From positions 22,301-86,300 of the forward strand of contig JAQBVN010000010.1 of NCBI GenBank assembly GCA_027622975.1: a stretch of DNA of 64,000 bases, given 5' to 3'. The stretch's first letter is position 1. The number at the start of each line of letters is the position of its first letter. This stretch comes from Bacteroidota bacterium (lineage in GTDB: Bacteria > Bacteroidota > Bacteroidia > Flavobacteriales_D > Sanyastnellaceae). The notes under the pieces are model-generated. The model did not search any database. It had not been told where the DNA came from and saw only the letters and a program-made list of their open reading frames with translations. The position numbers were made by a program, and so were the translations under genes. This document shows, in pieces, positions 1 through 64,000 of this stretch.

Positions 1-1
1 A

Positions 2-2737
2 AGATGGGATGCCCAAGGCAAGCCTTGGAAAGGCACGTTGAAGGGGTCGGGTGTTTGGGGTGCCACGACCTTGCGCTGGGATGCCACGTCACGAAGTCCC
101 CAATGGGACAACGAGGCGCTGTCTTTTCGAGTCAGCCTGCCTCTTGACGAGGGACGATGGAGAATGACTTTGGAAGGTGCCGGAATTCATGCCGAAGCCT
201 CGAGCAGCGCCTCTTGGAACGAACTCGCGTCACACGGTCATGATTTGGTGCATCGCCTGCACAAGGGGCCCCTTCCCGACGCGCATCTTGCCATGCAGTT
301 GGATCGCGTTCCTTGGTTGACTCAATGGTTGGCACCTGGCCTTTCACTGGACGACACGTTGTATGCCTCCATTTCTTCGAGTCCCTCTCAACTCACAGGC
401 CTTGTGGAGGTCAAATCATGGGGCCTTGGCGACATTTCTCTCGGCAAGACACAGTGTGTTGTGGATGGGTCACCCCATGAATTGTTCGCCAATGCATTTG
501 TAGAGTCAGGAGAACATGGACCCTCGTGGCTTCCCATGCATACGGCCGTGGATATCCGAGCTGATACCGCTTGGGCCTTTGATGTTGGTTGGACGATGAC
601 CAACACCCCTGCCGCCTCTTGGTCGCTCGAAGCCATCCCGCCAAGGAAATCTGGTGGGATTGAACATCCATGGGACATGATCATTCATCGGGGTGAGGTA
701 CCTCTTTCCTACGGCTCTTTGACCATGACTGGCACCCCCATTCTATGGTCCCTTCAAGACCATGGTCTCCCACCTCAATGGACCATGGCCGGATTGGGGG
801 GTGAAGTCGACTTTTCATTGTCCGAATCCGCATCGTCGATGGCCCTGACCGTGGAAGGTGCCTTTCCTCGAATCCAAGAGCATCTCCCTCAAGAATGGTT
901 CCCGGTCACCGTCGAGAACACTGAAATTAGGGGTCACTTCCCCCTCGATCGGTTTGAAGAGGGCTACGCACAAATCCGATGCACGGACGCCGTTTGGAAC
1001 ACCATTCACAGCCCGACCACCACATTGATCCTCGCGATGCGCGGTGGCCAATTGGCATCCAATTTCCAATCGAGGATGCGTGCAGGAAACAGTCAGGAAC
1101 AGGGAGTCGTCACCGGCCAAGCCACGTGGGACCTCGCCCAGAATGAACTCCAATCTCTCCAAGCGACAGGTCGCATGCTCCCCCTGGCATGGATCCAGTC
1201 CTTTGTCGACAGCGCAGATGCGAGGGTCGAAGGAACCTTCGAGATTGAAGATCTTCACATGTGGGGCAAGCTCGACGCACTCAACGTCCAAGGGACCGGC
1301 CGCGTCCTCGACGTTCGATGTGAGGTCCCGGGATTGGGAACCCATTTCTCAGCACAAGGCGACCTGTTGATTGAAACCCAGGATGTCACATTGAAGGACT
1401 GGCGGCTTCGCGATGCCCGAGGTAAGGAAGTCCGCTTGTCGGGAGCGGCCTTCCAAGATGAAGATGGATGGAACCTCAACCTCGGTTGCAGTGACTTCAC
1501 CCAGGATTTGTTGATCATGGACCTCCCCTACAATCCGGAATACGCGGTATACGGTACCTTGCTGGCCCGTGGTGATTTGGACTTCAACGTGTTTGACCAT
1601 CAGATGCTTTTGGTGGCCGACGTCATCGTCGATGCACCCACAGAATTCAACCTTTCGCTCGTCTCGGGCTCCACATCGAATTGGGGTGACGTCGTTCGAT
1701 TTGTCACACCTGAAACCCCTTCAGCCGCAGCTTTGCCTGAAGAAGACCAATGGGGTTTGCGGATGGAGATGAATCTCGATGTCAAAAAAGGCGCCAAGGC
1801 CAAACTGATCACCGACGAACTCACAGGAGCCAGCATTGTGGGTCGCACCATGGGCAATCTCTCCTATGTTTTGGAAGATTGGGAACGGATGGAATTGCGA
1901 GGCGAATTGGAGGTGGTGGAGGGCACCTACGACTTTGCCTTGGGACAATGGATCAAAAAGAAATTCATTGCCCAGCCCGGGGGGCGGTTGCGCTGGGATG
2001 GCGACCCTTACAATGGATCGCTGGATCTTGATGCAATCTTTCAAACCCGCGCCAACATCGCACCGATGATTGGGACGACCAACGGAGGGCGACAAATGGA
2101 AGCAGTGGATGTCATTTTGCATCTCAACGGCCCCATGCTTCGTCCCCAGATTTCGTTTGACCTGGATCTTCCAAGGACGGATGCCATCTCTCGGGATGCA
2201 TTTGCAAGCGCCCTGATGGATGAAAGCGAACAAACGAGTCAGGCCATTGCTCTGCTTAGTTTGCAAGAATTCATTCCTCAACAGGTCAACACCTTGCAAC
2301 TCGGTGCTTCGGGTCTTCAAGACAACAGTGTCGATGTTCTGACATCCCAACTTTCAGGCTGGCTCAGTCGCATCAATGACGACCTTGAGATCGGTGTGAG
2401 CTACGACCCGAGTCAAGGAGATGCGTCCACGGCAGCCGCCAATCAAGACGCTCTGCAACTTGCGATGAAGGCAACCCTGCTCAATGACCAACTCGAAATT
2501 GAGGGTTCTTTTGGCACACGTGATTTGACCCAGGAATCCCTCACGGCCACGCATCTTCAAGACTTGCGCGTCTTGTACCATTTGAACGAGGAGCAATCTG
2601 TTCAACTGACGGGCTTTTCAGAATCTCAATCCTCCATCACGCAAGGCGCCAATTCGACGACACAAGGCGTTGGCATCCGATGGCACCGATCCTTTGCATG
2701 GCCATGGCAGCGACCTGATACGCTGAGAACTGAATGA
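2..2737 (+). CDS. TamB-like translocation/assembly protein, 5' end outside window
   Basis: The frame is open from the first bases of the window with no stop, so this is the C-terminal part of a longer protein and the TTG at 38 is not a real start. The last ~300 residues carry the TamB (DUF490) pattern: a glycine- and aromatic-rich beta stretch around GTYDFALGQW, then a GGRLRWDGDP-type motif, LDLDAIFQTRANI, and an ending in predicted beta strands. TamB proteins span the periplasm and help deliver lipids or assemble outer-membrane proteins, usually with a TamA/BamA-type partner, which is not visible here. Long amphipathic beta structure is typical of Bacteroidota members, which are often about 1500 residues; about 910 residues are present here. 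Confidence 0.85.
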   Translation, partial: RWDAQGKPWKGTLKGSGVWGATTLRWDATSRSPQWDNEALSFRVSLPLDEGRWRMTLEGAGIHAEASSSASWNELASHGHDLVHRLHKGPLPDAHLAMQLDRVPWLTQWLAPGLSLDDTLYASISSSPSQLTGLVEVKSWGLGDISLGKTQCVVDGSPHELFANAFVESGEHGPSWLPMHTAVDIRADTAWAFDVGWTMTNTPAASWSLEAIPPRKSGGIEHPWDMIIHRGEVPLSYGSLTMTGTPILWSLQDHGLPPQWTMAGLGGEVDFSLSESASSMALTVEGAFPRIQEHLPQEWFPVTVENTEIRGHFPLDRFEEGYAQIRCTDAVWNTIHSPTTTLILAMRGGQLASNFQSRMRAGNSQEQGVVTGQATWDLAQNELQSLQATGRMLPLAWIQSFVDSADARVEGTFEIEDLHMWGKLDALNVQGTGRVLDVRCEVPGLGTHFSAQGDLLIETQDVTLKDWRLRDARGKEVRLSGAAFQDEDGWNLNLGCSDFTQDLLIMDLPYNPEYAVYGTLLARGDLDFNVFDHQMLLVADVIVDAPTEFNLSLVSGSTSNWGDVVRFVTPETPSAAALPEEDQWGLRMEMNLDVKKGAKAKLITDELTGASIVGRTMGNLSYVLEDWERMELRGELEVVEGTYDFALGQWIKKKFIAQPGGRLRWDGDPYNGSLDLDAIFQTRANIAPMIGTTNGGRQMEAVDVILHLNGPMLRPQISFDLDLPRTDAISRDAFASALMDESEQTSQAIALLSLQEFIPQQVNTLQLGASGLQDNSVDVLTSQLSGWLSRINDDLEIGVSYDPSQGDASTAAANQDALQLAMKATLLNDQLEIEGSFGTRDLTQESLTATHLQDLRVLYHLNEEQSVQLTGFSESQSSITQGANSTTQGVGIRWHRSFAWPWQRPDTLRTE

Positions 2738-2780
2738 CGGACTGAACACAAGCTTCCACCAGAACCGATTCCCGGCCAAG

Positions 2781-2812
2781 AATCCCGACCGAGAATCCCG
2801 ACCGAGAATCCC
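2781..2812. repeat. 13-bp tandem repeat, about 2.5 copies
   Basis: The unit AATCCCGACCGAG occurs twice in perfect tandem and is followed by a partial third copy (AATCCC). It lies in the short spacer between two convergent genes. Confidence 0.85.
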
Positions 2813-2820
2813 AAGGAGAT

Positions 2821-3270
2821 TCACATGGCGTCGGTCATTTCTCTGGCCACTTCCTCGGTGTTCACCCTCGATTCTACGTGTCGAAGCCAACAATCTTGCA
2901 ACCATCCCTTCGCCACTTGAGGATTTCTGAAAACGCGAAACGGTATGTCTGACGAGAAAAACATCCATCGAATGCGATGCTTCAATGCCGTAATTCCGGA
3001 AGGAACAACCACGGCCCTGGCGACCACTTGGGCCATGCACTCCTCACCCATCCAGATGCGGAGCGCTTCTTGATCCATCATGTCGATGTTGCTTGGAACC
3101 AAATGAAGCACGACACCTCGGTGATCCGGACACAACTCTCTGCGGTCTTGTTCGACTCGCATCGCCGTGGTCACATCCAGGATTTGCCTGGGATTGTGCT
3201 CGATTGTGCACATGCCAGAAGACCACGAAAAGTGCGCTCGCTCATTGTTGCATGTCAATGCGTGTTCCAT
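2821..3270 (-). CDS. Small STAS/SpoIIAA-like domain protein
   Basis: This is a 149-residue protein without signal peptide or membrane segment. The layout (ILDVTTAMRVEQDRR, a hydrophobic strand, MDQEALRIWMGEE, a hydrophobic strand, then PFRVFRNPQVAKGWLQ) resembles the single-domain STAS/SpoIIAA-like (DUF7793-type) proteins common in Bacteroidota, where a short polypeptide has alternating strands and helices and ends in F-x-(x)2-A-x-x-WL. I prefer the ATG at 3270 to the TTG at 3279. A CAATTTG box lies just upstream. It is convergent with the tamB-like gene and its role is unknown. Confidence 0.6.
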   Translation of the reverse strand: MEHALTCNNERAHFSWSSGMCTIEHNPRQILDVTTAMRVEQDRRELCPDHRGVVLHLVPSNIDMMDQEALRIWMGEECMAQVVARAVVVPSGITALKHRIRWMFFSSDIPFRVFRNPQVAKGWLQDCWLRHVESRVNTEEVAREMTDAM

Positions 3271-3437
3271 GACGTCCAAATTGCATCAAGCCAAGGAAAG
3301 CTCATAGGTCAGGCTTGAAAACATGTCCACACCTGCTTTGTGGAGAAGCGCCGCCACAACGTTCCTTCCAGAAACGCTCTGATTGCGCGTGAAAAGTCAA
3401 CCTTCTTCTCCCCCAAGAACCCAGCCCCCGTTTCTGA

Positions 3438-4640
3438 TCAATCGCAGTAAAAGTCACTGATGGGGCTTGGAGAACAGAAGTTCAGCGGTGCCGTCAAATC
3501 ACCTTCTTGCAGGTGTTGCATGGTTTGTTTGGTGTAGCCCAAATCATACACCCCAAAAGTGGTTCGAGAGCCCCACAAACCGATTCCACCCTCAATGTTG
3601 GTCCACAGCGGACGATCTTGAACAATGCTGTTGGTCGTCTCGTTGACGTCGAGGTAAATGGCCAAATCTTGGTTCGCCACCTGAAGAACAAAATCAAAGG
3701 CGAGTTCCTTTTGAACTGCCTGACTGTATCGTCCAAGCACACGACGAATGCGGGGATTGGCCTCGAGCCGAGAAGCCATTTCTGAGTAGAAACGCTCTCC
3801 ATCAAATGTGACTTCCACTTGGGCGAAATCAGAAATGGATGTGACATCTCGCGTACCCAGAGGTATACTCATGACCCTTGATTTGACACTGTCCAAGAGT
3901 GTCAGGGCATCGTCCGCATAAAAACGCTCCTCGTAATGAACGCGAAGGGTCGCTGAGTACAAACTTGCCCCTGGGCTGACGTCCCAATTGAATGGGATTT
4001 GGCCGTAGTTGGGCACACCGCTGTTCACTGTGGCAAAACCCATTGGGAACCCTTGCAAATTGGGTCCCGATGGTGGGTAATTGATTCCTCCCACAATGGA
4101 CTCCACCATGGATGTGACAGCTTGGATTTCGCTTCCATCGGGCAACGTCATTCTCAACTGGTAGAGCATGTCATCACGAAGGTTGCCCCCTGAACCGTCC
4201 GCAGTGGCAGCGAAATACACCCTGTGGTAGGGACTGAAAAACACCCCATCCTCGCTTTTGGTCTCCAAAAGCGTGTCCCGCAGCACCCAACTACGCCCGG
4301 TCGGAACCTCGTTGCCGAGCACCTCGCCTGTTCCAGAGGGAATCAACTCATGAATGGAGGCAATCAACGATCCCGCCGGATACTCACTGCTGTCCGGAAT
4401 TTGCGCTGCCAACAGCTGGTTTCCTTCCCCGAGCCAGGTCCTGTTGATACGAACCCATTGGGTGTCGGCTTCCACCTCCAACAATCCATACACAACAGGG
4501 ATGCTGTCGTACGGGGCCGTGAGGTCAACCTCTGTTTTGCACCCCCACCACCCCACCATGGACATGACCATCACAAGGGCACATGCCATCCAACCTTGTC
4601 TCCCCGTGTATTGTGGTTTGAATTGCGAAGTCTTTGTCAT
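3438..4640 (-). CDS. Lipoprotein, DUF4249-like
   Basis: The 400-residue protein starts with a lipoprotein signal: hydrophobic run, then WWGC with the lipidated cysteine at residue 34. After it comes VDLTAPYDSIPVVYGLLE and a predicted all-beta body with no membrane helix. Bacteroidota encode many such cell-surface lipoproteins of the DUF4249 type, in which an early 'vVyGLL' strand is followed by beta sandwiches; their function is unknown. The start codon is fixed by a TATTTTTG promoter box five bases before the ATG. It lies 24 bp downstream of the acyl-CoA reductase start-to-stop unit and is probably transcribed separately because it has its own promoter. Family assignment is tentative; the lipoprotein call is firm. 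Confidence 0.7.
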   Translation of the reverse strand: MTKTSQFKPQYTGRQGWMACALVMVMSMVGWWGCKTEVDLTAPYDSIPVVYGLLEVEADTQWVRINRTWLGEGNQLLAAQIPDSSEYPAGSLIASIHELIPSGTGEVLGNEVPTGRSWVLRDTLLETKSEDGVFFSPYHRVYFAATADGSGGNLRDDMLYQLRMTLPDGSEIQAVTSMVESIVGGINYPPSGPNLQGFPMGFATVNSGVPNYGQIPFNWDVSPGASLYSATLRVHYEERFYADDALTLLDSVKSRVMSIPLGTRDVTSISDFAQVEVTFDGERFYSEMASRLEANPRIRRVLGRYSQAVQKELAFDFVLQVANQDLAIYLDVNETTNSIVQDRPLWTNIEGGIGLWGSRTTFGVYDLGYTKQTMQHLQEGDLTAPLNFCSPSPISDFYCD

Positions 4641-4645
4641 GGGCG

Positions 4646-4653
4646 CAAAAATA
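4646..4653 (-). promoter_or_regulatory. -7 promoter box TATTTTTG
   Basis: Read on the minus strand the box is TATTTTTG, an exact fit to the Bacteroidota TAnnTTTG. It ends five bases before the ATG of the lipoprotein gene, so the transcript would have little or no leader. Confidence 0.6.
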
Positions 4654-4664
4654 CAAGACCTCGG

Positions 4665-6091
<1,427 letters not shown>

Positions 6092-6103
6092 GAATTCGGG
6101 GTG

Positions 6104-7012
6104 ATGCTGCGTTCAACCCCCATGAAGCTTTCCCTCCTGCTTGGGTTGTTCTTGGAATGCCTGTGGATTCTTCCATCACACAGCATCGCCCAAACCCCTG
6201 AACTGGCGCGCGCCAAGGCGACCTACGATGCCCTTCGCAAGGCAAGCAATGAAATGGATCGAATGGCGCTTCATGGCCAGTTGCAGTCGCTTTGGTCGGA
6301 GGCCCTTGAGGCTGGAGGGGTGTTGGACGTGAGCTGGGAAGATTGGGAACAGGCGGTGGTTGATTTGGGAGAAGGTCCGGACCGGCTGGTGGTTTTGACG
6401 TGGAATGTGGAAAAAGACAACCGAACCCATGTGTATGGCGGTTGGATTCTGATGGCCAATCCAAACAACCAAGAGCGAGGCTATGACTACGTCATGTTGT
6501 CTCATGATCCTGCACACAACCCGGAAGATGCCGCGCGCATGTACAGGCATGATAGCTGGCAAGGAGGGCTCTATTACGATGGCATCCTCACCTTTGACGG
6601 CAACCAACCCGTGTACACCTTGCTGGCATGGGACGGCGCCGATGCCCTGGTCACGAGGAAATGGGCTGAAACGATCGACGTTCGGAGAGGACGGGTCCGG
6701 TTGGGAACGCCGGCGTTTGAACTGCCAGAAGGACTTCGCAAGCGAATGGTGTTGACCTACCGAGATGCGGTTCAGGCCACCCTGACCTGGGAGCCTGAAA
6801 ACATGCGCATTGTCATGGACCATCTCGCACCTGAAGAACCAAGCATGACGGGGCAATATGCCTTCTATGGACCTACCTTGAGTTACGACGCACTCGTTTG
6901 GAAGCGCGGCGCTTGGGTGTTTGAAGCCGACGTGCAGGTCATCAACCCCTCAAGTGGAAGTCCCAAAGAGTACCGCGACCCCTCCAAAGCTCGGCGCTCC
7001 CGACGCAATTGA
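6104..7012 (+). CDS. Secreted protein of unknown function
   Basis: About 302 residues with an N-terminal signal peptide (MKLSLLLGLFLECLWILPSH, cut near SIAQ). The rest is soluble and mixed alpha/beta, with a lysine/arginine-rich tail ending RRSRRN. I do not recognise a family. Starts at 6104 or 6122 both give a plausible signal peptide; GAATTCG before 6104 resembles a degenerate promoter box. It follows the ferredoxin gene by about a dozen bases and precedes another secreted protein, so the three may be co-transcribed. Confidence 0.65.
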   Translation: MLRSTPMKLSLLLGLFLECLWILPSHSIAQTPELARAKATYDALRKASNEMDRMALHGQLQSLWSEALEAGGVLDVSWEDWEQAVVDLGEGPDRLVVLTWNVEKDNRTHVYGGWILMANPNNQERGYDYVMLSHDPAHNPEDAARMYRHDSWQGGLYYDGILTFDGNQPVYTLLAWDGADALVTRKWAETIDVRRGRVRLGTPAFELPEGLRKRMVLTYRDAVQATLTWEPENMRIVMDHLAPEEPSMTGQYAFYGPTLSYDALVWKRGAWVFEADVQVINPSSGSPKEYRDPSKARRSRRN

Positions 7013-7036
7013 TGGCTCCCGGTGTGCGATTTTCTG

Positions 7037-7044
7037 TACCTTCA
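7037..7044 (+). promoter_or_regulatory. -7 promoter box TACCTTCA
   Basis: TACCTTCA ends four bases before the ATG at 7049. It differs from TAnnTTTG in the last bases, but the spacing matches the other boxes in this window. Confidence 0.4.
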
Positions 7045-7048
7045 AGGC

Positions 7049-7891
7049 ATGAATGTTGCACGCTGCATTGGTTCCGCCCTGCTGGTTGTTTGGGGCATGA
7101 ATTCCCCTCTTGTTCAAGCCCAAAATTTGGACTCTGTCCTGACCAATCAACAGAAGTCAGGAGGTGAAATGATGACAGAACTCGTCCGTTTGACCATGGT
7201 GCCTTTGGCGGAAACGCCCATTCTCATGCGGGGCATGGCCTCGTTTGAATTTCAATCCAGAGGAAAGACGACCCTCGGTGAATTTCGCTGGAATGAGAAC
7301 GACCAACTGCTTTGGACAGACGATGTGAGGCTGCGCTCTCAGATGTCCCTGTGGATGGAAGACCGAAAACTCGCTGCCTACAATTTGGAAACTCAACAGG
7401 GCTCCTTTTGGCCTGAAGCCATGATCGATGGCAGTGGCCTGTTGCCTTCAAGCTCGGAGCGAATCACGTTGAAGGCCTCCAAATCAGAATCCAACCTTGA
7501 ATTTCGTGAATGGACTTGTCTTCCCCACGAAGGAAAATTGGACAAAGACCGGGTCGTGGTTTGGATGGCCGAAGAGGAAGTCGCTGGTTTTGATGCAGTC
7601 ATGGCATCGGCCTATCGCGACGCATTCATGAAATGGGCTCGCCTGCGCGTTGGACACCCCGTTGTCCAACGAATGCTAATCACGGAGGGAATTCCCGTGG
7701 CTTTGTCTTGGGGAACCAAAGAGGGACTAACCTCACACATGAAGGTGATGGATCTGTCGACCAAAGCCCGGGTCGAGATCGACGCGCCCAACATCCTGAT
7801 GCTGGTGCCAGGAAGGGACATCAACCAAGTCGCCCGGGAGTACAAGGATAAGATCAACGAAGGGCAGAACGCCCCCTTACCGCAAGATTGA
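7049..7891 (+). CDS. Secreted protein of unknown function, LolA-like fold possible
   Basis: The 280-residue protein has a signal peptide (MNVARCIGSALLVVWGMNSP, cut near VQAQ). The body alternates short strands (RGMASFEFQSRGKTTLGEFR, LLWTDDVRLRSQMSLWMEDR), which is reminiscent of LolA/LolB-like lipoprotein-carrier folds, but no diagnostic motif is visible and I make no family call. ATG 7049 is chosen over the GTG at 7022 because it begins the signal peptide and sits four bases after a promoter-like box. It ends 25 bp before the convergent Smr gene. Confidence 0.65.
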   Translation: MNVARCIGSALLVVWGMNSPLVQAQNLDSVLTNQQKSGGEMMTELVRLTMVPLAETPILMRGMASFEFQSRGKTTLGEFRWNENDQLLWTDDVRLRSQMSLWMEDRKLAAYNLETQQGSFWPEAMIDGSGLLPSSSERITLKASKSESNLEFREWTCLPHEGKLDKDRVVVWMAEEEVAGFDAVMASAYRDAFMKWARLRVGHPVVQRMLITEGIPVALSWGTKEGLTSHMKVMDLSTKARVEIDAPNILMLVPGRDINQVAREYKDKINEGQNAPLPQD

Positions 7892-7915
7892 ACCATCGAA
7901 ATGGAACCATCGAAT
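7888..7915. repeat. 14-bp tandem repeat, 2 copies
   Basis: Two adjacent 14-base units sharing GAACCATCGAA lie across the stop codon of the upstream gene, in the spacer between convergent genes. Confidence 0.75.
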
Positions 7916-7916
7916 C

Positions 7917-8510
7917 TCACTGAGGGCGTCCGATGAACACCTCGGTGGCACCTGATCCGTACTGACGCGGATCCGCATCGCGGTAGCTACAATCAGGATG
8001 GTCCTGCTCGAGAAGGGTTCGGATTTGATGACGAAGAACCCCTTGACCCACACCGTGAATGAAGACGATTCGGCGGAGGTGCTCGCGCTTGGCAATGTCC
8101 ATCATTCGGTCAAAATGAGCCAACTGGATGGCCAGTTTGGCGCGATCTTCAAGGCCCTGTTGACTTTCCACGAGCTCGTGAATGTGCAGGTCCACCTCCA
8201 TATGCGCATCGCGACGATTCACATTCGTGGCCTGGGCATTTCTGTAACGAACCTCAAACTCCCGTTGCAACTGGCGCATGCGCCTCTCTCCCACCTCTTG
8301 GGCCAAGATTTGCGCCAAATCAGGCACCCTGTCACCATATCGCTTGGCTTCTTCTGTGGGATCAGGGGCCGCGAGAAGTTCCGACACCTCCACGGTGCGG
8401 TCAAACCCGTCTTCATCGGTGACAACCACTGAATTTCCACGCACCTCCACCACACGGGCAGAGCCGACATCGTTGAGAAACTTAACACGTTGACCGGGTT
8501 GAAATGCCAT
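7917..8510 (-). CDS. DUF2027/Smr domain protein
   Basis: The 197-residue protein combines an N-terminal small beta domain (GQRVKFLNDVGSARVVEV then VVTDEDGFDRTVEVSEL, the DUF2027 type) with a C-terminal Smr domain (MEVDLHIHEL, about 25 residues, then RRIVFIHGVGQGVLRHQIR). Smr domains bind or nick nucleic acids; the H-x-G-x-G motif GVGQGVLR and the LHIHE motif are both present. Bacteroidota homologues are usually 300 or more residues with a longer middle region, so this is a compact version. Cytoplasmic. Whether it acts on RNA or DNA cannot be told from sequence. Confidence 0.85.
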   Translation of the reverse strand: MAFQPGQRVKFLNDVGSARVVEVRGNSVVVTDEDGFDRTVEVSELLAAPDPTEEAKRYGDRVPDLAQILAQEVGERRMRQLQREFEVRYRNAQATNVNRRDAHMEVDLHIHELVESQQGLEDRAKLAIQLAHFDRMMDIAKREHLRRIVFIHGVGQGVLRHQIRTLLEQDHPDCSYRDADPRQYGSGATEVFIGRPQ

Positions 8511-8547
8511 GAGCGTGGAGGTTAATTGTTACGAAGGCTTGTTCTTG

Positions 8548-8587
8548 ATCAGGCGTTGGGTTTGCACATCAGGCATTGGGTTTGCCA
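8548..8587. repeat. 20-bp tandem duplication
   Basis: ATCAGGCGTTGGGTTTGCAC is followed at once by ATCAGGCATTGGGTTTGCCA (17 of 20 identical). The second copy runs into the end of the methyltransferase gene, so its last residues come from the duplication. Confidence 0.85.
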
Positions 8588-9171
8588 ATTACCCATTGAC
8601 AAGTAATGCCAAAACCCTGATGAAAGGGCCCCTCATCAAGCACTTGTTCGCACCTCGCGCACCACAGGACCTGAGCTTCATCACCCAAGTCATCCGGAAT
8701 CGTCGTTTCGGAGAAAAGCATGTCGATTTCTTTGGGACCACCCGAGGTCAACCCCAATTGATCCTTGTGAAACCCTTCGGCAAGAAGCAACCCACCAGGC
8801 TTCACCCATGTCCAGGCTCTTCGGTGAAAATCGGCACGAATGGCGTGAGGCATGTGGGCAAAGACAAGGGCAACAACATCAAACTGCTCATGGGGCTCCA
8901 CCGTCATGGCATCCCCCACAACCGCCTGAATCGCCACACCCCTTTGGGCAGCCAATGCATGTGATTTTTGAATTCCGACTTCGCTCGCGTCGAAGGTGCG
9001 AACACGCCATCCTTGTTCCGCAGCCCACACACCATTCCTACCTTCCCCATCGCATGGAAGGTAGATGGTCCCCGGTGTCCTCAGCGCCAGCTGACTAGCC
9101 AGGAACACATTGGGAAGGGTTCCATACACTGACGGGTGGGTTGCGTATCGTTGGTCCCATGCATTGCTCAT
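8569..9171 (-). CDS. SAM-dependent methyltransferase, class I
   Basis: The 200-residue protein has the usual Rossmann methyltransferase layout: WDQRYATHPSVYGTLPNVFL at the N-terminus, the glycine-rich SAM loop in IYLPCDGEGRNGVWAA, an acidic residue at the end of strand 2 (RTFDAS), GDAMTV and a FDVVALVFAH motif. The N-terminal pattern resembles the TehB/tellurite-type and small thiol methyltransferases. The substrate is unknown. It is divergent from the M28 peptidase, with 51 bp between starts. Confidence 0.8.
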   Translation of the reverse strand: MSNAWDQRYATHPSVYGTLPNVFLASQLALRTPGTIYLPCDGEGRNGVWAAEQGWRVRTFDASEVGIQKSHALAAQRGVAIQAVVGDAMTVEPHEQFDVVALVFAHMPHAIRADFHRRAWTWVKPGGLLLAEGFHKDQLGLTSGGPKEIDMLFSETTIPDDLGDEAQVLWCARCEQVLDEGPFHQGFGITCQWVIGKPNA

Positions 9172-9222
9172 GCATCAAAGTTCGCTTCCATGGGTCTACC
9201 TTGCGTATCCACAAGCGATAAA

Positions 9223-10749
9223 ATGCAATCTCCAATCTCCATGTCTGTCACCCGCCTTTCAGCAGCTTCTCTCGCGTCTTCCTCTTGGTTCCTGGCTTTG
9301 ATGGGAATGTTGTTTTGGCTGGGAACGGTCGGTGGAATGCCCAAGACCTTAGGTCAAACTTCCAGCGACAGCCTGCTCATCCGGGCTGCATTCGATGAGG
9401 CGCTGGCCCATGGCGAGGCCCATGAAAATTTGCGCTCCCTATGCAAGGACATCGGTCATCGCCTCAGCGGTTCTCCCCAGGCTACTGAAGCCATGGCATG
9501 GGGAGCGGAGGTGTTGCGCACATACGGCGCGGACGAAGTTCGCATCATGCCTGTGGTGGTGCCTTCATGGACACGCGGCAATGTGGCAGAGGCTTCGGCA
9601 TCCTTTGTTTCAGACCTCGAATCACGAGGAAATGGCTCCTTGCCGAAGACCCGAAAAAAATCAATTTCGGAACCCACTTCCACCTCCGCTCCCATTCCTC
9701 TTCACATCACGGCCCTTGGAGGGTCCATCCCCACTCCTGACGATGGAGTTTTGGAAGGTCCATTGCTCGTGGTGAAAAACCTCGATGCTCTCGACACGCT
9801 CGATGCCACGGGCCACATCGTGCTGTTCAACCGAGCCATGGACCCCGTGCTGATTAACACGGGTGCGGCCTACGGAGGCGCGTTTGACCAACGCGGCCGT
9901 GGCGCCGTGGCTGCGGCCAAGGCCGGCGCCATCGGCGTGTTGGTCCGATCCCTGACCCATTCATTAGACACGCTGCCCCACACGGGGTCCATGAATTACG
10001 AAGACGGGGTCCCACGCATTCCAGCCGCGGCCATCTCTACGGTCGATGCCCGAATGTTGGCGGCTCATGCGGACGCTGGCGAACAAATTCGCGTCCGCAT
10101 GCAATTGAATTGTCGCGATTTGGGAGAAGTCGAACAAGGAAATGTAATCGGCGTTTGGAAGGGCGCCGAACACCCCGATGAAATCATCACCCTCGGAGGA
10201 CATCTCGATTCATGGGACATCGGAGAAGGAGCCCACGACGACGGCGCTGGCATTGTGCATACCTTGGAAACACTGCGCATCCTCAAAGCCATTGGATACC
10301 AGCCCAAGCACACCCTGCATTTTGTGCTGTTCATCAATGAAGAAAATGGCAACCGTGGCGGCATCACGTATGCTCAACAAGCTCGAGATGAGAGTACAGA
10401 GATTCACATTGCAGCCATGGAGTCAGATGCTGGTGGGTTTGTGCCACGTGGAGTTCGCATGGACGGAACCGATGATCAAGTGGCCTTGGTCAGGAGTTGG
10501 GAGTCGCTGTTTGAACCCTACAACCTCCACTATTTTGGTCGTGGAGGATCAGGGGTAGACATCGGCCCCCTCAAAGAACTGGAGCCTCGCCCCTTGCTCG
10601 TGGGATTGGTCCCTGATGGACAACGCTACTTTGATTTCCATCACAGCAGTCAGGACGTTTGGGAAAACGTTCACAAGCGAGAATTGGAACTTGGTGCGGC
10701 CACTTGCGCGGCCATGGTCATCATGCTCGACAAGAACTTGGGGCAGTAA
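9223..10749 (+). CDS. Secreted M28 family aminopeptidase/carboxypeptidase Q-like
   Basis: The 508-residue zinc peptidase begins with a signal peptide (LSAASLASSSWFLALMGMLF) and has a PA-type insert in the first half. Zinc ligands are clear: GGHLDSWDIG (H327, D), AHDDGAG, the catalytic pair in FINEENGNRGG, the aspartate in ESDAGGF, and the last histidine in FHHSSQDVWE. The arrangement matches M28 members related to plasma glutamate carboxypeptidase (carboxypeptidase Q), which release N- or C-terminal residues from peptides outside the cytoplasm. The ATG at 9223 was preferred to an upstream one that extends into the divergent methyltransferase start region. Confidence 0.88.
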   Translation: MQSPISMSVTRLSAASLASSSWFLALMGMLFWLGTVGGMPKTLGQTSSDSLLIRAAFDEALAHGEAHENLRSLCKDIGHRLSGSPQATEAMAWGAEVLRTYGADEVRIMPVVVPSWTRGNVAEASASFVSDLESRGNGSLPKTRKKSISEPTSTSAPIPLHITALGGSIPTPDDGVLEGPLLVVKNLDALDTLDATGHIVLFNRAMDPVLINTGAAYGGAFDQRGRGAVAAAKAGAIGVLVRSLTHSLDTLPHTGSMNYEDGVPRIPAAAISTVDARMLAAHADAGEQIRVRMQLNCRDLGEVEQGNVIGVWKGAEHPDEIITLGGHLDSWDIGEGAHDDGAGIVHTLETLRILKAIGYQPKHTLHFVLFINEENGNRGGITYAQQARDESTEIHIAAMESDAGGFVPRGVRMDGTDDQVALVRSWESLFEPYNLHYFGRGGSGVDIGPLKELEPRPLLVGLVPDGQRYFDFHHSSQDVWENVHKRELELGAATCAAMVIMLDKNLGQ

Positions 10750-10839
10750 CACGAAGCGCGGCATGCCAATAGGCTCACTGCCAATCGACGATCCTGTCAA
10801 GGCATCCCCCCTCCCCAGCCCTTGAAGGTGGATGACCTC

Positions 10840-10881
10840 ATGCGAAGTCTCCCATGCGAGGTCTCCCACACGAAGTCTCCA
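10840..10881. repeat. 14-bp tandem repeat, 3 copies
   Basis: Three consecutive 14-base units (ATGCGAAGTCTCCC, ATGCGAGGTCTCCC, ACACGAAGTCTCCA) sit in the spacer between the M28 peptidase and the convergent TspO gene and end seven bases before the TspO stop. Confidence 0.9.
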
Positions 10882-10887
10882 ACCCCG

Positions 10888-11376
10888 TCACGCCATCGCT
10901 GAATAAGCGTTGAGCGATGTGGCAATGAGCAACCACACCACGTAGGGTGCAATGCACCATCGCCACCAGAGCTGGGTTCTTGGGAGCTTGGGGGAGCGTG
11001 GAGGAGCTGTTTGGATTGCCAAACTGACCACCACCACAAAAAGAGCCAAGATGACTGCAAGGGCAAGCCACACCTGATGCCACAGGAAGAAGACGGGATT
11101 CCAAGCGACGTTGAGCACCCAAGACAGGACAAACGTGCGGGTCACCTTGATTCGTTGGCCATGGGATGTCCACGCTCCGGCCATGAACAAACTCAATCCG
11201 ACCATCACGGTGGTCCAAGCTGCCCCAAACACCCATCCCGGTGGAGTCCACGGCGCCTGCGGGAGTTCCGCATACCAATTCGACTGAACGCCAGGGCCGG
11301 TGAAGACCCCACCAAGTCCGAGCCCCGCGAAGTTGAGAATGCCAAACAACAAGGCCACCAGTCCAAATGATTTCAT
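10888..11376 (-). CDS. TspO/MBR family tryptophan-rich membrane protein
   Basis: The 162-residue protein has five membrane segments and the tryptophan-rich signature of TspO: WYAELPQAPWTPPGWVFGAA, then WVLNVAWNPVFF and WWRWCIAPYVVWLLIA. The family binds tetrapyrroles and sterols and is linked to porphyrin handling and stress control. Length is normal. A variant promoter box (TAAACTTCG) ends three bases before the ATG. Nothing in the neighbourhood points to a specific partner. Confidence 0.92.
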   Translation of the reverse strand: MKSFGLVALLFGILNFAGLGLGGVFTGPGVQSNWYAELPQAPWTPPGWVFGAAWTTVMVGLSLFMAGAWTSHGQRIKVTRTFVLSWVLNVAWNPVFFLWHQVWLALAVILALFVVVVSLAIQTAPPRSPKLPRTQLWWRWCIAPYVVWLLIATSLNAYSAMA

Positions 11377-11439
11377 GCCCGAAGTTTACGTCAATCCTTC
11401 CGTCCATCGCTTGAGCTGCGCTCAGACTCCGTCCGCAAA

Positions 11440-11473
11440 GAAAAAAGCCCGATTGCTGTTCGCAATCGAGCTT
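11440..11473 (-). terminator. Intrinsic terminator after tRNA-Arg
   Basis: On the minus strand a stem (CGATTGC paired with GCAATCG, with flanking AGC/GGCT) is followed by a run of six or more T. It begins a few bases beyond the tRNA 3' end and would end that transcript. Confidence 0.8.
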
Positions 11474-11479
11474 CTTTCG

Positions 11480-11553
11480 TGACCCTGTAGGGATTCGAAC
11501 CCCAAACCTCCTCATCCGTAGTGAGGTGCTCTATCCAGTTGAGCTACAGAGCC
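11480..11553 (-). tRNA. tRNA-Arg, anticodon ACG
   Basis: The 74-base minus-strand sequence folds as a full cloverleaf: acceptor GGCTCTG/CAGGGTC, D arm GCTC/GAGC, anticodon stem CCTCA/TGAGG around loop CTACGGA, a five-base variable loop, and a T arm with TTCGAAT. The anticodon is ACG, read after A-to-I editing as CGU/CGC/CGA. The discriminator is A and CCA is not encoded. The genomic location is intact with no sign of an inserted element. Confidence 0.97.
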
Positions 11554-11636
11554 GATTCGACGACCACTGGGGCCAATCGGGGGGCAAAGATAGACAGGCT
11601 TGTTCAGCCACCAAATCCCTGCGACCAAATCTCTTG

Positions 11637-11704
11637 AAAAAAAGAAATCCGCACCGACCTGGTCCACTGTGTTGCCACAATGTTCCGCGCTGGCCGGTGC
11701 GGAT
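11637..11704 (-). terminator. Long terminator-like hairpin closing the RNA candidate
   Basis: ATCCGCACCG at 11695-11704 pairs with CGGTGCGGAT at 11647-11656 (minus strand), enclosing a second stem with a GCAA loop. A run of seven T (minus strand) follows at 11637-11643. Confidence 0.6.
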
Positions 11705-12300
11705 CCTCCAGGCTCCTCTCCTTCTTGTGGTTGGATTGGAACACCCTTCCGCCTTTCGACTTTCGGGCCACATGCGTTTCCGCATCTGCTGGGCCTTCGA
11801 GGGACTCCTGCCGATATCCACCCACACGAGGTGGGTTGATCACGAGTTGTTCACGGTCCACATGGTGGGAAAGCTTACGCTCTCGGACCCTCCTCTCCAG
11901 CAAAGCCTTCGAGGAAACACTCGGCAAAACCAAGTGTCTGTGGCGTGCTCCGGTTCCTTTTCAAGAACACCGGTGTTCATCGCCCTTTGGCTTCCGACAC
12001 TCTCCGAGGAGGTTGTCGGTGGAATGCAGCTCGCACCAATTTGACTTGCGTCTCCTTGTGTCCGTCTGCCTTCCGACGCATGCACCGCTGCGCATCGTCC
12101 ACAAAGATCTTTCGAGGACTCAGTCGGTTCCCCTTCTTCGTCTGGTCACTTGCCTTTCGGCAATCTTCCCACCTCATCGGTGGTCCTTCATCCCTAAGTC
12201 CCTCGTGGTCTTTCAACTCGGTTGGGTGGTTCAGGGTGTCGGTTTGACCTCCTTGCTGACACAAAGAAGGCACAGAAAAAGCAGCGTCCCAAGAAAAAAG
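11637..12300 (-). ncRNA. Candidate structured noncoding RNA (hairpin-rich region)
   Basis: Nearly one kilobase (11554-12525) has no convincing gene: open frames are short, overlap in several phases and show no family motif. On the minus strand 11.64-12.3 kb holds many compact hairpins, several with GAAA or GCAA loops: TTGCC-GAAA-GGCAA (near 12157), ATGCG-GAAA-CGCAT (near 11778), ACCCAC-CTCGT-GTGGGT (near 11827), CCGACA...TGTCGG with an inner stem (near 12005), and CATTGTG-GCAA-CACAGTG (near 11675). It ends with a strong stem and a T run at 11637. It does not show the conserved cores I would expect of RNase P RNA, tmRNA or SRP RNA. From 12301 to 12525 I see nothing. An uncharacterised RNA is inferred, not demonstrated. 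Confidence 0.4.
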
Positions 12301-12525
12301 CAAATCTGAAATTCACACCGTATCAACCACAGTTACAAACAATTGTGTAAAACCTGGGGAGGTGCGGATGAAGGTTTCTCACACCCTGCATCAAGCGCCG
12401 CAAAGATACGGCAAGCACTTGCCATTGATGACATGAAGCCCAGGAAAACCGGTGGACAAAGGCGCACCCTCAACAAGAGATGCACATCACAAAACACAGA
12501 AGGATCGGATGCCTGTGCCTCTGGC

Positions 12526-14121
12526 TCAGGCTCGGAAGAACCTCAGGCTGACCGTGGCTGGCAAACGGCTGGGGAACGTGCGACTGACTTCTGGGGCCAT
12601 GGTAAGACCTGCCTCCTCAGCCATGGCATCGAACACGGGAATCTCCACGATGTATTGGTCTGAATACCCATGGGTGGCATCGTATGCAGTGGCCGGAAGC
12701 TTGCCCTGCAAGGCACAGGCGTCCATGGGGTCCACAGTGTGCAATTCAATCATCAGCAGTCCATGCTGGGCCACATAGGGTGACCACTTCATCAAGTGCT
12801 CCTTGAGGCTTTGTTCCACATCACGCAGCTTCAAACGTTGGCCTCTGAAGGCATAAGCACCGGTGGTGGTTGGAATTTCCGGTCTGTGAACAAGCGGGAC
12901 GTTGTACACACGGTTGTGATCGAGAAAAGACCGAACATTCATCAAATCGCTCAATCTCACTCGGTGCATTTCGAACAGGTCCAAAGCAAGTTGATCGGGA
13001 TCTCCGATGTCGCCCCACAAAAAATGACCTTTGACCCCCTTGTGCATGAAATGATCAGCAGTCGCCACGAGTGCCTCTTGGTTAAAGTCAGCACCGACGA
13101 GCATCAGAGGATGGGTGTCAAGGTGCTTGCCACGGAGTGTATGACGAGCGATGAATTCGTGAAGGTGGAGAAGCAAAGCACCGTTGCCGCATCCCATGTC
13201 GCAAAGACCCTTGGGCTGAGAATCCAGAGGCTGGTCGAAGACGCCCCTGACCACTTCGTCCAAGTGCTTGAAATATGCCTTGTGCGCTCCCCCGGAGCCC
13301 CACACATTCAGTGTCCGATCCACGTGGATTTCAGCCTCACCAGGCTCTGTGCGCCACAGCCACTTGCCATCGCCAAGGAGCAATTCCTTGGCCCACAAAA
13401 AGGTTTGTGTGTACGACGTTGTGACGCCATAAGCTGCGGCACGTTCCACAAAGAAGGCCCCGAGTTCCGTCCCTGACCAACCCAGGGCATCACTGAGTCT
13501 CCACCAAGCCTCCTGTTTGGTGGGATGCAATTTGGTCAAGGCACGTTCCAAATCGCCGGTGGTCATCATGGGGTCGGTCCCGAAGGCCGTGCCCAGCGTG
13601 ACCAACCATGGAGCAACCATCGCACCTTCCACGTGCAAGGTCATGCGCTGCGCCAAACCTTCAGGCGCACCTTCAGGCAGCAACCCCAACTCTTTCCATG
13701 TCTCGCGCATCGTCAAAAACTCATCCAAAACCCATGCACACTCCGCTGAGAAAGGTTCCATCGGATGGTTCCATGAGCCCACGACCAATTCCAACCACTT
13801 CCGCCCTACACCATAAGCCTCTCGATGCTGTGCCCAATGGGCCACATCCGTCGTTTTGAGCGGCGTGTATGTGATTTTGTCCTCCCCCCGCAAGGCCTCC
13901 ACGATGCCTTGGGAACAAAGCATGCGCAAGCCAACGTTCAAATAGCCAGCATTGGCACCGTGCAACGCCGCAAGTTCATCCACATCTCCGCCAACCTGCA
14001 GCACCTCTTCGAGAAGTCCTGTCATGTCGAGTACAGGAACCACCCCACTCATGGCGAGCCCATCGAGGTGATAAAACAGGCGTGAACGCCAAATTCGTTC
14101 AAGTTCTTGCGAAGCCATCAT
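12526..14121 (-). CDS. Large SAM-dependent methyltransferase, polyketide-type C-methyltransferase-like
   Basis: The 531-residue protein has an N-terminal helical, winged-helix-like part (LDGLAMSGVVPVLDMTGLLE and NVGLRMLCSQGIVEAL), a middle helical region, and a C-terminal Rossmann domain with the SAM loop LCDMGCGNGALLLHL (about residues 293-307), VGADFNQEAL and MNVRSFLDHNRVYN. RSFLDHNR is a motif I associate with methyltransferase modules in polyketide assembly lines such as the loading region of apratoxin synthase. No polyketide synthase is present here, so it would act as a free enzyme on an unknown substrate. Its start overlaps the stop of the upstream C1 peptidase (ATGA), so the two are translationally coupled. 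Confidence 0.65.
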   Translation of the reverse strand: MMASQELERIWRSRLFYHLDGLAMSGVVPVLDMTGLLEEVLQVGGDVDELAALHGANAGYLNVGLRMLCSQGIVEALRGEDKITYTPLKTTDVAHWAQHREAYGVGRKWLELVVGSWNHPMEPFSAECAWVLDEFLTMRETWKELGLLPEGAPEGLAQRMTLHVEGAMVAPWLVTLGTAFGTDPMMTTGDLERALTKLHPTKQEAWWRLSDALGWSGTELGAFFVERAAAYGVTTSYTQTFLWAKELLLGDGKWLWRTEPGEAEIHVDRTLNVWGSGGAHKAYFKHLDEVVRGVFDQPLDSQPKGLCDMGCGNGALLLHLHEFIARHTLRGKHLDTHPLMLVGADFNQEALVATADHFMHKGVKGHFLWGDIGDPDQLALDLFEMHRVRLSDLMNVRSFLDHNRVYNVPLVHRPEIPTTTGAYAFRGQRLKLRDVEQSLKEHLMKWSPYVAQHGLLMIELHTVDPMDACALQGKLPATAYDATHGYSDQYIVEIPVFDAMAEEAGLTMAPEVSRTFPSRLPATVSLRFFRA

Positions 14122-15233
14122 CGTTTCTTCTGAGCCATGGCGTCACGATGCAATGTGACGGCGACGGTCTTGGCCTTAAAATACGCCATGCTGATGTATT
14201 GTTTGCCCCCGTAAAGGTTGCCATCGCCCCAACTGTTCTTGATGAGGAAGTACTCTCGGCCGTTTTGGTCTTGGGCCAAACCCACGATGTGCATCAAATG
14301 ATCATCCGTGGTGGCGTGGCTGTCAAAACCAACCTGCCGGTCTTCTTGGCTCACTTTGTCTTCGACGACCACAGATTTCCAAAGATTGTCCTTCTCCGCT
14401 TCCACAGGCCACAGAGCCATGCCCTGTTTGAAACTGAATCCCTTCTCAGAGACGTCGGCATCCCAAGCCACGGTGTAGCCATTCATCAACGCATTGCGCA
14501 CCACCCGCGTAAGCTCTTCGATGGGGAGGTTCAGGAACAACCCGCGTGAAAAATTGTCGGGAACTTCAAGCGCAAAAGTCTCTCCAAAGGGATGGTGGGT
14601 GAAACTCGTCAAACTCACATACTCGGAGGGAACGATTCCAAGCAAATCCCGAAATGAGGCAGGTGTATGCGTCTTTCCATCAAAGACAAACGATGAAGGG
14701 AGCGCGCCGAGGTAGGCGTCGCAAATTCCCTCCACGGCATCCTTCCAATCATCGGAAAGTGTGGAGCGTTCACTCAATGCTTTGAGACTCGCGGCCAACA
14801 CGGCATCGAACTCTCCGTGATCGTAACCGGCCTCGCCTGCGTCCAAGCCAGGGAATGCGACATCAGGAACCAACCCATAGCCCTCAGCTGCATTCAGCAC
14901 GTCGTGACAAAGGCTTCCTGGACCCAATTGGTAAAGACCATGATGACGCAAGTACACGTCAGCCTTGAGTGGATAAGTGTACCGAACCGAGGCCATTTCG
15001 CTCAGATTCACCAATTTCCCGCTGATGCGATAGGCTTCACTTTCCAGAAAACTCGTTGTCGAAAAACTCCAGCACGTTCCAGTGCGGCATTGATCTTTGA
15101 CTTCGGTGGCGGTGAGGTCCGCCAAGGTTTTGAAGGTGTACAGAGGTTGGTCCTGTTGGGCGACCAAACTGCCACTTGCGAGGGTCAAACAAGTCATCCA
15201 TGTGGCATACGAAGAGAAAAATGAACGCATCAT
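14118..15233 (-). CDS. Secreted C1B cysteine peptidase (bleomycin hydrolase/PepC type)
   Basis: About 371 residues with a signal peptide (MMRSFFSSYATWMTCLTLAS, cut near VAQ). The catalytic cysteine lies in VKDQCRTGTCWSFSTTSF, the histidine in TTDDHLMHIVGL and the asparagine in FLIKNSWGDGN, the full papain-like triad in C1B order. ESEAYRISGK and LSEMASVRYTYPLKADVYLR are typical of bleomycin-hydrolase relatives in Bacteroidota. Unlike the cytoplasmic hexameric enzymes it carries an export signal and is about 80 residues shorter. Two adjacent ATGs at 15233/15230 start the signal peptide; the longer frame adds a non-signal N-terminus. It is the first gene of a two-gene unit with the methyltransferase. 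Confidence 0.87.
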   Translation of the reverse strand: MMRSFFSSYATWMTCLTLASGSLVAQQDQPLYTFKTLADLTATEVKDQCRTGTCWSFSTTSFLESEAYRISGKLVNLSEMASVRYTYPLKADVYLRHHGLYQLGPGSLCHDVLNAAEGYGLVPDVAFPGLDAGEAGYDHGEFDAVLAASLKALSERSTLSDDWKDAVEGICDAYLGALPSSFVFDGKTHTPASFRDLLGIVPSEYVSLTSFTHHPFGETFALEVPDNFSRGLFLNLPIEELTRVVRNALMNGYTVAWDADVSEKGFSFKQGMALWPVEAEKDNLWKSVVVEDKVSQEDRQVGFDSHATTDDHLMHIVGLAQDQNGREYFLIKNSWGDGNLYGGKQYISMAYFKAKTVAVTLHRDAMAQKKR

Positions 15234-15318
15234 GTTGGTGATTGAGCGGATAAGGTACATCTCATCCCACGAACCTCAGCCCACTTTTCATCCCATCTCT
15301 CAAAGTCCGGAAGGACTG

Positions 15319-16335
15319 TCAAAAGGACGCTCGCACGAAATCACCCAGCTGCGAAGGAATCATCCATGTGACAAACAAAGCACCGTTCCATCGCTTGAAA
15401 TCCGTCGTTCCCAAACGCATGTTGTCCCTGCAAGCCCGCACATTAAGTTCGATGTTTCCACCCTCTTCAAAGGACAAATCCAATCCTCCCCCGACATACA
15501 TGCCCGTTCCCCATTGGGTCAACAAGTTGTTGGCTGCACCCAACGTCCCATTCCCATTGGCCGGTGCCGTCAGCAAATCCAAGCGCTTGGCTTGCGACTC
15601 GTTGTACTCCCACAACATGATGTAGTTCTCCTCCACAGTCAAGGCGTTGGCGAGCGCGCCTGCTTCAAAGGTCCAAGAGACACCCTCGGCCATGAACGCC
15701 GAGGTCCGATACCCAAGCAGGACATTCAGTCGGCGTTCCTTTCCCAGGATGGGGAAGGTCAAAATCTCAGCATTACCCTGACCCTGATCGGGCAATTGCC
15801 CCGTATTCAAGGTCCAAGCTCCCTCGGCCGTCATTTGCATGGCATCCACACTCACCACCAAGGCACTCTCAGGATTCCAGAATTTCACAGCCTTCAATCC
15901 AAACATCATGGCAGGCCGGTATTGCATCAGAGGCAGGCTTTCAAGCCTCCACCCCATGTTGCCATCGGTCAAAGAATTGAGAATGGCCGTCACAGGATGA
16001 GTCTGTTGCTGCTGTTGCAGCTGAAGCAGTCGGTCTTCGATGCCCCAGATCTGTCCACTGGCATCCCCCAACTCCCACATCCCTGAGCCGTCGTAGAAAT
16101 AAGCCGGCCAACTGTCGCCGCGATACAAACCAATGTTCAGACCAAACTCCAAGCCACGACGGCTGACATAGGTGTAGTCGTCTTCTGTGTCTCGAACCGT
16201 CATTTGGCCATGACAGAAAGCTGGAACCCCAAGCATCAACAATCCAGCCAATCCCCCGCTCCATGTCAGCCTTGACAGGGAAGTTTGGACTGTTGCTCGA
16301 ACGTCTACCGAGGGAAGAAAGAAGTGCATATCCAA
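15319..16335 (-). CDS. Predicted outer-membrane beta-barrel-like protein, unknown function
   Basis: The 338-residue protein has a signal peptide (LAGLLMLGVPAFCHGQ) and alternating amphipathic strands, ending in an aromatic residue (DFVRASF), as many outer-membrane barrels do. A short glutamine-rich run (LLQLQQQQQTHP) lies near residue 105. I do not recognise a family. It is divergent from the Cys leader/sulfite reductase operon; CGACCTTTG just before its ATG resembles a promoter box with one mismatch. Confidence 0.6.
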   Translation of the reverse strand: MDMHFFLPSVDVRATVQTSLSRLTWSGGLAGLLMLGVPAFCHGQMTVRDTEDDYTYVSRRGLEFGLNIGLYRGDSWPAYFYDGSGMWELGDASGQIWGIEDRLLQLQQQQQTHPVTAILNSLTDGNMGWRLESLPLMQYRPAMMFGLKAVKFWNPESALVVSVDAMQMTAEGAWTLNTGQLPDQGQGNAEILTFPILGKERRLNVLLGYRTSAFMAEGVSWTFEAGALANALTVEENYIMLWEYNESQAKRLDLLTAPANGNGTLGAANNLLTQWGTGMYVGGGLDLSFEEGGNIELNVRACRDNMRLGTTDFKRWNGALFVTWMIPSQLGDFVRASF

Positions 16336-16385
16336 AGGTCGGAAGAAATTCCCTCCTTTTTATCCTATAAATCCGATAGGCTTTG

Positions 16386-16393
16386 TATATTAG
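16386..16393 (+). promoter_or_regulatory. -7 promoter box TATATTAG before the Cys leader
   Basis: TATATTAG ends four bases before the ATG of the leader peptide, the same geometry as the other boxes in this window. It differs from TAnnTTTG at one position. Transcription from here would start at or next to the leader ATG. Confidence 0.5.
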
Positions 16394-16397
16394 GGCT

Positions 16398-16481
16398 ATG
16401 GTTTTGTTATTCGCCTGGAACGTGTGCTGCGGTTGCTGTTGTCCATCTCCCGAATCGGGAAGGTTGCTGACAATGCCGTGA
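16398..16481 (+). CDS. Cys-rich leader peptide (27 residues) of the sulfite reductase operon
   Basis: An ATG at 16398 opens a 27-codon frame whose middle reads N-V-C-C-G-C-C-C-P (five cysteine codons among six at 16425-16442). It ends at TGA 16481, 94 bases before the reductase start, and is followed by an intrinsic terminator. This is the arrangement of an amino-acid leader: charged tRNA-Cys lets the ribosome pass, shortage stalls it at the cysteine run. Cys-rich leader frames controlling sulfur genes are known in mycobacteria; I know of no such description in Bacteroidota. No homologous function is implied for the peptide itself. Confidence 0.75.
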   Translation: MVLLFAWNVCCGCCCPSPESGRLLTMP

Positions 16482-16537
16482 AGTTTCGCGCTTCGGGCAA
16501 AGACAAAGGCCTCCCTCTCTGGGAGGCCTTTTTTTTT
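16448..16537 (+). promoter_or_regulatory. Putative cysteine-responsive attenuator
   Basis: Three elements can pair in exclusive ways. A small hairpin TCCCG-AAT-CGGGA at 16448-16460 holds GGGAAGG (16457-16463) closed. If opened, GGGAAGG can pair with CCTCCC (16510-16515), the left arm of the terminator, with one bulged A. A ribosome stalled on the Cys run would cover about 16440-16457 and so break the first hairpin, which would let the antiterminator form. This fits classic attenuation logic; it is drawn by eye and unfolded by computation. Confidence 0.55.
16505..16537 (+). terminator. Intrinsic terminator in the sulfite reductase leader
   Basis: AAAGGCCTCCC pairs with GGGAGGCCTTT across a five-base loop, giving an 11-bp stem, and nine T follow. 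It is inside the leader between the Cys peptide and the reductase gene, so it must be bypassed for expression. Confidence 0.88.
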
Positions 16538-16575
16538 CCATCTCACTCACTTCAACCCTAACTCACAATCCAATC

Positions 16576-18675
16576 ATGCAAAGTTTCATCAGTGAAATCG
16601 AGGATCCCATCGTGCAGCGAGACATCCTCGAGTTGAACAAGAAGATCCTGATGTTTCGTGAAGGCCGAATCGACGAGGAGCGTTTTCGCAGTCTGAGACT
16701 CGCTCGGGGCGTCTACGGCCAAAGGCAACCAGGTGTACAAATGATTCGAATCAAAGTGCCTTTGGGCCTGTTGACGTTTGGCCAGTTTCGTGGGATTCTC
16801 GACATCTGTGACCGGTACAGCACCGGAAAGTACCACATCACCACCAGGCAAGACATTCAGATTCATCACGTCAGATTGGAAGACAGCCCGGTGCTTTGGG
16901 CAGAGCTTGAGTCCCACGACGTCACTCTCCGCGAGGCATGCGGCAACACCGTCCGCAACATCACAGCTTCGCCCATGGCGGGACTGGATCCCAACGAACC
17001 CTTCAATGTCCTGCCCTGGGCCGATGCCACGTGGCGCTATTTCCTGCGCAATCCTGTATGCCAAGAGATGGGCCGGAAATTCAAAATTGCCTTCTCCAAT
17101 ACCGAAGAAGACAGTGCCATGGCAGTCATGCACGATCTCGGCGTGATTCCAGCCCTGAACAACCAGGGCCGTCCGGGATTCAAAATGCTCATCGGCGGAG
17201 GTTTGGGTGCCCAGCCGGCTGAAGCCGATGTGCTCTTCGATTGGGTGCCCACCGATGAGCTCATTCCTTGGACGGAAGCATTGCTGAGATTCTTCGATCG
17301 TGAAGGTGAAAGGACCAAACGACACAAGGCTCGCTTCAAGTTCCTGTATCAGCAACTCGGCAAGACAGCCTTGATGGAGGCCCTGAAACAAGAGCGTCTC
17401 GCGGTCACGGGGCCGTTTCCAGAAGTGAATCATCGTGACATCTCAGCGCCGTCCCGAGCCAGCATTCATGAGGAGGATGATCCCGAGGGCCACGAACTTT
17501 GGAGACAGAGCCAAGTGCAAGCCCAACGACAAGAGGGACGATTTGCCGTGGGAATCAGGGTTCCTTTGGGGGATGAAACAACCCATCGGACGCGACAATT
17601 GCTCCAAGCTCTTGAGCCACTTACAGAGGGGGAATTGCGTTTGACCCAAAGCCAAAACATCCTGCTCCCACACATCCGTGAAGAAAACCTCTCCGCCATT
17701 CACAGGGTATTGAAAACCTTGGGGTGGGATGCCTTGGGATTTGAATCCGGCGTGGATGTCACCGCATGTCCTGGCACAGACACCTGCAACTTGGCCATCA
17801 CCAACAGCACCCACCTGGCCACTGAATTGGAACACCTTCTGGAGGAGGAATTTCCCCATGTCATTCAAGACCGATCCTTCAGCGTGAAGATTTCTGGCTG
17901 CATGAACGCCTGTGGACAGCACACCCTGGCCTCGGTGGGTTTGCACGGGAGCAGCATTCGAAAAGACGGTGTTGTGATTCCAGCCATGCAAATTTTGGTT
18001 GGAGGCGGCAAGCGGCAAGATGGGTCGTGGCGCTTTGGAAAAAAGGTGATCAAACTTCCCACCCGCAGGATTCCAGAAGCCATACGCACACTCTTGATTG
18101 ACCATGAATCCCACCAGCGCCCCCATGAAACATTCGCGGATCACGTGGAGAATTTGGGTGATCGCTACTTCTACAACCTTCTGCTCCCTTTGGCCGATGT
18201 TCCAAACGCCGACGACAACTCGTTGCGGATGGACTGGGGATCGGACATCCCCTTCGTGCCTGAAATCGGCGTCGGAGAATGTGCAGGTGTCGTCATTGAT
18301 TTGGTGTCCACCTTGTTGCTGGAAGCTCGTGAAAAGTTAGATGCTGCAGAAGAGGCCTTGATCGAAGAAACATGGGGACATGCTGTCTATCACACCTACG
18401 CCGCATACATCGCCGGGGCCAAAGCTTTGCTGATTCAACGGGACCTCCCCACCAACAGCTATGCGGACATCATCGCCGCGTTTGACGAGCAGGTGGTGGC
18501 GACTGGAGAAATTTCGCTTCCGGCAGGATCCTTCACTGCCCAAACCCTCTCCTATCTCGGTGGGGGAAATCGCCCAGAATTTGCCCGTGCCTTTGCCGTC
18601 GATTGTGCCGAGTTTTTGGTCGATCTGCAACGACTTACTGGACACTCAACTTCCACAACACCTAAAGCATCATGA
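16576..18675 (+). CDS. Ferredoxin-type sulfite/nitrite reductase fused to a HEPN-like domain
   Basis: The 699-residue protein carries the two NIR/SIR repeats and the siroheme/4Fe-4S cysteines in VTACPGTDTCNLAI and SGCMNACGQH. It reduces sulfite to sulfide or nitrite to ammonia with six electrons; the Cys leader upstream favours sulfite. The last ~130 residues are not part of the reductase fold: LEAREKLDAAEEALIEE, YHTYAAYIAGAKALLIQRD and ARAFAVDCAEFLVDLQ look like a four-helix HEPN domain, a fusion I recall from other Bacteroidota. Its role is unknown. The stop overlaps the next start (ATGA), so the siroheme genes are coupled to it. Confidence 0.9.
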   Translation: MQSFISEIEDPIVQRDILELNKKILMFREGRIDEERFRSLRLARGVYGQRQPGVQMIRIKVPLGLLTFGQFRGILDICDRYSTGKYHITTRQDIQIHHVRLEDSPVLWAELESHDVTLREACGNTVRNITASPMAGLDPNEPFNVLPWADATWRYFLRNPVCQEMGRKFKIAFSNTEEDSAMAVMHDLGVIPALNNQGRPGFKMLIGGGLGAQPAEADVLFDWVPTDELIPWTEALLRFFDREGERTKRHKARFKFLYQQLGKTALMEALKQERLAVTGPFPEVNHRDISAPSRASIHEEDDPEGHELWRQSQVQAQRQEGRFAVGIRVPLGDETTHRTRQLLQALEPLTEGELRLTQSQNILLPHIREENLSAIHRVLKTLGWDALGFESGVDVTACPGTDTCNLAITNSTHLATELEHLLEEEFPHVIQDRSFSVKISGCMNACGQHTLASVGLHGSSIRKDGVVIPAMQILVGGGKRQDGSWRFGKKVIKLPTRRIPEAIRTLLIDHESHQRPHETFADHVENLGDRYFYNLLLPLADVPNADDNSLRMDWGSDIPFVPEIGVGECAGVVIDLVSTLLLEAREKLDAAEEALIEETWGHAVYHTYAAYIAGAKALLIQRDLPTNSYADIIAAFDEQVVATGEISLPAGSFTAQTLSYLGGGNRPEFARAFAVDCAEFLVDLQRLTGHSTSTTPKAS

Positions 18676-19538
18676 CACGAGGACATCTTTGGCTTGTGGG
18701 AGCAGGGCCAGGAGATCCTGAGCTCATCACCCTGAAGGCCGCACGGGTATTGCAAGGAGCGGACGTTGTCTTGCACGACAGTTTGGTGCATCCCGACATT
18801 CTCAGGCATGCTCATCCCGAGGCGAATGTTCAATGCGTGGGGAAGCGTGCGGGTCGAGAAAGCACCCCCCAAGTGGTCATCCATGAACTCATCGCCGAGG
18901 CGGCTCAAGAGGGAAAACAAGTCGTTCGGCTCAAAGGCGGCGACCCCATGATGTTGGGGCGAGCCGGAGAAGAAATGGCCTTTGCTGACGAAGCTGGAAT
19001 TCCCTGGACGTATGTCCCTGGAATCAGTTCAGGGACCTCTTTGCCAGGACTGGCTGGCATCCCGCCCACCCTTCGCGGTGTGGCCTCCTCGGCATGGCTG
19101 GGAACCGCTACGGATCAACATGGACGTCTCACCTCTGATTTGGTCCAAGCCTTGAGCACCAACTCCACCTTGATCATCTTCATGGGACGACGTCGGATTC
19201 GGGACATTGCCTGGCATCTGGTCCATGGTGGTCGGGGCTCGATGCCCGTGGCCGTGATTTCTGAGGGAAGCTTGCCCGGCCAACAAACAGTCGTGCACGA
19301 TGCGGACACTTGGGTCTCATTGAAGAACCTGCCCACGCTGCCAGATCCTGCCCTCCTTGTGGTGGGAGAGGTGGTTCATCACCGCATCCAACACCAGTCC
19401 AATCAGGCCTTGATTCCAGAATCCCATCCACAGAAACACTCCCCCATCCGTCACTTTCCAACCTTTCAGCATGAACACGAAATTCCCCCTGTTCCTCAAA
19501 CCGGAAGCCGTCAAATTCAACGTCTTCGGAGGGTCTGA
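18672..19538 (+). CDS. cobA: Uroporphyrinogen-III C-methyltransferase
   Basis: The 288-residue enzyme transfers two methyl groups from SAM to uroporphyrinogen III, giving precorrin-2 for siroheme. The family motifs are present: LVGAGPGDPELITLKAARVL, DVVLHDSLV, VRLKGGDPMMLGRAGEE, YVPGISSG and IIFMGRR. About 30 residues at the end (from SHPQKHSP on) lie beyond the normal SUMT fold and overlap the next gene by 68 bp, an unusually long overlap. It is the single-function form, without the CysG N-terminal half, which is encoded by the next gene. Confidence 0.93.
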   Translation: MTRGHLWLVGAGPGDPELITLKAARVLQGADVVLHDSLVHPDILRHAHPEANVQCVGKRAGRESTPQVVIHELIAEAAQEGKQVVRLKGGDPMMLGRAGEEMAFADEAGIPWTYVPGISSGTSLPGLAGIPPTLRGVASSAWLGTATDQHGRLTSDLVQALSTNSTLIIFMGRRRIRDIAWHLVHGGRGSMPVAVISEGSLPGQQTVVHDADTWVSLKNLPTLPDPALLVVGEVVHHRIQHQSNQALIPESHPQKHSPIRHFPTFQHEHEIPPVPQTGSRQIQRLRRV

Positions 19539-20046
19539 AATCGCCGAAGAAAAACTTCATTTCTTGCTCAAAAGCAGTCCACAGGCACAAATCCAGGTGT
19601 TTGCGGCATCCTTCTCTAAGCCTGTTCTCTCGCTCGCGCACAATCACCCAAACGTCCGACTCGTGAAGCGTTGGCGTGCATGGCCTTGGGATTTGGGACG
19701 AGGTGAAATCAGCATCGTCGCCACGGTGGTGGCACGCGAGGTTCTCTGGAATCAACGCGTGTGCCGATGGCGAGGTCACCTGCTCAATGTGGCGGATGTG
19801 CCTGACCAATGTGACTTCTACATGGGTGGAATTGTCACCAAAGGCCCCTTGAAGTTAGCCATCAGTACGGACGGCAAGGCCCCCATTTTGGCCAAGCGAA
19901 TGCGCGAATGGCTCGAAGACGTCCTTCCTGAAGATGTGGAGGCTTGCATCCATGAGGTTGAAGCCTTACGCCGTGAATTGCGTGGAGACTTCGCCCAAAA
20001 ACAAGCGACCCTTCGCGCCCTGACTAGGCACTTTCGTGCGTCATGA
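19471..20046 (+). CDS. Precorrin-2 dehydrogenase/sirohydrochlorin ferrochelatase
   Basis: The 191-residue protein corresponds to the N-terminal half of CysG (Met8/SirC type), which oxidises precorrin-2 with NAD and inserts iron to give siroheme. FPLFLKPEAVKFNVFGGSEI is the start of the NAD-binding fold, though the usual GGGxVA loop is less regular here (FGGSEIAEEK). LLNVADVPDQCDFYMGGIVT, LAISTDGKAPILAKRMREWL and the helical C-terminus are diagnostic. It starts inside the SUMT gene and closes the operon, supplying the cofactor of the reductase two genes upstream. Confidence 0.9.
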   Translation: MNTKFPLFLKPEAVKFNVFGGSEIAEEKLHFLLKSSPQAQIQVFAASFSKPVLSLAHNHPNVRLVKRWRAWPWDLGRGEISIVATVVAREVLWNQRVCRWRGHLLNVADVPDQCDFYMGGIVTKGPLKLAISTDGKAPILAKRMREWLEDVLPEDVEACIHEVEALRRELRGDFAQKQATLRALTRHFRAS

Positions 20047-20086
20047 AGGGTGAACGCTCGTCCAGCCATCAGACCGCTCCGGGCTG

Positions 20087-20962
20087 TCATTCAGGCCATG
20101 CAATGCGCATTTCCAACCTGGTAAGAGGCCAGTCGCTGTCGTCCGTGGGTGTGGCCGCGAGTTTGTCCACAGCTTCCATCCCCGAGACAACACGGCCAAA
20201 CACAGTGTGCTCACCATCCAAATGGGGAGTCCCACCTTCTTCACGGTACATGCGTCTTTGATCTTCGGAGTAAGACCACCCCCGATCGCGCTCCAACCTC
20301 GCCAGCTCCTTCTCTCCCACGTTCCTCCCTGTCACGATGTAAAAATCGTAGGCAGAAGAACGCTTGTCCGGATTGTCCGAGTAGCTGCGAGACATGGCCA
20401 AGGCTCCACGAACGTGGATGTGATTGTCGTCCAATTCCGCAGGCAAGGTGTGCCGTCCGATCAGGAATCTCAACTGCTGGGGGCGCTCCTCCTCGCTGTT
20501 TCCACCCTGCACCACAAAATCAGGAACAACTCGTGTCAACTCGGTGGGGTCATAATAACCTCGGTACACCTTGTACAGAAAATTGGCCCTGTGAATGGGA
20601 ACATCGTCGAAGAGTTGAATCTCCACTGGACCGAATTCCGTCATGATGCGAAGGTTGCTCAGTGCTTGTTTGGCGCCCCATTCCGTCAAAAACGCTTCTG
20701 AATTTTCATCAGTCAAGGTGGGAAACTCCGAGGAGACCAAACGGCGAATGCGTTCATCCACCTCGTCCGGTGACACCTGGGGTTCTTGAGGCGCTCCACC
20801 CCCTTGAACGACAGCAGGCCCCGTGTTTGGCAAATCCTGTTCCTCCCCAGAACCGCATCCCGACAAGGCGCACCCCAAGACCATCATCACGACCGTTGTC
20901 ATCACGACGGCATGCCAAGGCTCAATGGCCGAGCACCTTCCCCTGCATTCCAATTTCCTCAT
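20087..20962 (-). CDS. Cyclophilin-type peptidyl-prolyl isomerase, lipoprotein
   Basis: The 291-residue protein has a lipoprotein signal (VVMMVLGCALSGC, lipid cysteine about residue 36) and a cyclophilin domain: RIMTEFGPVEIQLFDDVPIH, ANFLYKVYRGYYDPTELTRV, FVVQGGNS, GALAMSRSYSDNPDKRSSAYDF and HTVFGRVVSGMEAVDKL. Bacteroidota use such exported isomerases to fold envelope proteins. An insert of about 30 residues (GEKELARLERDRGWSYSEDQ) lies before the HTVFGRV strand. The active-site arginine and phenylalanine are not in the standard context, so activity may be weak. Confidence 0.88.
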   Translation of the reverse strand: MRKLECRGRCSAIEPWHAVVMTTVVMMVLGCALSGCGSGEEQDLPNTGPAVVQGGGAPQEPQVSPDEVDERIRRLVSSEFPTLTDENSEAFLTEWGAKQALSNLRIMTEFGPVEIQLFDDVPIHRANFLYKVYRGYYDPTELTRVVPDFVVQGGNSEEERPQQLRFLIGRHTLPAELDDNHIHVRGALAMSRSYSDNPDKRSSAYDFYIVTGRNVGEKELARLERDRGWSYSEDQRRMYREEGGTPHLDGEHTVFGRVVSGMEAVDKLAATPTDDSDWPLTRLEMRIAWPE

Positions 20963-20966
20963 GCCC

Positions 20967-20974
20967 CAAACTTA
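20967..20974 (-). promoter_or_regulatory. -7 promoter box TAAGTTTG
   Basis: On the minus strand this reads TAAGTTTG, an exact TAnnTTTG, four bases (GGGC) before the cyclophilin ATG. Confidence 0.6.
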
Positions 20975-21049
20975 CCTCCCATGCATGGATTTTGCCCTTT
21001 GTGAATCTCTCCGTACATCCATTGAGGTGTGCCTCGCCATCTTCGCACC

Positions 21050-22408
21050 ATGCAGTTTGCCATTGTAGACATTGAAACAACGGGAAGCACGCGCAAAGAA
21101 TGTGGCATTACCGAGATTGCCGTGGTCATCACAGACGGCAAGAATGTCCTGAATCAATGGTCCTCTTTGATCAACCCCATGGAGCCCATCCCCCCGCGCA
21201 TCGTGGCTTTGACCGGCATCAATGACGCCATGGTTGAGGCGGCACCGAAGTTTGAAGAGGTGGCTCTCAGCCTGCATGCATTGCTGGCAGATTCCATCTT
21301 CGTGGCTCACAATGTGGGCTTTGATTATGCTTTCATTCGAGGTCATTATGAGGCCATAGGTATGCCGTTTCAGAGGCCCAAACTCTGCACCGTACGACTT
21401 GCCCGCAAGGCCATTCCGGGTCTGCCCCGCTACGCACTTGGTGCCCTGTGTGACTCGCTTGGCATTTCTCACACCAACCGACATCGCGCCATGGGAGATG
21501 CCATGGCCACCGCCGAGCTTTTTCATCGCATGTTCATGACTCCGCGTGGGGCCTTGGCCATTGACGAAGCGCTGAAACGAGGCACGCGAGAACATTGGAT
21601 GCCTCAACACGTCGATTCTGCTGAATTTGATGGCATTCCAAATGAACCTGGGGTGTATTGGTTTTTGGACGGCCAAGGGCGCCCCTTGTACATCGGGATG
21701 AGCGTGCACATGCAGCAGCGAGTGAGGAGCCATTTCTCTGGGACTACGGCCTCCTACAAACGCCAAACACTCATGCGCGAGATGCGCAGTTTACGCCATG
21801 AATTGGCAGGGTCGGAATGGATGGCTGCGGTCATCGAAGATGTTCGAATTCGATCGCACTGGCCTCCGTTGAACCGTGCACAAAAACAGCCCGCAGCCTA
21901 CCGGACCGTCATCCATTACATCGACCGCAAAGGATTCCATCGCTTGGCCATTCGAACCCAACGAAGCTCAAGGGATGCCATTCGAACCTTTCACAGCGAA
22001 GCAAGCGCACGCGCTTGGCTTTTTGAGCAAGCGCGATCACATCAACTCATCCCAGAGATGCTCGGACTTGGCACCCTTGGCGGCGAAATCGATGTAACTC
22101 TGGAGGAACATCAAGTTCGCTTTGCACAGGCTTTGGAGTCTTGGAAACGAGGGGTCTCGGGATGGTTCATCCTGCCTGGCCGTTCCAACGATGAACGGGG
22201 AATCATTCGGGTGTCCCAAGGCCACGTCAGCGGGTTTGGATTTGTCGAGGCTGTGGATCTTCACGGAGACTTCGCATCCACAGAAGGACGGATTCAATTG
22301 GATGCCCTCAGTGAGAACCTTGAGCCTGTCGCACCATCCTCAACCTTGGATGCACGCCTGCGAGATGCATTGGAAAGTCATCCTTGGATTCCAGATGAGC
22401 GGAACTGA
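21050..22408 (+). CDS. DnaQ-family exonuclease fused to a GIY-YIG nuclease
   Basis: The 452-residue protein begins with a DEDDh 3'-5' exonuclease: FAIVDIETTGSTRKE, FVAHNVGFDYAFIRGHYE and TNRHRAMGDAMATAELF. It continues with a UvrC-type GIY-YIG domain: GVYWFLDGQGRPLYIGMSVH then QRVRSHF. The rest is a mixed region of unknown function. This two-nuclease protein is common in Bacteroidota and resembles a Cho/epsilon fusion; a role in DNA repair is inferred. The ATG at 21050, four bases after CATCTTCG, gives a normal N-terminus (MQFAIVDIETTG) and is preferred to the longer frame from 21029. Confidence 0.9.
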   Translation: MQFAIVDIETTGSTRKECGITEIAVVITDGKNVLNQWSSLINPMEPIPPRIVALTGINDAMVEAAPKFEEVALSLHALLADSIFVAHNVGFDYAFIRGHYEAIGMPFQRPKLCTVRLARKAIPGLPRYALGALCDSLGISHTNRHRAMGDAMATAELFHRMFMTPRGALAIDEALKRGTREHWMPQHVDSAEFDGIPNEPGVYWFLDGQGRPLYIGMSVHMQQRVRSHFSGTTASYKRQTLMREMRSLRHELAGSEWMAAVIEDVRIRSHWPPLNRAQKQPAAYRTVIHYIDRKGFHRLAIRTQRSSRDAIRTFHSEASARAWLFEQARSHQLIPEMLGLGTLGGEIDVTLEEHQVRFAQALESWKRGVSGWFILPGRSNDERGIIRVSQGHVSGFGFVEAVDLHGDFASTEGRIQLDALSENLEPVAPSSTLDARLRDALESHPWIPDERN

Positions 22409-22541
22409 CAACAGTCAGCATCCCTCGCCTTCAGTTACGAAGGAAGTCTGTCGGTCCCAGCTTCGTTGTCATTGGGGCAAAAGCTGCTGAATAGCTCAAA
22501 ATACGCCGCACCACCTCGGGCCGAGGCAAGTTGGTTGAAGC

Positions 22542-22565
22542 GTGGTCAGGGCGGTGGTCAGGGCA
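22542..22565. repeat. 12-bp tandem duplication
   Basis: GTGGTCAGGGCG is followed by GTGGTCAGGGCA, 11 of 12 identical. Confidence 0.85.
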
Positions 22566-22634
22566 AGAAAGTGCTGGAGAGAAGAGTGAATTCATACACG
22601 TTGGGCGTTGGATGTTCATCCCTGAAACGACGAA

Positions 22635-22656
22635 AGGTGCACGCTATTGTGCACCT
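22635..22656. repeat. Inverted repeat AGGTGCAC/GTGCACCT
   Basis: Two perfect 8-bp arms with a six-base loop lie between the exonuclease and sigma-factor genes. The T-rich stretch lies on the wrong side for a terminator on either strand, so an operator or a structural element is possible. Confidence 0.6.
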
Positions 22657-22755
22657 TCGAAAAAAAGTTGGTTGGCGGATTGCAACAGGCCATGGGTCTG
22701 CGCCTGCCTCCTCGATTGGAGACCAGCGAGCACCCTGCGGAGGCCGGGGGGGAGA

Positions 22756-23340
22756 TCAATGCGCGGTCAACACCACCTCTCCGTTTTCCACCATGCGGCG
22801 CAGGTTGATGAGCGCATAACGCATGCGCCCCAAAGCGGTGTTGATGCTGACATCAGTTTCTTCAGCAATCTCCTTGAAACTCAAATTGTGTTCCATCCTC
22901 ATTCGAACGACCTCTTGCTGCTCAGGAGGAAGCATAGGAACCAATTGTTGCAATTCAGACAGGATGTCTTGTTGCACCAATCTCTCCTCCACGGTGCATT
23001 CGTCACCGGAGATGGTATCAAAAATGTCAAACTCCTCGGTGGGACGCACCATGCGCACCTTGCGGTTGCGACGGAAATAATCAATGGCTGAGTTGTGCGC
23101 AATACGCAAAACCCAAGGGCCAAACTTCCCCTCTTCCACATACTTTCCCGTTTTCAGCACCTGGACCACTTTGATCCACACGTCCTGAAACAAGTCGTTG
23201 GCGACTTCACTGTCCCTGACAATGAATTGGATTTTGGTGAACACCGCGTGCTGGTAGCGGTTTAACAACGATTCAAAGGCACGTTCATCACCTACCCTGT
23301 AGGCATGAATGAGTTCTCGATCTGTGAGGGATGCACGCAT
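22756..23340 (-). CDS. ECF-type RNA polymerase sigma factor
   Basis: The 194-residue protein has regions 2 and 4 of sigma-70 and no region 1 or 3, as ECF factors do. Region 2: AFESLLNRYQHAVFTKI and VANDLFQDVWIKVVQVLK, then GKFGPWVLRIAHNSAIDYFRR. Region 4: MLPPEQQEVVRMRMEHNLSF and EIAEETDVSINTALGRMRYA, the DNA-recognition helix. No anti-sigma gene is adjacent, which fits the Bacteroidota RpoE-like group without a linked regulator. Its targets are not visible from sequence. No clear promoter box precedes it. Confidence 0.93.
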   Translation of the reverse strand: MRASLTDRELIHAYRVGDERAFESLLNRYQHAVFTKIQFIVRDSEVANDLFQDVWIKVVQVLKTGKYVEEGKFGPWVLRIAHNSAIDYFRRNRKVRMVRPTEEFDIFDTISGDECTVEERLVQQDILSELQQLVPMLPPEQQEVVRMRMEHNLSFKEIAEETDVSINTALGRMRYALINLRRMVENGEVVLTAH

Positions 23341-23500
23341 AACACAACTCTTTGAAGTTCATTGCCTGTATTCGGGACGTTCCCGCTTTCAGGCCCATGA
23401 TGGAAGACAAGAGTCGAATGTTTCGATGCGTGTGAGTTAGATGTTTGACCTAAACGATGACCTAAGATACTCTTTTCAACTGACGTGACCAAACCTCAGG

Positions 23501-23508
23501 TACCTTCG
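23501..23508 (+). promoter_or_regulatory. -7 promoter box TACCTTCG for uvrA
   Basis: TACCTTCG precedes the uvrA ATG by 17 bases, so this transcript would have a short leader, unlike those with a 4-base gap. Confidence 0.5.
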
Positions 23509-23525
23509 AGGTGTTAAAAACTGCA

Positions 23526-26318
23526 ATGAGCATTCGCATTCAAGGAGCACGGGTACACAACCTCAAAGGCGTGGACGTGGAGATCCCCAAGGAACAGCTG
23601 ACCGTTGTGACGGGGCTCAGTGGGTCTGGCAAAAGTTCGCTTGCCTTTGACACCCTGTATGCTGAGGGGCAACGTCGCTATGTGGAAAGTTTGAGCAGTT
23701 ATGCGAGGCAGTTTCTCGGGCGATTGGACAAACCCGATGTCGACAGAATCGACGGCCTGTCCCCTGCTGTTGCGATCGAACAGCGGTCGGCGACTGGCGG
23801 ACCCAGAAGCACCGTAGGCACGCGCACAGAAATTCATGACCATCTTCGGATGCTCTTTGCCCGCATTGGAGAAACGCGCTCACCTGTGAGTGGTGAAGCC
23901 GTCAAGAAAGACAGCCCTGAAGATGTGGTGAAGGCCCTTGCGGGCACAGAGTCCTCGTTGACCTTGGTGGTGGCCCCTTGGTCCACCAGGACAGGCCGAA
24001 GCGACGAAGATGCTTTGCGCATTATCCAACAGCAAGGATTCACGAGGGTTTGGACTGGCTCCGAGGTTGTCCGAATCGAAGATGTTTTGACCCAAGACGT
24101 CAAAGGCGTCGTGGTCGATCGTTTTTCCGAAGACACCCTTCTCGAGGACCCAGGGCGCGTCGCGGACAGCGTGGAGACGGCGTTCTTTGAGGGGCAAGGG
24201 CGATGTTGGGTCATCACCACGAACGACCTCGAGCAAGCCGAAGTCAGGGAATTCAATGACCGCTTTGAGCGAGATGGTCTGACATTTCCAGAGCCTCATC
24301 CCGATTTGTTCAGCTTCAACAGCCCAGCAGGTGCTTGCACTCGATGCGAGGGCTATGGCCATGTTTTGGGAATTGATCCAGAAAAGGTCATTCCTGACCC
24401 GTCCAAGAGCATCTACGACCAGGCGGTGGCCCCATGGAGGGGTGAGCGAACGGGGCGTTGGCGTGAGCACCTCATCATGGGTGCGTCAGCAGCAGGCCTG
24501 CCCATTCATACTCCCTGGCACGACTTGAATCAAGCACAACAAGCGTTGGTTTGGAATGGATGTGAGCACTTCCGGGGAATCTCTGCCTTCTTTGCCCAGC
24601 TGGAAGCCAAGAGCTACAAAATCCAGAACCGCGTGATGATCAGCCGTTATCGCGGCAAGACGCTCTGCCCGTCGTGTGAAGGAACAAGGCTGGGAAAGGA
24701 TGCCCACAACGTCTTCATCCTCGATCACAACCTCCCCATGCTCCTGCGCATGCCCGTGAGTGAAATGTTGGTTACTGTCCGATCTTGGACTCTCAACAAG
24801 CTTCAACGAACCATCGCTGAAAGGCTCCTGTGGGAAATTGAATCCCGGCTCCAAAGCTTGGAAGATCTCGGTTTGGGATACCTGACCCTTTTGCGGAGCA
24901 GTCCCACATTGAGCGGGGGTGAATCTCAACGAATTGCCCTCAGCACATGCGTGGGAAGCAGCTTGGTCGGCAGCACCTACGTGCTCGATGAGCCAAGCAT
25001 TGGATTGCATCCCGAAGACACGTCACGCCTTATCGGGGTCCTGCAACGCCTTCGGAATCAGGGGAACACCGTGGTGGTGGTTGAGCACGACGACGACATC
25101 GTGCATGCCGCTGATCATCTCATCGACATGGGTCCATTGGCCGGCTCATTCGGAGGAGAAGTCGTATTCTCCGGAACGCACAAAGATTTCATCTCTCTGC
25201 CGGAGGATCACCCCTCCCTGTCTGCCGCCTATCGCACTGGTCGAATGTCCATTGCCGTGCCACAGCGTCGACGCATCCTTCACGACAAACTGAGCCTCCT
25301 TGGCGTCAGGGCGCACAATCTCCGTGGATTCGACATCGACATCCCGTTGCACGGCTTGGTGGCCGTTACAGGGGTCAGTGGTTCTGGGAAAAGCACCTTG
25401 GTGACACAATTGCTGGTGCCCGCCATGCAGGCTGAATTGGAGGGATTTGGAGGTAATTACAAAGGTTTTCGCGCCCTTTCTGGTGACGTAAAAAGCGTGG
25501 CTCACCTCGAATTTGTGGACCAAAATCCCTTGGGAAAAAGCTCGCGATCCAATCCCGTAACCTACGTCAAGGCATTCGACGAAATCCGCAACCTGTTGGC
25601 TGACACTGCCCATGCCAAAGCAAGAGCACTCAAACCTTCTCACTTCAGTTTCAATGTGGCGGGTGGCCGCTGTGAGACCTGCGAAGGCGAAGGACAAGTG
25701 ACTGTGGGCATGCAATTCATGGCAGATTTGCACCTCACATGTGAAACGTGCGGGGGAAAACGATTCCAAGACCATATCCTTGAGGTGAATTACCAAGGCA
25801 AGAACGTGGCTGACATCTTGCGCATGACAGTCGACGATGCTTTGTTGTTTTTTGCGCCCTCTCCCGGCAAAAAGGCTCATGCCACCATTCGTCGATTGTT
25901 GGCCAAACTGCAACCGCTTGCGGATGTGGGTTTGGGCTATGTCACCCTTGGGCAAGGATCCAACACCCTCAGCGGAGGAGAAGCTCAAAGAATCAAACTT
26001 GCTGCCTTCCTTTCTCGGGGAGATCGCCAAGGCCACACTTTGTTTGTGTTTGATGAACCCACCACGGGGTTGCACGTTCATGATGTGGCCCAACTGCTCC
26101 GTTCTTTTGAAGCTTTGATTGCACAAGGACATTCAGTGATTGTGATTGAGCATCATTTGGACGTCATCAAATGCGCTGATTGGGTGATCGACCTCGGTCC
26201 GGGAGGCGGTATTCACGGCGGTAACCTCGTGCATGCTGGGACCCCTGAGTCCTTGGCCCAAAACCCAGATTCACTGACCGGCAAACACCTCGCCCCCAAA
26301 CTTGGCAACCGTTCATGA
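23526..26318 (+). CDS. uvrA: Excinuclease ABC subunit A
   Basis: The 930-residue protein is the damage-recognition ATPase of nucleotide excision repair. It has two ABC modules: Walker [10 protein letters not shown] (about residues 30-38) and GVSGSGKST (about 615), and signatures [10 protein letters not shown] and [10 protein letters not shown]. Zinc-binding pairs are visible in [18 protein letters not shown] and CETCEGEGQ...CETCGGKR. The extra CxxC pair that precedes FSFNS in enterobacterial UvrA is absent, as I recall for other Bacteroidota proteins. The ATG at 23526 starts [15 protein letters not shown]; upstream GTG 23511 is less likely. It overlaps msrB by four bases. Confidence 0.95.
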
Positions 26319-26908
26319 CGTTCTCATCCAACCATCCCCAATCTAAGGGAATTCCCAGGCCACTTTCCTGGCTGGCAGGCCTGTGGGTGCTTGGCATCAC
26401 GGGTTGTGGCGCGCAGGTTCAACCCTCCGAAAACTCAAGCCCTGCAGCGGCCCGTGGAGACACCACAAGTTGGTGTGGCATCTTAAGTCCAGATGCCTAC
26501 CGTGTGTTGAGGCAGCAAGGAACAGAACCACGGTTTTCTGGCGAATTTTGGTTGCACGAGGAGGACGGCGTCTACATCTGCATGGGATGTGGAGCTCCCC
26601 TTTTTGACTCGGGAGCCAAATTCAAAAGCAACAGTGGATGGCCAAGTTTTTGGGCACCCGCTGATCATCAAGCCACCATGCTGCGAGAAGATGGGAGCCA
26701 TGGCATGCAACGGACAGAAATTGTATGTGCCACTTGTGACGGTCATTTGGGACACGTCTTTGAAGATGGGCCCCAACCCACGGGTTTGAGGTACTGCATC
26801 AACAGTGTGGCCCTTGACTTCATCCCGCGAGACAGTCTGCATCACCTTGCACCCTCCACGCCTGCCCCCATTCACAACACAGGCGCCCCATCGGAGCGCC
26901 CGCATTGA
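26315..26908 (+). CDS. msrB: Peptide-methionine (R)-S-oxide reductase, lipoprotein
   Basis: The 197-residue protein has a signal with lipobox-like GITGC near residue 31, then an MsrB domain: CGILSPDAYRVLRQQGTEP, the zinc pairs in YICMGCGAPLF and CATCDGHLGHVF, GWPSFWAP, and the catalytic cysteine in LRYCINSVAL (C161). It repairs methionine-R-sulfoxide in proteins, here in the periplasm or at the cell surface because of the lipid anchor. The start codon overlaps the uvrA stop (ATGA), placing it in one transcript with uvrA, so both could respond to oxidative damage. Confidence 0.93.
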   Translation: MTFSSNHPQSKGIPRPLSWLAGLWVLGITGCGAQVQPSENSSPAAARGDTTSWCGILSPDAYRVLRQQGTEPRFSGEFWLHEEDGVYICMGCGAPLFDSGAKFKSNSGWPSFWAPADHQATMLREDGSHGMQRTEIVCATCDGHLGHVFEDGPQPTGLRYCINSVALDFIPRDSLHHLAPSTPAPIHNTGAPSERPH

Positions 26909-26967
26909 TTGTCTTTCCGGGTTCACTCGATTCGAAAACCTCGGTTTGGTAGCGATTCTTCTTCCCT

Positions 26968-27591
26968 TCAGGGCTTTTTGCAGAAGAAGGTCAAACCCTC
27001 CGCTTGGATGACTTCCTGGCCTTGAATGACATTCCCCTCCATGTCGGTCACAGCTCTCGTTCGACCGTGGAGGTTGATCAGACCTTCAACTTCACCGGCA
27101 GTCGTCAATTGCATCAACAAGATGCGCTTGCTAGGCGGTGCCATGGCCTGGCGCTTGTCGGGTGTCACAAACCAAGCACCATCACGGGTCGACAAAGGTC
27201 CTCCCTGGTCAAAACTTGTGAAGTCCATGATGAATCCGGACACTGCATTCATGTAGTTGTCTTCGGCACCAATGGTCACCCACGAATCGTACAACAAGGA
27301 TGAATCATCCATGGTATCTATGCGCTGAATGTCCGCCGACAACGACCCCCCGCGAGGATGCTGGTAAAATGGCTTGGTGGAAGTGATGTTCAGAGGCGCA
27401 GAGGCTTCCCCAAAGACCGCATCGAGGATGTCTCCCTCATGTTCCATCACAGCATACACCCTGTAGGTGTCCCCAGGAACGAGCCCTTGGTTGTCGATGT
27501 AATCCACTTCGATGCGCACCACTTGTGCCGAAGCCATCGCTGCACACCCCATCATGGTCACAAATAACGAGTGCTTGAAGATTGTGTTCAT
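26968..27591 (-). CDS. Secreted protein, paralogue of the adhesin N-terminal domain
   Basis: The 207-residue protein has a signal peptide (MNTIFKHSLFVTMMGCAAMA, cut near SAQ) and a single domain: VRIEVDYIDNQG, DTYRVYAVMEHEGDILDAVFG, STKPFYQHPRGGSLSAD and SSLLYDSWVTIGAEDN. The same pattern (YEVDRVFY, YADVEYETDWIGELYAL, TTSCYNHPQASLSM, YDSFIGLGAL) occurs in the first 250 residues of the adhesin two genes upstream, so the two share a domain. It lacks a T9SS sorting signal. Its promoter may be TAATTTCG at 27634-27641. Function unknown; probably a surface or secreted partner of the adhesin system. Confidence 0.7.
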   Translation of the reverse strand: MNTIFKHSLFVTMMGCAAMASAQVVRIEVDYIDNQGLVPGDTYRVYAVMEHEGDILDAVFGEASAPLNITSTKPFYQHPRGGSLSADIQRIDTMDDSSLLYDSWVTIGAEDNYMNAVSGFIMDFTSFDQGGPLSTRDGAWFVTPDKRQAMAPPSKRILLMQLTTAGEVEGLINLHGRTRAVTDMEGNVIQGQEVIQAEGLTFFCKKP

Positions 27592-27633
27592 GTCATTTTG
27601 GTATTGTTCTGCGCCCTTCCTAAAGGCGCTCCT

Positions 27634-27641
27634 CGAAATTA
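27634..27641 (-). promoter_or_regulatory. -7 promoter box TAATTTCG
   Basis: On the minus strand TAATTTCG lies 42 bases before the start of the small secreted protein; a near-repeat (TATTTCG) precedes it. The leader would be about 35 nt. Confidence 0.45.
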
Positions 27642-27652
27642 CGAAATAGTCC

Positions 27653-28600
27653 TCACTTCAAAATTCGATCGCCGAAGCCCAACCCTCGGCTTGAACCAGG
27701 ACGGCTTCTGAAACCCGAACGCCGCGGGACAAAAAAGCCCATTGTGAATTCATGTGAATGCGAACTGATCAAACTGGAGGCGAGTGTAATGTCGTAATTG
27801 TATCCCACGGTGAATTCCGCATACCTCATGCCCACACTGATGACCACAGCATCTTGTGGCCGGAATCCCAATCCGCCCCAAAACGTACCATTGACAATGG
27901 CGCGACAGTACATGTCCAATTGCACAGGGGTGCTTTCCGTCAATCGCAACAAACCACTGGGTTGAAGGGAAACTTGGCCGTTCACCTTGTAGAGGTATGA
28001 CCCCATGAAGTTGTAGTGACGCACCAACCGATTCGCTCCAGATTCTACGCTGGAAAACTCCAATTCCCTTTGCATCAAGTTGTGAATGGCAAAACCAAAA
28101 TAGTAGTCCTTGCCATACACCATCATGCCGACGTTGGCATCGACGTCGAAACTCGTCTCGAGCGTCCCAGGGAGGGCCTCATCCAAAGGCTGCCAAACCT
28201 GGAGGTTGGTGCCATCAAATTCAAATTGGTTCCCTTTGAGACTCAGTCCAAACGACACTGCATCTTCATTGTTCAGCAGAATGCTGTACGCACCAGTCAA
28301 TTCAAATCCAGTCTGTTGGATGGCCCCACCCATGTCATCGCTGTAGAAGATTGCCCCGATGCCAAGTCCGTTGGGGACAGCCTTGTGTGCACTGAACAGC
28401 ACGGTACTCGGGGCTCCTCCAAACCCTGTCCATTGGTGACGGAATGTGGATGAGAGCAGCGTCCCTGGTTCTGTGCCAGCCACGGCTGGGTTGGCCGCGT
28501 ATGTGTTGGTTACAAATTGGGAGCGGCGCAGTTGCTGTTGGCCTTGCACCGTCCAGACGAAGCTCATCAAGAGCAATGCGAAAATGTAATTGCGCTTCAT
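27653..28600 (-). CDS. PorP/SprF family type IX secretion membrane protein
   Basis: The 315-residue outer-membrane protein has a signal peptide (MKRNYIFALLLMSFVWTVQG) and the family hallmarks: QQQLRRSQFVTNTYAANPAV, GTLLSSTFRHQWTGFGGAPS and TVLFSAHKAVPNGLGIGAIF at the N-terminus and a beta-barrel body ending SHEFTMGFFVPRR. SprF-like proteins help export and attach one specific partner adhesin. The gene starts four bases after the stop of the T9SS adhesin gene, the classic sprB-sprF order, so its client is almost certainly that adhesin. Confidence 0.95.
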   Translation of the reverse strand: MKRNYIFALLLMSFVWTVQGQQQLRRSQFVTNTYAANPAVAGTEPGTLLSSTFRHQWTGFGGAPSTVLFSAHKAVPNGLGIGAIFYSDDMGGAIQQTGFELTGAYSILLNNEDAVSFGLSLKGNQFEFDGTNLQVWQPLDEALPGTLETSFDVDANVGMMVYGKDYYFGFAIHNLMQRELEFSSVESGANRLVRHYNFMGSYLYKVNGQVSLQPSGLLRLTESTPVQLDMYCRAIVNGTFWGGLGFRPQDAVVISVGMRYAEFTVGYNYDITLASSLISSHSHEFTMGFFVPRRSGFRSRPGSSRGLGFGDRILK

Positions 28601-28604
28601 GAGA

Positions 28605-31148
28605 TCAGTATTTCAAGGTTACCGTGCCGCGTATGGGAAGCGCCCCTGGGAAGAGCTCGATGGTGTAGTAATAGTCTGCCACCGGCAATCGCGCCCCGTT
28701 GAAACGGCCATCCCAACGCTCTTGCCCACCGTCCGTGGTGAATAGCAATTGACCCCAGCGATTGTAGACCTTCAGTTCTGACTGCGGAAAATCCTCCAAC
28801 CCGCCCACAACCCATTCGTCATTTTTACCATCGTCATTGGGCGTGAGCGCATCTGCGATGAACAAACAACCTTCAATCACATCCACTTCCTGTGTGGCCG
28901 AGCGACGGCATCCCAGAGCATCGGTCACAGTCACAGTGTAGGTGTCTTCCGTCAATCCAACGGCCGTGGACGTGGTTTGGGCGAAGGGATCACTCCAACT
29001 GAAGGTGAAGGGTGCCTCTCCGCCATTGACACTCACAGTCGCAGTGCCATCTGCTGCGTTCCAACAAGTGACAGGAGACATGAACGTTTGTACCACCATG
29101 TCCGTGATGAAATCAACGCCAATGCTGAAGGTTTCAGTGTAATTGCACCCGATTTGATCCGTCACCACGGCCAGGTAGGTCATCTCGCTCAAGTTGTTCA
29201 AATTGGCCACATTGCCAGCTGTATCAAGGACAAACCAATCATACTCCTGGTCAGAAACTGTCCCTCCAATTGGAAAGATGTCGGCGGATCCATTGCTCAT
29301 GCCCGTGCAAGTCGCATTCGAAGGAGCAATCAAAAAGTCGAGTGGCGCAGGTGCGTCGATGAAAAACGGCACAGATGAAGTGCACCCTGAAGAATCAATG
29401 ACCGTGGCCACGTGGTCTCCTGGACACAGCGATATTGAATCAGGCGGGGACGATCCAAGGGTGATGTTGAAATAGTTGATGGACAAATCACCGGAACCCC
29501 CACCCACGGAAACCAACACAGTTCCATCGCAATCATTTCCACAGGCAATGGGGGTGGTAGAAATCAATTCGATGCTGACGGGTGAAGGCTCTGTGATTGT
29601 GAACAGGACCGGGTCCGTTTCACACCCGAATTCGTCCACCACATTGACCAAGTACTGACCTGGGCTCAGGTCCGTCAGCCCTTCTTGAGCAGAAGCCGTC
29701 TCGCTTTGACTCGTAATGAACAAGGATCCGGAACCCCCGGAAGCCTCGGACACAATGAAGCCATTGGCATCCCCCGCACAAATCACATTCCCAAACTCAT
29801 ACTCCACTTCGATGGGAGCCGGGCAATTGACCGTGATGACGTCCACATAAGTACAGCCATTGGCATCGCTCACGGTGAAGGTAAACTCCCCATCTCCACC
29901 TTGACAAACCAGTCCGTCCCACACCAAGCCAAAGGGACCTTGGGTGCTCGGCACCAAGACACCTCCAGGTGAAAGTGCCGTGACTGACAGGGCCCCCGTA
30001 CCACCTGAAACCAGCGAATCGGGGAGCTCCACCACGGCATCAGCCTCGCCAAAACAAGCGTTGTCGTCCACCAATGAGATTTGCGCCTGAATCGCGGGAG
30101 GTGCCACAACGCTGATGTTCACAGTGTCCCGGCAGGTGTTGCCATCCTCGGTCACAAGCACGTATTCACCCTCTTCCAATCCGTTGAAAATCATAGGCCC
30201 TGAACCACTTTCGACCTCCAATTCTCCCAAATCGTACAACACGTAATTCATGGAATTGACATCAATGTTTTCAGCACCCATGAATTCGACTTCAACGTTG
30301 GCCAAGGCGCCAGGACATGGCAATGACAATCCTGTGATGGCTGGCGTTTCCTCGACGTACCTGCGGCAAACATTGTCAAAGCAGAGCGCTTCCTCCATCT
30401 CGAATCGGTTGTCCTGCAACCACTGATCGTGCAATGGATCAGCGTTGTCATATGGATTGGTTGCTCCTTGTGGTCTGAATTGAAGATTGATCAAGAGGCA
30501 GATGTCCCCATCCGTTGTGATTCTCGCAATGGGCACCTTTAAATCTTCTCCGCCAAACTGAGCAACCGGACCAACGACAAAATCCCCGGAAGGATCCAAA
30601 GTTTGGTTTCTGTAGAAAGCCCCATCAAAAATCTGGGAACCACAAAAACCTGAACCTTGTTGCGTGTTGATGGCCTCCAAAACAGCCGAAGCATCATCCG
30701 TACTCAATGCGCCAAGTCCAATGAAAGAGTCGTATTCCAGCGCTGGGAAAAATTGGTACGCGAATTGACTCTGTGACGAATTCATCGCCATGCTCAAACT
30801 CGCCTGAGGGTGGTTGTAACACGAGGTGGTCGAGGAAAAGAACACCGGCTCTGTGATCTCAGCGGGGTCTCCGTTCGGTTGTGCCTCCAAGGCATAGAGT
30901 TCTCCGATCCAGTCCGTTTCGTACTCCACGTCCGCGTAAATAATGTAACTGACCATGCCCACCAGAGGCTCATAGGCCGGCACTTCGATGGCATCCTCAG
31001 CATAAAACACGCGGTCTACCTCGTAATGAATCCCAGTGACCTGGGCCATCGCCTGAGACGTACAGAACACGATCAACATCATTCCAACCTTTCGGAATGT
31101 GTTCCAAACAGAAGATTTTTGAGGCATCATGAGATGATTGTCGGACAT
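28605..31148 (-). CDS. Large secreted adhesin, T9SS type B (gliding-type) C-terminal domain
   Basis: About 847 residues. A signal peptide (VGMMLIVFCTSQAMAQ) is followed by an N-terminal domain shared with the small protein downstream, then SprB-like repeats (SVNGGEAPFTFSWSDPFAQT, TYTVTVTDALGC and more degenerate copies). It ends in the type B sorting domain: FIADALTPNDDGKNDEW, LKVYNRWGQLLF, WDGRFNGARLPVADYYYTI and a strand ending LKY. It is exported by T9SS and probably binds surfaces. The start is uncertain (31148 or 31130). Two copies of GCTAATTTG lie just before 31148. The 5' end overlaps the divergent TruC-like frame by about 10 bases. Confidence 0.93.
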   Translation of the reverse strand: MSDNHLMMPQKSSVWNTFRKVGMMLIVFCTSQAMAQVTGIHYEVDRVFYAEDAIEVPAYEPLVGMVSYIIYADVEYETDWIGELYALEAQPNGDPAEITEPVFFSSTTSCYNHPQASLSMAMNSSQSQFAYQFFPALEYDSFIGLGALSTDDASAVLEAINTQQGSGFCGSQIFDGAFYRNQTLDPSGDFVVGPVAQFGGEDLKVPIARITTDGDICLLINLQFRPQGATNPYDNADPLHDQWLQDNRFEMEEALCFDNVCRRYVEETPAITGLSLPCPGALANVEVEFMGAENIDVNSMNYVLYDLGELEVESGSGPMIFNGLEEGEYVLVTEDGNTCRDTVNISVVAPPAIQAQISLVDDNACFGEADAVVELPDSLVSGGTGALSVTALSPGGVLVPSTQGPFGLVWDGLVCQGGDGEFTFTVSDANGCTYVDVITVNCPAPIEVEYEFGNVICAGDANGFIVSEASGGSGSLFITSQSETASAQEGLTDLSPGQYLVNVVDEFGCETDPVLFTITEPSPVSIELISTTPIACGNDCDGTVLVSVGGGSGDLSINYFNITLGSSPPDSISLCPGDHVATVIDSSGCTSSVPFFIDAPAPLDFLIAPSNATCTGMSNGSADIFPIGGTVSDQEYDWFVLDTAGNVANLNNLSEMTYLAVVTDQIGCNYTETFSIGVDFITDMVVQTFMSPVTCWNAADGTATVSVNGGEAPFTFSWSDPFAQTTSTAVGLTEDTYTVTVTDALGCRRSATQEVDVIEGCLFIADALTPNDDGKNDEWVVGGLEDFPQSELKVYNRWGQLLFTTDGGQERWDGRFNGARLPVADYYYTIELFPGALPIRGTVTLKY

Positions 31149-31971
31149 CAGCTTCAAATTAGCTCGCAAATTAGCGGAATTGGCGGACTCTTCAACCACC
31201 CACGCACAAGGTCCTTCCACGGAGGGGCGTTCAGAACCTTCCTATGCAGTTTTGTACGAGGATGATTCCATGCTCGCTGTGTCCAAACCTTGCAGATTGC
31301 TGGTACACCGGACCGACATTGACTTCCACGAACCGCACAATTTGAGAGATCTTGTCAACAAAACCCGCGAGAAAGACGCTTGGTTGCAGCCCGTTCACAG
31401 ACTCGACAAGCCCACCAGCGGCATTGTGCTCTTCGCTACGCCTGGAGACGCGCTCAACGGCCTGAAGTTGGAGTTTGTGCATCGTCGAACCACCAAGGTG
31501 TACTGGGCCGTGGTTCGCGGATGGACAGAAGACGAGGGAATCATTGAAAAACCGCTTCCAACGGCCCACAACCCTGAACCGAAGGAAGCGCGAACGGCTT
31601 ATCGCACCTTGGCACGCACGGAACTTGCGCACCCCGTTGGTCCGTACGAGACGGCGCGTTACAGCCTGGTCGAATGCCGACCCGAAACCGGCCGTTTTCA
31701 CCAAATCCGCCTCCATTTCCGGCACCTGAGGCACCCCCTCGTGGGCGATTCCCGGTACGGAGACAAAAAGCACAACCGCTTTGTGGCGGCCTCGACCGGG
31801 ACCGACACACTCTTGCTACACGCGGGACGACTTGAAGTGAACCACCCCGGGACAGGCCGAACGATGACCGTGATTGCGGGAGTTCCCGAAGCGTGGCATG
31901 CCATCTTGGACGGCTGGGAATGGGACGGGGAATTGTTGGGGGTGCCAAGACGCGACGCGACGTTCATCTGA
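31138..31971 (+). CDS. RluA/TruC-family pseudouridine synthase
   Basis: The protein has the RluA-family catalytic loop LQPVHRLDKPTSGIVLFA (Asp in HRLD), VYWAVVRGW, RYSLVECRPETGRFHQIRLH and the HPLVGDSRYGDKKHNR stretch typical of TruC, which makes pseudouridine 65 in tRNA. It lacks an S4 domain, as TruC does. No ATG is available near the expected N-terminus: the longest frame begins with TTG at 31138, but ~38 residues there look unlike the family and a TTG at 31252 (LYEDDSMLAVSKP) gives a standard start. Toward its 3' end the base composition becomes GC-rich. Confidence 0.88.
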   Translation: MSDISFKLARKLAELADSSTTHAQGPSTEGRSEPSYAVLYEDDSMLAVSKPCRLLVHRTDIDFHEPHNLRDLVNKTREKDAWLQPVHRLDKPTSGIVLFATPGDALNGLKLEFVHRRTTKVYWAVVRGWTEDEGIIEKPLPTAHNPEPKEARTAYRTLARTELAHPVGPYETARYSLVECRPETGRFHQIRLHFRHLRHPLVGDSRYGDKKHNRFVAASTGTDTLLLHAGRLEVNHPGTGRTMTVIAGVPEAWHAILDGWEWDGELLGVPRRDATFI

Positions 31972-32009
31972 GCCGAAAACCTCGGACGCGTGCGGCGCAG
32001 GGTTTGGCC

Positions 32010-32017
32010 TAATTTCG
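32010..32017 (+). promoter_or_regulatory. -7 promoter box TAATTTCG for the mutase gene
   Basis: TAATTTCG ends 19 bases before the ATG at 32037. It is one base off TAnnTTTG. Confidence 0.4.
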
Positions 32018-32036
32018 CGGAGTCCCACGCAACGCC

Positions 32037-35000
32037 ATGGAGAACCCCACCCCGTACACCCCCAAGAACAAAGTCCGAATCGTGACGGCCGCGAGCCTGT
32101 TTGACGGTCACGACGCGGCCATCAACATCATGCGTCGCATCATGCAACGCACGGGATGTGAAGTCATTCATTTGGGGCACGACCGCAGCGTCGACGAGGT
32201 GGTGACCACCGCCATTCAAGAAGATGCCCAGGCCATCGCCATGACCTCCTACCAAGGTGGGCACATGGAGTATTTCAAGTACATGAAGGACCTGCTGGAC
32301 GAGCGCGGTGCAGGACACATTCGGGTGTTTGGGGGCGGGGGCGGAACGATTTTGCCCGAGGAAATCGCCGAGCTCCATGAATACGGCATCGCGCGGATCT
32401 ACCACCCCGACGACGGTCGCGCGATGGGTTTGCAGGGCATGATCAACGACTTGATCGAGAAGGCGGACTTCAACACCGTGCCTTCCTTGGACGACCTCGA
32501 CGGGGCGATGGACCGGTTGGGCGAGCGCAACGTGCGCGACCTCGCGCGATGCATCACCGCGGCCGAGAACAACGCCGAAGAATTTGGGAAGGCGTTTGAG
32601 AAGGTGCGCGCCTCCCTCCCTTCCGTCCCGGTACTCGGAATCACAGGAACGGGTGGTGCCGGCAAGTCCTCCATGGTCGACGAGTTGGTGCGGCGTTTCT
32701 TGATGGACTTCCCCGAGAAGCGAATCGCCCTGGTGAGCGTCGATCCTTCCAAACGCAAGACGGGTGGGGCTTTGCTTGGCGACCGCATCCGCATGAACGC
32801 CATCCACTCAGATCGGGTGTACATGCGTTCGTTGGCGACACGTCAATCGAACCTCGCGCTGTCGCGTCACGTGCAAGAGGCGTTGGACATTTTGAAAGCG
32901 GCCCAGTTCGACTTGATTGTGCTCGAAACGAGCGGAATCGGCCAAAGCGACACCGAAATCATGGACCACAGCGACGTCTCGCTGTACGTGATGACGCCGG
33001 AATTTGGGGCTGCAACGCAGCTCGAGAAGATCGACATGCTCGACTTCGCCGACGTGGTGGCCATCAACAAGTTTGACAAACGGGGCGCTCAAGACGCGCT
33101 GCGCGACGTGCGCAAGCAATTCAAGCGCAACCACGATTTGTGGGAGGCCAACGACGAAGACCTTCCTGTGGTCGGCACCATTGCATCGCAGTTCAACGAC
33201 CCCGGAACCAACGAGCTCTACCGCCGCATGATGAACACGCTGGCGCAGAAAACCGGCGCCGGGCTCACCTCGACGTTTGCCGCCGAGCAAGGAACGAGCG
33301 AGAAGGTGTTCATCATTCCCCCTTCCCGGACGCGTTACCTCAGCGAGATTGCCGAGAGCAACCGCGCGTACGACCGGTGGGCGGAGAAACAGGCGGATTT
33401 GGCCGGACGGCTTCAAGCGGTGCACACCGCTGCGGCAGAAGTAAGTGGAGACGCCGCTCAGGCTTTGACCGCCGCGGGTGAGCAGCTGCAACTCGACCTC
33501 GACGCGCGACTTCACGAGTGGCTTCAAGCCTGGCCGGAAATGCAAGCGCGCTACGCCGCTTCCGAGTACGTCTTCCAAGTGCGCGGCAAGGACATTCGCA
33601 TCCCCACCACGAGCAAGTCGCTCTCGCACCAAGACATCCCCAAGGTGGCTCTGCCTTCCCTTCATGGCTGGCGCGACCTTGCCAAGTGGCACCTTCAAGA
33701 AAACCTCCCCGGTTCGTTCCCCTACACCGCGGGCATCTACCCGTTCAAGCGCGAAGGCGAAGACCCCACGCGCATGTTTGCCGGGGAAGGCGGTCCGGAA
33801 CGGACCAACAAGCGGTTCCACTACGTGTCGCTCGGCATGCCGGCCAAGCGCTTGTCGACGGCCTTCGATTCGGTGACGCTCTACGGCCGCGACCCGGACC
33901 TCCGCCCCGACATCTACGGCAAGGTGGGCAACTCGGGGGTGAGCATCTGCTGCCTCGACGACGCCAAGAAGCTGTACAGCGGGTTTGACCTGTGCGCGCC
34001 CAACACGAGCGTGTCGATGACGATCAACGGGCCCGCTCCCGTCATGTTGGGGTTTTTCCTGAACGCCGCCATCGACCAGCGCTGCGAAAAGCACCTGCGT
34101 GAGAAGGGGCTGGAGGCGGACGTCGAGAAGGTTCTGAAGGCCAAATGGGACGACCGCGGCCTCCCCCGCCCCGCCTACCAAGGCGAGTTGCCGGAAGGCA
34201 ACGACGGCCTGGGGTTGTTGCTTCTGGGCTGCACCGGAGACGAAGTGCTTGACGCGAAGACGTACGCCGCATTGAAAGCCGAGGCCTTGAGCAGCGTTCG
34301 AGGCACCGTCCAAGCCGACATCCTCAAGGAGGACCAAGCCCAAAACACCTGCATCTTCTCCACCGAGTTTGCCCTGCGCCTGATGGGCGACGTGCAGGAC
34401 CACTTCATCCGCCACAACGTGCGGAACTTCTATTCCGTGTCGATCAGCGGCTACCACATTGCCGAAGCCGGAGCGAACCCCATTACGCAGTTGGCCTTCA
34501 CCCTCGCCAACGGGTTCACCTACGTGGAGTACTACTTGAGCCGCGGGATGGACATCGACAAATTCGGGCCCAACCTGAGCTTCTTCTTCTCCAACGGCAT
34601 CGATCCAGAGTATGCCGTGATTGGTCGGGTGGCACGACGGATTTGGGCCAAAGCAATGCGCGAGAAATACGGCGCCTCCGACCGCGCCCAAATGCTGAAG
34701 TACCACATCCAAACGTCCGGCCGATCGCTCCACGCGCAGGAGATTGATTTCAACGACATCCGCACCACGCTTCAGGCACTCTACGCGATTTACGACAACT
34801 GCAACTCGCTGCATACCAACGCGTACGACGAGGCCATCACAACCCCTACTGAAGCCAGCGTTCGCCGGGCCATGGCCATCCAGCTCATCATCAACAAGGA
34901 GCTCGGTCTGGCGAAAAACGAGAACCCACTCCAGGGCTCGTTCATCATTGAACAGCTCACCGACCTCGTCGAAGAAGCGGTGCTGAGCGAGTTCGATTGC

Positions 35001-35399
35001 ATCACCGAACGGGGCGGCGTGCTTGGCGCCATGGAGACCATGTACCAGCGTTCTCGCATCCAGGAAGAAAGCCTGCACTACGAGATGCTGAAGCACACCG
35101 GCGAATACCCCATCGTCGGCGTGAACACCTTCCTCAGCAAGGAAGGCTCTCCCACCTTGGTGCCGGGCGAAGTCATTCGGGCGACGCAGGAGGAAAAGCA
35201 ACAGCAGCTTTCCAACCTCGGTGCGCTTCACGGCATGTCCGCAGGAAAAGCCACCGACGCGCTGAAGCGCGTGCAAGAGGCAGCCGTGGCCGGAGAGAAC
35301 ATCTTCGACGTGTTGATGGAAGCCTGCAAGTGGTGCTCGCTCGGGCAGCTGACCGAGGCCATGTTTGACGTCGGCGGTGCCTACCGCCGGAACATGTGA
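32037..35399 (+). CDS. icmF: Fused isobutyryl-CoA mutase (B12-binding, G-protein chaperone and mutase domains)
   Basis: The 1120-residue single chain has the IcmF layout: an N-terminal B12-binding domain with the DxHxx motif in [13 protein letters not shown], a MeaB-like GTPase with Walker [19 protein letters not shown] (about residue 201) that loads and protects the cofactor, and a C-terminal mutase barrel ([19 protein letters not shown] at about residue 654 onward). It interconverts isobutyryl-CoA and butyryl-CoA using adenosylcobalamin; some members also act on pivalyl- or isovaleryl-CoA. Base composition is distinctly higher in GC, especially at third positions, than in most of the window, which hints at transfer or atypical selection. 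Domains are complete. Confidence 0.95.
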
Positions 35400-35408
35400 G
35401 GACTCTCC

Positions 35409-35416
35409 TATCTTGG
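35409..35416 (+). promoter_or_regulatory. -7 promoter-like box TATCTTGG
   Basis: TATCTTGG ends four bases before the ATG at 35421. It deviates from TAnnTTTG at one base, with the typical four-base spacing. Confidence 0.4.
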
Positions 35417-35420
35417 GCAC

Positions 35421-35900
35421 ATGTCTGAATTCGCCACTCCTGCCAAGCGAAGCGCGACCGAAGTCGTACGCGACATCGTGGGCGTCGTTGTCGGAGTCTT
35501 CTCTTTCCCCATTCTCGTGTCCTTGGGCCATGCTCTGTTTTCCCGACTCGGCGTTTCTCAAGCGCCTTCTGTTGGACCCGATCAGGACCCCGAGGCGTAG
35601 GAAGCGTTCATGCAAAGCCTGAGCACCCTGGAATTGTTGTCGGCGACCGCTGCCCACATAGGCGGGACGTTTCTGGCAGCCGGGATCGCGATGCTGATCG
35701 CGACGTCACGCACCCGCCGCCCCGGCCTCATCTTGGGTGGTTTTGGGATGTTGGGAGGCGTTCTCAACGCCGCGATGTTGCCGGGCCAACCCGCGTGGCT
35801 GATGATTCTCGACGTCGCGCTTTACGTGCCGGCGGGATGGTTGGCAGCGGAGGTGGTGCTGCGCCTCAAGGGCGCGGATCGGAACAACCAAAAGCATTGA
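35421..35900 (+). pseudogene. Small multi-helix membrane protein split by an in-frame TAG
   Basis: A 59-codon frame from ATG 35421 stops at TAG 35598-35600 and the same frame continues open to 35900. Joined across the TAG the product is about 159 residues and aligns end to end with the gene at 36063: FPILVSLGHALFSRLGVSQAP with FLSVGSLMSYSWGVPAPP, VGPDQDPEA with VGPFDNPVA, and PGLILGGFGMLGGVLNAAML with PGWILGGVGLVYALLNAWLI. The TAG aligns exactly with a tryptophan (TGG) there, so one G-to-A change explains it. The two halves may be made separately (an ATG lies at 35610). It is a broken copy of a tandem pair; function unknown. Confidence 0.75.
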
Positions 35901-36050
35901 TTCAGAACATCAATCAGCACGTTCAGAGATTTACTGGGGAAAGTGTCGAAACCACCGATGAGCCACTGAACTAAGGAAGACTCTTCCCCCAATTCACATG
36001 TCGTCACACAATTCTAGAATGTTGTGTTGATTTTCATCAATACAAACACC

Positions 36051-36058
36051 TACTTTCG
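36051..36058 (+). promoter_or_regulatory. -7 promoter box TACTTTCG
   Basis: TACTTTCG ends four bases before the ATG at 36063. A TTG at 36026-36028, about 22 bases upstream, could be the -33 element. Confidence 0.55.
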
Positions 36059-36062
36059 GGGC

Positions 36063-36530
36063 ATGACCAAATTCGAATCCCCGTGCGCCTCTCGGGATTG
36101 GACCACAACCTCACGAAACATCCTGGCCATCTTGGTCGGATTGGCTTCCTTGCCCGTCTTTCTCTCCGTCGGTTCCTTGATGTCCTATTCGTGGGGTGTT
36201 CCGGCACCTCCCGCCGTAGGACCCTTTGACAACCCTGTGGCATGGGACAGCTACCTGAACAATTTGACAATGATGGAATTGATGTCCTCTTTGTTGGTCA
36301 ATCTCGTGAGTCTCTTCCTTTCTTCGTTGCTCGCCTCCTTGATTTATGGCACACGAGGCATTCAACCCGGATGGATTCTTGGAGGAGTCGGATTGGTCTA
36401 TGCATTGTTGAATGCTTGGTTGATTCCCGGTCAACCGGTTTGGTTGATAGCACTGAACATGATCGCGGTTTTCCCCGTGGCATTGGGCATTTCTTGGAGC
36501 GTGTTGAAAGTGAAGAACTTCTTGGCTTAA
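36063..36530 (+). CDS. Small integral membrane protein, intact paralogue
   Basis: The 155-residue protein has about four membrane segments: near LAILVGLASLPVFLSV, LLVNLVSLFLSSLLASL, WILGGVGLVYALLNAWL and LIALNMIAVFPVALGISW. It is the intact relative of the split gene 160 bp upstream. The ATG at 36063 follows the TACTTTCG box by four bases and is preferred to the longer frame from 36024. No family is recognised. It ends four bases before the sulfotransferase-like gene and may be co-transcribed with it. Confidence 0.7.
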   Translation: MTKFESPCASRDWTTTSRNILAILVGLASLPVFLSVGSLMSYSWGVPAPPAVGPFDNPVAWDSYLNNLTMMELMSSLLVNLVSLFLSSLLASLIYGTRGIQPGWILGGVGLVYALLNAWLIPGQPVWLIALNMIAVFPVALGISWSVLKVKNFLA

Positions 36531-36533
36531 TTC

Positions 36534-37244
36534 ATGAGAATTGCGCTTTGGGCTGGACCTCGCAGCGGAAGCACGGCTTTGATGTACAGCTTTGCTCAAC
36601 GGTCTGACACCAGGGTCGTGGATGAACCGTTGTTTGGTCATTTCCTAGCTCACACTGGGGCCAAACGCCCTTCCAGGCAAGAGGTCATGGCCACCATGCC
36701 CACTGACATGGCATCGGCCTTGGCCACAATCCAATCTCGACAGGATGACCAACATGTCTTTTTGAAGCACATGGCGAACCACATCGAGGGCGTTCCTTTT
36801 TCGTACCTCGATGGAGACGATGTCAGGCACGTGATTCTGATTCGCCATCCCGATGGGGTGTTGCCCTCGTACCGTGTCCATGTCGATCATCCCACCATGC
36901 TAGACCTCGGATACTCCCATCAGCGGTTGTTGTTTGAACATTTGGGGGAACGGGCTTTGGTGATGACAGCGGAACATCTTCACGCCCAGCCGAAAGAAAG
37001 CTTGCAAGCTTTATGTGCGGCTCTTGATTTGGCTTGGGATGAGAGGATGATGAGTTGGAGACCGGGACCACGTCCAGAAGATGGCGTTTGGGCCAAATAT
37101 TGGTACCAAGGCATCCATCAAAGCTGCGGATGGGAAGTGAGACCACTGCCTCAGCAGGATGTTCCTGAAAATCTTCAGGCACTTCGCGATGAGTGTCTCC
37201 AACATTATCTTGCCCTGTCCGGGAAAGCCATTCCTCCCCTTTAA
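36534..37244 (+). CDS. Sulfotransferase-like P-loop protein
   Basis: The 236-residue protein starts MRIALWAGPRSGSTALMYSF, a PAPS-type P-loop, then DEPLFGHFL, VRHVILIRHPDGVLPSYRVH (the second PAPS motif) and GPRPEDGVWAKYWYQGIHQS. The order and wording match the N-terminal sulfotransferase-like half of the plant branched-chain aminotransferase-like proteins, in which a class IV aminotransferase follows; here that half is the next gene, ten bases downstream. Which group it transfers, if any, is unknown. Cytoplasmic. The enzyme call rests on motif recall rather than a search. Confidence 0.75.
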   Translation: MRIALWAGPRSGSTALMYSFAQRSDTRVVDEPLFGHFLAHTGAKRPSRQEVMATMPTDMASALATIQSRQDDQHVFLKHMANHIEGVPFSYLDGDDVRHVILIRHPDGVLPSYRVHVDHPTMLDLGYSHQRLLFEHLGERALVMTAEHLHAQPKESLQALCAALDLAWDERMMSWRPGPRPEDGVWAKYWYQGIHQSCGWEVRPLPQQDVPENLQALRDECLQHYLALSGKAIPPL

Positions 37245-37253
37245 TTCAATGCC

Positions 37254-38171
37254 ATGGCCAAATACAATCAACCCGATCCTCGAAACGCTGAGACTTGGTG
37301 TTGGGTCAATGGCCTGGTCAGACGAGAGGAAGCCAAAGTCAGTGTGTTGGACAGCGTCGTTCAGGGAGGAGATGCCGTGTGGGAAGGGCTTCGCGTTTCA
37401 CAAGGGCGAATTTTTCAATTGACGGAGCACCTGACCCGATTGCACAAGAGCGCCCATGCCTTGATGTTCGTCAACGTCCCAGGGATGGATGAAATTCAAG
37501 ATGCTGTTTTCCAAACGCTTGAAGCCAACAACATGACTGACGGCGTTCACATCCGTCTCACCTTGACAAGGGGCAAAAAGTCAACGTCAGGCATGGATCC
37601 AAGGCTCAACATTTTTGGAAGCACTCTCATTGTCTTGCCTGAGTACAAAGGGGCTGTGTATGGATCCGGAGAAATCAGACTGATCACGAGCAGCATCCGT
37701 CGCAACAGCCCTACGTTTTTAGATTCCAAGATTCATCACAACAACCTGCTCAACAACATCCTCGCCAAAATTCAGGCCAACCACGCAGGTGCCGATGACG
37801 CATTGATGCTCGATGACCGGGGATTCATCGCTGAAACCAATGCCACCAATGTATTCTTTGTTCAGGGTGGAGAATTGTGTACCCCCTTCGGTCATGCCTG
37901 CCTTCCCGGGCTCACCAGGGAATATGCTTTGACCTTGGCGGAACGCTTGGGGATCCCCGCAAGAGAGGGCGATTTCAGCTTGACCGAACTCTACAATGCG
38001 GACGAGGCCTTCACCACGGGAACCATGGGGGGACTTGCCCACATCGTGGAAGTGGACGGTCGCCGAATCGGCCCCGCGGATCGCAACGGGCCAGGGCCCA
38101 TCACCCAGATGCTTCAAGCGGCGTATCCCGAACACATTCCCTCAGTTCCTCTTCCATTTGCCGTGTTGTGA
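37254..38171 (+). CDS. Class IV PLP-dependent aminotransferase (branched-chain type)
   Basis: The 305-residue protein shows the class IV pattern: VWEGLRVSQGRIFQLTEH, IRLTLTRGKK, the PLP lysine in FLDSKIHHNNLLNNI (K159), AETNATNVFFV, LPGLTREYALTLAERLGI and EAFTTGTMGGLAHIVEVDG. The family includes IlvE, D-alanine aminotransferase and aminodeoxychorismate lyase; the substrate cannot be assigned from motifs. The upstream sulfotransferase-like gene is a fused partner in plants, which suggests a shared pathway. Its stop overlaps the GTG start of the next gene. Confidence 0.88.
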   Translation: MAKYNQPDPRNAETWCWVNGLVRREEAKVSVLDSVVQGGDAVWEGLRVSQGRIFQLTEHLTRLHKSAHALMFVNVPGMDEIQDAVFQTLEANNMTDGVHIRLTLTRGKKSTSGMDPRLNIFGSTLIVLPEYKGAVYGSGEIRLITSSIRRNSPTFLDSKIHHNNLLNNILAKIQANHAGADDALMLDDRGFIAETNATNVFFVQGGELCTPFGHACLPGLTREYALTLAERLGIPAREGDFSLTELYNADEAFTTGTMGGLAHIVEVDGRRIGPADRNGPGPITQMLQAAYPEHIPSVPLPFAVL

Positions 38172-38578
38172 AGCACCTGGTCCAGTCAGCATTTCGTGTT
38201 TTCATCGGCTTTTGTGCGGGGACGATGTTCAGCTGGGGCGTAGGCCAAACCCTACAAGACATCCTGGCCCAAGGGGTCCCACGCCCGAGTACCAGCGACA
38301 GAGCATCCCTTGCACAGTTCTTGGAATCACTTCCTCCTTTGGCTCACGCAGGCCGTCTCGTGGGACTGGGAGCCGGTGTGATGTTGGGATGTGCGCTGGT
38401 GCGGCGCCTGAACGGAAATCGGCCCACAGAGGCGTGGGCGCTTGCGCTGTTGTTTGGAATGGGTGCGGTTGCAGATGTTGTGCGCGTGCCTCATGGAAAT
38501 CCACTTGGGATTGCCACCATTGCACTCATCTTGCCCTCCGCATGGATGGGCATTCGCCTGGCGTCACGCCGCAGGTAA
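38168..38578 (+). CDS. Small membrane protein
   Basis: The 136-residue protein starts with GTG at 38168 overlapping the aminotransferase stop (GTGA), so it is translationally coupled. It has three to four membrane segments: VFIGFCAGTMFSWGVG, AHAGRLVGLGAGVMLGCALV and WALALLFGMGAVADVV, then IATIALILPSAWMGIRLA. No family is recognised. Its last bases overlap the end of the convergent DMT transporter gene. Confidence 0.6.
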   Translation: MKHLVQSAFRVFIGFCAGTMFSWGVGQTLQDILAQGVPRPSTSDRASLAQFLESLPPLAHAGRLVGLGAGVMLGCALVRRLNGNRPTEAWALALLFGMGAVADVVRVPHGNPLGIATIALILPSAWMGIRLASRRR

Positions 38579-39433
38579 GCCCTTGATTCTTGCCTTCAGC
38601 ACGGTGTTGGCCACGATGCTCGCAACCACGAGGGCCATTCCGACAAGGCTAACCATGGACATGTGCTCTCCGTACCCCCACCACCCCACAATCAAGGCCA
38701 GCACAGCTCCGAGGTACTTGAACGGCATCACTGTTCCGGCATCTTCGTTGTGAAGTGCGACCGTCATCATGACTTGGGCAACGATGCTCAGCACCCCAAT
38801 GGCCAGGGCCAGGACCCAATCCGTTCCCACCATTGGCACCCAATCGCCGACGGACAAAAGCCCCATGATGGGCACCGCCAACATGTGAAACCACACCACC
38901 ACCCCTACCGGGTGATCGGAATCTCTGCATTTCATGGTGGCCAAGTAAGCCACGGCAGAAAAGCATGCCGAGGTCATGCCCAAGCCCCACATTCCCCAAG
39001 TCACACGCGGATCAAACCCCTTCACCATCACAATGCCGACCAAAGCCAGGCCCAAAAAAAGCCATTGGGCCTTATGAACGCGCTCTTTCAAAAACATCAG
39101 GGCCAACACGACCGTGAAGACAGGACTACAATATTGGATGACCGTAGCGCTGGCCAATGGAATGTGCCTCAAAGTATGGAAAAAACCGGCGAGCGCAACC
39201 ATGCCAGCAAGTCCACGAACCACCAGCCAGGTGCGGTTGTAACCCAAAACAGGAATCCCGCGCCACCGAAGAAAGGCCACACACAACAACAGAGAAACGG
39301 TGGACCTAAGAAAAACTAGTTGACACGTGCCGAGATGAGAAAGTTCCTTGACACATCCATTGGCCGATGTGAACAACACCACCGCGCCCAGCATGGCAAC
39401 ACCCCCCCTCCTCACCGGACCACGGTGACCCAT
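38564..39433 (-). CDS. EamA/DMT superfamily transporter
   Basis: The 289-residue protein has about ten membrane segments in two repeats: AMLGAVVLFTSANGCVKEL, LAGFFHTLRHIPLASATVIQ and YCSPVFTVVLALMFLKERVH, then VALHNEDAGTVMPFKYLGAV. The short duplicated EamA pattern and the glutamate in FLKERV are typical. Members export metabolites or amino acids; the substrate is unknown. The start overlaps the stop of the upstream CotH-type gene by about 20 bases; a second ATG at 39394 would avoid this and still include all segments. Confidence 0.85.
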   Translation of the reverse strand: MGHRGPVRRGGVAMLGAVVLFTSANGCVKELSHLGTCQLVFLRSTVSLLLCVAFLRWRGIPVLGYNRTWLVVRGLAGMVALAGFFHTLRHIPLASATVIQYCSPVFTVVLALMFLKERVHKAQWLFLGLALVGIVMVKGFDPRVTWGMWGLGMTSACFSAVAYLATMKCRDSDHPVGVVVWFHMLAVPIMGLLSVGDWVPMVGTDWVLALAIGVLSIVAQVMMTVALHNEDAGTVMPFKYLGAVLALIVGWWGYGEHMSMVSLVGMALVVASIVANTVLKARIKGLPAA

Positions 39434-42400
39434 CCCCGGAGCACAGTCGGCTCCAATTCATGGAAGCCCTGGGCTTTGGCCAGGTAGCCGTAGACTCCGT
39501 CAGGCACAAAATGTTCCCCGCCCTGCTGGTTGTTTTGTCCAAACCATGGCTCCTCAGAATCTTCGGTGTAAAACACCCATTCTCCCCAACGATTCAACAC
39601 CGTGAAACTGTACGATTCCGCCCGAAATCCTTCCCCAAAAGGCAAGAAAGAATCATTGACTCCATCGTTGTCCGGAGTGAAGGCATTTGGCACGTACAAT
39701 GTGAACTCCACAGGGTCAAAATGAGCAATGACCAACTCCGCAGGAACACCTTGTAGTTGAAGGGACATCTCCCATGCCTTGTCATCAGGGAATGGAGAAG
39801 TGACAACCGTCTCCCAATGGCTGAATTGCCATTCTTCTTCGGCCATGGCCTCAAACACAGTGGGGCCATTGGGCTCGAAGGAAGTGCTCCAAGTGTCAGT
39901 GACCATCATCATGTTTTTCACGCGAACTTGCCCAGCCTGCGCAGGGGAAACCATCACAGTCAAATCCGTGTGTGGAATTGGAACAAAATGAGCGGTCACT
40001 TGACCGGGCTCAAACACATTCAAATCCGCTGGGATCGATGTTGACTCGGGTCCTATGTCGTTGCCATTCCAAGTCCAGTGTGAAAAAGCCCACCACTCCG
40101 TAGGGTCGACATTCAGATTGTGTGCTCCGACCTGAATCAAGTCGGTGAACGGATTGGCGTTCAGTGTATTTCCATCCAAAACAATGAATCCAGAACCCAT
40201 TGGCTCAACAGAAAATGTCAATTCCTCAGGGGGGACGGGAATGCCAAAGTGAGCGACCAAATGCACATCGCCACTCAGGGTCAAGGGGAGCCATGGATCC
40301 GTCACGTCAGCGATGATGACATCGCCAGACACGACTTCCCAGTATAAGAAGGCCAAACCATAATCCTCCTCAGCCTCTAGCGTGATGGGAACCCCTTCAA
40401 AATACCACCCTGAAAAGGGAACCATGCTCGGGGTGATGTCCACGCTGTTGAGCTCGACATCACCCATGCCCACAATGTCGAGGGTCAGGGTGACAGGAAC
40501 GACATCATAGCAATCTTCCATGCCACCAAGCAATTCGTCTTCACAACGGCTGTCAATGAAGTCCCTCAACTGTTGAAGCTCCACCTCCCAGCCAGCGACG
40601 CTCCCTCCCCATCGTTGACATTGACGAGGCATTTCAGGCTCAATCACCACCACCATGCTGTCCAACACGGCGTGCATCGTTTCGCAGGTAAACCAGGTAT
40701 TCCCAAGATCTGCCCACCGGTTGATGTACGTGGCCCAAAACGTGTCGTTGCCCAACAACGCATTCAAGACGGGAATGTGACCTTGTCCCCCCACATTTCC
40801 CATGCCTTCGGGGTTGCAAGGATCGGCCGTGGGTCCCGTATCAGGCACACCTGTGTAGTTGATGTAATGCCCAAAACTTGCGTCCATGTCCCACAACGCG
40901 TAACGCCATCTCTTCGCATCTCCGTCTGGATGGCGCCCTCTCCACCAAGCTGTGTTCCAGTTCAACCAGTCCATGGTAACGATGTAACTGTTGAGCACAA
41001 AGTAGTCGATCAACGACATGGGGTTGAGCTGCGTCACGACGTAATCGTAGTTGGCCGCCACAGTCATGTCCTGCGTGGTGCAGAAATTGACCAAGTCATA
41101 CCAATCTGTCCCACTTCCATATTCCTCCCACGTACCACCCCATGTCTTGAGAAAGTCTACAAAATGCCTGGGTTGATCGTAGTATTTCTCAGTAAAATCA
41201 ACGTCATCAACCTTCTCGCGGTATTCATACACTCCCCAATACTGCCCATTGAGATAGACAATGCAACTTTCGTTGGTGCGCTCATCCAAATGAAGCTCAG
41301 CGAGATGGCTCAACGTATGAACATAGGCATCACGAATGTGTGCTCCTGGTTCAAAAGGATAGTTGTCGTTGGCCGCCGCCTTGAAAATCAAACGTTGAAA
41401 CTTGTCGCGGTCCTTGACGTGAAAGAGTTGGGCCTCCAGGGCGAAGTCATACCCCATTTGGTCACGGGTGATGTAATCGAAGCCACGCTGGCCGTATGCA
41501 TTGCTGTCGTTTCCGTGTTCGTTGCTATCCCCCGTGGCCTCGACCCAAAAGGTCCCGTCCGTATGAAAAAATTCGATGTGGGCTGGTTCTCCATTGCCCC
41601 AACCCCATGCGCCATCCTCTTGACCATCTCCACTCACAGAGACCACAGGAATGGTGTGAGCATCCGCCCCAATGAAGTACGTGTTGGTTGCAATGAAACT
41701 CGGTGCCAGTGTTCCCGACGCATCGAAGGCCATGGCGCGAACCACTGTGGTCGCAGTGACATTGATTGGCCCTGAATACAGGGGACTCGCTGCCGTGGGG
41801 GCGTAGCCATTGAGGGTGTAACGAATGTCGTATCCCGGAGGAACGGACAATTCTACACCCACGGCATTGTCGTAATGACCGGCTTCGAGATTGAACGCAG
41901 GAATGGGGGCATACCCATCCACCATGCCACCTGCATTGGAACCGTTGGGAGTGGGAGCTGTGCAAATTTGCCAATCCGCGCTTCCGTCCGTGTTGCGTGA
42001 CCAACTGTGGTTGGCCTGGGTGGTCTCCACATCCGATTGATACGTGTAGGACTCCAACAGTGCCCCTGAGGGATCTGAAAAAAGCAAGGATTCTCCTTGG
42101 CATTGGTTGATCTTGAAATTGGTGTTCAAGAATCCCCCGGCGTACAGGTTGGTAGGCAGCTCACCCTCTCCCGAGCACATCACAAGCAAGAACCCGCCTG
42201 CGGGTACCATTGTGCCCGCAGGAATTTCAAATTTGGTTGGGTTGCTGGGGCTGTCACTTAAAAAATATCCGCCCAAATCAACGGCTGCTCCACCAGGGTT
42301 GAAGAATTCCACAAAATCCTCGTTGTCCCCTCCCACATTCAAGGTGTAATTGCTGCAGGAGAATTCGTTGATGACCACCTGGGCCTGGATGCCATCCAAA

Positions 42401-42471
42401 CCTCGGAGGATGACCAATGCAGAGACCGCACACAAGGCGCGGATGAAAGCAACCATGGAATTCGAATTCAT
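39412..42471 (-). CDS. Secreted CotH kinase protein with lamin-tail domain and T9SS type B signal
   Basis: About 1019 residues. A signal peptide (MVAFIRALCAVSALVILRGL, cut near IQA) is followed by a lamin-tail domain (VVINEFSCSNYTLN, EDFVEFFNPGGAAVDLGGY), a chitobiase-like beta domain (YTLNGYAPTAASPLYSGPI), and a CotH kinase-like domain (FQRLIFKAAANDNYPFEPGA, DAYVHTLSHLAEL, VYEYREKVDDVDFTEKYY). Then come InlB-like beta repeats (HFVPIPHTDLTV) and a type B sorting domain (FTLYVPNAFTPDNDGVNDSF, VLNRWGEWVFYTED, GVYGYLAKAQGF). CotH-type kinases phosphorylate secreted proteins in spore-formers and Bacteroidota. Substrate unknown. It lies 10 bp after the lysyl oxidase gene stop and may share its transcript. 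Confidence 0.9.
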   Translation of the reverse strand: MNSNSMVAFIRALCAVSALVILRGLDGIQAQVVINEFSCSNYTLNVGGDNEDFVEFFNPGGAAVDLGGYFLSDSPSNPTKFEIPAGTMVPAGGFLLVMCSGEGELPTNLYAGGFLNTNFKINQCQGESLLFSDPSGALLESYTYQSDVETTQANHSWSRNTDGSADWQICTAPTPNGSNAGGMVDGYAPIPAFNLEAGHYDNAVGVELSVPPGYDIRYTLNGYAPTAASPLYSGPINVTATTVVRAMAFDASGTLAPSFIATNTYFIGADAHTIPVVSVSGDGQEDGAWGWGNGEPAHIEFFHTDGTFWVEATGDSNEHGNDSNAYGQRGFDYITRDQMGYDFALEAQLFHVKDRDKFQRLIFKAAANDNYPFEPGAHIRDAYVHTLSHLAELHLDERTNESCIVYLNGQYWGVYEYREKVDDVDFTEKYYDQPRHFVDFLKTWGGTWEEYGSGTDWYDLVNFCTTQDMTVAANYDYVVTQLNPMSLIDYFVLNSYIVTMDWLNWNTAWWRGRHPDGDAKRWRYALWDMDASFGHYINYTGVPDTGPTADPCNPEGMGNVGGQGHIPVLNALLGNDTFWATYINRWADLGNTWFTCETMHAVLDSMVVVIEPEMPRQCQRWGGSVAGWEVELQQLRDFIDSRCEDELLGGMEDCYDVVPVTLTLDIVGMGDVELNSVDITPSMVPFSGWYFEGVPITLEAEEDYGLAFLYWEVVSGDVIIADVTDPWLPLTLSGDVHLVAHFGIPVPPEELTFSVEPMGSGFIVLDGNTLNANPFTDLIQVGAHNLNVDPTEWWAFSHWTWNGNDIGPESTSIPADLNVFEPGQVTAHFVPIPHTDLTVMVSPAQAGQVRVKNMMMVTDTWSTSFEPNGPTVFEAMAEEEWQFSHWETVVTSPFPDDKAWEMSLQLQGVPAELVIAHFDPVEFTLYVPNAFTPDNDGVNDSFLPFGEGFRAESYSFTVLNRWGEWVFYTEDSEEPWFGQNNQQGGEHFVPDGVYGYLAKAQGFHELEPTVLRGWVTVVR

Positions 42472-42481
42472 CGATGCCAAA

Positions 42482-44908
42482 TCAATTGTTCGAATGCACC
42501 ACAAATTTCGTCACAAGTGTTGCTTCTTCATTGGTCATTCGAACCATGTAACTGCCCGTACCCAATTGTGCACAATCCAACGTGACACGGCGACCTGAAA
42601 CCTGCCGAGAATCCAAAACACGACCCCCCATGTCCAGAATTTCCATGCTCCATGAACCCAATGGAAAAGACAGCTCACTTCGATCCGTCATGGGATTGGG
42701 CCAAACGGCAAGCCCTTGAATCCCACTCGCGACTGAGGCGATGTCAGAAACACATCCATCGATGACGGTGTGAAGCGTGTTTTGGAATTGTTCGTTCACC
42801 ACGTCCACCACCTCTGCCATGCACACCTCAAGTTCTGCGTCTGACCAATACACCCGGAGGAAAGGGACATACGTCAAATTCTTGTGGAACGATGCCCCGT
42901 CGTAGCTCAAACCGATCACCTTGTTGCCTCCAGGCACGAACGACGGCGTGATGTCATATCCAATGGGGTCTGCCAAAGAGATTGCGTCCGAGATGTTCAC
43001 CCCACTGAACACCAATTCATAGCCCACAATGCGGTTGTTTGGATTCATCACATGAACATCGAAGTAATTCATGTCCCAATTCACCCCGGCCACCATGAAG
43101 TGAACAGTGTCAAAGATGTTTGTCAACTCATTGACTGGGAAGTTGCACTTGTTGTGGAAGCCTGAACTGTCGGGATGTTCGTGAGCCACATTGTACCATT
43201 GGCACTGCGACATCAGCGCAGCATCGCTTACAGTGATTTCACCATCCTGGTCAATGTCAGTGCATGATGCCACAGCGATGTCACTGCCAAGAATGCCTTC
43301 CACGTATGCCACGGCATCTGTGTATTCCTGTGCACCGTTGGCATCTAAGTCACCGACAAGCGCGGTTCCGTTGCAATCACCGTTGCAATCAACCATGGCC
43401 GTTCCAAAGGGAACGCCCAAGCAGTCGGTGAACGGCTCACATCCATCCACAGTCTCCACCGCGAGGCTGCCACTGGAACGGTCCAATTGGATGCAGACCG
43501 CGGCATGGTTGTTCTCGTAGGAATTTTCGTTGCGGCCCAAAGCATCGGGAATGAAGTCGTAATTGGCGCGAACCAGCAGGTAATACGTCCCGTCCTCGAC
43601 ATCGGTGACATCGATCCACTGGCAGCTCAGACCTGCTCCGTAAATGTCACCGCAACCCGCTGAAATGCCCATGTTTCCGCAACCGTACTGTCCAGTTCCG
43701 CCTCCACTGCATTCCAGGTCCATGACACAAAAGCCATTTTTAAACCCAATGGGGATGATCTGGCCTTCGAGGGTGAACAGATCGTATTTGGCATAGCCCT
43801 TGTGGTGCCAGTGGTTGTGGCAATCGCCCCATTCGAATTGGTTGTTACCCGTTTGGCTTGGCACACCGATGTAGTAGTCCAAATCGCCAATGTTTTGAAT
43901 GTGCGTTGTGAATCGCACGAGTTCACGTGCACCAAATCCGTTCAAGCAACCTTCATCGATGTAGCAGTCATTTTCGTTGACTTGCATCACTTCGGTGGAC
44001 AAGCTATTGACAATGGCTTGGGCATTGACGATCAAATCTGGACCTGTGCAATCGGGGTCGCCTGGGTAGGTGCATGAACCGTTGTCCAACTCTGCCATGG
44101 GATTGTAGTTGCAGGCGTCTGGATCGGTGCATCCTGCCGGGGGGCCGCCATAACCGAATTCCCACTGCCAAGGACCCGCACAAGGACCGTCAAATGATGC
44201 CCAACGAACGAAGTAGGTCACACCCGCCTCCAAAAGGACAGTCAATTGCGCCTCTTCACCGCATCCTCCTTGGTTGTTGTCGTAATAGATGGTGCCCTCG
44301 TTCGTGTCGTCGAAGTTCCCCATTTGACAATAGTCGTAGATGTACAACCGCGTATCGCAACCGTTCCCACAGGAGCTGAATGTGTACATCCCGTTGGCAT
44401 CGGGCGTGAAGGAGTACCAAAACGAATCGCCCTCAGAATCCACCATGCCATAGTCATCTGAAGTCAAGGGAATGGCATCATTGCAGGTTTCACCCGGAGC
44501 GCAGGCAAACAAGGCCCCTGCACTGGATGAAAACTGACCACCAGTGGCCACAACAACTCCGTCCAAAGTGACTGTGTATGATCCCTCACCATAGCCACAG
44601 CAAATACCATCTCCGTAAGAGTCGAAAATCTCAAATTGCAGGCAAGGCTCCTCTGAGGATGGGAAACATAAAGTGTCCGAGTAAAGGGTTCCATTTTGGT
44701 TGTAAGGCCCACCAGACAACACCAGTTCACCTCCCAAAACAAGTTCCCATGAAGTTTCTCCAGGGTAGCCATCTGTCAAAATTTCAACCACGACGAGGCT
44801 TTCGCCCGTCTCACATTGGGCTTGAACATCAGATGAAAATTCCAAGGATGCGAACGCCAATCCGACGAATGCAGAGAGTGTCCGAAAAGACAGCGAAAGG
44901 AGGTTCAT
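42482..44908 (-). CDS. Secreted lysyl oxidase-domain protein, T9SS type A
   Basis: The 808-residue protein has a signal peptide (FVGLAFASLEFSSDVQAQ), beta domains, an ACNY repeat (TDPDACNYNPMAELDNGSC), and at about residues 290-480 a lysyl oxidase domain. The copper histidines are in DCHNHWHHKGY (H364, H366, H368); the cofactor lysine and tyrosine of human LOX align with K390 (IGFKNGFCVMD) and Y423 (CGDIYGAGLSCQWIDVTDV). A dockerin-like segment (GDLDANGAQEYTDAVAYVEG, DIDQDGEITVSDAAL) and a type A sorting domain (WPNPMTDRSELSFP to KFVVHSNN) follow. Such enzymes oxidise amines or lysines to aldehydes and could crosslink extracellular protein. Confidence 0.92.
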   Translation of the reverse strand: MNLLSLSFRTLSAFVGLAFASLEFSSDVQAQCETGESLVVVEILTDGYPGETSWELVLGGELVLSGGPYNQNGTLYSDTLCFPSSEEPCLQFEIFDSYGDGICCGYGEGSYTVTLDGVVVATGGQFSSSAGALFACAPGETCNDAIPLTSDDYGMVDSEGDSFWYSFTPDANGMYTFSSCGNGCDTRLYIYDYCQMGNFDDTNEGTIYYDNNQGGCGEEAQLTVLLEAGVTYFVRWASFDGPCAGPWQWEFGYGGPPAGCTDPDACNYNPMAELDNGSCTYPGDPDCTGPDLIVNAQAIVNSLSTEVMQVNENDCYIDEGCLNGFGARELVRFTTHIQNIGDLDYYIGVPSQTGNNQFEWGDCHNHWHHKGYAKYDLFTLEGQIIPIGFKNGFCVMDLECSGGGTGQYGCGNMGISAGCGDIYGAGLSCQWIDVTDVEDGTYYLLVRANYDFIPDALGRNENSYENNHAAVCIQLDRSSGSLAVETVDGCEPFTDCLGVPFGTAMVDCNGDCNGTALVGDLDANGAQEYTDAVAYVEGILGSDIAVASCTDIDQDGEITVSDAALMSQCQWYNVAHEHPDSSGFHNKCNFPVNELTNIFDTVHFMVAGVNWDMNYFDVHVMNPNNRIVGYELVFSGVNISDAISLADPIGYDITPSFVPGGNKVIGLSYDGASFHKNLTYVPFLRVYWSDAELEVCMAEVVDVVNEQFQNTLHTVIDGCVSDIASVASGIQGLAVWPNPMTDRSELSFPLGSWSMEILDMGGRVLDSRQVSGRRVTLDCAQLGTGSYMVRMTNEEATLVTKFVVHSNN

Positions 44909-45065
44909 GCTTTCAAAAATCTTGCGGGTTAGTCAACTTGCTTCACGAGGAGACGCAAGCAAGCCCGACAAATTACGACAATGCACAGATGAAACCTCAC
45001 ATTCAAACAAAAGGTTGCTCGAAAAAGTGGCTGGATTGAATGGGGATTGAAAAGGTCTCCCCTTG

Positions 45066-45073
45066 TATTTTCG
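45066..45073 (+). promoter_or_regulatory. -7 promoter box TATTTTCG
   Basis: TATTTTCG ends four bases before the ATG at 45078. TTG at 45047-45049 is 17 bases upstream and could be the -33 element. Confidence 0.55.
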
Positions 45074-45077
45074 CAGC

Positions 45078-45197
45078 ATGGGAAATGAACATCACGACCA
45101 CCACGAAGCGGAGCAAAACGAAATCGGAGGACCAGTGGTCTTCGCGCTGTTTCTGTTTGCCATCGTCATCATTGCCATCGGGATGATGGCATCTTGA
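45078..45197 (+). CDS. Small membrane protein, 39 residues
   Basis: A 39-codon frame (45078 to TGA 45197) encodes a His/Glu-rich N-terminus (MGNEHHDHHEAEQNEIGG) and one hydrophobic segment (PVVFALFLFAIVIIAIGMMA). It follows a promoter box by four bases and lies between two divergently placed minus-strand genes, where no other plus-strand gene is found. The HHDHHE cluster could bind metal. The short protein could belong to small-membrane-protein regulators, or be one of the tiny subunits of a respiratory complex. It rests on promoter and composition only. Confidence 0.5.
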   Translation: MGNEHHDHHEAEQNEIGGPVVFALFLFAIVIIAIGMMAS

Positions 45198-45226
45198 TTG
45201 TTCAGGATCCAATCCTGAAACTGGAT

Positions 45227-47383
45227 TCATTCAAGTCCACTCTTCGAAGAGGAGTTGACAAGCGTCATCTCATCGACCAGATGACCTGCGCCTGCGTACA
45301 CATCGATGACCCAGAGGACGTAGCGTATGTCCACCATGATGTTTCGACACCGGGAAGGATCAAACAAGATGTCGCTCATCGTGCTCTCCCAACTCCGGTC
45401 GAAATTGATGCCCACCAAATGTCCCATTCCATTGAGGGCAGGTGATCCAGAGTTTCCCCCTGTGGTGTGGTTACTGCCAGTAAAGCAAACCACCAAATCC
45501 CCGGATTCGTCGGCGTATTGGCCATGCTGACGTGTTTCAAGCAACTCCACCAAACGAGCGGGCATGTCAAAATCCGGATCTCCGGGAATGTACTTCTGCA
45601 AGATGCCTCTTGACGTGCTCAACGCATTGTATTGCATGCCGTCGTATGGTGCACTGCCCTCGACCTTTCCATACGTCAGTCGCAATGTACTGTTCGCATC
45701 CACGGGGAACACTTCCTCAGGAAAAGTTTCCCTCAACGAACGGGTATACGCCGCACTCAAGCCATCGATTTCCTGACGAAGCTGGCCATACTGGGGGGCG
45801 ATTTCAGTGAAGTAATGGGAACGAAGCTTCTCCACGAGTTGGTACATGGGGTCCTTCTCCAATTTGGCCCAAGACTTGGGGTTGTCGTTGGCCAGAAGTT
45901 TGGCCATGGTCTCGGGGTTGTCAAACACGCTCTTGTCGTAAAGTGATTCCGCCCATTCGACACCCCCTCCTGCCTTGCTCACTTCCTCTTCGAGTCCTTG
46001 CGGGACCAATGCCTCGGGCATCCACTTCAGATAACCTGTCACCAGTCGCGCCATCAAATCCTTGTCCACAAGGGGGTCACAGTTCTTCCAAAACCCAGCT
46101 TCCTCCCCGCGCAAACGAGTCAAAAGTGCTTCCCGTTCTTCTCCCTCAACACCTTCAATCAGTCCTTGAAAACCGTGGGCGTAATTCAAAAGATCAGGAC
46201 CGTAATACACCCATTCAATGAACAAAGAACGAGCCTCGAGATAGGGAAAGTAGGTTGCGTTTACGGCCGCAATGTCATCGATCACGGTGGTTCCAGAAGT
46301 CAATGTCAAACGGGCTTCGAGGTTGCGCTTGACGTCGAGAGCGTGGAGTTCTGTGAGTCCGCGGTTTTGGCCTTTCCACTTCTTCCATGCATTGGCAACG
46401 CTGCTCTGCTTGGAAGCGTAAGCAATGCGCAATTCATCGCTCGTAGCGCGTGCCGAATTGATCACAGCCAAAGCCTCATCCCGCATGGCAATTCGCATCG
46501 GATTGAGACGCGTAATCACATGCTCTACGGCATCCGATGTGAGGTATTGCTCGGTCCGACCTGGGAATCCAAACACCATGGTGAAATCCCCTTCCTGGAC
46601 ACCATCGAGGCTCACCGGGAAATGGTGGGCAGGACGATATGGAACGTTGTCGTCGCTGTATTCCGCGGGGTTGTTTTGCAAATCGGCATAAATCCGGAAC
46701 ACACTGAAATCTCCTGTGTGTCTAGGCCAAACCCAATTGTCCGCATCCCCTCCAAATTTTCCCACTGCCGAAGGAGGGGCACCCACCAATCGCACGTCCT
46801 TGAACACACGCGTGGTGATCAGGCAATGCATGTTCCCAAAATCAAAGGTGACCACACGACCGTCCAACCCAGTACCCTCAGTCGCCTCCTTGACAATCAG
46901 CGCCATTTCCTCCTTCATCCGCTTCTCCCTTTCCTCCCCACTGAGTCCAACACACACGCGCGACAGTCGACGGGTGACATCTTCAATGCGATCAATAAAC
47001 GTCGCTGTGACCCCCGGGTTGGCGAGCTCCTCTGAGAGATTCATTGCCCAAAATCCGTGTGTGAGAAGGTCATTGTCCACACTGCTTTGCTGTTGGATTT
47101 GATCGTATCCGCATTGCTGATTGGTCAACATCAAACCTCGAGAACTGACCATTTCAGCAGTGCATCCCCCATTGAAATGGACAACTGCGTCTTTCAAACT
47201 GCTGTGGTTGATGCTGTAGATATCCTCTGCGCTGAGCTTCAGTCCCATCGCCTGCATGTCGTCTTCAACGACCTCGAGCAGGGTCGGAATCCACATACCT
47301 TCTTTGGATTGGGCTGTGTTGACACCAAGCCAAACCATCGCCATGGTCAACAAGAATCCGAGGTGCAAGTTGCGTTTGTTCAT
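45227..47383 (-). CDS. S46-family peptidase homologue (DPP7/DPP11 type) with missing catalytic histidine
   Basis: The 718-residue protein matches S46 dipeptidyl-peptidases over its whole length: signal peptide, [51 protein letters not shown] (aspartate region) and [16 protein letters not shown] (nucleophile Ser645). S46 enzymes normally read T-N-H-H-C-G-Y at the catalytic histidine, but here it is T-N-Q-Q-C-G-Y (Q89, Q90, codons CAG CAA). The serine and aspartate contexts remain. It is therefore probably not an active dipeptidyl-peptidase, or it uses another base. It is exported to the periplasm and stands alone between a small membrane protein and the aldolase. Confidence 0.93.
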
Positions 47384-47417
47384 GCCGGAAAGATACCCAC
47401 TCTGCGACCGAGACGCC

Positions 47418-47425
47418 TACCTTTG
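47418..47425 (+). promoter_or_regulatory. -7 promoter box TACCTTTG
   Basis: TACCTTTG, an exact TAnnTTTG, ends five bases before the threonine aldolase ATG at 47431, which supports that start. Confidence 0.6.
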
Positions 47426-47430
47426 AAGTC

Positions 47431-48525
47431 ATGGCTTCTCGCACATCTTCATCCCAGCTACAACCCCCACCTTCAGACATGTTGGTGGATCTGCGAAGCG
47501 ACACAGTCACCCGTCCCGACATGGCCATGCGAAAGGCCATGCTCGCAGCAGAAGTTGGTGATGACGTCTTTGCCGAAGACCCGACAGTCAATGCCCTGCA
47601 AGAGCGTTGTGCAGCCATGTTAGGGCATGAAGCGGCATTGTTTTGTCCTTCAGGAACCATGACCAATCAAATTGCCATCCAAGTCCATACGAGGCCTGGA
47701 GACGAAGTGATTTGCGATCAACTTGCCCACATTTACAACTACGAAGGGGGAGGGATTGCAAGGAATTCTGGCGCCTCGGTCAAACTAGTCCAAGGCGACC
47801 GAGGACGCTTCAACCTCGCCCAAGTGATTCAGGGAATAAACCCCCTCGACAGTCACTACGCCAGAACTTCGCTTGTGGCCGTCGAAGACACTTGCAACAA
47901 AGGTGGCGGGTCCGTTTGGGAACTGGATGAGCTCGCTCAACTGTCTAACCACTGCCGAGACGAGGGACTTCGATTCCATTTGGATGGTGCCAGAGCGTGG
48001 AACGGCTGGGTAAGTCGAGGCATGTGGGGTGATCAAGAACTCTTGGCTTCGTATGGCCGCATGTTTGACAGTGTGTCGTTGTGTTTTAGCAAAGGAATGG
48101 GATGTCCGGTCGGATCAATTCTCGTGGGTTCAGAGGCTTTCATCCGAGAAGCACATCGGTCGCGAAAAGTGTTGGGCGGTGGCATGCGTCAGGCCGGCAT
48201 GATGGCGGCGGCGGCCTTGCATGCCATGGACTACCATGTCAGTGCCATGAGCCAAGATCATGTTCATGCCCGCATGCTGGAAACGGTCCTCGAAGAACAT
48301 CCGGAAGTGTCTTCCGTGGACCCTGTGGAATCCAACATCGTGATTTTCACGTTGTCAGAGATGGGCGCGGACGAAGCTGTGCGTGCATTCGCTGCCATGG
48401 GCATCGCATGCTTTGCGTTTGGGCCTCACAAAATTCGGCTCGTCACCCACAGGGATGTGCATGCAGATTCCCTCACTGAGGCCTGTAGAAGGTTGGCCAC
48501 ATGGCGAGGAAAGGCCTCCGATTGA
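47431..48525 (+). CDS. ltaE: Low-specificity L-threonine aldolase
   Basis: The 364-residue PLP enzyme splits threonine or allo-threonine into glycine and acetaldehyde. Motifs: [80 protein letters not shown] and the PLP lysine in [12 protein letters not shown] (K221). The length is normal and the first ~17 residues ([17 protein letters not shown]) are a non-conserved extension; an ATG at 47479 would give the core start. The promoter box favours 47431. No linked pathway genes. Confidence 0.93.
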
Positions 48526-48598
48526 CGCGGGGTTGCTACCTCCAAGAAGCCCAGCACGCCACCGAAGCCCGGCAACAGACCATGACGTCGTCTACGAC

Positions 48599-50464
48599 CT
48601 ATTGAGCCACCAAACGAATCACTCCTGGAAATGAGGTGGATGTCAAAACATAGACACCTGGCTCCATGGACCCCTCCCATGCCAATCCCCGCTCCCAACT
48701 TTCCCATGTCATGTCCACTTTGCGGCCACGAGCATCCAAAAGGGTCACCGTCGTCGGAGAGATGGGACGTCCAAAATCAACCTGGAACTGGTGCTGGAAC
48801 GGATTGGGACTGATGGTCACCTCCTCCATCCGGTTGGGAAGGTCTGGTTGGGTCATGCCCGAATTGCATTCCTGAACCGTGATGATGATCGCATCGGAAT
48901 CTGAACATCCGGCATCGTCAGAGACCTCGACACCAATGACCAAGGTCCCCGATGCACCGGGAGTAACGACAGCCAACGGTCCGGTTTGACCTGTGGACCA
49001 CACATAGCTCAAACCACTTCCGAATGGCGCCAACAATGTGAGCACATCTCCCACACACGCGAAGACATCCGGTCCGAGATCTACCGCAGGAACACCCACG
49101 GCATTCACCCACACATAGTCGGTGATTTCACATCCTTGCTGATCCGTGGCAACCACCTCGCAGAATCCAGCCGGCAGACCGTCGACATTGACACCACTGA
49201 AGATGTCGCCAGCCACTTCCCACTGAACATTCATTTCCCCCGTCCCCCCATCAATCTGTGCAGCGCCCAGCATCGCACCCGCTTCACAATCCGCGGTGAG
49301 GGTCAATTCCATGGACATGGCTTCCGGTTCTTGCACTTCAAAGACTGCCATGGATTCAGCGCCGCAGAATTCAGCAACCACCTCGTATACACCGGGCAAC
49401 AAAGGGCCGATGTTGTCACCCGTCGAAGAAAACCCAAAAGGTCCGGTCCATGAAAAATTGGCGGAACCAGGACCCGAAGACACATTCAACCCGATGGCTC
49501 CGTTGGGGTTGAAGCCTTGCTCCAAGTTGCAGGATACATTGGTCACTGATCCCCCAAACCACATGTCTTCGGCTGGGGCACTGTCTATGCTGACTTCAAG
49601 GTTTCCCTGCTCACCATAGTACCCATCGATTTGAAGAAGAAACACCTCCCCTCCATCAAGACAAGGAGTCAGAAAGCCACTTCTGTAAGCACCTGAACTG
49701 CACCCAATGTCATCGTTGGCGTTCACCAATTCAAACGTTGACCAATCCGCGCAATCCGTGGCGGACCACATGGCCAATTGTGTATCAAAACTTGTGGAGT
49801 CGTTGCAGGTCGAAATCCAATACACCCCCCCTTCTTCCGGCACATGCCATTCCAACCATTTGGTGTTGCTCAGTCCCGATTCGCACCAACCACCAAAACT
49901 GCCACATCCCCAAGCAGGGGGAGCAGGTTCTCCCGGACTCACTGTCGATGTCGATGTGTTGCCATGATAATGGGCCGCATTGGCTTCAATGGGTTCAGCA
50001 TTGCAGGGCAAATCACCGGCATAATAGGACGGTTCATGGGCCACGAAACCCCAGGCATTCCCTCCACCAGTCCCTGCATACCCAGCCACCTCGTAGCCAC
50101 CTATGGAAAGTGCAAAACTGGATCCTCCGTCGCCATAGCTGTCACGGTGAAACAGCAACAGAGAATCGCCGTCACTGACGCAAACACTGGGAAAAGTGTT
50201 TATCGCGTTGTTTGGCATGGGGTCACCGGGCAAGCCCGACACCCCATTTCCACATCCTACGTCGGGATTGCCACCCCAAACGAGGGCGTCACCGTCCCCA
50301 CATTCTGCATCCAATGGCAGGAGTTCCCAATACGCTTCATAGCCCCATGCGTCGGTGTACACTGTCACAATCAACGCAAGGGAATCTTCAGGACAAGGGG
50401 ACTGAGCAACGGCCGACACGCCCAAAGTCAGGCAAGCGGCAAAAGTCAACGACAAAGCTCTCAT
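48599..50464 (-). CDS. Secreted T9SS type A protein with SprB-like repeats
   Basis: The 621-residue protein has a signal peptide (MRALSLTFAACLTLGVSAVA), several beta-rich domains (ALIVTVYTDAWGYEAYWELL; a second, Cys-rich domain with TQLAMWSATDCADWSTFELV), and SprB-like repeats (NVSSGPGSANFSWTGPFGFS and YVWSTGQTGPLAVVTPGASG). A type A sorting domain closes it (EVTISPNPFQHQFQVDFG, ARGRKVDMTWESW, GVYVLTSTSF). It is exported and attached by T9SS. No enzymatic motif is seen; a surface adhesin or ligand-binding role is likely. Confidence 0.9.
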   Translation of the reverse strand: MRALSLTFAACLTLGVSAVAQSPCPEDSLALIVTVYTDAWGYEAYWELLPLDAECGDGDALVWGGNPDVGCGNGVSGLPGDPMPNNAINTFPSVCVSDGDSLLLFHRDSYGDGGSSFALSIGGYEVAGYAGTGGGNAWGFVAHEPSYYAGDLPCNAEPIEANAAHYHGNTSTSTVSPGEPAPPAWGCGSFGGWCESGLSNTKWLEWHVPEEGGVYWISTCNDSTSFDTQLAMWSATDCADWSTFELVNANDDIGCSSGAYRSGFLTPCLDGGEVFLLQIDGYYGEQGNLEVSIDSAPAEDMWFGGSVTNVSCNLEQGFNPNGAIGLNVSSGPGSANFSWTGPFGFSSTGDNIGPLLPGVYEVVAEFCGAESMAVFEVQEPEAMSMELTLTADCEAGAMLGAAQIDGGTGEMNVQWEVAGDIFSGVNVDGLPAGFCEVVATDQQGCEITDYVWVNAVGVPAVDLGPDVFACVGDVLTLLAPFGSGLSYVWSTGQTGPLAVVTPGASGTLVIGVEVSDDAGCSDSDAIIITVQECNSGMTQPDLPNRMEEVTISPNPFQHQFQVDFGRPISPTTVTLLDARGRKVDMTWESWERGLAWEGSMEPGVYVLTSTSFPGVIRLVAQ

Positions 50465-50545
50465 GGGGTTTGGTTTTCAATTCGACAGATACGGAAGGTA
50501 CAAAACATGTGGTCCTTGTGCGGCCATTGCCTTCCTTTGCGTCCC

Positions 50546-51325
50546 ATGTTGATTCTTTTGTCTCCTGCCAAAACGCTTCACGAGACCCCCCCTATTTCCA
50601 GCCATTGGATTCCAGAACCAAGCCAGCCCTTCTTTCAAAGCGAAGCACAACAATGGATGACCCTCCTTCAAGGATGGGACAAGTCCAGGCTTCAACGAGA
50701 CATGAAATTGAGTCCAGCCCTGGCTGAAAAGGTGAATGGTTGGCACCAACATTGGTTTGAAGCAAAGACGTCCATGGCTGGTTGGACCTTCGCCGGTGAC
50801 GCGTTCAAATCGCTCGACTTCCCAACCCTCACCATGGAAGCCCAACTTCGGGGTCAGAGCCAGCTCAGAATTTTGCATGGACTGTACGGTGTCCTGCGCC
50901 CCATGGATGAGATGCGGAAAGCACGTCACGAAATGGCCCAAACTTGGGGTGGCAAGGAAGTCGAACAATCACCCGCCCAATTTTGGTCCATGAGATTGGG
51001 GGCCTACCTATCCAATGAGGCCGAGACCTTGAAAGACGGTTGGCTTCTCAACTTGGCAAGCACCGAATACAGCGTTCCTGCCTTGCGTGACCTAGCCCCT
51101 GAAGTTCGGGTGGTTGAGTGCTCCTTTGCTGAAATCAAGGGGGAGCGTTGGAACACTGTGAGTTCTTACACCAAAACAGCCAGAGGAGCCATGGCGCGTT
51201 ACGTGCTTGAGAACAACATTTCCTCTCCAGACGACCTGTGCGCGTTCCAAGGTTTGGGCTATGCGCACCGCCCGGATCGATCCACCCCAAACTCTGTCGT
51301 TTTCTCCCGAACTTCGCAATCATGA
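50546..51325 (+). CDS. yaaA: Peroxide stress protein YaaA
   Basis: The 259-residue protein has the DUF328 pattern: MLILLSPAKTLHETPP, FAGDAFKSLDFPTLTME, LRILHGLYGVLRPMDEM, GWLLNLASTEYSVPAL and TVSSYTKTARGAMARYVLEN. YaaA limits free iron and DNA damage under peroxide stress in E. coli and binds DNA; a similar role is inferred here. The ATG at 50546 fits the family start exactly, while the long frame upstream is shadow sequence. TTCCTTTG, a one-base variant of the promoter box, lies six bases before. Its stop overlaps the FKBP start (ATGA). Confidence 0.93.
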   Translation: MLILLSPAKTLHETPPISSHWIPEPSQPFFQSEAQQWMTLLQGWDKSRLQRDMKLSPALAEKVNGWHQHWFEAKTSMAGWTFAGDAFKSLDFPTLTMEAQLRGQSQLRILHGLYGVLRPMDEMRKARHEMAQTWGGKEVEQSPAQFWSMRLGAYLSNEAETLKDGWLLNLASTEYSVPALRDLAPEVRVVECSFAEIKGERWNTVSSYTKTARGAMARYVLENNISSPDDLCAFQGLGYAHRPDRSTPNSVVFSRTSQS

Positions 51326-52044
51326 ATGTACGCACTGCACGTCGAGGGTTTTGGTCCATGGGGATGTTCTGTCTACTGTCTGTATCACCCTCATTGATTC
51401 CAACCTCTTGGGGCCAAAAATCCAAGCCCCTCAAAAACCAACCTGTCACCATGGATTCTGTTTCCTACGCCTTGGGCGTTCTGTTTGCCAAAAACCTGTC
51501 TGACCAAGGATTCAATTCGCTCGATGGAGCCTCTCTCCGAGATGGTTTTGAGCATGCTTTGGCCGGGACATCCAACCTCACTGTGGAACAAGCCGACGCC
51601 TTGGTTCGCAGTCATCTCACGGCATTGAAAGAAGAGGCGGACAAACAAACGTTGGCCGAAGGTGAAGCCTATCTACAGTCCAATGGACTGAAGGAGGGTG
51701 TGGTGACTACGCCCACAGGATTGCAGTACAGGCATGAAGTGATGGGTCAAGGTCCGAGCCCTGATGCCAACGATGAAGTCACTGTCCATTATCGAGGAAC
51801 GCTGATTCATGGGGAAGAATTTGACAGCAGCTATCGGCGGGGTGAACCCACAAGTTTTCCACTCAACGGGGTCATTCGCGGTTGGACAGAAGGTTTGCAA
51901 ACCATGAATGTGGGTGGCAAAACGACGTTTTTCATTCCCCAAGACCTCGCCTACGGCGCAAGGCCAGCGCCGGGTGGAAAAGTCCCCCCCTATGCCGCCT
52001 TGATTTTTGAGGTGGAATTGCTGGAGGTGCGTTCGGTTGACTGA
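51322..52044 (+). CDS. FKBP-type peptidyl-prolyl isomerase
   Basis: The 240-residue protein has a signal-like N-terminus (FWSMGMFCLLSVSPSLIPTS), an FKBP_N-like dimerisation region (DSVSYALGVLFAKNLSDQGF) and a C-terminal FKBP domain: TPTGLQYRHEVMGQGPSP, VTVHYRGTLIHGEEFDSSY, VIRGWTEGLQTMNVGGKTTF and FEVELLEV. The layout is that of periplasmic FkpA/FklB-like isomerases. Start codon ATG 51322 overlaps the YaaA stop, so the genes are coupled. It ends in an intrinsic terminator. Confidence 0.92.
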   Translation: MNVRTARRGFWSMGMFCLLSVSPSLIPTSWGQKSKPLKNQPVTMDSVSYALGVLFAKNLSDQGFNSLDGASLRDGFEHALAGTSNLTVEQADALVRSHLTALKEEADKQTLAEGEAYLQSNGLKEGVVTTPTGLQYRHEVMGQGPSPDANDEVTVHYRGTLIHGEEFDSSYRRGEPTSFPLNGVIRGWTEGLQTMNVGGKTTFFIPQDLAYGARPAPGGKVPPYAALIFEVELLEVRSVD

Positions 52045-52090
52045 CCCTCTTGGACTGATTCCAACCTAGGGAATAATCATGATTGACTCC

Positions 52091-52122
52091 GGCCTCGCCT
52101 TTGTGGCGAGGCCTTTTTTTTT
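52091..52122 (+). terminator. Intrinsic terminator after the FKBP gene
   Basis: GGCCTCGCC pairs perfectly with GGCGAGGCC across a five-base loop, followed by nine T. It closes the yaaA-FKBP unit. Confidence 0.9.
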
Positions 52123-52144
52123 GGGGGGGTGACAACCTGAAGCG

Positions 52145-52180
52145 ACTTCATCCACAACTTCATCCACAATTTCATGCACA
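52145..52180. repeat. 12-bp tandem repeat, 3 copies
   Basis: ACTTCATCCACA occurs twice in perfect tandem and is followed by a diverged third unit ATTTCATGCACA. It lies in the spacer after the FKBP terminator. Confidence 0.9.
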
Positions 52181-52298
52181 ATTCCGAGGGCTGAAGCCAC
52201 GCGTACAACCATGGCGTGCCTTCTTCCGACCTTCCTGAACATGTCAGGCATGTAACCCTTTCTCATGTGAAGACGTATGGTGCTCCAAACCCATCACC

Positions 52299-54911
52299 AT
52301 GCGTTGTTTGCTCCTTTCCCTTTCGATCGCCACATCACTGGCCACATCGTTCCCCACATTCGGTCAACATGAATTGCCCTGCGGAACCGACAGTGTTCAC
52401 ATGGCCATGCTCGAATCTTCTCCTGAATATGGACGAAGTTTGTTCGCCGTCCAAGCCGCCATCCAACGGATGCGCGCAGAAAACCGCGTGACCATGGATG
52501 TGTACACATTGCCCGTGGTGGTGCACGTCATTCACCGAGGATCCAACATTGGGGAAGCTGAAAACATTTCTGATGAACAGATTTTTTCTGCGATTCAAGC
52601 ATTGAATGAGGATTTCCGCAAAATGCCTGGCACCAATGGAGATGGGTTAGGGGTAGACACGTACATTCAATTTGAACTTGCCAAGCGCACACCCAACGAC
52701 GAACCCACCAACGGGATTGTGCGTATGGATGGTCGTTCATTCGCTGGATTCCTAGAGCATGGTATCGCCATGGATGCCACCCAGAATGGGGCGAATGAAA
52801 TGCAATTGAAATCTGCCACGACCTGGGGTGGTCATGACTACGTCAATTTCTTCGTCGTGCCTGAAATCAACGGCAACGATGGAGGAAATGGCATCCAAGG
52901 GTATGCCTACCTGGCTCCAACGGGCAACGCGCTCGATGGAATCACAATCCTCTCCAATGTGTTTGGAACGGTGGGCAATTTGAAGCCTACGCACAACATG
53001 AGCAGGACAACCACCCACGAAACAGGTCACTACCTCGGTCTCTACCATACGTTTTGGATGACCTTGACGTGCAATGGTGAATCCAATTGTGAAACACAGG
53101 GAGATCAAATCTGTGACACCCCTGCGACCACTGCAAACTCCTCATGTCTCAACGCGGATTGCGAAGGTGCCCAGGTAGAAAACTACATGGATTACACGCC
53201 CCAAACGTGCCGAAACACCTACACGGAGGGCCAGCGCGAGCGCATGCGCGCGACATTGGAAAGTTCGCGCGCAAGCTTGCTCGAAAGCCTCGCTCTCGTT
53301 CCTGTTTCCGACCATGACCTGGTCGTCACCTCTGTCATCGATCCGGCGAGCTCGACTTGTTTGGGCACAGCGGCTCCCAGTGTGCGGGTGTTCAATCAAG
53401 GCACAGAGCCAACGGAAGGGTTTGAAATCCACTTCTCGATCAACGGTGGAGATACGCTCAAGATGTCGTTCGACCACGTGATCCAGGCCAATAATGCCGT
53501 AACGGTTGATTTGCCCGGCATGTCTTTTGTTCCAGGAACCAATGAACTCGTGACCATCATCAAGAAGCTTGGCGAGGTTGACGACGACTTTCCAGCAAAC
53601 GACACCCTTCGCCATTCATTCACAATGGAAATCACAGACCATTGGACGATGACATTGACGACGGACATCTGGTACACTGAAACCTCATGGACCCTCGTAG
53701 ACAGCTTGGGTCAATTGATTTGGTCTGGAGACAATTACACCTCTGCATTGGCCGATTATGTGGTTTCTGGCTGCATTCCACTCGGTTGCCATACCCTCAC
53801 CATCGAAGATGCTGCCAACGACGGCATGACATGGGGCGGTGCCATGGTTTTGACCAATGGCAGTGGTGAAGTAATCGCAGAGATGAATGACGACAACTCC
53901 AATTTTGGCAGCGAGCTTGTGTTTGAAGTCTGTGGTTTGCCTGCTGTCCAAAATGGATGTCAAGATTCCAATGGGAACGGAATTTGTGATGAATACGAAA
54001 TCACAGGATGTCAAGATCCCCTTGCTTGCAATTGGAATCCCCTGGCCCTGTTGGCTGGTGAGGCATGCACCTACAATGATGGAATTTTCGACTGCGATGG
54101 ATCATGCCTCGCAGACACAGATGGAGACGGCGTTTGTGATCCCCTCGAAATTCCGGGATGCATGGATGACGAAGCTTGCAATTTCGATCCATCCGCCACC
54201 GACGACGATGACACGTGTTTCTTCGAAGACACAATCACAGACTGCAATGGCAATTGCTTCAACGACAACGATGGGGATGGTGTGTGCGACGAATTTGAAG
54301 TGGAGGGATGCACAGACATGGGGGCCTGCAATTACGACACCAGCGCAACAGACCCAGGAATCTGTGAATATCCTGAGACGGGATACGACTGCCAAGGACA
54401 ATGCATCAACGACAGCGATGGGGATGGTGTGTGCGACGAATTTGAGGTCGAGGGATGCACAGACATGGGGGCCAACAACTACAATCCTTCAGCCACCGAA
54501 AATGACGACTCATGCACTTACGACACAGAAGGTTGCATGGATGAAACTGCGTGCAATTACAACTTTGAGGCAACCGTGGACATCGGAAACTGCGTGTACC
54601 CCGAAGTCGGCTTCGACTGCTTGGGAAATGCCACCGACATCTTGTCAATTGACAATGAAGAAGCCATCAAAGCCTTTCCAAATCCCTTCTTGCCTGAACA
54701 CAGCATGGTGTTTCTGAAGGGGTTCACCACACTCAAGCCCTCCATTGAACTGATTTCCACTGAGGGGAGAGTGGTGTGGAAAGGAGATGGTATCCCGCAG
54801 GGTGCGGGTATTTTTGGATTTCCCATTCGAGACCAAGTCTCCTCAGGCACGTATTTCATTCGCATTGGGTCGTCCACCTCATCGGGCACAATTCCACTGA
54901 TCGTATGGTGA
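52299..54911 (+). CDS. Secreted M43 (pappalysin-like) metalloprotease with ACNY repeats, T9SS type A
   Basis: The 870-residue protein has a signal peptide (MRCLLLSLSIATSLATSFPT), a zinc protease domain with the metzincin motif THETGHYLGLYH (H240) and the Met-turn in ENYMDYTPQTC, then beta domains. Several copies of a cysteine motif follow (GCTDMGACNYDTSATDPGIC, GCMDDEACNFDPSATDDDDT) alternating with calcium-binding DTDGDGVCD-type loops. A type A sorting domain closes it (KAFPNPFLPEHSMVFL to GTIPLIVW). It cleaves extracellular proteins. Pappalysin relatives are typical T9SS cargo in Bacteroidota. The repeat units may be a linker or cell-surface spacer. Confidence 0.93.
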   Translation: MRCLLLSLSIATSLATSFPTFGQHELPCGTDSVHMAMLESSPEYGRSLFAVQAAIQRMRAENRVTMDVYTLPVVVHVIHRGSNIGEAENISDEQIFSAIQALNEDFRKMPGTNGDGLGVDTYIQFELAKRTPNDEPTNGIVRMDGRSFAGFLEHGIAMDATQNGANEMQLKSATTWGGHDYVNFFVVPEINGNDGGNGIQGYAYLAPTGNALDGITILSNVFGTVGNLKPTHNMSRTTTHETGHYLGLYHTFWMTLTCNGESNCETQGDQICDTPATTANSSCLNADCEGAQVENYMDYTPQTCRNTYTEGQRERMRATLESSRASLLESLALVPVSDHDLVVTSVIDPASSTCLGTAAPSVRVFNQGTEPTEGFEIHFSINGGDTLKMSFDHVIQANNAVTVDLPGMSFVPGTNELVTIIKKLGEVDDDFPANDTLRHSFTMEITDHWTMTLTTDIWYTETSWTLVDSLGQLIWSGDNYTSALADYVVSGCIPLGCHTLTIEDAANDGMTWGGAMVLTNGSGEVIAEMNDDNSNFGSELVFEVCGLPAVQNGCQDSNGNGICDEYEITGCQDPLACNWNPLALLAGEACTYNDGIFDCDGSCLADTDGDGVCDPLEIPGCMDDEACNFDPSATDDDDTCFFEDTITDCNGNCFNDNDGDGVCDEFEVEGCTDMGACNYDTSATDPGICEYPETGYDCQGQCINDSDGDGVCDEFEVEGCTDMGANNYNPSATENDDSCTYDTEGCMDETACNYNFEATVDIGNCVYPEVGFDCLGNATDILSIDNEEAIKAFPNPFLPEHSMVFLKGFTTLKPSIELISTEGRVVWKGDGIPQGAGIFGFPIRDQVSSGTYFIRIGSSTSSGTIPLIVW

Positions 54912-54939
54912 TAGGGTAGGTTCTTCACGGAACCGTCGG

Positions 54940-54975
54940 AACGGCTCGCACCTCATTGTGCGGGCCGTTTTGTTT
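54940..54975 (+). terminator. Intrinsic terminator after the M43 protease
   Basis: AACGGCTCGCAC pairs with GTGCGGGCCGTT around a six-base loop and runs into TTTGTTT. It separates this gene from the DUF819 gene. Confidence 0.75.
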
Positions 54976-55016
54976 CGACTCGAAGGTTTTGTCTCATTTT
55001 TGCCCAAATCACAACC

Positions 55017-56315
55017 ATGGTTTCACCATTGACTAACCTGCTTCCCCTTGAAAACGATGCCGTTGTGCTCGGCCTGTTGGCAACTTCGCTTGGCCTCGTA
55101 TTCTACACCCATTCTCTCCCAAGATTCAAAACGTTTTACACGTTTGTTCCTGCACTTCTCTTGTGCTATTTCTTGCCGGCAGCTTTCAATTCCATGGGGT
55201 TGATTGACGGGGAACAAAGTCAATTGTATTTCGTGGCATCTCGATATCTGCTGCCTGCGAGCTTGATCCTTTTGTGCCTTTCCATTGACCTCAAAGGAAT
55301 CTACAACCTAGGACCCAAAGCGATCATCATGTTTTTCTCAGCGACACTGGGAATCATCATGGGAGGCCCCTTGGCCTTGTGGCTCGTGGGGAACTTCAAT
55401 CCTGATGTGTTGGGGGGTGATTCTCCCGAGGCGTATTGGCGTGGGTTGTCAACCGTTGCAGGTTCTTGGATTGGCGGTGGAGCCAACCAGGCAGCCCTGA
55501 AAGAAATCTCTGAAACGACCGACAACCAGTTTTCCATCATGTTGATTGTGGATGTGTTCGTTGCGAATCTCTGGATGCCATTCTTGTTGTTTGGTGCAGG
55601 AATGCGTCAAAAGATTGATCAGTGGCTCAAGGCCGATGCCTCGGCAGTCGACGAGTTGCAAGAACGGGTGGAGAAGCTTCAGGCCTCCCAGGCGAGAATT
55701 CCATCCTTCACCGACCTGATGGTGGTGCTTGGATTGGCCTTTGGTGGTGTTGCCTTGTCCCATTTCGTGGCAGATGCCGCCTCGGCATCCCTGAGCCTTT
55801 CGTTTGATCGGTATCTCACCCTTCATCCCAACTCTCCCCTGTTGTATTTGTCCTCTGTCACCAAACAATTCTTCTGGCTCGTGGTGATCGCCACGGCCCT
55901 CGGGATTGGCTTGAGCTTCACCAAAGCCCAATCCTATGAAGGCGCCGGGGCCAGCAAAATTGGGTCAGTTTTTCTGTACATCCTGGTCGCGACCATCGGC
56001 ATGAAAATGGACATTGCGAGCCTCATTCAACATTGGGAAGCCTATGGCGCAGCCGTCACCATTGGTTTGGTTTGGATGCTCGTTCACATCGTGGTACTCT
56101 TGGCAACAGCAAAAATAATCAGAGCTCCCTTTTTCTTCGTTGCTGTGGGTTCTCAGGCCAATGTGGGTGGTGCAGCCTCAGCACCCATCGTGGCAAGTGC
56201 CTTCTCCCCTGCCTTGGCACCTGTAGGGGTTCTCTTGGCCGTTTTAGGCTACGCTGTTGGCACAGTGGGAGCCATTGTATGCATGGAATGGATGCATCTC
56301 GTCTCCATGCCCTGA
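55017..56315 (+). CDS. DUF819 family membrane protein
   Basis: The 432-residue protein has 10-12 membrane segments. The first pair is VLGLLATSLGLVFYTHSLP and FYTFVPALLLCYFLPAAF; the conserved STVAGSWIGGGANQAALKEI and GSQANVGGAASAPIVASAF mark the family (YjcL-like). Substrate and direction are unknown; the two Gly/Ser/Asn-rich motifs are probably the transport site in each repeat, as in related Na+-coupled carriers. It begins 14 bases after a CATTTTTG box and has its own upstream terminator. Confidence 0.9.
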   Translation: MVSPLTNLLPLENDAVVLGLLATSLGLVFYTHSLPRFKTFYTFVPALLLCYFLPAAFNSMGLIDGEQSQLYFVASRYLLPASLILLCLSIDLKGIYNLGPKAIIMFFSATLGIIMGGPLALWLVGNFNPDVLGGDSPEAYWRGLSTVAGSWIGGGANQAALKEISETTDNQFSIMLIVDVFVANLWMPFLLFGAGMRQKIDQWLKADASAVDELQERVEKLQASQARIPSFTDLMVVLGLAFGGVALSHFVADAASASLSLSFDRYLTLHPNSPLLYLSSVTKQFFWLVVIATALGIGLSFTKAQSYEGAGASKIGSVFLYILVATIGMKMDIASLIQHWEAYGAAVTIGLVWMLVHIVVLLATAKIIRAPFFFVAVGSQANVGGAASAPIVASAFSPALAPVGVLLAVLGYAVGTVGAIVCMEWMHLVSMP

Positions 56316-56330
56316 CAACCCTTCAAGACG

Positions 56331-57719
56331 TCAGACAGGGCGGATGAAGTATACGCTGCGGCGACGATCCTCAGGGCTTTGTCCACGCACAACCAAATCC
56401 TGGCCATACAGAACTTGGTATTCCGTGTTGATTCTTGAGACCATGCGAGCACGTTGGGAACGGAGAGTCTCTGGGGTTTGCAAGTGATCTATGCCTAACA
56501 AGGCATCCAATTCTTCCGTCTCGAGCTGCCTCAAGTCAGACTCTTGTACGGTCAACGTTAACTCAGAAAGCCGAACAGAGGCTTCATCCGTTCTCGCGAG
56601 GATTGTCTTCCGGTTGTGTCTCCAAAACAACACAAAAAACAAGGTGGCCATCAAACCACCGCCAATCACAAAAGCCACAAACAAACCAAGAACAGGGAAC
56701 CCTTCACGCTCATTCTGGATTGACGTAGAAGGTCTCTGTTCCTTGGCCTCTGCCTTCCATGCTTCTACATCGGCGATTGGTATGGGGACGACATCATTCA
56801 ACAAATCCCATGGGAGATTCAAAGGCAACATGTCGCCTTCAAACCAATGAGTGGCTCCAGAATCCATGCGAAACGTCATTCGGCCAGGTTCATCGTGCCA
56901 TGACCAAAAGTCTTCAACCACCTTTCCCTTTTTTGGCAGCAAGAAGGCCACCATGGCTTCAAAATCAAACCATATCAACTCCCCAGCTGCGTTGTGCATG
57001 GCCATACCCGCTCCCAAGCCGGTGCATCCATTCAACTCACCCAACCTAGAATCCACAAGGCCATTGACGGACCATGTCCTCGATTGAAGATCAAGGGTTC
57101 GGATGGCATAATTCGACGTAGCATAGCGGTTTTTGACACCGCGATAGACGTCATCCAAAATCATCACCTTTCCCCCAGAATTCACAAATGCTACGCTCTG
57201 ATCAATCATGCGATCCTCCGGATGATCACCCACCACTGCAATCAATTGCCACGCCTCGGCCCCTCCCTCAAACCTGAGCAAATCAAAATGCCTCCTCCAT
57301 AAACCATATCCTCCCAACGCATGAAGTTTCCCATCATGGCAAAAGTGCTTGGCCCCACCATTGTAACCCTGAACGAGGCTTTGACTCAAGTTGGACAGTC
57401 CTGAGGACGAGTGCGCGACCCAACGCATGTCTCCATTGACGACAACATAAAAATCGCCTTCTCCAGGGCCACTTCGTACCGCTTCTACCCTTCGAATTTT
57501 ACCATCTGGCACCCTCAGCAACAACTCGGCTGTCATCCACTCGCTGTCTGCGCGCAGCCGATCATAAAACTGTTGCAACACAGGCATGGTGGCATACTCT
57601 TCTGGATGCCACCAATGAGTCGCAGAACTTTCAGTCAGATTCGAGCCGAATGCTTGCCATGCTGTCAAACGGAACAGCAAACATAGAAGCAACGTGCGAT
57701 GGAACGATGACAACGGCAT
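56331..57719 (-). CDS. Membrane-tethered protein with extracytoplasmic beta domain and winged-helix-like tail
   Basis: About 462 residues. A signal peptide (LLLCLLFRLTAWQAFG) is followed by ~330 residues of beta-propeller or kelch-like strands (LHALGGYGLWRRHFDLLRFE, ILDDVYRGVKNRYATS, MAMHNAAGELIWFDFEAMV), one membrane segment (GLFVAFVIGGGLMATLFFVL) and a ~100-residue cytoplasmic part. That part, LETEELDALLGIDHLQTPE, RMVSRINTEYQVLYGQDLVV and RGQSPEDRRRSVYFIRP, looks like a winged-helix DNA-binding domain of a type often found in Bacteroidota membrane regulators. It could be a one-piece surface sensor. The start is taken at 57719 (57755 possible). Confidence in the regulator role is moderate. 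Confidence 0.7.
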   Translation of the reverse strand: MPLSSFHRTLLLCLLFRLTAWQAFGSNLTESSATHWWHPEEYATMPVLQQFYDRLRADSEWMTAELLLRVPDGKIRRVEAVRSGPGEGDFYVVVNGDMRWVAHSSSGLSNLSQSLVQGYNGGAKHFCHDGKLHALGGYGLWRRHFDLLRFEGGAEAWQLIAVVGDHPEDRMIDQSVAFVNSGGKVMILDDVYRGVKNRYATSNYAIRTLDLQSRTWSVNGLVDSRLGELNGCTGLGAGMAMHNAAGELIWFDFEAMVAFLLPKKGKVVEDFWSWHDEPGRMTFRMDSGATHWFEGDMLPLNLPWDLLNDVVPIPIADVEAWKAEAKEQRPSTSIQNEREGFPVLGLFVAFVIGGGLMATLFFVLFWRHNRKTILARTDEASVRLSELTLTVQESDLRQLETEELDALLGIDHLQTPETLRSQRARMVSRINTEYQVLYGQDLVVRGQSPEDRRRSVYFIRPV

Positions 57720-57764
57720 GTGCAGCGATGAGCCACAAAAAACGTTTCCTCGCAATGCACTAAT

Positions 57765-57780
57765 GCGTTATAACGCGTTA
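57765..57780. promoter_or_regulatory. Overlapping palindromes, possible operator
   Basis: GCGTTATAACGC (57765-57776) is a perfect 12-bp palindrome that overlaps a second, TAACGCGTTA (57771-57780). They lie about 45 bases upstream of the possible membrane regulator gene. A more diverged AAACGCG follows at about 57795. Confidence 0.4.
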
Positions 57781-57906
57781 CAACTCGTTTAAAACGCGAA
57801 AAGCCCAGCTTCGTTCACGTCGGCCCGCGATGTTGCCGAATTTTATTATGTGATGCCGATGAGGGGTCCAACTTGACCAAAACACTTAAACTCAACGACA
57901 CCACTG

Positions 57907-57930
57907 AAAGGCACCTACGGGTGCCTTTTT
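57907..57930 (+). terminator. Intrinsic terminator with TACG loop
   Basis: AAAGGCACC pairs with GGTGCCTTT around a TACG (UNCG-type) tetraloop, followed by five T in all. It reads as a plus-strand terminator, but there is no recognised plus-strand gene before it; on the minus strand it follows ribA. Confidence 0.65.
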
Positions 57931-57971
57931 GATTTGCCCAAGCCAAACATATTCGGCTCTGCATACGCGAT

Positions 57972-58553
57972 TCAATTTCCAATGTGTCCGTGCCCCTTGA
58001 GTTCTCGCTTTGCTTGATGGTACAAGTGGCTGTGCTGATTGGGATTCACCGTCACAGGAACCACGGCCTCGACATCGATACCCGCGAGTTCAAGAGCCCT
58101 TACCTTCTCTGGGTTGTTGGTCATGATTCGGACAGAACCCCAACCCAGTTCTTTTAACATCTGAGGAACCATTTCGTAGCTGCGCGCATCCTCCTCATGA
58201 CCCAGGGCAATGTTGGCTTCAAACGTATTCAAACCTTGATCCTGAAGGTTGTAAGCTTTCAACTTCTCGACGAGACCAATGCCGCGCCCCTCTTGTCTCA
58301 GATAAAACAACGCTCCTCCTTCTTCGGCGATATGCTTGAGAGACATTCGAAGTTGTTCACCACAGTCACATCGCAGCGAACCCACAACATCTCCCGTCCA
58401 GCACTCAGAATGAATCCGAACCAATGGAGTCCCTTGAGGCAGGACTTTGGAAACGAGCACCAAATGTGGCTGACCTTCCTCTCCGCTTCGGAAGGCCCAA
58501 ACCTGAAACTCTCCGTGTTCCGTTGGTAATTCCGCAATCACCTCAGTTTTCAT
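57972..58553 (-). CDS. ribA: GTP cyclohydrolase II
   Basis: The 193-residue enzyme opens GTP, the first step of riboflavin synthesis. The zinc cysteines are in HSECWTGDVVGSLRCDCGEQ (C51, C62, C64), followed by FYLRQEGRGIGLVEKLKAYN and the LGWGSVRIMTNNPEKVRALE motif. It is the stand-alone form, without the fused RibB domain often found in Bacteroidota. TATCTTTG, an exact promoter box, is four bases before its ATG. No other riboflavin genes are in the window and no FMN riboswitch was seen. Confidence 0.95.
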   Translation of the reverse strand: MKTEVIAELPTEHGEFQVWAFRSGEEGQPHLVLVSKVLPQGTPLVRIHSECWTGDVVGSLRCDCGEQLRMSLKHIAEEGGALFYLRQEGRGIGLVEKLKAYNLQDQGLNTFEANIALGHEEDARSYEMVPQMLKELGWGSVRIMTNNPEKVRALELAGIDVEAVVPVTVNPNQHSHLYHQAKRELKGHGHIGN

Positions 58554-58557
58554 GTTG

Positions 58558-58565
58558 CAAAGATA
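58558..58565 (-). promoter_or_regulatory. -7 promoter box TATCTTTG before ribA
   Basis: On the minus strand TATCTTTG, an exact TAnnTTTG, ends four bases before the ATG of ribA. Confidence 0.6.
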
Positions 58566-58655
58566 GCGGGTTTGTAGGGGTGAGGTGTGGGTTGACTAAA
58601 GTGCAAAAAGAAAGGGAGGCCCCGTGGCCTCCCTTCCATTCAATGACAGCCTTGT

Positions 58656-61600
58656 TCAGAGACAGCTCGATCCGAAGCTGGCCAGGAATGAAAGCAGGTC
58701 GGTCGTCGTCACAGAACCGTCCCCATCGAGGTCGGCTGGACAATCGTTGCCCTGATTGGGATCGAATTCACACGATCCATCATCCGTGTTGGCAAACTGG
58801 TTGTAATTCAACGCTGCCTCGTAGGTACAGCCCAAAACAATCGCTGTGCCGCATGAACCATCGTCGATGGTTGCATAGGGGTCGAATTCAGTGAAGAATG
58901 GACTTGTGCATCCCTCGACATCAACAACAACCTGACACGCGGCACATTCGTTCCAGCACACGGCCTCGAGCACCACATCCTCCGAGATGGTCAACGTCCG
59001 ATTTGTGAATCCGTCAATCGTACTTGTGCATGCCGTTCCCGAAACGAATTCCTCTTGAACGTTCCAGCCATCCAAAGTGAACTTGTATTCCACCGTTCCA
59101 GTGGCCAAAGTCAACGTGACTTCGTATACCCCATTGCCATTGTCAATCATTTCTGTGCACGTTCCACACCATCCGTTGAACGAACCATTCAAATTGACTG
59201 TGCCAAATGTTCCCGAATACTGGGACATGTCCACACGGAATGTGACGTTGGCGGGGGGAGTTTGGTCAGCACATGACGTGCAGCTTCCAAACGTGTCGTC
59301 ATTGATTGAACCCGCATCGGTCGATCTGTTGGCATACCCAGCGTAGTCAGTCACTGGTGCACACGACGCGCCTGCCACCATGTCATCCACAAGTTGCTCC
59401 TGATCGGCAAAACCATTGATTCCATACTTGTACTCGACAACTCCCGTCAAATCCGCAATTTCAACGCTGAAGATTCCGTCGCCGTCGGGGTCCGTCAATT
59501 CATTGTACCCATCGTTGGCACACCATCCGCACCATGGACCGGTCACAAAGACATCCGTGAAGGATGTGGTCCCATTCACGGTCGAACCGGCAGCATCGAT
59601 GCCACACATGTCCACATTGAACACGGTTCCTCCTCCTCCGTTTCCACCATCACATGCCCCACAGGTGTTGAATACATCCGAAATGTCATCGGCACCCGCA
59701 ACCCAAAGTCGATTGGCGTAAGACGCTCCATCCGTCACCGGCGTGCAATCTCCCGCACCAATCAAGTTTTCTTGAACACCGTCTACAATCCACAAATATT
59801 CCATGTCAACTTCAGGTGCAGGGTCAAAGGTGACCGACCAAGTTCCATTGCCATTGTCTGAGGCGACCGGACCCGCTCCCGGATCCCAGCCCCAGAATGG
59901 CCCCGTCATGCGCACAGACGAAGGCATCGCAGCACACACATCCACAGTGGCAACAAGCACTGAAGGAGCAGCGACACAAGCCTCACAGCTGTTGAAGCAC
60001 ACCACATTCAACACCTCGGCGGACCCTGAGCGTTCATGAACTCGGTTGCTACCACCCACCCCATTGTTGACGCCGCAACCAGCCGCAATGAAGTCCGCAT
60101 TTTCTTCACCATCATACACAGCCACGCTGTCAACGACTGCCGGACCATTGTTGAATTTGTATTGGAAAGATGCTGGACCTGCCACATTCACAGTCGCGGT
60201 CCAAATTCCGTCACCGTCCGTATCGTCCATGGCAATGGCACCAAACTGCCACGCTGGCGTTGTGAATGAACCGATAAGGTACATCCCAGAGGAATCAACA
60301 ACGATCTGACTCGCATCCACTTGGAATGTCACATCAGCGGGATCTGGGTCGATCGCACAAACCTCGGCGCACTGACCAAAACATCCTTGCACAGCAATAG
60401 GAGAACCCACAACGACCTGAACCGAGCGGTTCCCTCCGCAATCCAATTCTTCCCATCCACCATTGCCATTCTGGAATTTGAATTCATAATTGGCAGCTTC
60501 CAACGTTTTGGTGATGCTCCAAGATCCATCACCATTGTCAGACATCGCTTCGCCCGACCAGCCATTCATCGCACCAGCAATGAACATGCCATCAGCAGCA
60601 ACTTCAATGTTATCGGTCAACACGGTAAACGTCACATCAACCGTTTCAGCCACTGTTCCACAAGGCAAGCAAGCTCCAAAACACACCGCAGGAAGCACCT
60701 CATCGGCCCCACCTACTGTGTATGATCGGTTGAAATTGTCAACTGCATTTCCACAGGCTGGTGGAACGGTTTCCTCCAAACCCCAGTTGGGACCGTTCAA
60801 ATACTTCCACTGAATGGTTTCTCCTTCCAACACCATCGCGGTGTGTTCCCAAATTCCGTCTCCATCTGAGTCATCCATGGGCGTTGCCCCCGCTTGCCAT
60901 CCTTGGAATGTACCTGCAATGAACACACCAATGGGGTTGACACTCGCCACTTCATTCATGTCAACACGAAACGTAATGGCACGCTCTTGAGGTTGTTCCG
61001 TTGCGCAGGCATCGCAGCTGTTCCAGCAAACGGGATCGAGCGTAGCAGAGGACGTAGCCACGTAACTACGGTTCGTGAAACCACCGATGGTCGAGGTGCA
61101 CGCCTCACCTCCGGCAAATTCCTCCTGACCCGTCCATCCATCGACGGTGAATTTGTACTCAATGGTGTCTGGTTGCATCGTGACTGTGAGAACATAGATG
61201 CTGTCCGCGTCCGCGTCGGTCATCACGGCACATCCACCGCACCATCCATTGAACGAACCATTCAAATTCACAGTCGTAAATGATCCAGCATACTGCGTCA
61301 TATCCACTTGGAAGGTGATGTCGACTGGCGGCGCGTCATTGCACACACCGTCGCACGACCCGTAGTAGTCGTTGGCAACAGAACCCGCATGGATTGTGCG
61401 GTTAGCGTATCCATTGTAGTCCGTGATCGGAGCACAAGTCGCCCCTGCAACCATGTCGTTGACCAAATTCTCTTGATCCGCAAAGCCGTTGATGGCGTAT
61501 TTGTATTCAATGAGACCTGTCACGGTTTCATCCAACGTCACAGAGTAGATACCGTCCCCATCGGGATCGGTCATGGTGTTGTACACATCATTGGCACACC

Positions 61601-61733
61601 AACCACACCAAGGTCCTGTGACAAAGACATCACTGAAACCCGCTGGGGCACAAGTCATGTCGACGTGGAACGTTGTTTGGGCTTGAGCCATCGATGCCCA
61701 GCACAACGCAATGAAGAAGAGAGAATAGCGCAT
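58656..61733 (-). CDS. Secreted protein of eight starch-binding-like modules with dockerin-like end
   Basis: About 1025 residues with a signal peptide (MRYSLFFIALCWASMAQAQ). Eight modules of roughly 110 residues follow; each starts with a V-x-F-x-V-D-M strand and continues with F/V-x-x-G-x-F-x-G-W and E-Y-K-F, like the glucan-binding domains of the AMPK/CBM20-48 type. Modules 1-2 and 7-8 are near-copies (VFVTGPWCGWCAND; VNLNGSFNGWC), so a two-module unit was duplicated. The C-terminus has two ACNY-like motifs and DLDGDGSVTTTDLLSFLASF, a dockerin-like EF-hand ending. The start could be 61805, where a TATATTTAG box and a possible -33 element lie. Confidence 0.85.
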   Translation of the reverse strand: MRYSLFFIALCWASMAQAQTTFHVDMTCAPAGFSDVFVTGPWCGWCANDVYNTMTDPDGDGIYSVTLDETVTGLIEYKYAINGFADQENLVNDMVAGATCAPITDYNGYANRTIHAGSVANDYYGSCDGVCNDAPPVDITFQVDMTQYAGSFTTVNLNGSFNGWCGGCAVMTDADADSIYVLTVTMQPDTIEYKFTVDGWTGQEEFAGGEACTSTIGGFTNRSYVATSSATLDPVCWNSCDACATEQPQERAITFRVDMNEVASVNPIGVFIAGTFQGWQAGATPMDDSDGDGIWEHTAMVLEGETIQWKYLNGPNWGLEETVPPACGNAVDNFNRSYTVGGADEVLPAVCFGACLPCGTVAETVDVTFTVLTDNIEVAADGMFIAGAMNGWSGEAMSDNGDGSWSITKTLEAANYEFKFQNGNGGWEELDCGGNRSVQVVVGSPIAVQGCFGQCAEVCAIDPDPADVTFQVDASQIVVDSSGMYLIGSFTTPAWQFGAIAMDDTDGDGIWTATVNVAGPASFQYKFNNGPAVVDSVAVYDGEENADFIAAGCGVNNGVGGSNRVHERSGSAEVLNVVCFNSCEACVAAPSVLVATVDVCAAMPSSVRMTGPFWGWDPGAGPVASDNGNGTWSVTFDPAPEVDMEYLWIVDGVQENLIGAGDCTPVTDGASYANRLWVAGADDISDVFNTCGACDGGNGGGGTVFNVDMCGIDAAGSTVNGTTSFTDVFVTGPWCGWCANDGYNELTDPDGDGIFSVEIADLTGVVEYKYGINGFADQEQLVDDMVAGASCAPVTDYAGYANRSTDAGSINDDTFGSCTSCADQTPPANVTFRVDMSQYSGTFGTVNLNGSFNGWCGTCTEMIDNGNGVYEVTLTLATGTVEYKFTLDGWNVQEEFVSGTACTSTIDGFTNRTLTISEDVVLEAVCWNECAACQVVVDVEGCTSPFFTEFDPYATIDDGSCGTAIVLGCTYEAALNYNQFANTDDGSCEFDPNQGNDCPADLDGDGSVTTTDLLSFLASFGSSCL

Positions 61734-61944
61734 GTTGCGAAAACTTTGTGAATTAGATGCCTCTACAGTTCGACGAACAGCGTGAAGCGCTCGATAAGGA
61801 TTCATTTTCCCTTGCTAAATATACAACAACATCCTTAACAATGTGTCAAAAACACACCATCTTCCTCATGAATGGGTCCAGGAATGAGGTGAGCGAGGGA
61901 TAAACATCTGCGTCAGAGCCCTTGGCATAGAACAAAGCCGCCTT

Positions 61945-63291
61945 TCAATCCTGTTGAACCATGTCAACATCCCGAATGAAGACGTTGAGGCAGGCAGCCA
62001 CAAGAAGGCTGATGCCCGCAAGAACCATGGTTTGAATGACCCCTGTTCCGAGAAGCAACTCACTCAGCCATAGAATGCCACCGAGTGCAGCCAGAATCTG
62101 AGGAATCACGATGAACATGTTGAAGACACCCATTCCTACGCCCATGCGGTGAGCGGGCATCGCACCTGAAAGCATGGCGTAAGGCATGCTGAGAATGCTA
62201 CCCCAAGCGATCCCAATCAGGGCAAAACTACCATTCAATAGATGGGCATTTGCGGGAGTCAACCACCCCATGGAAAGAAAGCCGAGTCCCCCGAGTGCCA
62301 GACTGATGAGGTGAGTCCAACGACGATCAATGGATCGCCGTGAAGTCCAAATCGACAACATCAAGGCGAAAGCCATGCTGCTCAATCCATAAACTCCCAT
62401 GGCGCTCGATACCGAGTTCGCCGCCGTGTCGTAGGCACGCCGTTGGGCCTCATAATCCAACACTCCCTCGGCTGGCAAGGCAGCCCCAAAGACAGTTTCA
62501 GTCAAGGCTGGGGTCGCAAAAGACCACATGGTGAAAAAGGCAAACCAACTGAAGAACTGCACTGCCCCGAGTTTGATCATGACCTTAGGCATGGTTTGTA
62601 TGAAATCCATGATTTCTCCCACCCCAGAATGTTCTTTCGAAGAGACGTCAACCCCAGACATGAGCACCTCGGGGGGGTCTTCCTTGGTCGTAAGAACAGT
62701 CACCAAAATGCTTGCCAAAAACACCATAGCCCCTATGGCAAAAGAGACATACACACTTTGAGGAATTTCACCAGGACCCGCTTCATTGGAAACGCCAAGC
62801 AGGGTAACAAACCAAGGGAGGTTGGATGCCACCCAAGTGCCAATACCAATGATCAGGGTTTGGAGGACAAAGCCATAGCTCCTCTGCTCTTCGGGAAGCT
62901 TGTCAGCCACCAAGGCACGAAAAGGCTCCATGCTGATGTTGATGCTTGCATCCAAAACCCACAAAAATCCAGCCGCCATCCAAAGCTCACTGCTGTACGG
63001 GACGAAGAACAAGGCGATTGAACTCAAGATGGCTCCGAGCAGGAAAAAAGGCCTTCTCCTCCCCCATCTTGGATGCCAGGTCCGATCACTGAGATACCCG
63101 ATGATCGGTTGCACAATCAGCCCCGTCAAGGGAGCGGCAATCCACAACATGGGAATCTCATCCTTGCTCGCACCGAGGGTTTGGAATATGCGAGACATGT
63201 TTCCACCCTGAAGGGCAAAACCAAATTGAATACCCAGAAATCCAAAACTCATGTTCCAGATTTCCCAAAAACCCAAAGCTCTTTTTTTCAT
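61945..63291 (-). CDS. MFS transporter, SLC45/sugar-type
   Basis: About 448 residues with twelve membrane segments. The loop [20 protein letters not shown] between helices 2 and 3 is a typical MFS motif A, and [20 protein letters not shown] then [19 protein letters not shown] resembles the SLC45/sucrose and maltose transporter family. It probably imports a disaccharide or maltodextrin with protons. It lies directly upstream of the starch-binding-like protein on the same strand, which supports a carbohydrate link. The ATG at 63291 ([12 protein letters not shown]) is preferred; the longer frame is a shadow of the terminator region. Confidence 0.87.
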
Positions 63292-63376
63292 GCCGATTGT
63301 CTGATCGAGGAACAGATGCCAATGGGGCTTCGATGGCCCCTTGGTGTGCAAAATACACACCCGCTTCACATTGGCC

Positions 63377-63408
63377 AAAAAAAAGCACCGGCAGGCGGCC
63401 GGTGCTTT
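63377..63408 (-). terminator. Intrinsic terminator after the truncated repeat protein
   Basis: On the minus strand AAAGCACCGGC pairs with GCCGGTGCTTT across a five-base loop and ends in eight T. It closes the gene that starts beyond the window. Confidence 0.92.
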
Positions 63409-63434
63409 CAAAATTCTTCAAATTTCCGTTGGGA

Positions 63435-64000
63435 TCAATTGCCGAGATCAGCGCAAGTTTGACCATAGGCGACGAGGAAGGCCAACAAATCCGCTGATCC
63501 AATTTCGCCATCGTCATTGGAATCATAAGGGCAAGCACTTCCTGTACCGCAAGGCTCGTACACACACGAACCGTCGTCGTTGTTGGCATAGGCAATGTAG
63601 TTCTCGGCTGTTGGATCCGTGCAACCTGACATGATGCAAGAGCCGTCCTCCACGGTGTTTGCTGGATCGTAGTTGTCCGCCCCAGCATATGTACAACCCG
63701 TCAACAAACAAGAGCCATCATCGTTGTTGGCACTGGCATCATAGTTGGGAGCCGCAGGGTTGGTGCAACCGCTGATGATGCATGAACCATCGTCGTTGTT
63801 CGCTTCAGGATTGTAGTTGTCAGCGTCGGCGTTGGTGCAACCGCTGATGACGCAAGAACCATCGTCGTTGTTTGCTTCAGGGTTGTAGTTGTCCGCATCG
63901 GCGTTGGTGCAACCGCTGATGATGCAAGAACCATCGTCGTTGTTCGCTTCAGGGTTGTAGTTGTCTGCATCGGCGTTGGTGCAACCGCTGATGATGCACG
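63435..64000 (-). CDS. Repeat protein with ACNY-type units and dockerin-like end, 5' part outside window
   Basis: The frame is open from the right edge of the window, so the N-terminus is missing. The visible ~188 residues hold seven or so 24-residue units of the form GCTNADADNYNPEANNDDGS-C. The last ones diverge, and the chain ends in DSNDDGEIGSADLLAFLVAY, a dockerin-like EF-hand that closely resembles the end of the eight-module protein. No T9SS domain follows the EF-hand. The protein is probably secreted; the repeats may bind calcium. The enzymatic part, if any, lies outside. Confidence 0.85.
   Translation of the reverse strand, partial: CIISGCTNADADNYNPEANNDDGSCIISGCTNADADNYNPEANNDDGSCVISGCTNADADNYNPEANNDDGSCIISGCTNPAAPNYDASANNDDGSCLLTGCTYAGADNYDPANTVEDGSCIMSGCTDPTAENYIAYANNDDGSCVYEPCGTGSACPYDSNDDGEIGSADLLAFLVAYGQTCADLGN
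63769..64000. repeat. 72-bp tandem repeats in the coding sequence
   Basis: The start CCGCTGATG recurs at 63769, 63841, 63913 and 63985, a perfect 72-base period that encodes 24-residue units. Copies are nearly identical at the DNA level, so the repeats expanded recently or are homogenised. The array runs out of the window. Confidence 0.92.

What the first reader, a model, noticed from the sequence alone, without database searches (positions are those of the whole stretch)
16386..16537. Putative cysteine-sensing attenuator in front of a sulfite reductase/siroheme operon
Seen directly: a 27-codon frame with N-V-C-C-G-C-C-C-P, a promoter-like box four bases before it, an 11-bp terminator with nine T, and an alternative pairing between GGGAAGG (16457-16463) and CCTCCC of the terminator arm. 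The Cys run is placed so that a stalled ribosome would break the hairpin at 16448-16460 and free the antiterminator. The operon makes sulfide, the cysteine precursor, so the logic fits. Cys-rich leader frames are known in mycobacteria; I know of none in Bacteroidota, where the transcript here would also be leaderless.
Basis: partly seen in the sequence, partly recalled or inferred. Interest (0 to 1): 0.82.

Follow-up and report, generated by a model that had tools for sequence, protein, structure and literature searches.

The report
Cysteine-codon switch before sulfur genes
In front of the genes for sulfite reductase this bacterium carries a tiny reading frame with a run of cysteine codons followed by a terminator hairpin, a similar pair precedes a cysteine-synthase gene and recurs in many related bacteria, and it is predicted to let these sulfur genes be transcribed mainly when cysteine is scarce.

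Summary
The leaderless-looking 27-codon frame (five Cys codons), the 11-bp terminator with nine T and the alternative pairing are at the stated places, and chance does not explain the Cys run (0 of 5000 shuffles). All five genomes of the genus with the sulfite reductase keep the -7 box, Cys run, GGGnAGG segment and terminator; the six without it (four only 78-80% complete) show no leader. A second poly-Cys leader plus terminator precedes a cysteine-synthase gene in the window's genome and five more of the genus, two of which lack the reductase. In the wider order such leaders stand upstream of sulfite reductase in 25 of 32 genomes and of cysK in 20 of 24, with two in series in 4 and 8. Folding with an assumed ribosome footprint agrees with trp/his logic, better than shuffles. 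In other lineages the leaders mix Met with Cys codons far beyond expectation. Best explanation: ribosome-mediated transcription attenuation sensing Cys-tRNA. The general mechanism is known, and Cys leaders are reported elsewhere (Rhodobacterales cysS, mycobacteria). My searches found no report for Bacteroidota sulfite reductase or cysK. Nothing has been tested at the bench.

The parts
16386..16393 (+). -7 promoter box TATATTAG (Bacteroidota TAnnTTTG type, 5 of 6 fixed bases)
   Evidence: box ends 3-4 nt before the start codon in the five genus SiR leaders; TATATT invariant in alignment A2. Consensus given for Flavobacterium in PMC9723704 (passage).
16398..16481 (+). leader reading frame, 27 codons plus TGA, MVLLFAWNVCCGCCCPSPESGRLLTMP
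   Evidence: aligned in five genomes with an in-frame 3-nt gap.
16425..16442 (+). control codons C-C-G-C-C-C (segment 1)
   Evidence: 0 of 5000 shuffles; 5-6 Cys codons in each of the five genus SiR leaders, TGT and TGC mixed; only the window has a Gly inside the run.
16448..16460 (+). small hairpin TCCCG-AAT-CGGGA that holds part of segment 2
16457..16466 (+). segment 2 / antiterminator GGGAAGG(TTG); GGGnAGG invariant in five genomes
16505..16515 (+). segment 3: terminator 5' arm AAAGGCCTCCC
   Evidence: AAGGCCTCCC invariant in the five genomes.
16521..16537 (+). segment 4: terminator 3' arm and T tract
16576..18675 (+). sulfite reductase-type hemoprotein (NIR_SIR), 699 aa, first gene after the attenuator
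   Evidence: Pfam over cut-off; NCBIfam sulfite/nitrite reductase models match below their cut-offs.
18672..19538 (+). uroporphyrinogen-III C-methyltransferase (cobA/cysG C-terminal type)
19471..20046 (+). siroheme synthase N-terminal domain (precorrin-2 dehydrogenase type)

Best explanation
A 27-codon frame with five cysteine codons, followed by a terminator hairpin in front of the sulfite reductase-siroheme operon, likely works as a ribosome-mediated transcription attenuator that senses charged cysteine tRNA. Inferred steps: transcription would start at or next to the ATG, so the frame would be translated without an upstream leader. With enough Cys-tRNA the ribosome would run to the TGA at 16479-16481 and cover segment 2, so the terminator (segments 3:4) would form and RNA polymerase would stop before the operon. 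When Cys-tRNA is short the ribosome would stall on the Cys codons and cover segment 1, segment 2 (GGGAAGG) would pair with the terminator's 5' arm (GGCCTCCC) before the 3' arm is made, and transcription would continue into sulfite reductase and siroheme synthesis. Without translation the Cys codons are predicted to pair with the stop region and the terminator would form. Shown by sequence: all parts, their conservation in five genomes, and a second poly-Cys leader with a terminator before a cysteine-synthase gene in the same genome. Not shown: transcription start, translation, read-through, or any response to cysteine.
For: Anatomy and chance. Conservation: the five genus genomes with the reductase carry -7 box, ATG, Cys run of 5-6, GGGnAGG and terminator; the six genus genomes without it give only 14-33-base matches. 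A second poly-Cys leader plus terminator stands before cysK in G000, G004, G007, G009, G002 and G006, and in 20 of 24 order genomes forward versus 0 of 24 on the reverse strand. At sulfite reductase in the order: 19 of 26 further regions forward versus 1 of 26 reverse; with the five genus genomes and G046 this is 25 of 32. Folding with an assumed footprint: the nascent 5' arm pairs with segment 2 when the ribosome sits on the Cys run in each of the five (G009 not at the first Cys, G007 not at its early single Cys). Shuffle control on stalled-state pairing: genus SiR 7.0 versus 4.55 (1 of 40 shuffles reach it), cysK 10.67 versus 6.02 (0 of 40), 43 others 8.70 versus 5.75 (0 of 40); stalled-minus-stop difference 1.80 versus -0.31 (2 of 40), 4.50 versus 0.90 (0 of 40), 4.86 versus 1.16 (0 of 40).
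Against: Full-length MFE folds always keep the terminator, also with a stalled ribosome, so the switch must be kinetic. For the window's leader the antiterminator duplex alone is not better than shuffles (p = 0.36; 0.12-0.33 for the other four). In the five genus SiR leaders 4-6 bases of the nascent 5' arm still pair, mostly with the leader's first bases, with the ribosome at the stop or absent. Over 54 leaders at least 5 bases of the 5' arm pair upstream in 53 when stalled, but also in 29 with the ribosome at the stop and 39 with none (means 8.7, 4.2, 6.6), so a protecting 1:2 structure is not seen in many relatives. The window's Cys run is interrupted by a Gly. No leader was detected in 7 of 32 order genomes, 66 of 80 named loci and 49 of 60 phylum regions, where the enzyme is mostly an inner gene and leaders beyond the fetched stretch would be missed. 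No leader at cysS (two loci) or PAPS_reductase matches of the genus. No RNA data.
Confidence: 0.85

Rival explanations
1. A poly-Cys leader that works by translational attenuation, as reported for mycobacteria: stalling on Cys codons opens the ribosome-binding site of the first gene.
For: Poly-Cys, leaderless-looking frame in front of cysteine-pathway genes; passages citing Canestrari 2020.
Against: A strong intrinsic terminator with nine T stands between leader and gene and is kept in the five genomes. The start codon of the reductase (16576) lies 38 nt beyond the T tract. [quoted passage not shown]
Confidence: 0.05
2. The frame encodes a functional Cys-rich micropeptide (for example metal binding), and the terminator is a separate feature.
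For: The peptide start MVL is the same in the five genus SiR leaders.
Against: Cys number varies from 4 to 7 in the genus leaders and flanks diverge. In Christiangramia the conserved end PHT* coincides with antiterminator pairing at the stop codon. Other lineages keep only Cys (and Met) codons in place.
Confidence: 0.05
3. A metabolite riboswitch or protein-bound leader, with the Cys frame incidental.
For: The leader is strongly folded (z -5.13).
Against: No Rfam family except tRNA reaches its gathering score in the window or in 14 related loci; at relaxed threshold the leader gives only sub-gathering hits. Leader sequence is not alike between lineages, whereas Cys codons plus a terminator recur.
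Confidence: 0.03

Closest known systems
trp/his-type ribosome-mediated transcription attenuators of amino-acid operons (recalled scheme)
   Same: Leader frame with runs of the pathway's own amino-acid codons, segments 1:2, 2:3, 3:4, terminator before the first gene.
   Different: Cysteine instead of Trp/His; predicted leaderless start; Bacteroidota host; in some relatives two complete modules in series.
uORFC-8-2 motif upstream of cysS in Rhodobacterales (PMC8632094, passages seen)
   Same: Tandem Cys codons in a leader frame, terminator with U run, inferred stalling on Cys codons.
   Different: Alphaproteobacteria, cysteinyl-tRNA synthetase gene; no such leader at the two cysS loci scanned here (G000, G004).
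Poly-Cys leaderless uORFs of mycobacterial cys operons (Canestrari 2020, not held, known here from citing passages; Seliverstov 2005, PMC1262725, passages seen)
   Same: Leaderless poly-Cys frame before cysteine-pathway operons.
   Different: PMC1262725 found no conserved terminator hairpins there, and PMC13236596 calls it translation attenuation; here an intrinsic terminator is conserved.
Leader-peptide attenuation inferred in Flavobacterium psychrophilum (PMC9723704, passages and section 19 seen)
   Same: Same phylum, amino-acid operons.
   Different: Section 19 names pheA and hisG among conserved 5' elements; cysteine genes or sulfite reductase are not named in what I saw; supplements not seen.
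Tandem attenuators of Salmonella mgtCBR (PMC3641672, listing and start of abstract only)
   Same: Two short frames in one leader, anticipated to control transcription.
   Different: One Salmonella operon of another function; here relatives carry two frame-plus-terminator modules, each with its own Cys codons.

Membership tests
ribosome-mediated transcription attenuator (trp/his type) | short leader frame with clustered codons for the end product of the pathway | tested here: met
   sulfite reductase and cysteine synthase lie on the route to cysteine (families; pathway recalled).
ribosome-mediated transcription attenuator (trp/his type) | intrinsic terminator between leader frame and first gene | tested here: met
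ribosome-mediated transcription attenuator (trp/his type) | antiterminator that competes with the terminator and is freed by a stalled ribosome | tested here: met
   In silico only: (1 of 40 shuffles for the genus SiR set); single-sequence duplex test for the window not significant.
ribosome-mediated transcription attenuator (trp/his type) | segment 1:2 pairing that protects the terminator without translation | tested here: inconclusive
   Seen in free folds of the genus SiR leaders, but in 39 of 54 leaders the 5' arm still has at least 5 bases paired upstream in the free nascent state.
ribosome-mediated transcription attenuator (trp/his type) | read-through rises when the cognate charged tRNA is short | not testable with these tools
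   Needs reporter or RNA data.
mycobacterial poly-Cys leaderless translational attenuators | leaderless start of the poly-Cys frame | tested here: inconclusive
   -7 box ends 3-4 nt before ATG in five genomes; no start-site data.
mycobacterial poly-Cys leaderless translational attenuators | no terminator hairpin, control at translation start of the first gene | tested here: not met
   Conserved terminator.
uORFC-8-2 (Rhodobacterales cysS) | located upstream of cysS | tested here: not met
   Upstream of sulfite reductase and cysK; no leader at cysS of G000 and G004 (other cysS loci not scanned).
Rfam riboswitch, T-box or leader families incl. Bacteroid-trp | match at the gathering score | tested here: not met

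The most novel reading that the evidence does not exclude
Bacteroidota run a widespread sulfur-amino-acid regulon without a dedicated regulator protein: leader frames before sulfite reductase and cysteine synthase read the charging of cysteine tRNA, in several lineages of cysteine and methionine tRNA together as a two-input gate, repeatedly through two complete attenuators in series, and in one genome the gated transcript also carries the tRNA-Cys gene itself.
Probability: 0.45. Interest if true: 0.75.

Novelty: new variant of a known kind. Interest (0 to 1): 0.64.

Why it matters
A leader-peptide switch at sulfite reductase and cysK, recurring over several families, would give a simple and directly testable account of how these Bacteroidota match sulfide production to cysteine demand. 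It would add a Cys (and Cys/Met) class of transcription attenuator and suggest leaderless leader peptides outside Actinobacteria. It would also offer natural series-coupled attenuators for study of gain and threshold.

Tried and rejected
Rfam search of window and 14 related loci: nothing but tRNA at gathering scores; at relaxed threshold the leader gives sub-gathering hits such as Phe_leader and Thr_leader that span the terminator, set aside without viewing alignments. The sigma-70 type promoter scan found nothing at the leader. Leaders at the ten PAPS_reductase matches and at two cysS loci of the genus: none found. Sulfite reductase as an inner gene of longer operons (Flavobacterium, Aquimarina, Algoriphagus and similar titles): no leader found in the stretch held; several scan hits and one were dropped because they look like the C-terminus of an Rrf2-like protein. 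Also dropped from the Met count: two other scan hits of unlikely kind; one overlong frame was trimmed to its likely start. An antiterminator bracket projected onto alignment A3 was misplaced by my hand count ('antistem' row) and was not used. Two leaders (L026, L067), in which the automatic terminator search failed though I read one by eye, are in the Met count but left out of the pairing tests (27 of 29 leaders; also not).

Control residues: the same scan for other amino acids gave, hits forward/reverse, W 1/0, H 0/0, Y 1/1, D 6/1 in the phylum regions and, regions forward/reverse of 26, W 0/0, H 8/3, Y 6/1, F 14/7, P 6/1, M 17/6 in the order regions, against C 20/2 hits and 19/1 regions. So part of a forward excess comes merely from short frames lying before terminators; Cys stands out by ratio.

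Full report
WHAT IS THERE. Upstream of a three-gene operon (sulfite reductase-type hemoprotein 16576-18675, uroporphyrinogen-III methyltransferase 18672-19538, siroheme-synthase N-terminal domain 19471-20046) lies a -7 box TATATTAG (16386-16393), a 27-codon frame MVLLFAWNVCCGCCCPSPESGRLLTMP* (16398-16481), and an 11-pair terminator with nine T (16505-16537). The preceding frame is on the other strand. In 5000 dinucleotide shuffles none gave a closed frame with five Cys in six codons, and this is the only such short frame in the window on either strand. None of 200 shuffles folds as stably as the leader.

CONSERVATION IN THE GENUS. The enzyme is found in 5 of 11 genomes held for the genus. All five have the leader at the same place: MVLIQNASYSACCCCCCPPDSGRFATAM (G009), MVLIPNACFVACCCCCPTPPSGRQSAVS (G007), MVLIPNVCFMACCCCCPTARRGRFAVAS (G010), MVLIPIACFMACCCCCPTARTGRFAVAS (G004) and the window's own. 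A DNA search with the leader matches these five along much or all of the query; in the other six genomes only stretches of 14-33 bases match. Four of those six are only 78-80% complete. The alignment shows an in-frame 3-nt gap, TGT/TGC exchange in the Cys run, and invariant GGGnAGG and GGCCTCCC. Two of the genus genomes appear in the named collection as MAGs labelled Flavobacteriales bacterium (L009, L010).

A SECOND COPY AT cysK. Of the two strong cysteine-synthase matches in each of G000, G004 and G007, one has its own poly-Cys leader and a strong terminator: MTFSTNMCCCCCCCLTDRGRLRMRG in the window's genome, with counterparts in G004 and G007. DNA similarity then showed it in G009, G002 and G006 too, so in 6 of the 7 genomes searched; G010 (73% complete) gave no match. 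G002 and G006 have no sulfite reductase match, so there the cysK leader keeps its Cys codons on its own. The TIGR01136 scores of these genes (about 272 bits) are below that family's cut-off of 344 bits, so 'cysK' is a family-level name. No leader was found at the ten PAPS_reductase matches or at the two cysS loci scanned.

BREADTH. Phylum sample: 67 of 392 genomes have the enzyme at E <= 1e-100; I fetched upstream stretches for 59 of the 66 others, plus G046. A scan for at least 2 Cys in 4 codons before a terminator gave 20 hits forward and 2 reverse, and 6 versus 0 at 3 in 6; part of the forward hits look like C-termini of an Rrf2-like gene. Leaders directly before the enzyme were flagged by the scan in 9 of these 60 regions and read by eye in 2 more (G179, G195). 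In the 80 named loci (some are the same genomes as in the phylum sample) I found leaders in 14: two of the window's genus, three of three titled Christiangramia or Gramella, one Salegentibacter, six of six titled Mucilaginibacter and two of two titled Pedobacter. Some of these are weak on Cys alone and were accepted by eye from place, terminator and likeness: L045 (one Cys), L053, L026, G179, G195 (two or three scattered) and L067 (GTG start). In the window's order 32 of 299 genomes have the enzyme. Of the 26 not seen before, 19 have a leader forward and 1 has a hit on the reverse strand, by scan alone; with the five of the genus and G046 this is 25 of 32. In nine genomes of one genus (g224) the leader stands about 1 kb before the enzyme, in front of another reading frame. 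For the cysK homologue 24 of 199 order genomes have a close match; 20 of 24 have a leader within 1.5 kb upstream, 0 of 24 on the reverse strand, in 12 of the 20 at 0.4-1.4 kb from the match. Two complete modules in series occur in 4 of the 32 before the enzyme (G046, G450, G586, G567) and in 8 of the 24 before cysK.

MECHANISM. I folded each genus leader with an assumed ribosome footprint masked: everything up to 13 nt from the start of the A-site codon when stalled, 18 nt before to 13 nt after the start of the stop codon when terminating. With the ribosome on the Cys run and the terminator's 3' arm not yet made, segment 2 (GGGnAGG and following) pairs with the 5' arm, at best 6-9 bases in each of the five (G009: not at the first Cys of the run). 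With the ribosome at the stop codon segment 2 is mostly covered, though 4-6 bases of the 5' arm then pair with the leader's first bases. With no ribosome the Cys codons pair with the stop region. With the full RNA the terminator always wins, so the switch has to be kinetic. Over 54 leaders the 5' arm has on average 8.7 bases paired upstream in the stalled state, 4.2 with the ribosome at the stop and 6.6 with none; at least 5 bases in 53, 29 and 39 leaders. The stalled state is thus distinct, but a protecting 1:2 stem is not seen in many relatives. Because the footprints differ in what they hide, I repeated this on sequences shuffled between Cys run and terminator: stalled-state pairing was 7.0 against 4.55 for the five genus SiR leaders (1 of 40 shuffles reached it), 10.67 against 6.02 for six cysK leaders (0 of 40), and 8.70 against 5.75 for 43 others (0 of 40); the stalled-minus-stop difference was reached by 2, 0 and 0 of 40. 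The duplex test alone, one leader at a time, gave p from 0.003 to 0.49, and 0.36 for the window (27 of 29 leaders), so the window's own antiterminator rests on conservation and on the wider class, not on its single sequence.

MET WITH CYS. In the 24 leaders outside the window's genus of the first set, internal Met is 56 against 11.3 expected from base-shuffled codons, and Met lies within two residues of Cys in 22 of 24 (permutation mean 13.0, 0 of 1000). That set includes the few leaders accepted by eye, where Met next to Cys may have helped me see them. A second set of 22 order leaders, chosen by the Cys scan (three hits dropped as unlikely, one trimmed), gave 81 against 12.6, and 22 of 22 (mean 14.1, 0 of 1000). 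The window's genus shows no clear excess at SiR (4 against 1.9; 2 of 5 next to Cys), and the cysK leaders of its family have Met next to Cys in only 2 of 24, against 3 of 3 in family f9 (pieces trimmed, at least 3 Cys in 6 required; the 22 Met against 9.9 counted for the first group include start codons). Sequences within a genus are not independent. Met next to Cys could also serve other ends; two-amino-acid sensing is one reading.

KNOWN AND NEW. Seven literature searches, two on mycobacterial poly-Cys frames and one on tandem attenuators, in an open-licence library, show: Cys leaders without conserved terminators in Actinobacteria (PMC1262725, passages), mycobacterial leaderless poly-Cys frames cited as translation attenuation (PMC13236596, passages; also cited in PMC9094748, passages; the original was not held), tandem Cys codons with a terminator before cysS in Rhodobacterales (PMC8632094, passages), and clues for leader-peptide attenuation in F. 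psychrophilum (PMC9723704, passages and section 19; supplements not seen). None of what I saw names Cys leaders before sulfite reductase or cysK in Bacteroidota. Leaderless mRNAs are given as 5.5% in F. psychrophilum (PMC9723704), and about 3.7% of 5' UTRs are shorter than 10 nt in B. thetaiotaomicron (PMC7366714, passages), so a conserved leaderless leader would be unusual. That the trp/his scheme works by segments 1-4 is recalled.

VERDICT. The mechanism class is known; the setting, the Met/Cys mix, the series arrangement with Cys leaders and the predicted leaderless start are new as far as searched.

Noticed in passing
L006:3560-3633 minus (same place in L178:5493-5563 minus): In G046 a tRNA-Cys (gca) gene lies between two tandem Cys leaders with terminators and the sulfite reductase gene, so the tRNA would be under the same control.
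   Followed up: partly
L247, reverse complement, about 206 to 70 nt before the cysteine-synthase match: Second poly-Cys leader plus terminator before a cysteine-synthase gene in the window's own genome.
   Followed up: yes
L128, L129, L138, L140, L149, L211, L224: An Rrf2-like gene with a Cys cluster lies upstream of the sulfur operon in Flavobacterium-type loci and some order genomes; it may be an alternative or additional regulator (name by my reading, not by a family search).
   Followed up: no
L217 (G567): Two Cys leaders with terminators stand upstream of a run of same-strand frames that ends in sulfite reductase, so a whole operon would be gated; the genes were not identified by a family search.
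   Followed up: partly
window 18672-20046: The methyltransferase and siroheme-synthase N-terminal frames overlap by 68 bases as listed, and the methyltransferase start overlaps the sulfite reductase stop by 4 bases.
   Followed up: no
window 18310-18495 (protein residues 579-640): The C-terminal part of the sulfite reductase has a weak HEPN match just below the Pfam cut-off (20.5 against 22 bits).
   Followed up: no
window 11480-11553 minus: tRNA gene, the only Rfam match of the window at gathering score.
   Followed up: no
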